Shown here in pieces: positions 1-32,214 of a DNA stretch of 32,214 nucleotides. The position numbers were made by a program, and so were the translations under genes. Source of the DNA: a virus; the IMG/VR virus record IMGVR_UViG_3300028558_000078, positions 1 to 32,214 of that record. One strand, 5' to 3'. The notes beneath the pieces are model-generated. The model was given only the letters and a program-made list of their open reading frames with translations. It ran no database searches and was not told the origin of the DNA. Within the stretch, counting starts at the first letter, position 1; each line of letters begins with the position of its first letter.

Positions 1-1
1 C

Positions 2-37
2 GGCCGCATCGTCACCTACGGGCTGAAACATCCCTAG
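2..37 (+). CDS. 3' end of an upstream phage gene (partial)
   Basis: The first bases read as an open frame coding GRIVTYGLKHP and a TAG stop at 35-37. Nothing upstream is available, so the family cannot be named. It sits directly before the tail/appendage gene, so a structural (tail or baseplate) protein is the natural guess from position only. Confidence 0.45.
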   Translation, partial: GRIVTYGLKHP

Positions 38-56
38 CGCTTCCGTGATATATTAA

Positions 57-1697
57 ATGTCGGCGCTCTCTATCGCAGAGGCTAACGTCGCCTGGGTCTC
101 CGGACCGTTTCTGGATGACCAGGTGGCGGGCGAAGCGTTCTCCGCGGGCGCGAATATCGCCTACGATCCATCCCTGCGACAATGGTTCAAGGCGGCATGC
201 AATGCGACGGCGGTGAAAGCCGGCGAAAGCAATCTTGCCCTCGCACTCGCGTCGGCCAGCGCCGCGGGTGCACGGCTGTCGGTCGCCTCGCCAGGTGCAA
301 TCGTCGCCGTCGGGGCCGGTACGGCCGGTATCGTCTATCATCCCGGAACGACTGCGGGCACGCTCATTCCGACCGACGATCTTGCCAGCGGCAACAAGGC
401 GACCATCGCCGCGCTCGGCATTGGCAATAACCGGCTCCTCGTTGCGCGGGTCTATCACGCCAACGCCATCGCGACCGGCAGCACAGCGTCTGCGCTCACG
501 ATTACGCCGTCGGCGGTCACGTATATCTCCGGGCCGATCATACCGGGGCAGGTGGCCGGTGAGGCGTTCTCCGCGGGCGCGATGATCGCCTACGATCTCG
601 CAAGCCGGTCATGGTTCAAGGCGGACGCGAATGCAACGTCCGTGCTCGCGGGCGAAGTTGCGCTCTGCATGGCGCTCGCATCGGCGCCGGCGCCGGGCGC
701 GCGGTTCACGGTTGCAAGACCGGGCGCGATCGTCTCGATTGGCACCGGGCAGGCGGGCGCTGTCTATGCGGTCGGCGGAACGGCCGGACAGCTCGTTCCG
801 GCTGGCGCGCTGAATGAAGGAGACGTTGTCTCAATCGCCGCGCTCGGCATCGGCAGCAATCAATTGCTGTTGGCCCGTATCTGCGACGCTGGCGCAGTCG
901 TCGGTCCCAAACCGCTGCTGCTCGATTCCCTCGCCGGTGCACCGGTGGCCGCCTACGCAACGTGGAAACTGCGGCTTGCCTATGCCGGCGCGTGCTTGCG
1001 CGTGCGCCGGTCGAGCGACAGCACGGAACAGGACATCGGCTTTTCCGGCAACAATCTCGACACCGCCGCGCTGCTTGCGTTTGCTGGCGCGGGCGATGCC
1101 TTCGTGACGAAATTTTACAGTCAGGGCACGACGGCGAGTCGCGATATTGTACAGGCGACGGCGGCCAGGCAGCCGAAGATCGTATCCGCCGGCGCGTTGA
1201 CGATCACGTCAAATGGGACGCCGGGCATGCTGTTCGACGGCGTGAACGACGCGCTGGGCGTGGCCTTTACGCTGAATCAGCCGTCCTCGCGGGTCATGGT
1301 TGCGCGGCAGGTGAGTCATTCAAGCGGCTCGCGCCTGTGGGATGGCGCTTCGGTCAATCAGGCCGGACTTTGGCAGAATCCGCCGTCGCCAAACGTTGTT
1401 ATGTTTGCCGGCAGCTCAATCACACTGACAGGCATGACCATTGGCGCCGATCACGTCGTCACCGAACAATTTAATGGAGCATCCTCGAAAGGCGCGATCG
1501 ACAACGGCTCGTACGTCACCGGCAATGCCGGCGCCGCGAACGCCACGGGCTTGACGATCGGCGCGTCGGATACCAATGGCTCGAGTCCCTCCAACATCGC
1601 TTTTTACGGCGGCCTTATATTTGGTGCCATTGCAAGCGATCCGGACATTGCGCTGTGCCGCACGAAACTCGGCGCGAGCGTCGGGTTGTCACTTTAG
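57..1697 (+). CDS. phage tail/appendage protein with duplicated N-terminal domain and lectin-like C-terminal half
   Basis: 546 aa. Residues about 11-140 and 153-285 are two copies of one domain: both contain GQVAGEAFSAG or a close variant, a WFKA motif, an ARP/ASPGAIV segment and an AALGIG(S/N)N(Q/R)LL segment. This resembles the small beta-rich decoration-type domains of phage virion proteins. From about residue 288 the protein matches the arabinofuranosidase-B-like module often found in phage appendages (RVRRSSD, DIGF, GAGDAFVTKFY), followed by a concanavalin/LamG-like segment (FDGVNDAL, about 395-540). A virion appendage binding a host surface glycan is inferred. An in-frame TAA directly precedes ATG 57, which limits the start; no strong Shine-Dalgarno sequence is visible. 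Confidence 0.7.
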   Translation: MSALSIAEANVAWVSGPFLDDQVAGEAFSAGANIAYDPSLRQWFKAACNATAVKAGESNLALALASASAAGARLSVASPGAIVAVGAGTAGIVYHPGTTAGTLIPTDDLASGNKATIAALGIGNNRLLVARVYHANAIATGSTASALTITPSAVTYISGPIIPGQVAGEAFSAGAMIAYDLASRSWFKADANATSVLAGEVALCMALASAPAPGARFTVARPGAIVSIGTGQAGAVYAVGGTAGQLVPAGALNEGDVVSIAALGIGSNQLLLARICDAGAVVGPKPLLLDSLAGAPVAAYATWKLRLAYAGACLRVRRSSDSTEQDIGFSGNNLDTAALLAFAGAGDAFVTKFYSQGTTASRDIVQATAARQPKIVSAGALTITSNGTPGMLFDGVNDALGVAFTLNQPSSRVMVARQVSHSSGSRLWDGASVNQAGLWQNPPSPNVVMFAGSSITLTGMTIGADHVVTEQFNGASSKGAIDNGSYVTGNAGAANATGLTIGASDTNGSSPSNIAFYGGLIFGAIASDPDIALCRTKLGASVGLSL

Positions 1698-1709
1698 GGG
1701 TCAGCGACA

Positions 1710-1937
1710 ATGCAGTACCTGATATGCGCCAGCCACGCCGATGCCATCGCGATCTCGGCGCGCGTGGCGCAAGAGCAAGGCTGCACAGGAGATGTGACGG
1801 CATATTGGTTCGGCGTTCAGGATCATCCGACCGATGGGCGGGCCGCTGTGCTCGTGCTTGCAGACGAAGAAGACAAGCTATCGCCGGATGAGCGCGCTGA
1901 GCTCGTATTGGTATTGCCTGAGGATTGGGCGAATTAA
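1710..1937 (+). CDS. small hypothetical phage protein
   Basis: 75 aa, acidic C-terminal half (LADEEDKLSPDE), no recognised domain. An AGGGG Shine-Dalgarno element lies 10-12 bases before the ATG, and the gene begins 12 bases after the appendage gene, so it is probably co-transcribed with it. It may be a small tail-assembly or chaperone-like protein, but nothing in the sequence proves that. Confidence 0.6.
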   Translation: MQYLICASHADAIAISARVAQEQGCTGDVTAYWFGVQDHPTDGRAAVLVLADEEDKLSPDERAELVLVLPEDWAN

Positions 1938-1988
1938 TTCGACGATCCGGTAGGGCGCGTCTGTCTGTTACCGGTGCCGGAGGCGTCC

Positions 1989-2504
1989 TCAGGCTGACAA
2001 GGCCGACGGCGATGCGCCGAACTCCGAGCCTGGATGCACGTCTCGCGTCACGAACGATGCGGCCCTGACGATACAGCGCGATCCAATTTTGATCCTGCGT
2101 GGAATGATGACGCCCGTTCCGATGAAAGTCTGATCGTCGACTAGCGCTTCGTGATCGATGCTGGCCTGCATTCCGACGATGCAACACCGCCCGATGATTG
2201 CACCCGGCATAACGACCGCGCCCGGCAGAATGACTGTCGCCTCGCCGACCTTGGCATAGGGAGACACAAAGGCAAGTGGAGCTACGAACGGAGGAAGTTT
2301 GGCTCTCGCCTCGACGAGCCGGCAGAAAACGTGCTCGCGGAGACCGTTGTCCTCGATCGCGATATATGCGGTTCGTCCATCGATATTTTTCGGAATGATC
2401 GTCTGCTTCGCGGTGCAGTCGATGGACTCGACGATATTCCCGAGCAGGGCCGCGATCACTTTTGCAAAGGCGCCAGATCCGAACACAACGGGCTTGGAAA
2501 ACAT
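1989..2504 (-). CDS. NeuD/PglD-type sugar O-/N-acyltransferase, left-handed beta-helix
   Basis: 171 aa from ATG 2504, chosen over an upstream ATG because GGAG lies 8 bases before it. The N-terminus (VVFGSGAFAKV, residues 6-16) is the glycine-rich nucleotide/PEP-like binding loop of the NeuD/PglD family. Residues about 75-155 have hexapeptide-repeat spacing (VGEATVILPGAVVMPGAIIG) typical of a left-handed beta-helix acyltransferase. His118 in SIDHEA is at the place of the family's catalytic histidine. These enzymes acetylate sialic acid or bacillosamine-type sugars. It is the only minus-strand gene in the late block, sitting between tail and lysis genes: the usual position of lysogenic-conversion cargo. 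A role in changing host surface glycans is inference. Confidence 0.75.
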   Translation of the reverse strand: MFSKPVVFGSGAFAKVIAALLGNIVESIDCTAKQTIIPKNIDGRTAYIAIEDNGLREHVFCRLVEARAKLPPFVAPLAFVSPYAKVGEATVILPGAVVMPGAIIGRCCIVGMQASIDHEALVDDQTFIGTGVIIPRRIKIGSRCIVRAASFVTRDVHPGSEFGASPSALSA

Positions 2505-2585
2505 TCCATCAACTCCGGATTTAGAGGCGGAAATTGTCGCACGGACGTGAGCGAGCGGCAAGTATCATAACGCGGGACAAACCCC

Positions 2586-2954
2586 ATGAGCGACTTCGCA
2601 TCGCAGCCGTTGACCGTCACCGAGCAGTTCTCCGACTGGCGGGAATGGCGGCTCGAGCAGCCGTTGACCTTCCGCGCCGTGACCGTTCCGGCCGGGTTTA
2701 TCACCGACGGCGCGAGCGTCCCGCGTCCGCTGTGGTGGTTCATCCCGTCTTGGGGATCGTATTCGCGGGCCGCCGTCGTGCACGATTATCTCTGCCTGCA
2801 ACTGGCGCAGGGGACGCCCCATGCGTCGGCGCCGACGCGCAAGGCCGCGGACGCGATCTTCTACGACGCCATGGTGGACTGCGGGGTCAATACGACCGTC
2901 CGGTTCCTGATGTGGGCGGCGGTGCGCATCGCCGCGATCCTCACCCGCAAATAA
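2586..2954 (+). CDS. DUF1353 family protein
   Basis: 122 aa. The order VPAGFITDGASVPR, then PLWWF, then VVHDYLC, then ADAIFYDAM is the signature of DUF1353, a small family common beside phage lysis genes. The conserved Asp/His residues suggest metal binding or hydrolytic activity, but the biochemical role is not established. Hydrophobic residues near the C-terminus (about 100-118) could associate with membrane. It is 16 bases upstream of the endolysin, so same operon. Confidence 0.85.
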   Translation: MSDFASQPLTVTEQFSDWREWRLEQPLTFRAVTVPAGFITDGASVPRPLWWFIPSWGSYSRAAVVHDYLCLQLAQGTPHASAPTRKAADAIFYDAMVDCGVNTTVRFLMWAAVRIAAILTRK

Positions 2955-2970
2955 GCAAAGAAACATCGCC

Positions 2971-3831
2971 ATGACACGCGCAATCGATGTGGTGCGCAAG
3001 CTATGCCCGCGCGCCAAGGCGTCCTATGTGCAGGCCTTCGAACAGGGCGACGCCTTGTTCAAGGCACATGACATCACCACGCCGCTGCGGCTCGCACATT
3101 TCCTCGCGCAATGCTTCCACGAGACGGGTGAACTGACGATCGAGCGCGAGTCCGGCAATTACCGGGCCGAGCGCATCCTCGAGATCTTCGGGACGGGACA
3201 CCACAGCGCCGCGGTGACGCTGGCCGAAGCACAGCGGCTTGCCGGCGACGGCCCGGCGCTGTTCGAGCGCGTGTACGGGCTCGGCAACCCGAAAAAGGCG
3301 GTCGAGCTTGGCAATACCGAGCCCGGTGACGGCTGGAAATATCGCGGCAATGGCATCCTGCAAACGACCGGACGGGGCAATCACCGCCGCATGGGCCAGA
3401 AGTGCGGGGTGGATTTCGAGACCTATCCCGAATTCGTCACGGCGCCTGCACACGCGCTCAAGCCAGCGCTGGCGGAATGGACGGAAAGCGGCCTAAACGC
3501 TTTCGCCGACAAGGACGACATCCGCACCATCACCCGCCGGATCAATGGCGGCTATAACGGCCTAGAGCAGCGTCAGGATTGGTTTCGGAAGATCAGGCCG
3601 CTCATCGGTCAGGTCGAGTTGAAAACGGAATCCACGGCCACGCCAGCGCCGCCGCCCGCTCCAAAGCCTGTCGTACCGGCCGGCAAGTTGGCTGGTGGCG
3701 TCGTGGCAGGTGGGACGGCTGCCACCGCTGCGCACCAGGCCGGGCTTCCGCCCTGGGCGGTCGTCGCGGTCGGCATCGGCGTGGCCGTCGTCGCCGTGCT
3801 CGCCGTCCATTTCATCAACCGAAAGGGCTAA
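2971..3831 (+). CDS. GH19 (chitinase class I-like) endolysin with C-terminal membrane anchor
   Basis: 286 aa. The GH19 catalytic signature is at residues 49-64 (CFHETGELTIERESGNY region), with the general acid Glu51 and second Glu60. YRAERI, RGNGILQTTGRGNH and RRINGGYNG follow in the family order. Phage GH19 enzymes cleave the glycan strands of peptidoglycan at lysis. After residue 215 there is a Pro/Ala-rich linker and a hydrophobic segment at about 262-281 followed by NRKG, so the enzyme carries a C-terminal transmembrane tail, unusual for a soluble endolysin. The anchor suggests membrane tethering until holin or pinholin action (inference). Confidence 0.9.
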   Translation: MTRAIDVVRKLCPRAKASYVQAFEQGDALFKAHDITTPLRLAHFLAQCFHETGELTIERESGNYRAERILEIFGTGHHSAAVTLAEAQRLAGDGPALFERVYGLGNPKKAVELGNTEPGDGWKYRGNGILQTTGRGNHRRMGQKCGVDFETYPEFVTAPAHALKPALAEWTESGLNAFADKDDIRTITRRINGGYNGLEQRQDWFRKIRPLIGQVELKTESTATPAPPPAPKPVVPAGKLAGGVVAGGTAATAAHQAGLPPWAVVAVGIGVAVVAVLAVHFINRKG

Positions 3832-3834
3832 CCC

Positions 3835-4083
3835 ATGTGGGGCAAGATCAAGGCGTGGTGCGCGCGTGAATGGGAGGCGGTCAAGAAGTCGGGGACCGTG
3901 CTGCTCGGCTGGCTGTCGACGGCCGCCGGCTTCGTCGGTGCCGCCTTGGTCGATCTCTATCAGGACCCGACCGTCAACACTGCGCTGCAGGCCGCGCTCA
4001 AGCCGGAATATGTCCCGTATTACCTCATCGCGTTCGGGCTGCTGATCCGTTTCGTGCGCAAGCGCAACGCGACGGACCTCTGA
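3835..4083 (+). CDS. small two-helix membrane protein of the lysis block, holin candidate
   Basis: 82 aa. An amphipathic charged N-terminus (KIKAWCAREWEAVKK) is followed by hydrophobic segments at about 20-40 and 60-73 and a basic C-terminus (RFVRKRN). Size, topology and position right after the endolysin fit a class II holin, but no family is recognised. Start is 4 bases after the endolysin stop and 2 bases separate it from the next gene, so translation is probably coupled. Confidence 0.6.
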   Translation: MWGKIKAWCAREWEAVKKSGTVLLGWLSTAAGFVGAALVDLYQDPTVNTALQAALKPEYVPYYLIAFGLLIRFVRKRNATDL

Positions 4084-4084
4084 C

Positions 4085-4567
4085 ATGCTTTCGGCAATCT
4101 TTTCGGCGGTCGGCGGTCAAATTATAGAACAGGTTTTCGGACAGATTTCCGGCCTTTTCAAAGCGTATTTCGATAAACAGATCACGGAAGCGCAGTTGAA
4201 GGAACAACTGCTGGCCGCGCTGCTCGGTGCTATGAAGGATATTGAGATCGCACACGCGGATGCGCTGGCAAAGACCTACGCTTCTTTTATGGATGCGGTC
4301 GAGAAGAGTAAGCTGATGCAGGCCGTATGGGCATCTGTCGTCATCTCGCAGTTGCTCGTCCTGCTCTGGCATCAGGTCGGCATTCCGGCGCTCGTCGCCT
4401 ATGAGCGGTCCTCCGCTCATGCATGGTCCTATCCGTCGTCCGGGACGACGGTCGAATGGGCCTACCTTTTGCTCGGCGCATGTCTCGGCATGGGACCTGT
4501 TGTTCTGCGCAGCGGCCCAAGCGCTGGCAATATCGCCGGTACGCTGAAAGCCATTATCGGAAAATAG
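4085..4567 (+). CDS. membrane protein of the lysis block (holin-like)
   Basis: 160 aa. An amphipathic helical first half (residues 1-75) is followed by hydrophobic segments at about 82-105 and 125-142 joined by a short polar loop. This resembles phage proteins annotated as 3TM-type holins or holin-associated proteins. The gene follows immediately after another small membrane protein, so the two may act as a holin/antiholin pair; which one forms the lesion cannot be told from sequence. Confidence 0.6.
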   Translation: MLSAIFSAVGGQIIEQVFGQISGLFKAYFDKQITEAQLKEQLLAALLGAMKDIEIAHADALAKTYASFMDAVEKSKLMQAVWASVVISQLLVLLWHQVGIPALVAYERSSAHAWSYPSSGTTVEWAYLLLGACLGMGPVVLRSGPSAGNIAGTLKAIIGK

Positions 4568-4719
4568 CGAGCGGGCCGGCCGCGCGCGTCAACGCGCGAC
4601 CGACCCTCACCATCCGTAAGCGCGTCAACGCTCACGATGGCTGCGGCAAAGCTGCCATGGCCAAAGTTAAAGAAAGGTCATGGAATGCTCAAAAATCAGA
4701 TGACACGGGGTGCCGCGTA

Positions 4720-5172
4720 ATGACCGGCTCTGCCGAAGTCATCGCGTGGATAGGCGGCTTGTCCGGTCTTGCCGCGGTCGTGCTCAACATCGTCGTGGCG
4801 CTGCGTGGCGGTGCGTGGGGCATGGCAGATCGGCTCGGCAAGATGGAAGCGCGGCTGATGGCGATGATCGTCGAGAACAAGCAGGAAGCCGAGGAACGCG
4901 GCGACAAGCGGCATCTCGAGATCGACCGAAGGCTTGAAACGCACGAGCACGACATCGGTGAGGGCCTGCGCGCTTTGCAGCAGAAGATCCACGAGGTCGA
5001 GAAATGGTCACGCGACGAGTTCGTGCGCCGCGATGATTTTCAGGACGCCATCCGGCGCATCGAAACCGTGGCAACAGGCACCAGCAGCAAAATCGATACG
5101 ATGCAGACCTTGATGGTCAAGATTGCGGCAGCCATCGGTGGCGGTCCGACCCGGCTATCTGAGACTCCGTGA
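4720..5172 (+). CDS. single-pass membrane protein with long coiled coil (possible inner-membrane spanin)
   Basis: 150 aa from ATG 4720; an upstream extension of the open frame to 4423 overlaps the previous gene and is not used. One hydrophobic segment (about 7-28) is followed by a highly charged helix (35-115, many Glu/Arg/Lys with heptad spacing). N-terminal membrane anchor plus coiled coil, next to lysis genes, is the layout of an i-spanin, but there is no sequence signature. Its stop overlaps the GTG start of the exported protein downstream (GTGA). The 150 bases before it (4568-4719) show no convincing gene. Confidence 0.55.
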   Translation: MTGSAEVIAWIGGLSGLAAVVLNIVVALRGGAWGMADRLGKMEARLMAMIVENKQEAEERGDKRHLEIDRRLETHEHDIGEGLRALQQKIHEVEKWSRDEFVRRDDFQDAIRRIETVATGTSSKIDTMQTLMVKIAAAIGGGPTRLSETP

Positions 5173-5558
5173 GTGACGCAATGCTTGGCAAGCCACGTCA
5201 GATCATCGCCGCGCTCATCCTTGTCATCGCAGCCATCGCTGGACTTGCCTTCGCATTCTCGCGCGTCGCGCACGCCCGCGACCCGGATGGCAGATACATC
5301 AACGCCCCGCACTCCGCCTGGTTCAAATCGCAGCACAACAGCCGCGGCGAATGGTGTTGCGACGAAAGTGACGGTCATCGCTATTATGGAGACTACGCAA
5401 TCAATGCTGACGGCAGCGTAACCGTCGAAGGCCAGACAATCCCGAAAGAGATGGTCCTGACCGGACCGAATCCGACCGGCGCAGCAGTCTGGTGGTTTCT
5501 GCCCCGACCTGACGGGGGAAAACGAACATACTGTTTTGCGCCCGGCGGTGGCGTCTGA
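5169..5558 (+). CDS. exported hypothetical protein with WCCDESDGH motif
   Basis: 129 aa from GTG 5169, overlapping the preceding stop as GTGA. Residues 11-30 are a hydrophobic signal sequence with a probable signal-peptidase I site after Ala36 (AHA|RD). The mature part has the cysteine pair Cys63-Cys64 in WCCDESDGH and a further Cys near the end (TYCFAPGGG). Proteins with a CCDxSDGH motif are found, uncharacterised, in Hyphomicrobiales genomes and phages. Periplasmic location is likely; an outer partner for the coiled-coil protein upstream is conceivable but there is no lipobox. Confidence 0.65.
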   Translation: MSDAMLGKPRQIIAALILVIAAIAGLAFAFSRVAHARDPDGRYINAPHSAWFKSQHNSRGEWCCDESDGHRYYGDYAINADGSVTVEGQTIPKEMVLTGPNPTGAAVWWFLPRPDGGKRTYCFAPGGGV

Positions 5559-5561
5559 GAT

Positions 5562-5596
5562 GCACAAAGCCCGGCCATCGTTGCCGGGCTTTGTGC
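5562..5596 (+). terminator. strong intrinsic terminator closing the late/lysis operon
   Basis: A perfect 14-bp stem (GCACAAAGCCCGGC at 5562-5575, complement at 5583-5596) encloses a 7-base loop CATCGTT. It begins 3 bases after the last lysis-block stop and is followed by TTTC. The next genes run towards it on the other strand, so with A and T tracts inside the stem it may stop transcription from both sides. Confidence 0.85.
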
Positions 5597-5631
5597 TTTC
5601 TGGCGTCTGAAAACTGGACGGGCGTTTCCTG

Positions 5632-5940
5632 TTATCTGCGGACTGTCTGTTCGTCGTAAGCGACCACGACGCCGCGAGCGAGCCGCAGCCCAACACTCGT
5701 GGCGACAATTTCCTTGCTCCATTTCTTCGCGCATTCAGGCCCGACCGGGAAATAACTGACCTTATCGCCAAGCTGCTTCGCTTCATCATCGGTCACAAAC
5801 TCATTCCGTTCGTGGTTGACCGGGACGTGAATTGCGCCAGCAAGCCCGCTCGTGCTCTTGCCGCAGATGCAGCACTCGTCGCCGGTCGAGCAAACCAGCG
5901 TGCGCTTGCGATATTGCGGGCTGTCAAAGGGTTTTAGCAC
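5632..5940 (-). CDS. hypothetical protein with cysteine pairs (zinc-binding-like)
   Basis: 102 aa from GTG 5940, supported by AAAGGA 9-10 bases upstream. CxxxxxCCICG near residues 17-26 plus a later single Cys (GPECAKKW) suggest a small metal-binding fold. No family recognised. It is the last gene of the minus-strand accessory operon that converges on the lysis terminator. Confidence 0.6.
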   Translation of the reverse strand: MLKPFDSPQYRKRTLVCSTGDECCICGKSTSGLAGAIHVPVNHERNEFVTDDEAKQLGDKVSYFPVGPECAKKWSKEIVATSVGLRLARGVVVAYDEQTVRR

Positions 5941-5994
5941 CGGGGGTATTCCTTTCGAGAAAGCCGCGCCCGTTTCCGAGCGCGGCAGGTTGCA

Positions 5995-6375
5995 TCAGGC
6001 GGCTTGCCGCTCGCCCTCGATCTTCGCGATGACTTGCTCCCAACTGTCGCCCTCGGCGCGTACGGAAAAGAACAGACTGTTGAGCGTGCCGACCGTGATC
6101 TTGTAGTGGCGGGCGATCCAGCCGAGCTTGTCTACCTTCTTGCCTGCGAGTTCGCGCGCCGCTTTGAGCGATTGATATTCGGCGTCGACTTCAAGGATCG
6201 CCTTGCGCCGCGCCTCAAGCTGCTCGACCAGCTTGTCGCGTTCCGCACATGCAGCCTTCAACTGCTCACGCGCCGCCGCGCGTTCCTCTGGCGTCGGCGC
6301 TTTCGGGTCAACCCGATAGGCCATCTGCTTTCCGAGCAGCTTACCGAGTTTCTTTATCGCGACTGACCGTTCCAT
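5995..6375 (-). CDS. coiled-coil hypothetical protein with C-terminal HTH-like segment
   Basis: 126 aa from ATG 6375, chosen because the leader GGAGAGACAG directly precedes it; the same leader precedes the gene starting at 7753. Residues about 25-85 form a long charged helix, and the C-terminal part (LGWIARHYKITVGTLNSLF) looks like a helix-turn-helix. Function unknown. The 173 bases upstream (6376-6548) are AT-rich and hold a TACAAT -10-like hexamer on the minus strand (6416-6421), so this gene may have its own promoter. Confidence 0.6.
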   Translation of the reverse strand: MERSVAIKKLGKLLGKQMAYRVDPKAPTPEERAAAREQLKAACAERDKLVEQLEARRKAILEVDAEYQSLKAARELAGKKVDKLGWIARHYKITVGTLNSLFFSVRAEGDSWEQVIAKIEGERQAA

Positions 6376-6548
6376 CTGTCTCTCCGTTTCCGGTCGTTTA
6401 TTCGACCGTACACGCATTGTAGCAAATTGGACTTTTATCAATTTTCATCCATCAATGACTTAGCGGTAGTTTCGCTCCGAAATCATTGAAGAATAAATTT
6501 TGCTTGACACGGTTTTCGGCATATCCGGCGAGCGGCCTTTTCTGCGTT

Positions 6549-6893
6549 TTACGCAGCCTCCTGTTTCTCGGCTCTATCCAGCCGCTCAATCTCTGCGACG
6601 ATCAGAGCACCGGCGCGTATCAAATCGCGACGGCGATCCTTCGGCTTCCAGCGCCGCGCGTGCCATGATGAGGGCCATGTCATCGGCACGTCGTATTCGA
6701 CGGCGACCCGGTACTCCCCGCGCGTGGGCCATTCATACTCGACTTTGATTTCAAGCACAGGTTTTGTCTGCGCGTATGAGGCGGCGGCGTCGGCAATCGA
6801 GCCGTCTGTGTGCGCGTCATCATGCGCCGTGTCGTAGCCCTCGCGCTCGACCTGACGGCGGCGCTCTGCGGCAATTTCCTCGATTGGCGTCAT
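6549..6893 (-). CDS. conserved phage protein of the ERRRQxxxEGYDxxHDD family
   Basis: 114 aa. The pattern IAAERRRQVEREGYD-x-AHDDAHTDG, then AAASYA, then WKPKDRRRDLIRAGALIVAEIERLDR is a well-known conserved phage and prophage protein family with no proven function. All signature blocks are present and the length is typical. Four bases separate its start from the stop of the next upstream gene. Confidence 0.75.
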   Translation of the reverse strand: MTPIEEIAAERRRQVEREGYDTAHDDAHTDGSIADAAASYAQTKPVLEIKVEYEWPTRGEYRVAVEYDVPMTWPSSWHARRWKPKDRRRDLIRAGALIVAEIERLDRAEKQEAA

Positions 6894-6897
6894 GGGC

Positions 6898-7131
6898 CTA
6901 TTCCTCTAGGGCGGCAACCGCCCATTCCGAAAGGCAATCTTCACAGAGGGCCTCGCCGTCATCGTTGAAAGCGCCGGCCGGCTCGTTGCATCCGCGTGCC
7001 TCGCAGATTTGGTCGCCGCTCCCGTCGCAGGCATCGCACGGCCCGATGCGATAAACGTCTGGATCATTGCCGCCATAGCGCGAGCCGTACAGCGAGCCCT
7101 CTCCATCGCACCTAGTGCAGTTGAGCCTCAT
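6898..7131 (-). CDS. small zinc-finger protein (DnaJ-type CxxC repeats)
   Basis: 77 aa. CTRCDGEG and CDACDGSG are the CxxCxGxG-type motifs of DnaJ-like zinc ribbons. They are followed by CEARGC and CEDC, giving four Cys pairs that could bind two zinc ions. It is tightly packed between its neighbours. Probably a small nucleic-acid or protein-binding zinc protein; function unproven. Confidence 0.65.
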   Translation of the reverse strand: MRLNCTRCDGEGSLYGSRYGGNDPDVYRIGPCDACDGSGDQICEARGCNEPAGAFNDDGEALCEDCLSEWAVAALEE

Positions 7132-7147
7132 GGGCGTCTCCTAACAA

Positions 7148-7414
7148 TTAGGCGGCCATGCGAGAGCGGATGCCCTCGATGACCAGCCGGAACGTTGTGC
7201 GCTGCTCATCGGCGCGCTTGTAGAGCGGGCTGGCGAGCGAGCCCGAATAGGCGATGATCGCGCGATCGATCACGAGCAAGGCGGCCTCATACCGGGCGAG
7301 GACCCCGGCGTCGTGCGCCGGATCATCCATCAAAGTCACGCTGCCGGAAGCGATGATAGCCGAGGCTGTGTCGATTGCCTGACCGAGACGGCTGCGGTTC
7401 GGATGGTTGGTCAT
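7148..7414 (-). CDS. hypothetical protein
   Basis: 88 aa, mostly helical, with no recognised motif. It lies 16 bases from the zinc protein and 12 bases from the next gene on the same strand. GGAGGGACGC directly upstream is a good Shine-Dalgarno element. Assigned as a real gene because it fills the operon without a gap. Confidence 0.55.
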   Translation of the reverse strand: MTNHPNRSRLGQAIDTASAIIASGSVTLMDDPAHDAGVLARYEAALLVIDRAIIAYSGSLASPLYKRADEQRTTFRLVIEGIRSRMAA

Positions 7415-7426
7415 GCGTCCCTCCTA

Positions 7427-7753
7427 TCAGCGGTCGAAATCGGAGGGGACATATACGGTGCCATGCCGAGGGGCGGCGATCCTGTCGTCCCAGTTATTAA
7501 GGTTGGCGTTGGCGTTAAACACCTGTCGCGCGTCATCGGCCGAATATGGCCCGTCGCCGCGAGGGTCGCCCGCGCGGTCGCGCAAAAATCGCTCGACCCC
7601 GGTGGGCCATGCCTTGTTCGGCTCGTCCCGAAAGAAAAAGCTGTCGCCTGTCGGCACAAACGTGAGGCGATCCCAAGCACGGTCCCGGCTGTTGCGCGGC
7701 GAGTGCCGGTCGAGCTTTAGGTGACCCGACATGTAGAGCGTGATGGTCGTCAT
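7427..7753 (-). CDS. hypothetical protein, first gene of the minus accessory operon
   Basis: 108 aa from ATG 7753, preceded by GGAGAGACAG, the same 13-base GGAGAGACAGATG junction seen at the gene starting at 6375. Contains RDEPNKAWPTGVERFLRDRAGDPR and an N-rich segment; no family recognised. A longer open frame to 7834 exists but lacks a ribosome-binding site. Confidence 0.6.
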   Translation of the reverse strand: MTTITLYMSGHLKLDRHSPRNSRDRAWDRLTFVPTGDSFFFRDEPNKAWPTGVERFLRDRAGDPRGDGPYSADDARQVFNANANLNNWDDRIAAPRHGTVYVPSDFDR

Positions 7754-7818
7754 CTGTCTCTCCATCCGCCCCTGTAGATGCCCCGAGGCGCGGGCAGGGG
7801 AAATATGCGCCTTTTCGC

Positions 7819-7847
7819 TTGACCGCGCAAGCACAAAATTGTAGAAA
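7819..7847 (+). promoter_or_regulatory. sigma70-like promoter reading towards the resolvase
   Basis: TTGACC (7819-7824) and TAGAAA (7842-7847) are separated by 17 bases in an AT-rich stretch of the divergent intergenic region. The -10 is only fair. A start near 7854 would place the adjacent dyad at +1. Confidence 0.4.
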
Positions 7848-7850
7848 ATA

Positions 7851-7875
7851 TCAGAAAGTCCATACAGGTTTCTGA
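7851..7875. promoter_or_regulatory. operator-like dyad in the divergent control region
   Basis: TCAGAAA (7851-7857) and its exact complement TTTCTGA (7869-7875) are separated by 11 bases. It lies just downstream of the promoter-like hexamers and between divergent operons, where a repressor site would be expected. The binding protein is unknown. Confidence 0.4.
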
Positions 7876-7954
7876 CATTTGAGCGCCGTTCACGAAATAG
7901 CTAGATTTCCCCTATGGTTAGGGAAAAAGGCGGAAAGAGCCGCAGCCGTACCTC

Positions 7955-8557
7955 ATTGGGTACGCGCGGGTTTCTACACAGGATCAGAACCTCGATTTGC
8001 AACTCGACGCGCTCCGTGCTGCAGGAGTGCTTGAGGACAACCTACACGTCGATAAGGCGTCGGGCGCGAAACGGAACCGTCCCGGCCTCAGCCTCGCGCT
8101 CAAAGATGGCCGCGAGGGCGACACATTCGTTGTCTGGAAGCTCGACCGCCTCACGCGCTCGGTTGCCGATCTGTACGAGATCATGGCGTTCCTCGACGCT
8201 AAGAAGGTCGGGTTCCGCAGCCTCACAGAAAGCATTGATACGACGACGCCGGGAGGCCGTCTCATTCTCGGTGTGCTGGCCGTCATCGCCCAATTCGAGC
8301 GCGAACTTACGGCGCAGCGAACGGCGGCAGGGATCAAGGCCATGTTAGCGCGGGACCGCAAAAAGAAGTGGGGCCGAAAGCCACTTCTCACGCCAGCCAA
8401 GATCGAACGGGCGGGCAGGATGCTCAACAGCGGAAAGAGCGGGCCGGAAGTCGCCAAGCATTTTGGGGTTTCGACGCCGACGATTTATCAGCATTGGAAG
8501 TACGCAGGCGAAGGCAAGTTCATTCGCAAGCCCCTTCCAAAGAAGCCGAAAAAGTAA
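7955..8557 (+). CDS. serine recombinase (resolvase/invertase) with defective or non-standard start
   Basis: The frame codes GYARVSTQDQNLDLQLDAL, the N-terminus of the resolvase catalytic domain with nucleophile Ser in ARVST. KLDRLTRSVADLYEI, GGRLILGVLAVIAQFER and a C-terminal HTH (about 145-185, VAKHFGVSTPTIYQHW) follow. The product catalyses site-specific strand exchange. The frame is open from 7922 but holds no ATG, GTG or TTG before the catalytic block; the first usable codon, TTG 7997, would remove the active Ser. An ATT at 7955 is the best in-frame candidate. An ATG at 7914 lies in another frame and would need a -1 shift near the GGGAAAAAGG run. Either a base error, a rare ATT start or loss of function is possible. 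It could serve resolution, inversion or accessory mobility, since a tyrosine integrase is also present. Confidence 0.8.
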   Translation: MGYARVSTQDQNLDLQLDALRAAGVLEDNLHVDKASGAKRNRPGLSLALKDGREGDTFVVWKLDRLTRSVADLYEIMAFLDAKKVGFRSLTESIDTTTPGGRLILGVLAVIAQFERELTAQRTAAGIKAMLARDRKKKWGRKPLLTPAKIERAGRMLNSGKSGPEVAKHFGVSTPTIYQHWKYAGEGKFIRKPLPKKPKK

Positions 8558-8568
8558 GGAGCGTGGAA

Positions 8569-9264
8569 TTGAGGCCGGAAACCTTCGATAAATACGATGT
8601 TTTGGTCGCCTGCGAATGCAGCGGTATTATCCGCGACGCACTGATCGCCGCCGGCGTCCGCGCCTTCTCCTGCGACCTGAAACAGACGCAGCGACCTGGG
8701 CCTCACTACCACGGCGACGTGCGCGACGTGCTGTACCGGCCGCGCGTCGGCCTGATCGCGCATCCGGTCTGCAAGTTCCTGACCAACGCCGGGGCTAAGC
8801 ACCTATACAAGCGGATCAACGGCAAGTGGGCGAAGGAACACGGACCTGACGAGGACCGATGGCGGCATATGCGGGAAGGCGCGGCATTCTTCAAGGAGTT
8901 TGACCGCGCCGATCATATTCCGCTCCGGGCAGTCGAAAACCCGATCATGCACGGCCATGCTACTCGCGAGGTTGGCCGGCGAGCTGACCAGTACGTGCAG
9001 CCCTGGATGTTCGGCAGCCCATTCTCTAAGGCGACGGGCTTCCACCTGACCGGCCTCAAACCGCTCGTCCCTGAGCGTGATAAGTCATGGTACGCGGAGC
9101 GCGGCATCAAGATCACGCAAGCCGTGTGGCTGATGGCACCAAGCGAGGACCGCGAGGAGCGCCGCAGCGAAACCGATCCTGAGATTGCCCGCGCTATTGC
9201 CGAGCAATGGGGTCCAGTCTTTTTGGAATATGCCGCACGCCGCTATTCGGAAGCGGCTGAGTAG
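8569..9264 (+). CDS. Dcm-like (C5-cytosine methyltransferase-related) phage protein
   Basis: About 231 aa. TTG 8569 is preferred because AAGGAG lies 7 bases upstream; GTG 8563 is too close to it. The N-terminus VLVACECSGIIRDAL is the SAM-binding motif I form of a phage family related to cytosine methyltransferases, followed by SCDLKQTQRPGPHYHGDVRDVL. The expected HPPC active-site motif reads HPVC here: the Cys is kept and the second Pro is replaced. GLKPLVP and IAEQWG near the C-terminus also fit the family. It may be a methyltransferase with changed activity. It begins 11 bases after the resolvase. Confidence 0.65.
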   Translation: MRPETFDKYDVLVACECSGIIRDALIAAGVRAFSCDLKQTQRPGPHYHGDVRDVLYRPRVGLIAHPVCKFLTNAGAKHLYKRINGKWAKEHGPDEDRWRHMREGAAFFKEFDRADHIPLRAVENPIMHGHATREVGRRADQYVQPWMFGSPFSKATGFHLTGLKPLVPERDKSWYAERGIKITQAVWLMAPSEDREERRSETDPEIARAIAEQWGPVFLEYAARRYSEAAE

Positions 9265-9281
9265 ACAAAGGAGCGCAGGAA

Positions 9282-9545
9282 ATGCACGTCGGACGCATCC
9301 AAAACGCAACGCGAAATCTCGGCGCTCCGCGCGATTGGGACAAGCAAGCGAACGGGCCATGCGGCGGCTTGCCGATCCGCGACGAGCAGACCACAGCGGG
9401 GCACGGCATGACCTCGGCATGGTTCCCGACACCGGAGGAAATCGAGCGCATCAAGGAAGGCGCTCCGGTTTACATAACCGTTCTCGGCACGGTGCATCCG
9501 CCGGTAGCGATGGCTGTCGGGCCGCGCCCTGGATTTGAGGGTTGA
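9282..9545 (+). CDS. conserved phage protein, paralogue of the gene at 13597
   Basis: 87 aa. Shares the blocks ATR-x-LGAP-x-DWDK, CGLPI or CGGLPI, PTPEE or PTPDE and VLGT-x-HPPV with the 87-aa product of 13597-13860, over the full length and with no gaps. The family recurs in Alphaproteobacterial phages without known function. AAGGAGCGCAGGAA precedes the ATG. Having two copies in one array suggests cassette duplication. Confidence 0.7.
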   Translation: MHVGRIQNATRNLGAPRDWDKQANGPCGGLPIRDEQTTAGHGMTSAWFPTPEEIERIKEGAPVYITVLGTVHPPVAMAVGPRPGFEG

Positions 9546-9547
9546 AC

Positions 9548-9877
9548 ATGAGAACGCGAGACAGACTAGCGGCAGAGCTTCGCAAGGTGGCGGCGCTATC
9601 GTCCGAACACGCCGACAAGTACGAGGCATTAGCCAAGCGTGCGGAGACGGGCGAGTTCGATGATTACTCGGACGTTCATGTGTGCGGCCCGACGCAGCTC
9701 TACGGCGAACTCACGGCGGCCGGCTTCACCAAGTTCGCGGCTCGCGTTGCCAATGGCGAGTTCGACGCGACGAAAGAGGAAAGCGACGAGTGGGCGCGCA
9801 GCCAATCCGGTCAGGAGGCGGCAAAGAGCCTTCCGCCAGAAATGCGCAAGTTGTTCGGATTAGACCTGCTTAATTAG
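9548..9877 (+). CDS. hypothetical protein
   Basis: 109 aa from ATG 9548, with GAGGG 7 bases upstream; TTG 9542 in the same frame lacks a site. Charged, helix-rich (LAAELRKVAALSSEHADKYEALAKRAETGEF), ending LPPEMRKLFGLDLLN. Family not recognised. The gene follows its neighbour with minimal spacing. Confidence 0.6.
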   Translation: MRTRDRLAAELRKVAALSSEHADKYEALAKRAETGEFDDYSDVHVCGPTQLYGELTAAGFTKFAARVANGEFDATKEESDEWARSQSGQEAAKSLPPEMRKLFGLDLLN

Positions 9878-9885
9878 GAGCGCCT

Positions 9886-10125
9886 ATGTCGGCCACCGTG
9901 ATCCTTGGCCCATCCGCTGCCGCAGATGCTGTGGCGCATGATGAGCAACTGTTGATCTGGGCCGACGATCTGATCGGCATCCTCTCGATGGAGAATTTTC
10001 TGCGCGACGATCTCGACTACGCCGAGGGCGTCGATCTGCAATGCGTGGTCAAGCGTGAGCTAAAGCGTATCATCGAAAGCGCCTTCGATCATCCCGAGGC
10101 GCGCACGATCAAGAGAGTCAGATAA
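9886..10125 (+). CDS. hypothetical protein
   Basis: 79 aa, acidic in the middle (LRDDLDYAEGVDL) and basic at the end (ARTIKRVR). TAGGAGCG before the ATG merges the previous stop with the Shine-Dalgarno sequence, as throughout this array. No domain recognised. Confidence 0.6.
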   Translation: MSATVILGPSAAADAVAHDEQLLIWADDLIGILSMENFLRDDLDYAEGVDLQCVVKRELKRIIESAFDHPEARTIKRVR

Positions 10126-10134
10126 GGAGCGACA

Positions 10135-10476
10135 ATGGCACAGGGCGACACATTCCATCGCGCGGGCCTTCTCGTGTTCGACCTGCGCGGCGCGGAGACG
10201 CCCGACGACGCCGCTATCGAGCGCATGGTTCATCGGCTGGCGAAGTTTGCAACGCGCCGAGCACAAGCAGAGGATATGCCGTTCCCCGGTCTGATGTGCG
10301 CGGTTGTCGAGTTTGCCGCTCGCATCGTCGCGTCTGCCACTACCTTCAATGAGAAGGGCGAGGAAGCGAACGAGCAGTTGGTCGCCGCGATGGTCAACAA
10401 TTTCCGCAATCGCATTCGTGGCGCGATGGAAACGCGAGCGCCCGGCACCGACGCCGATACGGCAAAACCGCAGTAG
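10135..10476 (+). CDS. hypothetical protein
   Basis: 113 aa, helical, no recognised domain. TAAGGAGCGACAATG joins the previous stop with the ribosome-binding site. Contains LVFDLRGAETPDDAAIERM and a polar C-terminus. Probably an accessory phage protein. Confidence 0.6.
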   Translation: MAQGDTFHRAGLLVFDLRGAETPDDAAIERMVHRLAKFATRRAQAEDMPFPGLMCAVVEFAARIVASATTFNEKGEEANEQLVAAMVNNFRNRIRGAMETRAPGTDADTAKPQ

Positions 10477-10494
10477 TAAAAGGAGCCTGGACCG

Positions 10495-10698
10495 ATGGCA
10501 TGGAAGCCGCAGCGACGGAAATGGGATTGGCGGAAGTATCTCACCGCCGAAGAACTCGCCCGTATTGACCGGATGGACGCGGCAGCGGCTAAGATCGAGC
10601 TTGCCCGGCGGGAGTTGGAAAAACAATTCGGCCGCGAGCGACAACTGATTGTGAACCGAGCGATCCAGCGCGCAAAGTACGCGGCGCTAAGTCAGTAA
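10495..10698 (+). CDS. small basic protein, intact paralogue of the interrupted gene at 16996
   Basis: 67 aa. The N-terminal 45 residues (MAWKPQRRKWDWRKYLT, EELARID, DAAAAKIELARR) are almost the same as in 16996-17215, and the C-termini also match (FGRERQ, RAKY-x-ALSQ). This copy carries eight extra residues (LIVNRAIQ) before RAKY. Basic and helical, so nucleic-acid binding is possible but unproven. It serves as the reference that shows where the other copy is broken. Confidence 0.7.
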   Translation: MAWKPQRRKWDWRKYLTAEELARIDRMDAAAAKIELARRELEKQFGRERQLIVNRAIQRAKYAALSQ

Positions 10699-10708
10699 AG
10701 GAGGAGCT

Positions 10709-11095
10709 GTGGGGCGCATCGTCGAGATCGAGTGTATTGGCGACGATGTCGTTCAGATGTCGCGTATGTACGGCACGATCGCCGAAGACTGCGGTCGCTC
10801 AGACATCAAGGACTTCTTGGACCTTGGGAAACTATTTAGACCGTGGATTGCCAAGATTTGCGGTGAAGACGAAAAGTTCGGGTTCAAGCGCGACTTCGTG
10901 AAGTGCATTAAGGATTATAGCCGGTCGAATAGCGTCGGGTCGCGCGGCGTGTATGCCGTCTATGATCTAGAACCGGGGATTTACGATTCTTACGGACATA
11001 GGTGCGGGCGACGATATTTCCGCGTCACTGGCAACCTCAATATCGAGTACATAACGAAGAGCGAAGTACTGGCATGCTTGCGAAAAACGGCATAG
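10709..11095 (+). CDS. hypothetical protein overlapping the IbrA-like gene
   Basis: 128 aa from GTG 10709, preceded by AAAGGAGG. No family recognised. It contains several Cys and aromatic residues (GKLFRPWIAKICGEDEKFGF, YAVYDLEPGIYDSYGH). Its last 22 bases overlap the start of the PAPS-reductase-like gene, so the two are probably translated together. That makes it a candidate third partner of the IbrA/IbrB-like pair. Confidence 0.6.
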   Translation: MGRIVEIECIGDDVVQMSRMYGTIAEDCGRSDIKDFLDLGKLFRPWIAKICGEDEKFGFKRDFVKCIKDYSRSNSVGSRGVYAVYDLEPGIYDSYGHRCGRRYFRVTGNLNIEYITKSEVLACLRKTA

Positions 11096-12282
11096 GGAAG
11101 AACGTTCTAGATGCAGCGCGCGAACGCATCGCGTTCGTGTTTGATCGCTTTACACGCGTCTACGTTTCCTTTTCTGGCGGCAAAGATTCCACCGTTCTGC
11201 TCAACTTGACGCTCGACGAGGCGCGCTCTCGATCGAGAAAGATCGGCGTGCTGTTCGTCGACCTTGAGGCGCAGTACAGATCGACAATTGATTTCATATT
11301 GAATACGCTCAATGACAACGCCGATGTGATCGAGCCATTTTGGTGTTCGCTTCCGCTCAATCTAAGAAATGCAGTGTCGCAATTCGAGCCGCAATGGTGC
11401 TGCTGGGATCCTCGACGGAAGGATGACTGGGTCCGCACTCCGCCAGATGGGGCGATTACGGACGAGGATTACTTCCCGTTCTTTCGACGGCAAATGGAGT
11501 TCGAGGAGTTCGTCCCGGCCTTCGGCGAATGGTATGCGCGCGGGGTGTCGACATGCTGCCTGGTCGGCATTCGTTGCGATGAATCGATCAATAGATTTCG
11601 GTCCATCGTCTCCGAGAAGAAGGCCAGACTTGACGGTCTAGGTTGGACAACCAGGAAGTCTCCGGCGATCTACAACGCCTACCCGATCTACGACTGGAAG
11701 ACATCAGACATCTGGAAGTACCACGCCGACACCGGGCGACCCTACAACGGCGTGTATGACCTGATGCACAAGGCGGGGCTGACGCCGGCGCAGATGCGAA
11801 TCTGTCAGCCGTATGGCGATGATCAGCGCAAGGGGCTCTGGCTTTACCATGTGCTTGAGCCGGAGACGTGGGCGCGCGTCGTCGCCCGCGTGAATGGAGC
11901 AAACCAAGGCGCGCTATATGCTCTAGAGTCCGGCAACATCCTCGGGCGCATCAAGATCAGCAAGCCGGCTGGTCATACATGGCAAAGCTACGTAGATTTT
12001 CTTTTGGCGAGCATGCCACCACAGCACGCCGAGCACTACAAGGATAAGATCGCTGTCTTCCTGAAATGGTATGAGCAGCGTGGCTACGCGCACGGGATTC
12101 CCGACGAGGTTGACCCGAAGCTGGAGGCATTACGGAAGGTACCGTCTTGGCGTCGGGTCGCCAAGACAATCCTCAAGAACGACTACTGGTGCAAGACGCT
12201 GAGCTTCAACCAGCACAAATCCGAAGCATATGAACGGTACGTCAAAGTAATCAGGAACAGGAGACGCAGATGGGGTCTTTGA
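11074..12282 (+). CDS. IbrA-like PAPS reductase/PP-loop protein with DUF3440 region
   Basis: 402 aa from ATG 11074, the first Met consistent with homologues. SFSGGKDST at residues 32-40 is the PP-loop that binds the nucleotide phosphates in the PAPS reductase/ATP sulfurylase superfamily. The second half has the DUF3440 pattern of IbrA (DWKTSDIWKYH, YDLMHKAGLTPAQMR, GDDQRKGLWLYHVLEPETW, SWRRVAKTILKNDYWCKTL). In E. coli prophages IbrA acts with the ParB-like IbrB to raise eib expression; related PP-loop enzymes such as DndC modify DNA with sulfur. Here the partner gene follows with a 13-base overlap. A role in transcription control or nucleic-acid modification is inference. Confidence 0.85.
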   Translation: MLAKNGIGKNVLDAARERIAFVFDRFTRVYVSFSGGKDSTVLLNLTLDEARSRSRKIGVLFVDLEAQYRSTIDFILNTLNDNADVIEPFWCSLPLNLRNAVSQFEPQWCCWDPRRKDDWVRTPPDGAITDEDYFPFFRRQMEFEEFVPAFGEWYARGVSTCCLVGIRCDESINRFRSIVSEKKARLDGLGWTTRKSPAIYNAYPIYDWKTSDIWKYHADTGRPYNGVYDLMHKAGLTPAQMRICQPYGDDQRKGLWLYHVLEPETWARVVARVNGANQGALYALESGNILGRIKISKPAGHTWQSYVDFLLASMPPQHAEHYKDKIAVFLKWYEQRGYAHGIPDEVDPKLEALRKVPSWRRVAKTILKNDYWCKTLSFNQHKSEAYERYVKVIRNRRRRWGL

Positions 12283-12899
12283 TCGACGACGCGAGGGCTC
12301 TGTTCGGTCGTCTCAATGACATGCCGCTAGCGGATCGCATCGCGGCTATCAATGATATTAAGATCGCTCTCTCTGCGCACAGCCCCTTTAGCGGTGAGCC
12401 GGTTGATTGCGTTATCTGGGTTCCGGCCGCATCCGTGGAGGGAAATGACTACAACCCAAACTCAGTCGCGGCGCCGGAAATGACGCTGCTTGAGTTATCA
12501 ATTCTGGAAGACGGATACACGCAGCCGATCGTGACGCATGACGCTGGAGTGGTGCGTGAAGTCGTCGATGGATTCCACCGCAATCGCATCGGCAAGGAAT
12601 CCATCGAAGTACGTAAGCGCATCCACGGGTATCTGCCGGTCGTTACAATAAAGGCCGAGTGCTCGGATAAGCCGGCGCGCATGGCATCGACGATCCGGCA
12701 CAATCGGGCCAGAGGCAAGCACAGCATCGACGGCATGTCCGATATTGTCGCGTATCTTGCGAAAAAGGGTTGGGATAAGGAGAAAATCGGCAAGGAGCTC
12801 GGGATGGAGCACGACGAGGTGCTGCGACTTAAGCAGATCACCGGGCTCGCCGAACTATTCGCCGATCATGAATTTTCAGAGGCTTGGGACGTCGCATAA
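12270..12899 (+). CDS. IbrB-like ParB/sulfiredoxin-domain protein
   Basis: 209 aa from ATG 12270, inside the 3' end of the IbrA-like gene, with AGGAGACGCAG before it. Residues about 45-150 form the ParB/Srx nucleotide-binding domain: VDGFHRNRIG at 99-108 and IRHNRARGKH at 142-151 are the ParB-type motifs. A C-terminal HTH follows (about 155-195, AKKGWDKEKIGKELGMEHDEVLRLKQI). This matches the IbrB partner of IbrA. ParB-fold proteins bind CTP or ATP and DNA. It is the last gene before the palindromic promoter region. Confidence 0.85.
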   Translation: MGSLIDDARALFGRLNDMPLADRIAAINDIKIALSAHSPFSGEPVDCVIWVPAASVEGNDYNPNSVAAPEMTLLELSILEDGYTQPIVTHDAGVVREVVDGFHRNRIGKESIEVRKRIHGYLPVVTIKAECSDKPARMASTIRHNRARGKHSIDGMSDIVAYLAKKGWDKEKIGKELGMEHDEVLRLKQITGLAELFADHEFSEAWDVA

Positions 12900-12901
12900 A
12901 A

Positions 12902-12916
12902 CGCAATAAAATTGCG
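12902..12916 (+). terminator. weak hairpin after the IbrA/IbrB-like pair
   Basis: CGCAAT (12902-12907) and ATTGCG (12911-12916) flank AAA directly after the stop codon. The stem is short and there is no T tract. It could weakly separate the operon from the new promoter just downstream. Confidence 0.25.
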
Positions 12917-12926
12917 CTAGGGCCAG

Positions 12927-12955
12927 TTGACATATAGGGCCATATGCCCTATATA
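12927..12955 (+). promoter_or_regulatory. near-consensus sigma70 promoter with palindromic operator in its spacer
   Basis: TTGACA (12927-12932) and TATATA (12950-12955) are separated by 17 bases. The spacer and hexamer edges form an inverted repeat: ATATAGGGC at 12932-12940 and GCCCTATAT at 12946-12954 around CATAT. A dimeric repressor bound there would block the polymerase completely. The transcript would begin near 12962 and lead the 13002-17336 cluster. A second element GGGC-N6-GCCC follows at 12971-12984. Confidence 0.75.
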
Positions 12956-13001
12956 GGGGCAATCAGCAAGGGCAATTCTGCCCGGCAGATGGAGATCAAA
13001 G

Positions 13002-13373
13002 ATGATCCAAATCGACATTCCTCACCTGATTAAGGCCATTGAGATTAAGGACCAATCCATTGCCGACGCTTCTAAACACGCGCTGGCGCTGGAAGCGTTT
13101 GGGCACCATTATCTCGCTCAGCGCATCGAGCACACGGCGGCACTGATCGATTCGGCGCGGGCCGAGCTCGCTGCGGCGCAGGCGGCAATGCCCGCTATCG
13201 ATGGCATCGTGGCCATGTTCGAGCAGCCGGCCTCTCCTGAGTTGGCGGAGGCCCTGGCTCGCCGAGAGGATTACGACCAGCGTTGGAGTGAGCTGCGGAC
13301 CGAGGCCAACGCCATCTTTGAGACACTTTGGAATCAGTATTGGCAGGACGTACGGGGTGAGCCGGAGCAATGA
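13002..13373 (+). CDS. hypothetical helical protein, first gene after the palindromic promoter
   Basis: 123 aa. GGAG lies 8 bases before the ATG. Long helices (ALIDSARAELAAAQAAMPAIDG) and a Trp-rich C-terminus (LWNQYWQDVRG); no family recognised. It overlaps the HTH gene by 4 bases (ATGA), so translation is coupled. Confidence 0.65.
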   Translation: MIQIDIPHLIKAIEIKDQSIADASKHALALEAFGHHYLAQRIEHTAALIDSARAELAAAQAAMPAIDGIVAMFEQPASPELAEALARREDYDQRWSELRTEANAIFETLWNQYWQDVRGEPEQ

Positions 13374-13588
13374 CATCCTCTCAATTCCGCGCGGCTATAG
13401 ACCGCCTCGGGCTATCCCAGACTGGGACGGCAAGGCTTGTTGGTGCGGACGGACGGACGGCTAGGCGCTGGGCGCTAGGAGAGCGATCAGTGCCGGAGCC
13501 AGTCGCGATTATCCTGCGATTGATGCTCGCCGGGAAAGTCACGGTCGATGATGTTGTGCAAACAAATCCGAAGCAATTATCGGAATAG
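13370..13588 (+). CDS. small HTH DNA-binding regulator
   Basis: 72 aa. FRAAIDRLGLSQTGTARLVGADGRTARRWALGE is the helix-turn-helix of a widespread Alphaproteobacterial/phage family, followed by the typical VPEPVAIILRLMLAGKVTVDD. Start ATG 13370 overlaps the preceding stop. As the nearest DNA-binding protein to the palindromic promoter at 12927, it is a candidate to bind that operator (inference). Confidence 0.8.
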   Translation: MTSSQFRAAIDRLGLSQTGTARLVGADGRTARRWALGERSVPEPVAIILRLMLAGKVTVDDVVQTNPKQLSE

Positions 13589-13596
13589 GAGCGAAA

Positions 13597-13860
13597 ATGC
13601 TTGTGGCACGCATCCCCAACGCAACGCGAGTGCTCGGCGCCCCAAGCGATTGGGACAAGTCGAAGCAGGGCGCGTGCTGCGGCCTGCCGATACAGGACAT
13701 GGATACGAGCGCCGGTCCCGGCATGATGAGCCTATGGGAACCGACGCCGGATGAACTAGCGCGGCTGAATGCCGGGGCCAAGGTATCCCTCATCGTGCTC
13801 GGCACGGCTCACCCGCCTGTGTCCCTATCGGTCGGGATGCCTCCGAAGGAGGGCGAGTGA
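13597..13860 (+). CDS. conserved phage protein, paralogue of the gene at 9282
   Basis: 87 aa, the same length as its paralogue at 9282-9545. It shares NATRVLGAPSDWDK-type and VLGTAHPPV-type blocks, while the middle part differs (KSKQGACCGLPIQDMD). Uncharacterised phage family. ATAGGAGCG supplies stop and ribosome-binding site together. Confidence 0.7.
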   Translation: MLVARIPNATRVLGAPSDWDKSKQGACCGLPIQDMDTSAGPGMMSLWEPTPDELARLNAGAKVSLIVLGTAHPPVSLSVGMPPKEGE

Positions 13861-14216
13861 TGGGCCTCCGCGGCATCGAAGTCAGTTTCTCCCAGCCAGT
13901 CGAGTTGACTGACGAGGAGGAGCGGCAGCTTGTCGAACTGATGGGCAAAGTCTGCGAACGGTACGAGCGCGATCACCCTGATCGGGTGATGTGGCCTGCG
14001 GGCATCGGCTTTAAGCCGACCTACATTCCAATGACCCGCGAGGAAGAGGAAGCCGGGCGGCACATGGAGTTCGATGAAGGCATATTCTCCATCGAATGCT
14101 TTGAGCGCGAGAATTATGATTTCCCCTGTACCAAATGCGGCAAACCGCAAGGCGATCACAAGCACTGCATCGTTGATCCGCCCGCTGGCAATTGCGAGTT
14201 TTCCGCAACACAATGA
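13860..14216 (+). CDS. hypothetical protein with CxxC/HxHC zinc-like motif
   Basis: 118 aa from ATG 13860, overlapping the preceding TGA by one base; GTG 13857 is an alternative. The N-terminal half is acidic (ELTDEEERQLVELMGKV). The C-terminal part has CTKCGKPQGDHKHC, which could bind one zinc. No family recognised. Confidence 0.6.
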   Translation: MGLRGIEVSFSQPVELTDEEERQLVELMGKVCERYERDHPDRVMWPAGIGFKPTYIPMTREEEEAGRHMEFDEGIFSIECFERENYDFPCTKCGKPQGDHKHCIVDPPAGNCEFSATQ

Positions 14217-14237
14217 GTCAATAAAGGAGGCCGTCGC

Positions 14238-14444
14238 ATGGCCGCGCCGACACAACACCTGTTCGGGCTTCGCGTCACGACGCACGCACTTGCCATCGAT
14301 GACAAGTGGGTATTGATGCACAAGGGTAAGGTTGTCGCGGTCGTGGACGCTGGCGCCCCAATCGAGGATGCGGTTTGCGATGAAGTTATAGTGCCGCAGG
14401 CCGACTTTGATCGTATTGCCGCCAGAATACCGACCGCAAAATAA
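14238..14444 (+). CDS. hypothetical protein
   Basis: 68 aa with AAAGGAGG before the ATG. Beta-rich (WVLMHKGKVVAVVDAGAPIEDA), no recognised family. It belongs to the stop/Shine-Dalgarno array of small genes. Confidence 0.6.
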   Translation: MAAPTQHLFGLRVTTHALAIDDKWVLMHKGKVVAVVDAGAPIEDAVCDEVIVPQADFDRIAARIPTAK

Positions 14445-14456
14445 AGGAGGCCACGC

Positions 14457-14726
14457 GTGGCACAGGTTCGAGAGATCGAGACGGCGGTAAATCTGCTCGC
14501 GATTGTCGAGACGGCGGATATTCCCGATGCCATGCCCAGCGGCACCTTTGAGACGCGCGAGTTTCAATGCCGCGACGGATGGAAAGTGAAAATCTTCTAT
14601 GACGACGGCGACCTCGATTATATCGAGAGCATCATCCGGCCTGACGGGACCGTTATCGACTTTTGGAGTTGGCCGGAAGGAACGACGGGGCGTTCCGATC
14701 TGATTTACTGGTCGGGAAAAAGATAG
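14457..14726 (+). CDS. hypothetical protein whose 3' end is duplicated downstream
   Basis: 89 aa from GTG 14457, with AAAGGAGG upstream. Beta-rich and acidic (GWKVKIFYDDGDLDYIES), no family recognised. Its last 92 bases and the next Shine-Dalgarno sequence form the first copy of an exact 96-bp direct repeat (14635-14730), repeated at 14859-14954. Confidence 0.6.
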   Translation: MAQVREIETAVNLLAIVETADIPDAMPSGTFETREFQCRDGWKVKIFYDDGDLDYIESIIRPDGTVIDFWSWPEGTTGRSDLIYWSGKR

Positions 14727-14730
14727 GAGG
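14635..14730 (+). repeat. 96-bp exact direct repeat, copy 1
   Basis: Identical base for base to 14859-14954 (offset 224). It covers the last 30 codons of the 14457 gene and ends exactly at AGGAGG of the next gene's ribosome-binding site. The sequences differ on either side. Confidence 0.95.
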
Positions 14731-14736
14731 GCGGCT

Positions 14737-14850
14737 GTGGTCGATTGGCTTTTCAGGGACGGCCGCAAGTCGATCGCTCGATGCATAGCGTTGGCGTGTG
14801 CGTTTGCTCCAACAATAGGGATCGCGTTGCTGTGGCTCAATCGTCCATAG
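14737..14850 (+). CDS. tiny single-pass membrane protein inserted between the 96-bp repeats
   Basis: 37 aa from GTG 14737 to TAG 14848-14850, with AGGAGG 6 bases upstream. A basic N-terminus (LFRDGRKSIAR) precedes one hydrophobic helix (CIALACAFAPTIGIALLWL). Function unknown. It is the only gene between the two repeats, so it looks like the cargo of the event that created them. Confidence 0.6.
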   Translation: MVDWLFRDGRKSIARCIALACAFAPTIGIALLWLNRP

Positions 14851-14858
14851 ACCGCCGC

Positions 14859-14954
14859 TCCGGCCTGACGGGACCGTTATCGACTTTTGGAGTTGGCCGG
14901 AAGGAACGACGGGGCGTTCCGATCTGATTTACTGGTCGGGAAAAAGATAGGAGG
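14859..14954 (+). repeat. 96-bp exact direct repeat, copy 2 (gene remnant plus ribosome-binding site)
   Basis: Exact copy of 14635-14730. Its coding part is a 3' remnant of the 14457 gene without a start, ending at TAG 14947-14949. Its AGGAGG now serves the gene starting at 14961. Confidence 0.95.
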
Positions 14955-14960
14955 CAGAGC

Positions 14961-15251
14961 GTGGGTGCCGTGGTGCATTTTATGTCCGACCGGATGGAAG
15001 CAGCGGCCTGTGGCGCACAGGTCTTTCTCTGCTCGGACTACACGGACGATGCGCGTCATGTCGATTGCAAGCGGTGCCGCCGCACTGCGGCATTCAAAGG
15101 CTTCGACCCAACTCGCTACGACGTGGACATATGGAACCACGAAGGCGACGTGATCCGCTGGTTCCGGCGAGTGACCTCCGATGAAGTCGATGACATTCGC
15201 CGTGAGTACGAAGACAACCCGACCGTCACGGTAGCGGTCGAAGAGAGTTAG
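14961..15251 (+). CDS. hypothetical cysteine-containing protein
   Basis: 96 aa from GTG 14961, 6 bases after the duplicated AGGAGG. Cys residues at CGAQVFLC and CKRCRRTAAF suggest a small zinc-binding fold; the C-terminal half is acidic. No family recognised. Its ribosome-binding site belongs to repeat copy 2. Confidence 0.6.
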   Translation: MGAVVHFMSDRMEAAACGAQVFLCSDYTDDARHVDCKRCRRTAAFKGFDPTRYDVDIWNHEGDVIRWFRRVTSDEVDDIRREYEDNPTVTVAVEES

Positions 15252-15262
15252 GAGGGCCGAGC

Positions 15263-16237
15263 GTGTCGCTCGCCTACGACGCAATTCTCGCTGCTACTGG
15301 CGGCAAAACAGGCAAGATCGACGTGGCGTGCCCGGAATGCGGGCCAATCGCTAAGGCATCATCCAATCGCGTCCGCAAGGTTCTGCGGGTGTGGGACGAT
15401 GGCGAGTTTGCGACTTACAACTGCGCCCGCTGCGGCATCAAGGGGTGGGCCAAAGCTGACGGACCTACGAAGGCCCGACGCGAGGAACGCCCGCGCATCG
15501 AATCTGAACCGACGAGGGACACCAAGGCGGTCGCCGCATTTCTATGGCACAGTGCTCAACCCATCGTCGGCTCTCTGGCGGAGATATATCTGCGATCACG
15601 GTCATGTTTCGTTGAAAGCGGCAACCTACGCTTCCTGCCTGCTCGCAACGAACATCCACCTGCGATGATCGCGCGATTTGGTGACGGCCCGCTGACGGGG
15701 GTTCATATCACGCGACTCCGAGCAGACGGCAAAGGCAAGGCAGGGGGCGACAAAGACAAAATAATGCTCGGTGAGTCGATGGGACAACCGATCATCGTTT
15801 ACGACAATCCAGAGCGCACGGAGTTGATCGTTGCAGAGGGTATTGAGGATACGGCCACCCTCGCCAAGGTAACCGGATGGACTGCTTGGGCGGCGGGCGC
15901 TGCCGTGCGGCTCGCTGCGGTTATAGGCACAGCCAGTAGCTTTGAACGGGTATTCCTCGCCATAGACCACGATAACGCTGGCTTGCGCGCATTGGCGCGA
16001 GCACGAATGGTTCGGCCAGATGTTGTCCCGGTCGATTTTGCAAAGATGCTGGGATTGAAGGGCCGCCTCGACGCGAACAAGGTTATGTTGGAGCGCGGCG
16101 CGGACGCCGTACTAGCGGGGATTGAGTGGTCGGACGCGCAGGCGCGCCTTCGCTCCGGTGAGATCGGGACCGAAGCGATGGCGCGCATTGCCGGGCGAGC
16201 GAATGACGTGTTTACCAGAATGGCCTTAGAGCATTAG
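15263..16237 (+). CDS. zinc-finger/toprim DNA primase-like protein
   Basis: 324 aa from GTG 15263, with TAGGAGG upstream. CPEC (23-26) and CARC (54-57) form an N-terminal zinc ribbon like that of DnaG and gp4-type primases. The toprim domain has its conserved Glu in VAEGIED (190-196) and the metal-binding DHDNAG (235-240). No helicase domain follows, so it would act as a stand-alone primase in phage replication. It is upstream of the methyltransferase, with 8 bases between them. Confidence 0.85.
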   Translation: MSLAYDAILAATGGKTGKIDVACPECGPIAKASSNRVRKVLRVWDDGEFATYNCARCGIKGWAKADGPTKARREERPRIESEPTRDTKAVAAFLWHSAQPIVGSLAEIYLRSRSCFVESGNLRFLPARNEHPPAMIARFGDGPLTGVHITRLRADGKGKAGGDKDKIMLGESMGQPIIVYDNPERTELIVAEGIEDTATLAKVTGWTAWAAGAAVRLAAVIGTASSFERVFLAIDHDNAGLRALARARMVRPDVVPVDFAKMLGLKGRLDANKVMLERGADAVLAGIEWSDAQARLRSGEIGTEAMARIAGRANDVFTRMALEH

Positions 16238-16245
16238 AAGGCCAA

Positions 16246-16976
16246 GTGGTGGAGCGGCGTATCATCTTCGGCGATTGCAGGAAGGACATGCTCGAGCATG
16301 GGCCTTTCGATATGCTTTTGGCGGACCCGCCGTATGGCGATACGTCGCTTGATTGGGACCGCCGCTGCAGCGGATGGCTCGATGCCGCCGCTCGGATGCT
16401 CAAACCGACTGGATCGCTATGGGTGTTCGGCTCGATGCGGTTCTTCCAGGAAGTTAGCTTTGATGGTTGGGCTCTCGCGCAGGACATCGTTTGGGAGAAG
16501 CACAACGGCTCTGCGTTCCATGCCGATCGCTTTAAGCGTGTGCATGAGCATGTCTGCCAATACTACCGGGGAAGCTGGGCCGATGTTTACAATGAGGTCC
16601 AGATGACGCCAGACGCCACCGCTCGCACCGTGCGCCGCAAGAAGCGCCGACGCACACGGGGCACATCGAGGCGGGAGCCTACGAGAGCCACGACGGCGGC
16701 CCACGCATTATGCGCTCGGTGATCTGGATGCCTTCGATGCACGGCAAGGCAATTCACCCGACTGAGAAGCCGTCTGACCTTCTCGAAATTCTGATCCGCA
16801 CGAGCTGCCCGCCCGGTGGCTTGATCGGCGATATGTTCGCTGGCTCCGGTGCTGCGGGCGAGGCGGCGATGCGCGCCGGCAGGAACTATGTCGGGTGTGA
16901 GATCGACGTTGAAATGGCAACCAAGGCAACGGCTCGGCTAGACTTTCTGCTGCCGCTGTCCGTAATTAACCCCTAG
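16246..16976 (+). pseudogene. beta-class DNA methyltransferase (N6-adenine/N4-cytosine) with a frameshift
   Basis: The first part (GTG 16246, AAGG before it) has IIFGDCRKDML and catalytic DPPYGD (motif IV). The last part, in another frame, has HPTEKP and the SAM-binding DMFAGSGAAGEAA (motif I). That order is the beta class. The frames join near 16647: RTVRRKKR continues as PTHTGHIEAGAYESHDGG if one base, most simply a C, is added to the CGCCGACG run. As written, the first frame ends at 16722 in a basic tail without motif I. It is a decayed gene or a homopolymer sequencing error. The whole protein would be about 243 aa, normal for the family. Confidence 0.8.
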
Positions 16977-16995
16977 CGGAAAACGAGCCAAACCG

Positions 16996-17215
16996 ATGGC
17001 GTGGAAGCTGCAGCGAGCGAAGTGGGACTGGCGGAAGTATCTGACGCCCGAAGAACTTGCGCGCATAGAACGCTCGGACGCTGCCGCCGCAAAGATTGAA
17101 TTGGCACGTCGGCAGTACGAAAAGAAACGGCATATTGTACTTGCCAGTATAATATGCCGAAAAGAAATTCGGTCGCGAGCGCCAGCGCGCCAAGTACGAC
17201 GCGCTGAGTCAATAA
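16996..17215 (+). pseudogene. small basic protein gene interrupted by a hairpin insertion
   Basis: From ATG 16996 the product matches the intact 67-aa paralogue at 10495 up to RRQYEKK (17127). The frame then enters a 32-bp palindrome and never returns to the family sequence; uncorrected it runs to 17271 (91 aa). Removing exactly 40 bases (one repeat copy plus hairpin) restores EKKFGRERQRAKYDALSQ and TAA 17213-17215, a 59-aa protein. It is either broken or read through by ribosome bypassing. Confidence 0.75.
17118..17167 (+). mobile_element. 32-bp hairpin flanked by 10-bp direct repeat (miniature insertion or bypass-type element)
   Basis: CGAAAAGAAA occurs at 17118-17127 and 17158-17167, offset 40. 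Between them lies CGGCATATTGTAC (17128-17140), TTGCCA, GTATAATATGCCG (17147-17159): 13 paired positions with one G.T pair and a 6-base loop. The flanking repeat looks like a target-site duplication. No transposase is present. A chance origin is very unlikely because excision restores the paralogue's reading frame. Confidence 0.7.
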
Positions 17216-17225
17216 AGGAGCGCCC

Positions 17226-17336
17226 ATGCGCGTTGTGCTGGTGTGCGGCGGCCTTGCGCCCGTCGCCGTAGCGAGCGGAGACGTCTTGCGCAGAGGCGAT
17301 TTGCCGAACCTGTCGAACTGGCTCATAAGATATTGA
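17226..17336 (+). CDS. small hypothetical protein, last gene of the + strand array
   Basis: 36 aa from ATG 17226, with AAAGGAGCGCCC directly before it, overlapping the TAA of the interrupted gene. The N-terminus is hydrophobic (VVLVCGGLAPVAVA). It ends at TGA 17334-17336, just before the putative attP. No family recognised. Confidence 0.45.
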   Translation: MRVVLVCGGLAPVAVASGDVLRRGDLPNLSNWLIRY

Positions 17337-17349
17337 TCTTTAACGGACT

Positions 17350-17374
17350 TGGCGACCCCGGCTGGATTCTAACC
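17350..17374 (-). other. putative attP core: tRNA 3' end sequence
   Basis: The minus strand reads GGTTAGAATCC, then AGCCGGGGTCG, then CCA (17374 down to 17350). This is the layout of a tRNA T-loop, 3' acceptor strand, discriminator G73 and CCA. The invariant C of the T-loop is A here, and no tRNA body is upstream (the 5' T-stem does not pair), so it is a fragment and not a gene. It lies 145 bases from the end of the tyrosine integrase gene. Such identity blocks are the usual attP core of tRNA-targeting phages. The tRNA species cannot be fixed; G73 tRNAs include Glu, Gln, Asp, Asn, Ser and Trp. Confidence 0.45.
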
Positions 17375-17434
17375 TTTCCCGACCAGGTGCGAGCGGGGCC
17401 GAAAATACCCGTTATGCGCCAATGAGTACGTTAT

Positions 17435-17492
17435 GGGAGGTAATAGCTGTAAGCCGTTGTAATGGCGAGACAATAGTACAACTACCTCTCCC
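17435..17492. other. nested inverted repeats between attP candidate and integrase
   Basis: GGGAGGTA (17435-17442) pairs with TACCTCTCCC (17483-17492) with a two-base bulge. Inside it GTTGTA (17456-17461) pairs with TACAAC (17477-17482). This could be integrase arm-binding DNA or a bidirectional terminator between the converging operons. Confidence 0.35.
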
Positions 17493-17500
17493 ACCAACGC

Positions 17501-17522
17501 ATAAAAACTGCTTTGTTTTTAT
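17501..17522. terminator. AT-rich hairpin at the integrase 3' end
   Basis: ATAAAAAC (17501-17508) and GTTTTTAT (17515-17522) are exact complements around TGCTTT and overlap the integrase stop codon. The stem has few GC pairs. Placed between convergent transcripts, it may end either of them. Confidence 0.35.
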
Positions 17523-18595
17523 TGATCTTTTTCGCCCGCCGCTCTTACCGAATGGCCGGGTAAGACCATAGACGTTCCACCATCGTTCGCTAGCTTGCCG
17601 ATCGCCTCGCGTGCCAGCCGCGCCCGGTCCGCGCTCTTGGTATATAGCGATGCCATGCGTCCGCCAGCCCACCCGAAAATGGCCTCTAGCTGCGCCACAG
17701 TTGCCCCGTTATTCGCTGCCCTGGTTGCCCCGGCCTTCCGGACCCCGTGCGCTGATTTCTGAACCCCGGCGGCCCTGCAGGCGGCAGAGAACATATTGCC
17801 GAACGACTCCTTCGTGAGCGGTTTGCCGGTCGCTCCGCAGATGAACGCAAGCTCGCCGGTTGGCCCGGCGGCAAGTGCTGCGGCGAGCTCGGGCAGGATC
17901 GGGATGTGAACGTCGGTGTCGGTCTTTTCCGTTCGGAGGCTCGCCACACCGTTCCGGACGTGCTGGCGACCGATCCGGACGGCGTCGCCGCGCCGGAGGC
18001 CGGTGTAGAGCAGGACCGCGAGCCACACCCGTTCTTTCGTGCCGAGCGGCCAGCGTGCCTCGTAGCTGGCAAGGTCATCCTCGGTCCATGCGGGGAAGCC
18101 CTGCGTCTTCTTGGCGATCGGATATTTGACGGACGCAGCCGGATTGACGTCGACGAATCCGGCCTCCTTCGCCCATGCGAAAAGGCCGCGCATCGTATCG
18201 ATGAAATGCCGCCCCTGTGACGCCGTTCGCCGGTCCCGTCCGGCGACGATTGCGTGCTCTGTGACCGCTACATAGGGTTCGGCGCCGGCCGACTTGAGGG
18301 CGTGTTTCAGGATATTCTCGCGCTGCCGGCGGGTGGCGAGAGAGAGGTCGCGCCACGCCGGCGTCTCCCGGTATCGCTCGGCGAGCCACGCCAGCGTGCC
18401 GGCCCTGGCGGACCGCACGGGCGGACGTTCGCCGCGAACGGCGGCCTCATAGGCGGCCATGAACTCAGGGGATCCAAAGTCGCCGCGGATGCGAACCAGC
18501 GGACATTTTCCAATCCGGACGTACCAGACTGTTCGGCCATGGCGGGTCGTATGGCGCTGGAGAAAAGGCGGACGCGGGCGCGGCATGTCGTCCAT
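17519..18595 (-). CDS. int: tyrosine-recombinase phage integrase
   Basis: 358 aa from ATG 18595, which overlaps the upstream stop as TGATG. Core-binding SAM-like domain at about 65-150. Catalytic residues: Arg201 in YTGLRRGD, a candidate Lys224 in RTEKTDTD, His283-Arg286 in AHGVRKAG, Trp309 in FGWAGG (in place of the usual His) and nucleophile Tyr318 in ASLYTK. It integrates and excises the phage by strand exchange at att sites. It is the promoter-distal gene of the minus operon, next to the putative attP. Confidence 0.92.
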   Translation of the reverse strand: MDDMPRPRPPFLQRHTTRHGRTVWYVRIGKCPLVRIRGDFGSPEFMAAYEAAVRGERPPVRSARAGTLAWLAERYRETPAWRDLSLATRRQRENILKHALKSAGAEPYVAVTEHAIVAGRDRRTASQGRHFIDTMRGLFAWAKEAGFVDVNPAASVKYPIAKKTQGFPAWTEDDLASYEARWPLGTKERVWLAVLLYTGLRRGDAVRIGRQHVRNGVASLRTEKTDTDVHIPILPELAAALAAGPTGELAFICGATGKPLTKESFGNMFSAACRAAGVQKSAHGVRKAGATRAANNGATVAQLEAIFGWAGGRMASLYTKSADRARLAREAIGKLANDGGTSMVLPGHSVRAAGEKDQ

Positions 18596-18780
18596 CAAAG
18601 GACAATCTCCCGCCCGGCCTCAAGCCCGTTCTCTGTGCGCTCCGGGGATTGCGGGAGAAACCGAATGAGCGTGCTTCCGTCGCGGCGGATTTCGAGTTCG
18701 CACGCCTTACCCATCCGCTCGGCCGCCTTGATGGCTTTGACCATCTCGGCCTGAGTGATCTTGGCAGGACCGCGGCTCAT
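18595..18780 (-). CDS. small hypothetical protein (possible excisionase-like accessory)
   Basis: 61 aa from ATG 18780, fixed by an ATGA overlap with the GIY-YIG gene upstream. ITQAEMVKAIKAAERMGKACELEIRRDGSTLIRF combines a helix with a beta hairpin. It recurs next to integrases of Hyphomicrobiales prophages. A recombination-directionality role is suggested by position only. Confidence 0.6.
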   Translation of the reverse strand: MSRGPAKITQAEMVKAIKAAERMGKACELEIRRDGSTLIRFLPQSPERTENGLEAGREIVL

Positions 18781-19247
18781 GGCGTTTCCGATTCCGCAAT
18801 TTCCCGAAGCCACGCTTTGATCTCATCTCCGATGCGAAACCATTCGCCGTTGCTGTTGTGTGTTGCGAACCGCTGGTGAAGATTGGCTTCATCGTCGGTT
18901 GAACCGCGAAAGGTCGCGTATATCTTCAACGGCTCCGGCGCGCTCGTCTGCAGCGTCGACAGACGAGACGGCACATCCGTTGAAAACCCGATCTTGATGT
19001 AGTCACCGAACCCGACGACGTAGATAAATCCGAACTTTGCGCCGCCATTCGCAATCTCAAGGTGATGCGCGTCGTATATCGTCGTCTCTTTGTCGATGAT
19101 AATCTTTCCGCGTATGCGGTCATCGGCCTCAAGCCGGTCAAAATGCTCGGTCGGCAGATTGAGGAGATGCGCAGCCTCACGACGATTCAGGCCACGTCTC
19201 AAAGTTTGTTTCGCCCGGCGCTTCGTCACCTTACGCCTCCCCGCCAT
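18777..19247 (-). CDS. GIY-YIG nuclease-family protein (MUG113/T5orf172 type)
   Basis: 156 aa from ATG 19247; the upstream open frame overlaps the HNH gene and is not used. The basic N-terminus carries an HTH-like segment (NRREAAHLLNLPTEHFDRL). The nuclease domain follows: FIYVV (74-78, in place of GIY), YIKIGFS (83-89, in place of YIG), Arg95, Glu120 in DDEANLHQRF and NGEWF (133-137). The first tyrosine, Arg and Glu of the active site are kept. The family is common in phages as presumed nicking or cleaving enzymes. It overlaps the HNH gene by 22 bases. Confidence 0.75.
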   Translation of the reverse strand: MAGRRKVTKRRAKQTLRRGLNRREAAHLLNLPTEHFDRLEADDRIRGKIIIDKETTIYDAHHLEIANGGAKFGFIYVVGFGDYIKIGFSTDVPSRLSTLQTSAPEPLKIYATFRGSTDDEANLHQRFATHNSNGEWFRIGDEIKAWLREIAESETP

Positions 19248-19630
19248 GGCTGCCCGGTACGCCGGTCGACGACGCCCCGCCAAAGCGTCCGCTTGCGGGG
19301 ATCGAGCCGGTTGCCGGGGATGACGGGTGCGTTTCTGATGGCGCGGGCGGCGTCTTCGCGTTTGCGGACGCGGGCGATGATGCGCTGATCGTAGACGGCG
19401 GTCTTGATGCGCCAGCAGGTCTTGGTCAGGACAGCACAGTTCTCCAAATCGTTGCGGCCGGAGATTCGATCCGGGTCCGCGTGCTCGTAGAAGATTTGTC
19501 CGTCGACGAGACGGCATCCACACGGCTGCGGAAACACATGTGGGATCAGATGGCATTCGCAGATGTCGTTGGAGCGGGCGTAGGCGGCGCGTTTCGTCGA
19601 TTTGCTGAACTCATTGCGTCGGAAGGTCAT
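19226..19630 (-). CDS. HNH endonuclease-like protein with altered last histidine
   Basis: 134 aa from ATG 19630 (ATGA with the gene upstream). CECHL (24-28) and PCGC (36-39) give zinc-type Cys pairs; EHADPD (49-54) supplies the first His and ENC (63-65) the Asn. The expected TCH reads TCW at 71-73, so the final His of HNH is lost. RKREDAARAIRNAP at the C-terminus fits the family. It may be inactive, or use another residue. Confidence 0.7.
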   Translation of the reverse strand: MTFRRNEFSKSTKRAAYARSNDICECHLIPHVFPQPCGCRLVDGQIFYEHADPDRISGRNDLENCAVLTKTCWRIKTAVYDQRIIARVRKREDAARAIRNAPVIPGNRLDPRKRTLWRGVVDRRTGQPWRGGVR

Positions 19631-19845
19631 GACGAGAGCATAACCCCCGTGAGTCCACTCCATGCAGCAAGTGCGGCTTTGTCGTCTTCCTGAATCATGC
19701 TTCGGACACGCTTCTCCGTCCTGCCGCCGCCGTCGACGTGCAACTGAGCGCGAACGATGGCGAGGATCATCGCGGCTTCGCGCGGGCTTTTAGACGTGCG
19801 CAGAATCCGCACAATCTCGGAAGCGATCTGCGATGCGTCGCTCAT
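19627..19845 (-). CDS. hypothetical protein
   Basis: 72 aa, helical. The N-terminal half (IASEIVRILRTSKSPREAAMILAIVRAQL) resembles helical accessory proteins of integrase operons. Both ends are ATGA overlaps, so it is a real coupled gene though no family is recognised. Confidence 0.6.
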   Translation of the reverse strand: MSDASQIASEIVRILRTSKSPREAAMILAIVRAQLHVDGGGRTEKRVRSMIQEDDKAALAAWSGLTGVMLSS

Positions 19846-19991
19846 GCCATCCCCGCCTTCACGATCAACCCGACATTCGCAATGACATATCCGCCGACGA
19901 TCAGAACATCGGCGTGCTTTCCCTCATACATCCATAGTGCGCCTTGGCAGGCGTAGAGGAAGGTGACGATGTAGAGAGGGGTGAGGGTCAT
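19842..19991 (-). CDS. tiny membrane protein
   Basis: 49 aa from ATG 19991 to TGA 19842-19844. Two hydrophobic helices (TPLYIVTFLYACQGALWMY and ADVLIVGGYVIANVGLIV) separated by EGKH. ATGA overlaps with the methyltransferase upstream and the 72-aa gene downstream support it. Function unknown; similar two-helix peptides are frequent phage inner-membrane proteins. Confidence 0.65.
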   Translation of the reverse strand: MTLTPLYIVTFLYACQGALWMYEGKHADVLIVGGYVIANVGLIVKAGMA

Positions 19992-21862
19992 GCGGCCTCG
20001 CCTATTTCAATTTGATCGACGTAGCCGATGCGCTGGCCCAACCAGCGCATCACGTTGACGGCCATGCTATTCCCGAGCGCCTTGTAACGCGGGCCATCGG
20101 CAGCTAAGCGGCTCAAATCTGCATCAGAGCAGCCTGTAAACGTTTCTGGATCAACGCCAAATAATTGAGCCAACTGTTCATGCGACAGCGACCGCAAATG
20201 CGTTAGTTCGTCGGCCTCCAGTCGCCGTCGCATCTTGGTCCGTATGAGGGTGTAATTGTCCTTGAAGCCTTGCAAGCGTTCGCATTCGACGGGGATGAGA
20301 CGACGTACCGCCCATTGCTGAGCGATGTAGCTTTTTGACGATCCGCCGCTTGCGGCGCGGATGTTCGCCGTCTCGTGCGGCCCTTCGAATTGCGAACCGC
20401 CTTCGCGTCCGCGCATGTCGAAGGCGACGGCTAATTGTCCGCCCGCATTGGCGTGGCTTTCGGTAAAGCCCATCGCTCGCAATGTCGGTGCGACATCGTT
20501 CGCCGCGTCTGCACCATGATCCTTGCAAGAGAACGCGATCGTCGGTGCGGAGCCGCTGGCGCGGTCGGCGTTGCTTCCGAGCGTCCCTGAATGATCGCCG
20601 CTTAGATCGAGATTTGAGCCGCGCGTCTGGAAGGCAATGGCCGGCGGATGTGCTGCCGATGCGAGTGGATGACAGGGCTCTCCTGCCTTCGGAACACTGC
20701 GGTTCGTCTGTGACGTGATCTGGGTCGTGTCGAACGCAATCGCTTGGCTGAACGCATCTGTGTCGAGCGGCCCCGCCTTGTCCCCATAGATGATCGTGTC
20801 GCTCTGGCGGGCATCGAAAGCAATCGGCACAGTCGGCACGCCCCGCCCGGTACCATCTTCGCTCGCGTCGAAACCCTCCGCGCGCAAAGCGTGCGCGGTC
20901 GCGATCAAGGTCTCGGTCTCGTAGTCCTGACGACCCATGCCGCCTGCGTTGAGGCAGTGCGAGACATCGCCGGTCGACGAGAATAAGCCAACGTAGCTCT
21001 CGGCATCCGCACGATGTGAACTGTTTGACTTGGCGAGAAGCGGTTGTGCTACATCGTGCGACGCAATCAACCCGGCGGCGCAGTCGAAATCCGTTCCGAG
21101 TCCGCCACCGCCTTGAGTGCGCGCGTTAATTGTCGGGGCAACTCTTTTCCCCGCTTCTCGGCGCGGCGCAGGATTCCCCGACAGGCCTTCGCGCTCAAAA
21201 AGTACCGCTGCGGCACGTCGCCAGTCTCCAAGATATCCGACAACGAACACACGCCGTCGTCGCTGGGGAACCGCTCGGGCAAAGCCGTCCACTCGGACAT
21301 ACTGAGCGTCAAGCACTCGCCATGCGAGGCCGTATGCGCTTTCGATGCCAAGGACAATTCCCGCAGTTTGCCAGCCTGATGCGGGGATTTCAATTCGTCG
21401 TCCAGAGAGCAGTCCCAGAAGGCTCGCAAAGTCTCGTCCTCCGTTGCTCGAAAGGACGCCGGGGACGTTCTCCCAGACCAGCCATCGGGGCCGGTACTTG
21501 CGAGCAAGAGCAGCATAGACGAGCGTGAGCGAGCCACGCATTCCATCCATGCCCGCGCGGAGTCCGGCGATGGAGAAGTCCTGACATGGTGTTCCTCCGA
21601 CGAGAAGATCGATAGCTGCATCCGGCCATTCCTCGAATTTCGTCATATCGCCGAAGTTGGGAACGCCGTTACGAGACCATGCTTCGCCGGGGAGATTGCT
21701 CCCGTAGTGGTGAGCTAAAACTGCGGACGGAAAATCCGGTCCGTATTTGTAATTGTGATCCGGATCGAATTGCGAAAACGCGAACGGCTGCCAGCCGAGC
21801 GGATGCCAGGCGCATGTCGCCGCTTCTATCCCTGAACAGACGGAGAGGTAGCGCAGGTTCAT
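19988..21862 (-). CDS. C5-cytosine DNA methyltransferase with long repetitive target-recognition region
   Basis: 624 aa. Motif I is SVCSGIEAA (7-15), catalytic PCQ at 92-94, ENVPG at 131-135 and QRRRRVFVVG at 200-209. Motifs IX-X (RRLIPVECERLQGF from 520, GNSMAVNV near 597) close the fold. It transfers a methyl group from SAM to C5 of cytosine. Residues about 225-515 are unusually long and contain five IAF(D/Q/S) or VAFD units near 347, 375, 409, 442 and 479, spaced 28-37 residues. Such repeated regions in phage enzymes can carry several recognition specificities. It probably protects phage DNA from host restriction. Confidence 0.9.
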   Translation of the reverse strand: MNLRYLSVCSGIEAATCAWHPLGWQPFAFSQFDPDHNYKYGPDFPSAVLAHHYGSNLPGEAWSRNGVPNFGDMTKFEEWPDAAIDLLVGGTPCQDFSIAGLRAGMDGMRGSLTLVYAALARKYRPRWLVWENVPGVLSSNGGRDFASLLGLLSGRRIEIPASGWQTAGIVLGIESAYGLAWRVLDAQYVRVDGFARAVPQRRRRVFVVGYLGDWRRAAAVLFEREGLSGNPAPRREAGKRVAPTINARTQGGGGLGTDFDCAAGLIASHDVAQPLLAKSNSSHRADAESYVGLFSSTGDVSHCLNAGGMGRQDYETETLIATAHALRAEGFDASEDGTGRGVPTVPIAFDARQSDTIIYGDKAGPLDTDAFSQAIAFDTTQITSQTNRSVPKAGEPCHPLASAAHPPAIAFQTRGSNLDLSGDHSGTLGSNADRASGSAPTIAFSCKDHGADAANDVAPTLRAMGFTESHANAGGQLAVAFDMRGREGGSQFEGPHETANIRAASGGSSKSYIAQQWAVRRLIPVECERLQGFKDNYTLIRTKMRRRLEADELTHLRSLSHEQLAQLFGVDPETFTGCSDADLSRLAADGPRYKALGNSMAVNVMRWLGQRIGYVDQIEIGEAA

Positions 21863-22290
21863 TCCGCCGCCTCCGCATAGACCTCGGTCGCGTCCTCCAT
21901 CTCGGCTTCGAGCTCCGCGCGCATCAGACCGAAGGCGACCATCTCGCCGATCTCTGTCAGCGCTGCGATCTGCCGTCTGCGGTGATGGTTCTCGACCACG
22001 ACCTTGACGAGGTAACGGTCGAACAGTGCGATGATCGTTTCGGTGCCGATCAGACGCTCGCGTTCGGTGTACCAGAACTTCGTTTGACGGACGGCCTCGC
22101 CGTCGATGTGCAGGACTCGCAGCGCCCGCCGCATTGCGGGCGTGAGGCTTTGCCTGTGATCGTGGCCTCGCTCGCGCAACGGCTTGCGCATGGCTGCGGT
22201 ACTGCGTCTGCGTTGCGCAACCTGCTGTGTCGTCCCGGTCGATACGTAGGACGCGAAAGGATCGATGCCGAAGTAGTGCGAGCTTTTCAT
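21859..22290 (-). CDS. hypothetical basic protein
   Basis: 143 aa. The N-terminus is Arg-rich and polar (RRRSTAAMRKPLRERG), the C-terminus acidic (EMEDATEVYAEAAE). Helical core with FWYTERERLIGTETIIALFDRYL. ATGA overlap with the methyltransferase. Family not recognised; DNA binding is possible from the charge only. Confidence 0.6.
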   Translation of the reverse strand: MKSSHYFGIDPFASYVSTGTTQQVAQRRRSTAAMRKPLRERGHDHRQSLTPAMRRALRVLHIDGEAVRQTKFWYTERERLIGTETIIALFDRYLVKVVVENHHRRRQIAALTEIGEMVAFGLMRAELEAEMEDATEVYAEAAE

Positions 22291-22297
22291 TTCCGTC

Positions 22298-23068
22298 TCA
22301 AATCGTCCTTGCGAGCGCCCGCGCCCAGGCCCGGTCCTGGTCGCCGTTTGCTTCGATCAGATCGATCAAGTTCACGCTCTCGATATGCGGGAGCCCGTCG
22401 GTGACGAAGAAATTGGCCTGCATCGAGAGCCTGCCGGCGGCGCCGTTCGGGCGCGTCCAGGCGTGCGCGCGGGACGGCGTCGGCCGGCACAGCTCGACCG
22501 CGAGCGCCTGTCGCGTGCTCCTGTAGGAGCCGCGCGTGTTCGCCCGGCTCCAGGCCAGTGCGCGCGCCTCGGCCACGTCAACGGCCGGCGGGGCGAGATC
22601 GTCGAGCGTAGCGTCCCGCCAGGTCTGCCTGTCGCGGTCGAAACCGCGCAGGATCAGGCGGCCTTCGCCGTCGCAGCTAAAGCGCAGGTTCTCCCGGATC
22701 GAGGCGGGCAGACTGAATGCGCCCAACACCTTCTCGTGCAACGTCTCGACGTTCTCCAATTCCATGGCCGATACTCCTTGACGCAATGATTTACGGATTT
22801 TCACGCAGACGACATCCGGCCGGGCCTGTGCTTGCAGAACCGGTGCGCAGGCTCCGGCCGGCGACTGATGACGCAACAGACGATCCGCCGAACTCAGAAC
22901 CAGATTGACGCCGGCGGCGAACAGAACCGACGCAACAAAGGTGATCGCGAGATTGAGTCGCGCCGTGGCCTTTGACTGTCCTCTCAAATCAGCAGGCCAC
23001 GGCGCGAAGCCGCCGGATCGATGACGGCCGGGGAAGAACGACGACGATCCGGCGGATTTGGAAGTCAT
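22298..23068 (-). CDS. hypothetical membrane-anchored protein with internal in-frame start
   Basis: 256 aa from ATG 23068, which overlaps the stop upstream as ATGA. A hydrophobic segment (about 38-58, LNLAITFVASVLFAAGVNLVL) is followed by a soluble part without recognised family. Within the frame, ATG 22765 has AAGGAG 8 bases upstream and would give a separate 155-aa soluble protein (MELENVETLHEKVLGAF). The gene may make both a membrane and a soluble form, or the upstream part may be a small gene that lost its stop. Confidence 0.55.
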   Translation of the reverse strand: MTSKSAGSSSFFPGRHRSGGFAPWPADLRGQSKATARLNLAITFVASVLFAAGVNLVLSSADRLLRHQSPAGACAPVLQAQARPDVVCVKIRKSLRQGVSAMELENVETLHEKVLGAFSLPASIRENLRFSCDGEGRLILRGFDRDRQTWRDATLDDLAPPAVDVAEARALAWSRANTRGSYRSTRQALAVELCRPTPSRAHAWTRPNGAAGRLSMQANFFVTDGLPHIESVNLIDLIEANGDQDRAWARALARTI

Positions 23069-23262
23069 CGAAGCGCCTCGTTGATCTTAGCGAGAACGCG
23101 GTCGAACCGACGGATTGCACGCCTTTCGTGCGCATCCATCTGTTCGTATGAGCGTGCCGGCGGGATCGTGCAGCATTCGAATTGTGAACGACGCTCGTCG
23201 GCCAGGACGCGCTTAGCTGCGCGGAGTGCTTGCTCCATATTGATCGCTTTGGACGCCATCAC
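23065..23262 (-). CDS. small hypothetical protein
   Basis: 65 aa from GTG 23262 (GTGA overlap with the regulator upstream); ATG 23259 is an alternative. Helical, charged (QALRAAKRVLADERRSQF, AHERRAIRRFDRVLAKI). Family not recognised. Confidence 0.55.
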   Translation of the reverse strand: MMASKAINMEQALRAAKRVLADERRSQFECCTIPPARSYEQMDAHERRAIRRFDRVLAKINEALR

Positions 23263-23684
23263 GCCGCACGCTTCTTAATGTTCGCAATCCGGCTCGCATT
23301 CGCAATCGTGCGAGCGACCTGTGCGACCGTGACGCGGTCATCGCCGTAGGCGATATCGATAAAGTCGCGCGCAAGCTCGGCCGCGTGCGGCAGGGCGAAG
23401 AACTTGGCGGTGATATCGTCCACGATCTTGCGAGCGGAAGAGTCCGTACTCGGCGCTCCTTCGTAGAACCATGCAATCGGCGTTTCGAGAACGCGGGCGA
23501 CTTCCTGCAGAAGCCCGGCGCCGATGCGATTCGCGCCCTTCTCGTATTTTTGGAACTGCTGGAAGGTGATCTCGAACTTCTTGGCGATCTCCCCCAGGCT
23601 CAGGCCATGCTCTAGCCGCTTCGCCCTAATCCGAAGGCCGATATGCACGTCGATCGGCTTCGTCTTCCCTGTGGTGGTTGCCAT
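23259..23684 (-). CDS. XRE-family transcriptional regulator
   Basis: 141 aa from ATG 23684, with a GGCGGA element upstream. HTH at about 18-68: RIRAKRLEHGLSLGEIAKKFEITFQQFQKYEKGANRIGA type sequence, followed by LQEVARVLETPIAWFYEG. This form is common in Rhizobium and Bradyrhizobium chromosomes and prophages. It is the first gene of the integrase/methyltransferase operon, and its promoter carries two GTACA-N5-TGTAC operators, so autoregulation is likely. Confidence 0.85.
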   Translation of the reverse strand: MATTTGKTKPIDVHIGLRIRAKRLEHGLSLGEIAKKFEITFQQFQKYEKGANRIGAGLLQEVARVLETPIAWFYEGAPSTDSSARKIVDDITAKFFALPHAAELARDFIDIAYGDDRVTVAQVARTIANASRIANIKKRAA

Positions 23685-23726
23685 TATTTCCGCCCCGTGA
23701 CACCCAAATCGGGTGACGGGACGAAT

Positions 23727-23741
23727 GTACATAGGGTGTAC
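23727..23741. promoter_or_regulatory. operator O1, GTACA-TAGGG-TGTAC
   Basis: Perfect 5-bp inverted repeat with a 5-base spacer in the leader of the XRE regulator. On the minus strand TTGACC (revcomp of 23748-23753) followed after 18 bases by TACATT gives a promoter whose -10 lies in this operator. Confidence 0.65.
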
Positions 23742-23760
23742 CTACGTGGTCAAGCGAAAA

Positions 23761-23775
23761 GTACGCTCCGTGTAC
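23761..23775. promoter_or_regulatory. operator O2, GTACG-CTCCG-TGTAC
   Basis: Same dyad as O1 with one mismatch in the left arm, centred 34 bp away (about three helix turns), upstream of the minus-strand -35. Suitable for cooperative binding. Confidence 0.55.
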
Positions 23776-23790
23776 ACTATGAGAGGTGGA

Positions 23791-24204
23791 TTATTTACCG
23801 CCGAGCTCAGGGAATGGCTTCAGTCTTGTGCACCGGTCCCGGAAGCGTGAACCGTCAACCCCTTCTACCGCGCCCGAACGGCGGATATAGACCATGACCG
23901 ACTGCAGTCCGGCATAGCCGCCCATGCCGTTCTTCGCATCGGCTTCGACGCAGACACAGGTCGCCGGCTCGGATACCTTCTGCAGATTGGCGAGCGTCGG
24001 GCCGGTCTGAACCATTGCGTCATAGGAACACGCGAACGGTTCTCCAATCTTGGCGTCGCGCAGCGAATAGTGGTCGCGCCAGATGGCGGAACGCTGCGTT
24101 TTGATGGTCTGCTTTGCCTGATCGAGCGTAAGCCGCTCGGCGGCCTCCGCAACGCCGAGCAGTGCCATTCCAGAAAACACCATGGCTAACAGCGGTTTAA
24201 TCAT
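23791..24204 (-). CDS. exported hypothetical protein
   Basis: 137 aa from ATG 24204; it overlaps the repressor upstream by 8 bases. Residues 1-21 are a signal peptide (KPLLAMVFSGMALLGVAEA) with cleavage after AEA. The mature part has four Cys (FACSY, ATCVCVE, RDRCTR) that could form two disulfides. Transcribed with the repressor, so it may be made in the lysogen and act in the periplasm; a lysogenic-conversion role is inference. Confidence 0.65.
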   Translation of the reverse strand: MIKPLLAMVFSGMALLGVAEAAERLTLDQAKQTIKTQRSAIWRDHYSLRDAKIGEPFACSYDAMVQTGPTLANLQKVSEPATCVCVEADAKNGMGGYAGLQSVMVYIRRSGAVEGVDGSRFRDRCTRLKPFPELGGK

Positions 24205-24568
24205 CTGCCTGGAATGCCCTGAGAACACGCAAAGTGCGCGTGCGTAAGGCCTCCCCGGCATCAATGAAGACCTGAATGGCCTCCCATTGGCGTGGCGTGT
24301 AATCGGTCATGGCCGTGACCGATGGTGCCTGCACGATCTTGGCGATCGCCTCGAGGACGATGATCGGCGGGTTCTGGTGGCCCTTTTCGACACGTCCGAC
24401 CGAAACGCGGTCATATTCGAAACCCAGCTCGGTCAACCGGTCGGCGACCTGCTGCTGCGTGAGGCCTCGGTCGATGCGCCAAGTCGCGATCTGATTCGTC
24501 CGCCAGCGGCGTTTCTGCGGGTCTTGAGCGGCCGGAGCGGGCCGGCGCGGTTTCTTGGCTGGCGGCAT
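24197..24568 (-). CDS. XRE-family repressor of the immunity-like region
   Basis: 123 aa from ATG 24568. HTH at about 28-75: RIDRGLTQQQVADRLTELG, then DRVSVGRVEKGHQNP, the classic XRE recognition helix layout. The basic N-terminus KKPRRPAPA is unstructured. It diverges from a small HTH gene at 24673 with three GTACA operators between, the arrangement of a CI/Cro switch. No peptidase domain, so induction would not be by RecA-type autocleavage. No Shine-Dalgarno sequence is seen before the ATG. Confidence 0.8.
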   Translation of the reverse strand: MPPAKKPRRPAPAAQDPQKRRWRTNQIATWRIDRGLTQQQVADRLTELGFEYDRVSVGRVEKGHQNPPIIVLEAIAKIVQAPSVTAMTDYTPRQWEAIQVFIDAGEALRTRTLRVLRAFQADD

Positions 24569-24583
24569 GTACACAGCATGCAC
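24569..24583. promoter_or_regulatory. operator O5, GTACA-CAGCA-TGCAC
   Basis: Directly abuts the repressor start codon; one mismatch in the right arm. Binding would interfere with repressor expression. Confidence 0.5.
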
Positions 24584-24603
24584 GGCGGTTTTTCGGGGAT
24601 ATA

Positions 24604-24618
24604 CGGCACCCGATGTAC
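24604..24618. promoter_or_regulatory. operator O4, CGGCA-CCCGA-TGTAC
   Basis: One good half-site (TGTAC) with the same CCCGA core, read from the other strand, as O3. It lies in the spacer of a weak minus-strand promoter (TTCGAC, 18 bases, GTATAT) for the repressor. Confidence 0.45.
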
Positions 24619-24637
24619 ACAGGTCGAACATTACGGC

Positions 24638-24665
24638 TTGACCGTACGTACATCGGGTGTACATA
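24638..24665 (+). promoter_or_regulatory. promoter for the Cro-like gene, with operator O3 inside
   Basis: TTGACC (24638-24643), 16 bases, TACATA (24660-24665). The perfect dyad GTACA-TCGGG-TGTAC (24648-24662) fills the spacer. Transcription would start at about 24672-24673, at the ATG itself, so the mRNA would be leaderless. Confidence 0.65.
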
Positions 24666-24672
24666 TCGAACC

Positions 24673-24903
24673 ATGAATCTCGCCGAGTACATGCAAGCGG
24701 AAAGCCTGACCGACGCCGCGATGGCCGAACGGCTGGCCGCACATGCTCCACAGCAGACCAAGACGCGCGTCACCATTGGCCGCTACCGGCGTGGGATCGA
24801 GCCGATCCCCGGCGAAACTGTGAAAGCGCTGGTGGAACTGTCCAGCGGAAAAATGACTGCGAACGAGCTGCTCGGCATCGCCGAACGCGAGGCCGCCGAA
24901 TGA
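24673..24903 (+). CDS. small HTH protein, Cro-like
   Basis: 76 aa from ATG 24673. MAERLAAHAPQQTKTRVTIGRYRRGIEPIPGETVKAL has an HTH layout of Cro/YdaS-type regulators, ending ELLGIAEREAAE. No Shine-Dalgarno sequence; the promoter position predicts a leaderless message. It diverges from the repressor and converges on the 24909 gene 5 bases away. Confidence 0.7.
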   Translation: MNLAEYMQAESLTDAAMAERLAAHAPQQTKTRVTIGRYRRGIEPIPGETVKALVELSSGKMTANELLGIAEREAAE

Positions 24904-24908
24904 AGACC

Positions 24909-25217
24909 TCACGTCACCAGCCGCGGCCATGGCCCCTGCGGAGGCACAGGCTCCGGCACGATTCCCGGTACGTCGCTCATGCATTGCGCCAGGTATCCGA
25001 TGGTGCTCGCCAATCCGATGATCGGGCGCACGAGTTTGACGACGACGATTTGGCTCGGCGGTCGCGTCGGATCGTCCAACATCAACTGATAGGCGGACAT
25101 CCAGAGCCTCAAGTGCCCATCGTGACGTTCGATGGCGCCTATTCCGGTGCAGTAGAACTCCGGCGCGATAGCAGGCTCGATCAGACCCGCGACTGGCGGG
25201 ACTATCCAACGCGACAT
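24909..25217 (-). CDS. hypothetical protein convergent with the Cro-like gene
   Basis: 102 aa from ATG 25217, with GGGGGCAATGTC before it. Contains RWIVPPVAGLIEPAI, FYCTGIGAIERHDGHLRLWMSAY and a C-terminal Pro-rich tail. Looks like a small phage protein of the type that measures host-range or exclusion, but no family is recognised and no function is assigned. A TATACA hexamer lies in the AT-rich DNA upstream. Confidence 0.55.
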   Translation of the reverse strand: MSRWIVPPVAGLIEPAIAPEFYCTGIGAIERHDGHLRLWMSAYQLMLDDPTRPPSQIVVVKLVRPIIGLASTIGYLAQCMSDVPGIVPEPVPPQGPWPRLVT

Positions 25218-25360
25218 GACATTGCCCCCAAACAAAAATTCTCGCGGCAATTGTATAAAATCCGCCACAATTTTCCACTTTGGATAAAATCAACGTGGAT
25301 TGCGGGGGAATTAACCAAGCCCAGCAATAGTTTAATTGCAATTGACTTCGTTCAAAAGAA

Positions 25361-25406
25361 CGGGCCGGTTGCGGAATACGCGCACACAATTTCCGCTCCC
25401 GGCCCG
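25361..25406. other. strong two-step hairpin in the intergenic region
   Basis: CGGGCCGG (25361-25368) pairs with CCGGCCCG (25399-25406), and after a TT/TC internal loop GCGGAA (25371-25376) pairs with TTCCGC (25391-25396), leaving a 14-base loop. Fourteen pairs in all. No T tract follows, so it is not a plain terminator; structured RNA, a replication element or attenuator are options. Confidence 0.6.
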
Positions 25407-25412
25407 CAGTCA

Positions 25413-25446
25413 CGCCAGCTTGTACGGGGTGAGGGGGAAGCTGGCG
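25413..25446. other. second hairpin, 9-bp stem
   Basis: CGCCAGCTT (25413-25421) and AAGCTGGCG (25438-25446) are exact complements around a G-rich 16-base loop (ACGGGGTGAGGGGG part). It follows the first hairpin by 6 bases, so the two may act together. Confidence 0.55.
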
Positions 25447-25454
25447 GCGCAAAT

Positions 25455-25559
25455 TCAAATCCAAGTCAAGAACTGCGCGAGCATGTAAGCGGCGGCGACC
25501 GCCGTACCGGCGATCATGAGCCCGGCCGCAACCGCAGTGCGCAGCAAGAACCTTCGCAT
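25455..25559 (-). CDS. tiny membrane peptide
   Basis: 34 aa from ATG 25559 to TGA 25455-25457, preceded by AGGAAACGAAGGG. RRFLLRTAVAAGLMIAGTAVA is one hydrophobic helix after basic residues. If transcribed, the mRNA continues into the two hairpins, which could terminate it or regulate it. Function unknown. Confidence 0.45.
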   Translation of the reverse strand: MRRFLLRTAVAAGLMIAGTAVAAAYMLAQFLTWI

Positions 25560-25594
25560 CCCTTCGTTTCCTGTATTGCGTATCGGGGGCTGTC

Positions 25595-25867
25595 ATGTCC
25601 GAATCATCGAGCGTCATCTCGCTCGTTTCCAGAAAAACCGAGCGACACGAATGTCCCGACAGGGACAAAATTGTCCCTCGAAAATTCGGAGCCGTTGCCA
25701 AGGTCTTATGGCCGGTCAAGACGGCGGCCTGCCTCGCCGGCATCGCGCGCACGGACGAGCGCACGGCCAAGCGCTGGTTGCGCGGCGAGCACGAGCCGCC
25801 GCTATCCGTCGTGCTTGCCGTCGTTCATGAGATGTTGCGCGAGCGGACAGAACTCGAATTTCAATAA
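25595..25867 (+). CDS. small HTH-like protein, first gene of the right-hand operon
   Basis: 90 aa. The first 30 residues are polar; VKTAACLAGIARTDERTAKRWLRGEHEPPLSVVLAVVHEML has the form of an HTH in which a lysine-rich recognition helix (ERTAKRWL) precedes the conserved GEHEP turn. Similar proteins occur in Hyphomicrobiales prophages. Possible early regulator. Confidence 0.65.
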   Translation: MSESSSVISLVSRKTERHECPDRDKIVPRKFGAVAKVLWPVKTAACLAGIARTDERTAKRWLRGEHEPPLSVVLAVVHEMLRERTELEFQ

Positions 25868-25908
25868 TACCCAGAGAGGCGTCCGGTACAGCTCGCAAGG
25901 CTCCCGGC

Positions 25909-25928
25909 GGGAAGTTATAGGGCTTCCC
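25909..25928 (+). terminator. possible terminator/attenuator hairpin
   Basis: GGGAAG (25909-25914) and CTTCCC (25923-25928) around TTATAGGG, followed by CTTT. Short stem, weak T run. It lies between the HTH gene and the RlpA-like gene. The gap 25868-25996 holds nothing else that I can see. Confidence 0.35.
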
Positions 25929-25996
25929 CTTTGCCGTTTCGGCTGCAATGCGGTGTTCAGCACGCGCCTCGCACTTTCTCACATCGCGAGGGCGGC

Positions 25997-26659
25997 ATGA
26001 GCCGGTGCACCGTATCGGGCCAAGCGCCTGTGAATGCCGAAGACGCGCCGGTCCCGAACTCGGCAACCAAGCCTGATGGGCAACACGTCGACCATTGGGT
26101 CTTGTGCAAAGATGAGCGCGCGAAGGGCTTCATTCGTCCGCTGCGTCTCAAATACCAGCATGTCGGTCGGCCCGCGGTCTACCGCCAGCGCGCCAAAGAG
26201 ATCGGCATTGCGCTCGGATTATCGCTCGCGTTCTCCCTGGCCGGCTGCATCATTAAGGCCGATGCAAAGCCGCATCGGCATCATCGGTCACATCATCACG
26301 TCCACCACAATCCGACGTCAGGTCACAGCCTGGTCGCGCTTATCAATTCGAAACTGAGGCGGTGGGTACATCCGACCGGAAAATGCAACGGCCGCGAACT
26401 CCTCGCGACCTTCTATTGGCAGGGCTCGCGCACGGCCACGGGCGAAAGATTCAATCCGGACGGCCATACGGTCGCGGTGAAGGCTCGCTCGGGTATTCCG
26501 TTCGGTTCGCATCTGACAGTGACAAATCCTCATAACGGCCGCTCGGTCGTCGTCCGCGTGAATGACCGCGGGCCTGCGACCATAGCCGATATTGACCTGT
26601 CGCGTGGTGCCGCTCGCGCTCTCGGCATGTCTCAATCGTCTTACGTCTGCGTTTTGTAA
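25997..26659 (+). CDS. phage domain fused to RlpA-like lipoprotein (double-psi beta-barrel)
   Basis: 220 aa from ATG 25997 (GAGGG upstream). Residues 31-60 (VDHWVLCKDERAKGFIRP, YQHVGRP) are the start of a soluble phage protein family. Residues 70-84 are a signal-like helix with lipobox LAGC at 81-84. A His-rich stretch (93-104) and the RlpA domain follow: LATFYW, TATGERFNPDG, VVVRVNDRGP, IDLSRGAARALGM. RlpA proteins bind and cut denuded peptidoglycan glycans. The 69 residues before the signal helix are abnormal for a lipoprotein and suggest a recombination-made fusion. Confidence 0.75.
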   Translation: MSRCTVSGQAPVNAEDAPVPNSATKPDGQHVDHWVLCKDERAKGFIRPLRLKYQHVGRPAVYRQRAKEIGIALGLSLAFSLAGCIIKADAKPHRHHRSHHHVHHNPTSGHSLVALINSKLRRWVHPTGKCNGRELLATFYWQGSRTATGERFNPDGHTVAVKARSGIPFGSHLTVTNPHNGRSVVVRVNDRGPATIADIDLSRGAARALGMSQSSYVCVL

Positions 26660-26691
26660 CATCTCCTTCCGGGGTACCGCGTTTCTGTAAA

Positions 26692-26709
26692 TCGTTGCGT
26701 TCGTTGCGT
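26692..26709 (+). repeat. tandem 9-bp repeat TCGTTGCGT x2
   Basis: TCGTTGCGT occurs twice back to back, followed by the near copy TTGCGTGCG. It lies in the 118-base gap (26660-26777) before the next operon gene; a protein-binding site is possible. No convincing promoter is seen there. Confidence 0.5.
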
Positions 26710-26777
26710 TTGCGTGCGTGGCACTATCTCGCGCGAGCGATCATGCTTTGCGCGATCGGAGCAAAGAGGGAAGCACA

Positions 26778-27134
26778 ATGTCGGAATGTCAATTCGTGCG
26801 CTCGCAGCGCGTCGTCCTGCCGGGCGACATGACCGGAGCGGAGGGCGTGCAGGGAGTTGTTATTTCAATCACCGCCTTCGTCGCCCGCGAGCCGGAATAC
26901 GGCTTGCAATGGCTCTCGTGCTCTACTGCGGATAGCAACGGCTCGCTCATCCCGCGGCAAGGATCATGCGCTGAATCCGTTCTGCTCGCGGCGCAGCCGC
27001 CAAGGATGATCCCGGCGGACGAGGTCGAAAGCCTACTCGCCGACGTGCGTTTCAAGACGGTCGAAATCGTCCGCGCCGAATATGCGCCGGAGATAGAGAA
27101 GCTGCAGCGCCAGTTGAAGCGCAAGCGCCGGTGA
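26778..27134 (+). CDS. hypothetical protein
   Basis: 118 aa from ATG 26778, with GAGGGAAGCACA before it. The N-terminal part is beta-rich (FVRSQRVVLPGDMTGAEG, VVISITAFV, YGLQWLS); the C-terminus is a charged helix (EIEKLQRQLKRKRR). No family recognised. Confidence 0.6.
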   Translation: MSECQFVRSQRVVLPGDMTGAEGVQGVVISITAFVAREPEYGLQWLSCSTADSNGSLIPRQGSCAESVLLAAQPPRMIPADEVESLLADVRFKTVEIVRAEYAPEIEKLQRQLKRKRR

Positions 27135-27144
27135 GGACATCTCG

Positions 27145-27624
27145 ATGTCCTCCTCCGCAGACCGCTTGAAGCAGGCGCTGCGCACAGCCATCCCGCCGCA
27201 CAACATGGCCGCGCTTCGCGCCTTGGCGGACAGGACCGGTGTCAACCCGCGCCGGCTGTCGCGCGCGCTTAAAGGCGCGCCGATCAATGTCGACGATCAT
27301 CTGTATCTCTGCGCTGCGCTCGGCGTCGATCCGGTCGACGGCCGCTCGGCTCCGCCGCGCAAGATTCCGTCGTTCGACTGGAACCTGCTAGCGATCAAGG
27401 TCCTGCTCGCCATCATCGCCAAAGGATCGATGCGCGCGCTGGCGAAGGAATGGGACATTCCACTCCCGACCTTGAACCGCGTCAAGCATCAGCAGCCCGT
27501 CTCGGTCGAAAGCCTGCTCGCAGTCTGCGCTCGCCTCGGATGTCATCCGCATCTGTTCCTGACGCGCACGCGGACGTTTCACGCTCAACAATCTGCTGAA
27601 ACACAAGTGAGGGCGACCGCATGA
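27145..27624 (+). CDS. protein with two HTH-like repeats
   Basis: 159 aa. Two similar units: residues about 18-62 (MAALRALADRTGVNPRRLSRALKG, LYLCAALGVDP) and about 92-143 (SMRALAKEWDIPLPTLNRVKHQQ, LLAVCARLGCHP). Both have the XRE/Cro-like helix order plus the LxxxCxxLG end. It may bind DNA as a single-chain pseudo-dimer. It overlaps the next gene by 4 bases (ATGA). Confidence 0.7.
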   Translation: MSSSADRLKQALRTAIPPHNMAALRALADRTGVNPRRLSRALKGAPINVDDHLYLCAALGVDPVDGRSAPPRKIPSFDWNLLAIKVLLAIIAKGSMRALAKEWDIPLPTLNRVKHQQPVSVESLLAVCARLGCHPHLFLTRTRTFHAQQSAETQVRATA

Positions 27625-27803
27625 CCGGCTACGGTTTCCGCGCCCATTCCAACAGCAAAGCCGAGCACGCCTTCTGGCTCGGCCCCTATTCCAATTCCAA
27701 CGTGGCGGTGCCGCCCTCCAAGCGCGCCGTCTTCGTCCGGCCGGAACGTACACCTGGGGACCCGCGCGTTCCGGCCGGTGTTCTTTCGGAGATCATGTCA
27801 TGA
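27621..27803 (+). CDS. small hypothetical protein
   Basis: 60 aa, aromatic and Pro-rich (GYGFRAHSNSKAEHAFWLGPYSNSN), no family recognised. ATGA overlaps at both ends support it. Confidence 0.55.
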   Translation: MTGYGFRAHSNSKAEHAFWLGPYSNSNVAVPPSKRAVFVRPERTPGDPRVPAGVLSEIMS

Positions 27804-28348
27804 CCTGCATCGTCGGCCTCGTCGACAAAGGCAAAGTCTACATCGGAGGGGATAGTGCGGCCGTATGGACGGGCTCGCTGGGAATGGTTGTGCGCAATGA
27901 CCGCAAGGTCTTCCGCAACGGCGATTTTGTGATGGGCTTCACGAGCTCATTCCGCATGGGCCAACTTCTCGCATTCAACTTCAACCCGCCGAAGCCACGA
28001 ACTGGCGTCGATCTCTTCGCCTATATGGTGACGGATTTTATCGATGCGGCTCGCCTGAGCATGAAAAACGGCGGCTTTGCGCGGGTGAAGGACAACTTCG
28101 AAGAACACGGCGGCACCTTCCTCGTCGGATATCAAGGTCGCCTCTTTCAGATCAGCGACGACTTTCAGGTTGGCGAGTCGACGCATGGCTATGACGCCGT
28201 CGGCTGTGGCGACCACATCGCGCTCGGCTCTTTGTTCTCGAGTTCCGGTGTTCGAGACGCGCAGGAACGCGTTCGGAAGGCTCTGCAGGCCGCCGAAGCG
28301 TTTAGCGCTGGCGTCCGTGGTCCGTTCCACATAGAGGTCGCGCCATGA
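27800..28348 (+). CDS. proteasome-like Ntn-hydrolase phage protein
   Basis: 182 aa. The N-terminus MTCIVGLV-x-KGKVYIGGDSA is that of HslV/proteasome-beta-type Ntn hydrolases: Thr2 would be the nucleophile after Met removal, with Asp in GGDS nearby. GFTSSFRMGQLL, EEHGGTFLVGYQGRLFQI and YDAVGCGDHIALG follow the phage version of the fold. These stand-alone proteins are widespread in phages, but substrates are unknown. A peptidase or amidase role on host or phage proteins is inference. Confidence 0.8.
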   Translation: MTCIVGLVDKGKVYIGGDSAAVWTGSLGMVVRNDRKVFRNGDFVMGFTSSFRMGQLLAFNFNPPKPRTGVDLFAYMVTDFIDAARLSMKNGGFARVKDNFEEHGGTFLVGYQGRLFQISDDFQVGESTHGYDAVGCGDHIALGSLFSSSGVRDAQERVRKALQAAEAFSAGVRGPFHIEVAP

Positions 28349-28446
28349 TCCTCACTCCACTCCAATTCTACGACGCCTTGCTCGCGCGGCAGTTATCCGC
28401 GCTCTACCTTTTCGTTCGGCTTGTCGTTCCGGAGCCTCGCCTATGA
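28345..28446 (+). CDS. tiny coupled peptide
   Basis: 33 aa from ATG 28345 to TGA 28444-28446, with ATGA overlaps on both sides. Hydrophobic and basic (LLARQLSALYLFVRLVVPEPRL). The overlaps are the main support; it could mostly serve to pass ribosomes to the DUF1937 gene. Confidence 0.5.
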   Translation: MILTPLQFYDALLARQLSALYLFVRLVVPEPRL

Positions 28447-28859
28447 GCATCTTCGGCAACACGGTCACCGCGCGGCAGACATTGCGACCGTTCAATCTCT
28501 GCTATCTGGCGACGCCATACTCAAAATACCGGCTCGGGATTGATCAGGCGTTCCAACATGCGGCAGCGCTTGCTGCTGAACTCCTGCTTGGCAATGTGCG
28601 AGTCTATTCGCCGATCTGTCATTCGCATCCTATCGCTGAATATGGCGGTCTCGACCACCTCAATCACGCGATCTGGCTGCCGTTCGAAGAACGGATGATG
28701 CGGGTCTGCGACTGCCTGATCGTCGCTCATCTCGAAGGCTGGGAAGAAAGCCACGGCATCGCGCACGAGATCGGCTTCTTCGAGGCCGCGCGCAAGCCAG
28801 TCTTCGATCTCGATCCGGACACCTTCGCTTTGACTCTGCGCGGAGGACCGCGTGCATGA
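28443..28859 (+). CDS. DUF1937 protein (nucleoside deoxyribosyltransferase-like fold)
   Basis: 138 aa. CYLATPYSKY (20-29), YSPICHSHPIAEYGGLD, HAIWLPFEERMM, CDCLIVAHLEGWEESHGIAHEI and ARKPVFDLDP match DUF1937 along the whole length. The family is related to nucleoside 2-deoxyribosyltransferases, with Glu in the GWEES segment at the active-site place. A nucleotide-salvage or nucleotide-sensing role is inferred. Confidence 0.85.
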   Translation: MSIFGNTVTARQTLRPFNLCYLATPYSKYRLGIDQAFQHAAALAAELLLGNVRVYSPICHSHPIAEYGGLDHLNHAIWLPFEERMMRVCDCLIVAHLEGWEESHGIAHEIGFFEAARKPVFDLDPDTFALTLRGGPRA

Positions 28860-28945
28860 CCGCGATCTCTACCCTCCGCATCGCTGCGTCCCGCTCTATC
28901 AGGCCGTGCGCCGATCAAGACGACAATCGCCGGAGAACAGCATGA
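28856..28945 (+). CDS. possible tiny coupled ORF
   Basis: 29 aa from ATG 28856 to TGA 28943-28945, ATGA overlaps on both sides, Arg-rich (TLRIAASRSIRPCADQDDNRRR). Alternatively the membrane gene downstream starts at GTG 28852 in another frame. Weak evidence other than the coupling pattern. Confidence 0.3.
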   Translation: MTAISTLRIAASRSIRPCADQDDNRRRTA

Positions 28946-29160
28946 CGTTCTGGCAAATGTTCGTCTGGGTGTTCTGCGGACTCTCGGCCTTCTTCGCGAT
29001 TACTGGGTTGCTCGTCTTCTTCACGGCGAAGACCGTTGGATACGGCCGGCGGCGCTTTCGCGCGCCTGAATCCGAAGCAGACCTGATCATCGGCGACGGC
29101 GCCGCTCCGTGGACGCAGGCGCGGTACCCACAGTCCCGCGCAAATTGGAGGTCGCCGTGA
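28942..29160 (+). CDS. small membrane protein
   Basis: 72 aa from ATG 28942; GTG 28852 in the same frame would add 30 residues. One strong hydrophobic helix (MFVWVFCGLSAFFAITGLL, residues about 6-26) followed by a basic, then acidic soluble tail. Function unknown. Its stop overlaps GTG 29157 (GTGA). Confidence 0.6.
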   Translation: MTFWQMFVWVFCGLSAFFAITGLLVFFTAKTVGYGRRRFRAPESEADLIIGDGAAPWTQARYPQSRANWRSP

Positions 29161-29390
29161 AATCCGACCTCGTCGACCTGACCGTTTGCCTACATGCAGA
29201 AACAGACAAGGCGGTGCTCGTATCTGACGATGGCAACAGCCTCAAAGCGCAATGGATTCCAAAATCTCAGTGCGAATGCGTCAAGACCGGAAAGATGACG
29301 AAAGGCTGGGGAACTGACGTCCGCAGATCGCTCCCCGTCGCAACGCTCGCCTGTCCCGAATGGATCGCCAAGAACAAGGGACTGCTATGA
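29157..29390 (+). CDS. conserved phage protein
   Basis: 77 aa from GTG 29157, with GGAGG 5-6 bases upstream. TDKAVLVSDDGNSLKAQWIPKSQCECVKTGK and ACPEWIAKNKGLL match a small beta-rich family seen in many phages and prophages, function unknown. ATGA overlap with the next gene. Confidence 0.65.
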   Translation: MKSDLVDLTVCLHAETDKAVLVSDDGNSLKAQWIPKSQCECVKTGKMTKGWGTDVRRSLPVATLACPEWIAKNKGLL

Positions 29391-29746
29391 CCACGCCCGG
29401 TACAAAACGCGGTCCCTGTCGTTCGTGGACAGATGCCGAGACGCGCAGACTCATGGACCTTGCGGCCCGTCTCGACGGCGCATGGTCCGAGATCGGCCGT
29501 CGCTTGGGCCGCTCGGAATCCTCCTCCCGCGGACGCTATCTCAAAATCATGCGCGAGAGCGGCGCCGGCCACAGGTTCATTCCCGCTCCCGCCAAGATCA
29601 CGCCGGAACAGGCCGCCGCCCGTGACGATCGTGCGCGCGCCCGCGACACGCGCGATAGCGAAGCCTGGCTGCGCGGCGACGTGACCCCGTTTTTCTTCGG
29701 GGATCCTGAGCCCGGCCGCTCCGCGCTTGATCGGAGGGCATCGTGA
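29387..29746 (+). CDS. Myb/SANT-like (GcrA-like) DNA-binding protein
   Basis: 119 aa from ATG 29387. SWTDAETRRLMDLAARLDGAWSEIGRRLGRSESSSRGRYLKI (residues 13-53) is a three-helix Myb/SANT DNA-binding unit like that of GcrA-type regulators of Alphaproteobacteria. The tail is charged and unstructured. It probably acts as a phage transcription regulator. Confidence 0.75.
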   Translation: MTTPGTKRGPCRSWTDAETRRLMDLAARLDGAWSEIGRRLGRSESSSRGRYLKIMRESGAGHRFIPAPAKITPEQAAARDDRARARDTRDSEAWLRGDVTPFFFGDPEPGRSALDRRAS

Positions 29747-30213
29747 GTCCAGCGCCCTACACCCCCGAGGCGATTGACCGCATCCGCGCCGGATCGCGCG
29801 CGGGTCTGGGCGTCAATGCGCTCGCGCGCGAACTGCAATGGGATGCTGAGTTCGTCCGGCGCATCGGGCGCAAGCATCAAATCGAATTGATCGAGGACGT
29901 GCTGGCAAAGCCAGCTAGGAAGAAGCTTACGGTGTCGGCGTCCGTCGATCCGGGGCCAATCATGGGAAAGCCGAAACCGGCCAACGTCGATCGCAAGAAG
30001 TTCAGCATTCACGCGGTTAAAGCCCATCCGCGCAATTACTACGTCACGTTCGCAATTAGCGACGGCGCGCGCAAAGGCTACACGGACGTTGCAAAAATGC
30101 ACGGCAAGGTGCCCGGCTCGGTCGCTGGCATCGTACTCGATTATCTATTTCGTCATGACTGGGGCGAAGAATTGTATCTGGCGGCTATCGCCGAGATCGA
30201 GGCGCAGTCATGA
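29743..30213 (+). CDS. HTH-containing hypothetical protein
   Basis: 156 aa from GTG 29743 (GTGA). The N-terminus (TPEAIDRIRAGSRAGLGVNALARELQWDAEFVRRIGRKH) is HTH-like, of the type that recognises DNA in Myb or resolvase families. The C-terminal half (SIHAVKAHPRNYYVTFAISDGARKGY) has no recognised fold. ATGA overlap with the next gene. Confidence 0.6.
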   Translation: MSPAPYTPEAIDRIRAGSRAGLGVNALARELQWDAEFVRRIGRKHQIELIEDVLAKPARKKLTVSASVDPGPIMGKPKPANVDRKKFSIHAVKAHPRNYYVTFAISDGARKGYTDVAKMHGKVPGSVAGIVLDYLFRHDWGEELYLAAIAEIEAQS

Positions 30214-30470
30214 CGCCAGAAGTCCGCGCCTTCGTCGTCCGCTCTTTCTGCCGTCAGATGACGGCCGTCGAAGTCGCCTATTGCGCGAACAATCTCTTCG
30301 ACGTGCACGGATCCCCGATCGACGCCGCAGCCGTACGCAAAATCTGGAACGCCGAGCGCGGGTCGAACACCGTCATCCGTCAACTCGAAGAACAATTCGG
30401 CGAGCGTCCTGCGCGCGGGTTTGACCCATGCGAGCACACGCGCTTGGCCGAACAATTGGTGGTGGTGTGA
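30210..30470 (+). CDS. hypothetical HTH-like protein
   Basis: 86 aa. VRSFCRQMTAVEVAYCANNLF, then DAAAVRKIWNAERG suggests a Myb-like helix arrangement similar to those of its two neighbours. End of the ATGA chain; a hairpin follows. Confidence 0.6.
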   Translation: MTPEVRAFVVRSFCRQMTAVEVAYCANNLFDVHGSPIDAAAVRKIWNAERGSNTVIRQLEEQFGERPARGFDPCEHTRLAEQLVVV

Positions 30471-30490
30471 GCCGCCCATGGATTCAACGC

Positions 30491-30507
30491 GACTCCCGTC
30501 GGGAGTC
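30491..30507 (+). terminator. hairpin between sub-operons
   Basis: GACTCCC (30491-30497) and GGGAGTC (30501-30507) with a 3-base loop. No T tract follows, so it may be an RNA processing or attenuation element before the 30528 gene. Confidence 0.4.
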
Positions 30508-30527
30508 CTAACTGAGGAGTGAGTACA

Positions 30528-30863
30528 ATGCGACCCTTTACGGATGTCTTGCGTGATATCCGGCGCGGACGTGCGGTCGACCAGGCAACCCGCCTGCTCG
30601 CCGAAGTCGTTCGCGCCGTGGACGAGACCGGTAAGCCCGGCAGCGTGACCCTCACGTTGACCGTGAAGCCGGAGAAAGGCGGCGGATCGCAAAAGACGAT
30701 CATTGCCGGCGTGAAGGCGAAGAAGCCGGAAGGCGATATCCCGGAGGCGGTGTTCTTCTCCGACGTTGATGGCGATCTGCACCGCGCCGATCCGGCGCAA
30801 AACGAAATGTTCGCGGAAGTCGGCGGCGGTCGTGCCATCGCTCCGATCACGGCGGGGGTGTAA
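30528..30863 (+). CDS. conserved phage protein preceding DUF2303 gene
   Basis: 111 aa from ATG 30528 (GAGGAG 8 bases upstream; GTG 30519 is too close). SVTLTLTVKPEKGGGSQKTI, KKPEGDIPEAVFFSD and DGDLHRADPAQNEMF are typical of a family found directly before DUF2303 genes in Alphaproteobacterial phages. A function in phage DNA metabolism is suspected from context. Confidence 0.7.
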   Translation: MRPFTDVLRDIRRGRAVDQATRLLAEVVRAVDETGKPGSVTLTLTVKPEKGGGSQKTIIAGVKAKKPEGDIPEAVFFSDVDGDLHRADPAQNEMFAEVGGGRAIAPITAGV

Positions 30864-30866
30864 GCG

Positions 30867-31673
30867 ATGAACAACACCGAATCCGTTGTCGATCTCGCCG
30901 CCAAGGCGATGCTCGCCCACACCGTTGCCGGCCCGGATGGCCGCACGTTTCTCGTCGTGCCCGAAAAAGCGCACGAGCGGGAGGTGTCCGACCCGCACGG
31001 GCTCAAGCCGCAGCCGAAATACATCTCGCAAGCTGTGACGCTGCAGACCGTCGACTCGCTGGTCGGCTACACCAATCGGTTCAAGTCGGAGCCGACGATC
31101 CTCTTCGCCGACATTTCGGCGAACAGCATCACGGCGACAATCGACTACCACTCGAAAGAGGCGGCATCGAACGTCACGCATCGCGCGACGATGACGTTGC
31201 CGTTCTCCGAGGAATGGCGGCTCTGGACCGGCATCTCAGGGAAGCTGCAGGGCCAATTGGAGTTCGCACGCTTCCTCGAGGAGAACGGGGCCGACGTGTT
31301 CGCACCGTCCGGCGGGGAATTGCTCGATTCCTGCCGCGATCTGCAGGCACATCGCAAGGTGAACTTCACCAAGGCCGTTCGCACCGCGTCGGATAACGAG
31401 AACTTCGAATTCACGGCCGACACGGAAGCGAAGACTAAGGGCGGCATCGAACTGCCGACGAAATTCCAGTTGAAGATCCCGGTTTATTTCGGCGAGCCGG
31501 ATACGGACCTGTTTGCGTTCCTCCGCTGGAAGCTCGATCCAGACAACGGCGGGCTTACGCTCGGCATTCAGTTGCACCGGACCGAACACGTTCGCCAGGC
31601 CGTGTTTAAGCAGATCGTTCTTTCGGTCGCCGATCGCACGGGATGCCCGGTCGTCTTCGGCAAGGCCGGCTGA
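30867..31673 (+). CDS. DUF2303 (YfdQ-like) protein
   Basis: 268 aa. VTLQTVDSLVGYTNRF, ATIDYHSKEAASNVTHRATMTLPFSEEW, GQLEFARFLEENGADVFAPSGGEL, LPTKFQLKIPVYFGE and FLRWKLDPDNGGLTLGIQLHRTEHV follow DUF2303 from end to end. YfdQ of E. coli prophage CPS-53 belongs to this family; its function is not established. It is transcribed with the gene before it, 3 bases apart, and overlaps the next by one base. Confidence 0.88.
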   Translation: MNNTESVVDLAAKAMLAHTVAGPDGRTFLVVPEKAHEREVSDPHGLKPQPKYISQAVTLQTVDSLVGYTNRFKSEPTILFADISANSITATIDYHSKEAASNVTHRATMTLPFSEEWRLWTGISGKLQGQLEFARFLEENGADVFAPSGGELLDSCRDLQAHRKVNFTKAVRTASDNENFEFTADTEAKTKGGIELPTKFQLKIPVYFGEPDTDLFAFLRWKLDPDNGGLTLGIQLHRTEHVRQAVFKQIVLSVADRTGCPVVFGKAG

Positions 31674-31903
31674 TGGTCCTCGTCGGTCATCGCACCGTTC
31701 CCAACCGCGCTCGCGAAAATCGCGAGCGCGTGTGGGCGCGCGCGATCGAGAAACTGCGCGGCAAGTCCATCTGTTCGCGCTGCGGCTGCACGCTCGGCAA
31801 CATGGATGATCGTTGCGAAGCCGGGCTCGGTGAGAAATGCCCCGGCCTCAACCAAATTGAACTCGCCCGGGTCGAAGCCGCAGAGGAATTGGGCCTGGCA
31901 TGA
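31673..31903 (+). CDS. small zinc-finger protein
   Basis: 76 aa from ATG 31673, sharing one base with the DUF2303 stop (TGATG). CSRCGC and DRCEAGLGEKC give a four-Cys site for one zinc. It overlaps the ParB-like gene as ATGA. Function unknown. Confidence 0.6.
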   Translation: MVLVGHRTVPNRARENRERVWARAIEKLRGKSICSRCGCTLGNMDDRCEAGLGEKCPGLNQIELARVEAAEELGLA

Positions 31904-32214
31904 TCCCATTTCACCCTTACGCCGATATCTTCGAACTGATCGAAGGCGATGATTTCGATGCACTCGTGGCGGACGTCCGTAAGAACGGCGTGCGCGAGCG
32001 CATCCGAATCTTCGACGGCAAGATTCTGGATGGGCGCAATCGGTATTGCGCCGCCCTGAAAGCCAGCCTGCTGCAGCCGGACGACGAGCCAGACGATAAA
32101 CCCACGCTTTTCGAGAAGTTCATCCCTGAAATCGATGGGAATCCCCTCGATTTCGTTATGTCCAAGAACGTGCACCGGCGGCATCTCACGGCCAGCCAGC
32201 GCGCCTATGCCATG
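31900..32214 (+). CDS. ParB-like nuclease-domain protein (cut by window end)
   Basis: The first 105 codons are present. FDALVADVRKNGVRERIRIF then DGKILDGRNRYCAAL (about 40-53) and the later VMSKNVHRRHLTASQRA are the ParB N-terminal motifs (GxRR equivalent NRY, then NVHRRHL). The C-terminal part lies outside. Such phage ParB-domain proteins act in replication or regulation, not usually partition. Confidence 0.8.
   Translation, partial: MIPFHPYADIFELIEGDDFDALVADVRKNGVRERIRIFDGKILDGRNRYCAALKASLLQPDDEPDDKPTLFEKFIPEIDGNPLDFVMSKNVHRRHLTASQRAYAM

Follow-up and report, generated by a model that had tools for sequence, protein, structure and literature searches.

A single-copy hairpin, probably inserted with duplication of its target, in a small phage pseudogene

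Genes and features around the insert

We analyzed a stretch of 32,214 nt (the window; positions 1 to 32,214 of IMG/VR record IMGVR_UViG_3300028558_000078). The same phage was also assembled as IMGVR_UViG_3300028800_000013 (59,043 bp), whose two contig ends repeat each other over about 127 bp, so that the complete circle measures 58,916 bp. Over 32 kb, the two assemblies differ by five substitutions and one 6-bp indel, none of which lies in the interrupted gene described below. Relatives of this gene or of the phage integrase occur in named phages, including Agrobacterium, Sinorhizobium, Paracoccus, and Rhodobacter phages, although the closest integrases among GenBank phages belong to an unclassified spring phage and a Pseudanabaena phage. 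The host is likely an alphaproteobacterium. The window also holds an exact 96-bp direct repeat (14635-14730 and 14859-14954, 224 bp apart), which is a recent duplication, and a second, diverged pair of small paralogous genes (9269-9376 and 13587-13691; 78% identical DNA). By its sequence, the ORF at 7997-8557 looks like a serine recombinase of the resolvase/invertase type, in addition to the tyrosine integrase of the phage.

A small ORF in the window is interrupted by an imperfect palindrome with a direct repeat on either side (Table 1). The ORF reads MAWKLQRAKWDWRKYLTPEELARIERSDAAAAKIELARRQYEKK from its start, the palindrome comes directly after, and beyond the second copy of CGAAAAGAAA the original frame goes on as FGRERQRAKYDALSQ to its stop codon. 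Deletion of 40 nt yields ...YEKKFGRERQRAKYDALSQ, where the paralogue has ...LEKQFGRERQLIVNRAIQRAKYAALSQ; the flanks of the insert join into the sequence expected both from the paralogue and from an orthologue (L084). The original prediction had described an intact paralogue nearby, at 10495, and a match to it once 40 bases are removed. The frame restored in this way is right, but eight codons, including those for the NRAI motif, are missing as well.

The members of this small-gene family have the common pattern KWDWRxFL...(I/V)xNRAIQRAKYAA. NRAI, the most conserved motif, was present in every other full-length member seen, and the closest relative (L084; 60% identity) retains the entire motif. 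Among the full-length members, only the interrupted copy is without the residues that match QLIVNRAI of the paralogue, and this 24-nt loss is in frame. A family member in L092 (about 1500-1700) is truncated after the KWDWRRFL region and is devoid of the C-terminal part. The differences between the interrupted gene and the paralogue were concentrated at third positions and were mostly synonymous (20 synonymous and 8 nonsynonymous codons before the insert; 5 and 1 after it), which suggests that the gene was long under selection in its original frame. Downstream of the insert, the frame has suffered no additional damage. Mostly synonymous change and an intact downstream frame fit a recent insertion; continued use of the frame fits them too, and these features are therefore not decisive alone.

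The DNA methyltransferase gene immediately upstream is divided over two frames. Read through one missing base, it gave a one-piece alignment (45.7% identity) to Mox of Myxococcus phage Mx8, an intact homologue. The insert, the 24-nt loss, and the methyltransferase frameshift, i.e., three lesions inside about 0.6 kb, point to a stretch that is probably decaying. On the other side lies the integrase gene (int), which is read in the opposite direction. Related integrases (L046, L049, L055, and L066; 53 to 62% identical) have a tRNA-Tyr gene directly after them, and the matching stretch in this phage places the probable attP core. The hairpin thus appears to lie outside the attachment core, and in an integrated prophage it would lie near the other end. 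On the minus strand, Rfam gave a match to the twister-sister ribozyme at 17166-17264 that stayed below the threshold (21.6 bits vs 34; E, 0.045) and is probably due to chance.

TABLE 1 Positions of the insert and of the genes and sites around it
Feature	Position	Strand	Remark
DNA methyltransferase gene (N6/N4)	16246..16976	+	Broken by 1-nt loss near 16640-16650
Interrupted small ORF	16996..17215	+	Original frame resumes at 17168; TAA at 17213-17215
Uncorrected reading frame, 91 aa	16996..17271	+	No stop inside or just past the hairpin
Direct repeat, left copy, CGAAAAGAAA	17118..17127	.	Target duplication of 8 to 10 bp
Imperfect palindrome, 32 bp	17128..17159	.	RNA hairpin on the plus strand
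Direct repeat, right copy, CGAAAAGAAA	17158..17167	.	First 2 bases within the palindrome
Site of the 24-nt loss (8 codons; paralogue has QLIVNRAI)	17182..17183	+	In-frame loss
Probable attP core, ATGCGTTGGTGGGAGAGGTAGTTGT	17478..17502	-	Resembles the tRNA-Tyr 3' end
Tyrosine integrase gene (int), 359 aa	17519..18598	-	Ends 360 bp from the hairpin
Intact paralogue, 67 aa	10495..10698	+	Uninterrupted; has QLIVNRAI

Anatomy and occurrence of the hairpin

The arms of the palindrome are CGGCATATTGTACT and AGTATAATATGCCG, i.e., terminal inverted repeats of 14 nt with 13 Watson-Crick pairs and one G·U pair. On the plus strand, the hairpin has 14 paired positions including the G·U and the loop TGCC. 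Counted with the loop TTGCCA, as in the original prediction, it has 13 paired positions. On the minus strand, an A·C mismatch takes the place of the G·U pair. The original prediction had placed a 32-bp hairpin between repeats at 17118 and 17158, and both these coordinates and the spacing of exactly 40 nt between the two repeat copies were confirmed. The repeat is exact over the predicted 10 bp, but the target duplication may be 8, 9, or 10 bp long, depending on the assignment of the outer CG to the palindrome. An exact repeat of 8 to 10 bp, together with the ancestral single copy suggested by the paralogue, is the pattern of a target-site duplication.

The plus-strand RNA fold of the hairpin had a free energy of -18.1 kcal/mol (z, -7.5 vs shuffles). 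Only one hairpin in the window is longer, and none of the shuffled versions of the window contained anything resembling it. Other palindromes of the window that adjoin short direct repeats were imperfect, GC-rich matches. A strong hairpin with a short T-tail at 5562-5596 is likely a terminator. The G+C content of the insert hairpin was 44% versus 60.5% for the window, and its longest common match with the rest of the 58.9-kb phage genome did not exceed 10 nt. This low G+C content and the absence of a longer match elsewhere in the genome suggest an external source of the DNA or its formation de novo.

Further copies with different flanking duplications, which had been proposed as a check, were found in neither the phage nor IMG/VR, GenBank phages, or PLSDB. 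With variation allowed at the wobble and loop positions, the only IMG/VR match was the other assembly of this phage. Elsewhere in the phage genome, there was no copy at ≤3 mismatches, leaving one copy in the complete genome, and the palindrome was not found in PLSDB plasmids. GenBank phages gave only partial matches at chance level (E, 0.4 to 5) in unrelated phages. With looser criteria, 84,980 bacterial and archaeal genomes yielded 23 stretches from unrelated organisms; the loop was common to none of them, and no flanking duplication was present in the contexts read. Among the candidates considered were two near-identical palindromes with similar arms, GCATATTGTACTC...GAGTACAATATGC, from two unrelated sites of a single Polyangiaceae metagenome-assembled genome (L028 and L036); these had other loops and no visible flanking duplications and were rejected. 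Searched singly in IMG/VR, the arms gave lone matches throughout, with no paired inverted ends and no insertion sequence (IS) with such ends. A role of the hairpin as a repressor operator or other repeated site was also rejected, the arms occurring across the 58.9-kb genome only as scattered matches with 2 to 3 mismatches. Literature searches with the arm sequence turned up nothing relevant.

Origin of the insert

We conclude that the hairpin is real, occurs in a single copy, and most likely entered recently, duplicating its target, in a small phage gene that is now a pseudogene. Insertion by a transposase-type event is the best explanation and the probable one. A short palindromic DNA element would have entered a small accessory gene, duplicated 8 to 10 bp of an A-rich target (AAAAGAAA), and shifted the gene out of frame; its likeliest source would be a staggered cut of the transposase type. 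The inserted DNA may be no more than two inverted terminal ends, or it may be the remnant left by near-precise loss of a larger element, and the gene would now be a pseudogene, part of an accessory region near attP that is decaying. The palindrome, the repeats, the frame disruption, the missing motif, and the broken neighbor are directly visible, and from them we infer the transposase origin and the order of events. The palindrome has exact direct repeats on both flanks, and the paralogue carries the uninterrupted sequence. Because no further copies or parent ends were found, the insertion reading draws its evidence from the anatomy of the site. The transposase-less insertion put forward in the original prediction agrees with the palindrome, the AT-rich repeat of 8 to 10 bp, and the paralogue; for its mobility, no further copies and, in IMG/VR, no IS with these ends were found. 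Other points against insertion are that the empty site was seen in the paralogue and distant relatives only, with no orthologous empty site, and that 32 bp is far below the lengths of about 180 to 235 bp in examples of miniature inverted-repeat transposable elements (MITEs) (PMC10969869). The in-frame 24-nt loss counts against insertion into a dying gene, as it allows a functional, though altered, gene before the insertion. An IS1595-type origin, which an 8-bp AT-rich duplication would suggest, found no support: the IS1595 transposase domain PF12762 was absent from the five alphaproteobacterial plasmids scanned.

Replication slippage or template switching could have made both the palindrome and the repeated 10-mer without a transposase. 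Template switching can also place a direct repeat next to an inverted one, and a hairpin present in a single copy and without relatives suits such an origin. However, no template for either arm exists elsewhere in the phage genome. Alignments of the hairpin with the missing 24 nt or with the neighboring upstream sequence did not rise above shuffles (for the upstream neighbor, 45% of shuffles scored as well), and copying from either was rejected; we regard this origin as unlikely. That the hairpin is an artefact of metagenome assembly is very improbable. The second record at least is such an assembly, but the two assemblies agree fully in the palindrome and both repeats despite their differences elsewhere. 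The insert almost certainly is not a recombination site, i.e., the attP core of a tyrosine integrase or a site of a serine recombinase. Its 13-6-13 symmetry is like that of tyrosine recombinase core sites and the end of int is 360 bp away; against this, the complete genome has one copy of the palindrome, and the hairpin was rejected as attP, the tRNA-Tyr identity lying at 17478-17502 and not in the hairpin.

Possible effects on expression and known counterparts

The insert may have been recruited as a leftward terminator, the minus-strand hairpin followed by UUUCUUUU stopping int transcripts before they enter the opposing lytic genes. This reading is compatible with the insertion model, and we consider it a minor possibility. 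Lying 360 bp downstream of int, the minus-strand hairpin and TTTCTTTT together have the geometry of an intrinsic terminator; as in Rho-independent terminators, a GC-based stem is followed by a U-tract. The minus-strand fold (-15.2 kcal/mol) has a CGGC/GCCG base directly before TTTCTTTT, and the int strand contains no other structure of such strength in the 1.5 kb downstream of int. In related phages that carry the same type of integrase, however, no comparable terminator lies at that position, and the A·C mismatch lies within the minus-strand stem. The T-tract is antisense of the EKK codons and therefore predates the insertion, so that the resemblance may be a by-product.

The original prediction had offered translational bypass as a second reading. 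Ribosomes would take off from GAA/AAG/AAA, pass over 40 nt with the hairpin, and land on the identical codons to make a 59-aa protein. The matching codons GAA AAG AAA do lie on both sides, 40 nt apart, the hairpin begins right after the putative take-off codon, the downstream frame and stop codon are intact with mostly synonymous change, and RKYL, about 30 residues before take-off, is loosely like KKYK of T4 gene 60 (PMC5009743). A recently arrived insertion, however, likewise leaves the downstream frame intact, and target duplication in any coding sequence produces matched codons automatically. RKYL also occurs in the uninterrupted paralogue and is thus no adaptation for bypass. The take-off site has no stop, as the original prediction had correctly noted in contrasting it with T4; the next codon is CGG, and the standard frame stays open for 91 codons to 17271. 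The product of a hop would still be without the conserved NRAI motif, the loss of which argues against a functional gene, and the neighboring methyltransferase is broken without any such device. The defining features of bypass are lacking, and this reading is very unlikely. Hardly any probability attaches to a mobile bypass-type phage element, in which the hairpin would insert with target duplication and be tolerated through duplicated codons and ribosome hopping. If true, a bypass element would be a rare case of natural ribosome hopping with a possible origin through insertion with duplicated codons. However, a transposition-like scar by itself makes matched codons and a hairpin, so these two features alone say little for bypass. 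The hairpin insertion is not evidence for ribosome bypassing.

Among known systems, T4 gene 60 is likewise a phage gene in which repeated codons surround a short, hairpin-containing noncoding gap. There, stalling occurs at a GGA codon that precedes a UAG stop, and a nascent-peptide signal and several stem-loops take part (PMC11194080, PMC5009743). Here, the gap is 40 nt rather than 50 nt, no stop follows take-off, the standard frame is open, RKYL is the only putative nascent-peptide signal, with no established 5' stem-loop, and the gene is otherwise damaged. The byp elements of Magnusiomyces capitatus mitochondria are also short blocks in genes at which the frame is lost, but a single mitochondrial genome has 81 of them, spread over 12 of its 15 protein genes (PMC5009743), compared with one insert in one accessory gene here. 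SPRITE, terminator-like small mobile elements known in pneumococcus (PMC10969869), add to the case for the terminator reading. Those of Streptococcus pneumoniae resemble the insert in being small hairpins with a terminator-like tail on one strand; the insert differs in being single copy and inside a coding sequence and in taking its T-tract from the target. Compared with MITEs and the remnants of near-precise IS excision, the insert is only 32 bp long and single copy, and a parent with these ends was not found, but it has in common with them an inverted repeat, a short direct duplication, no coding capacity, and the disruption of a gene.
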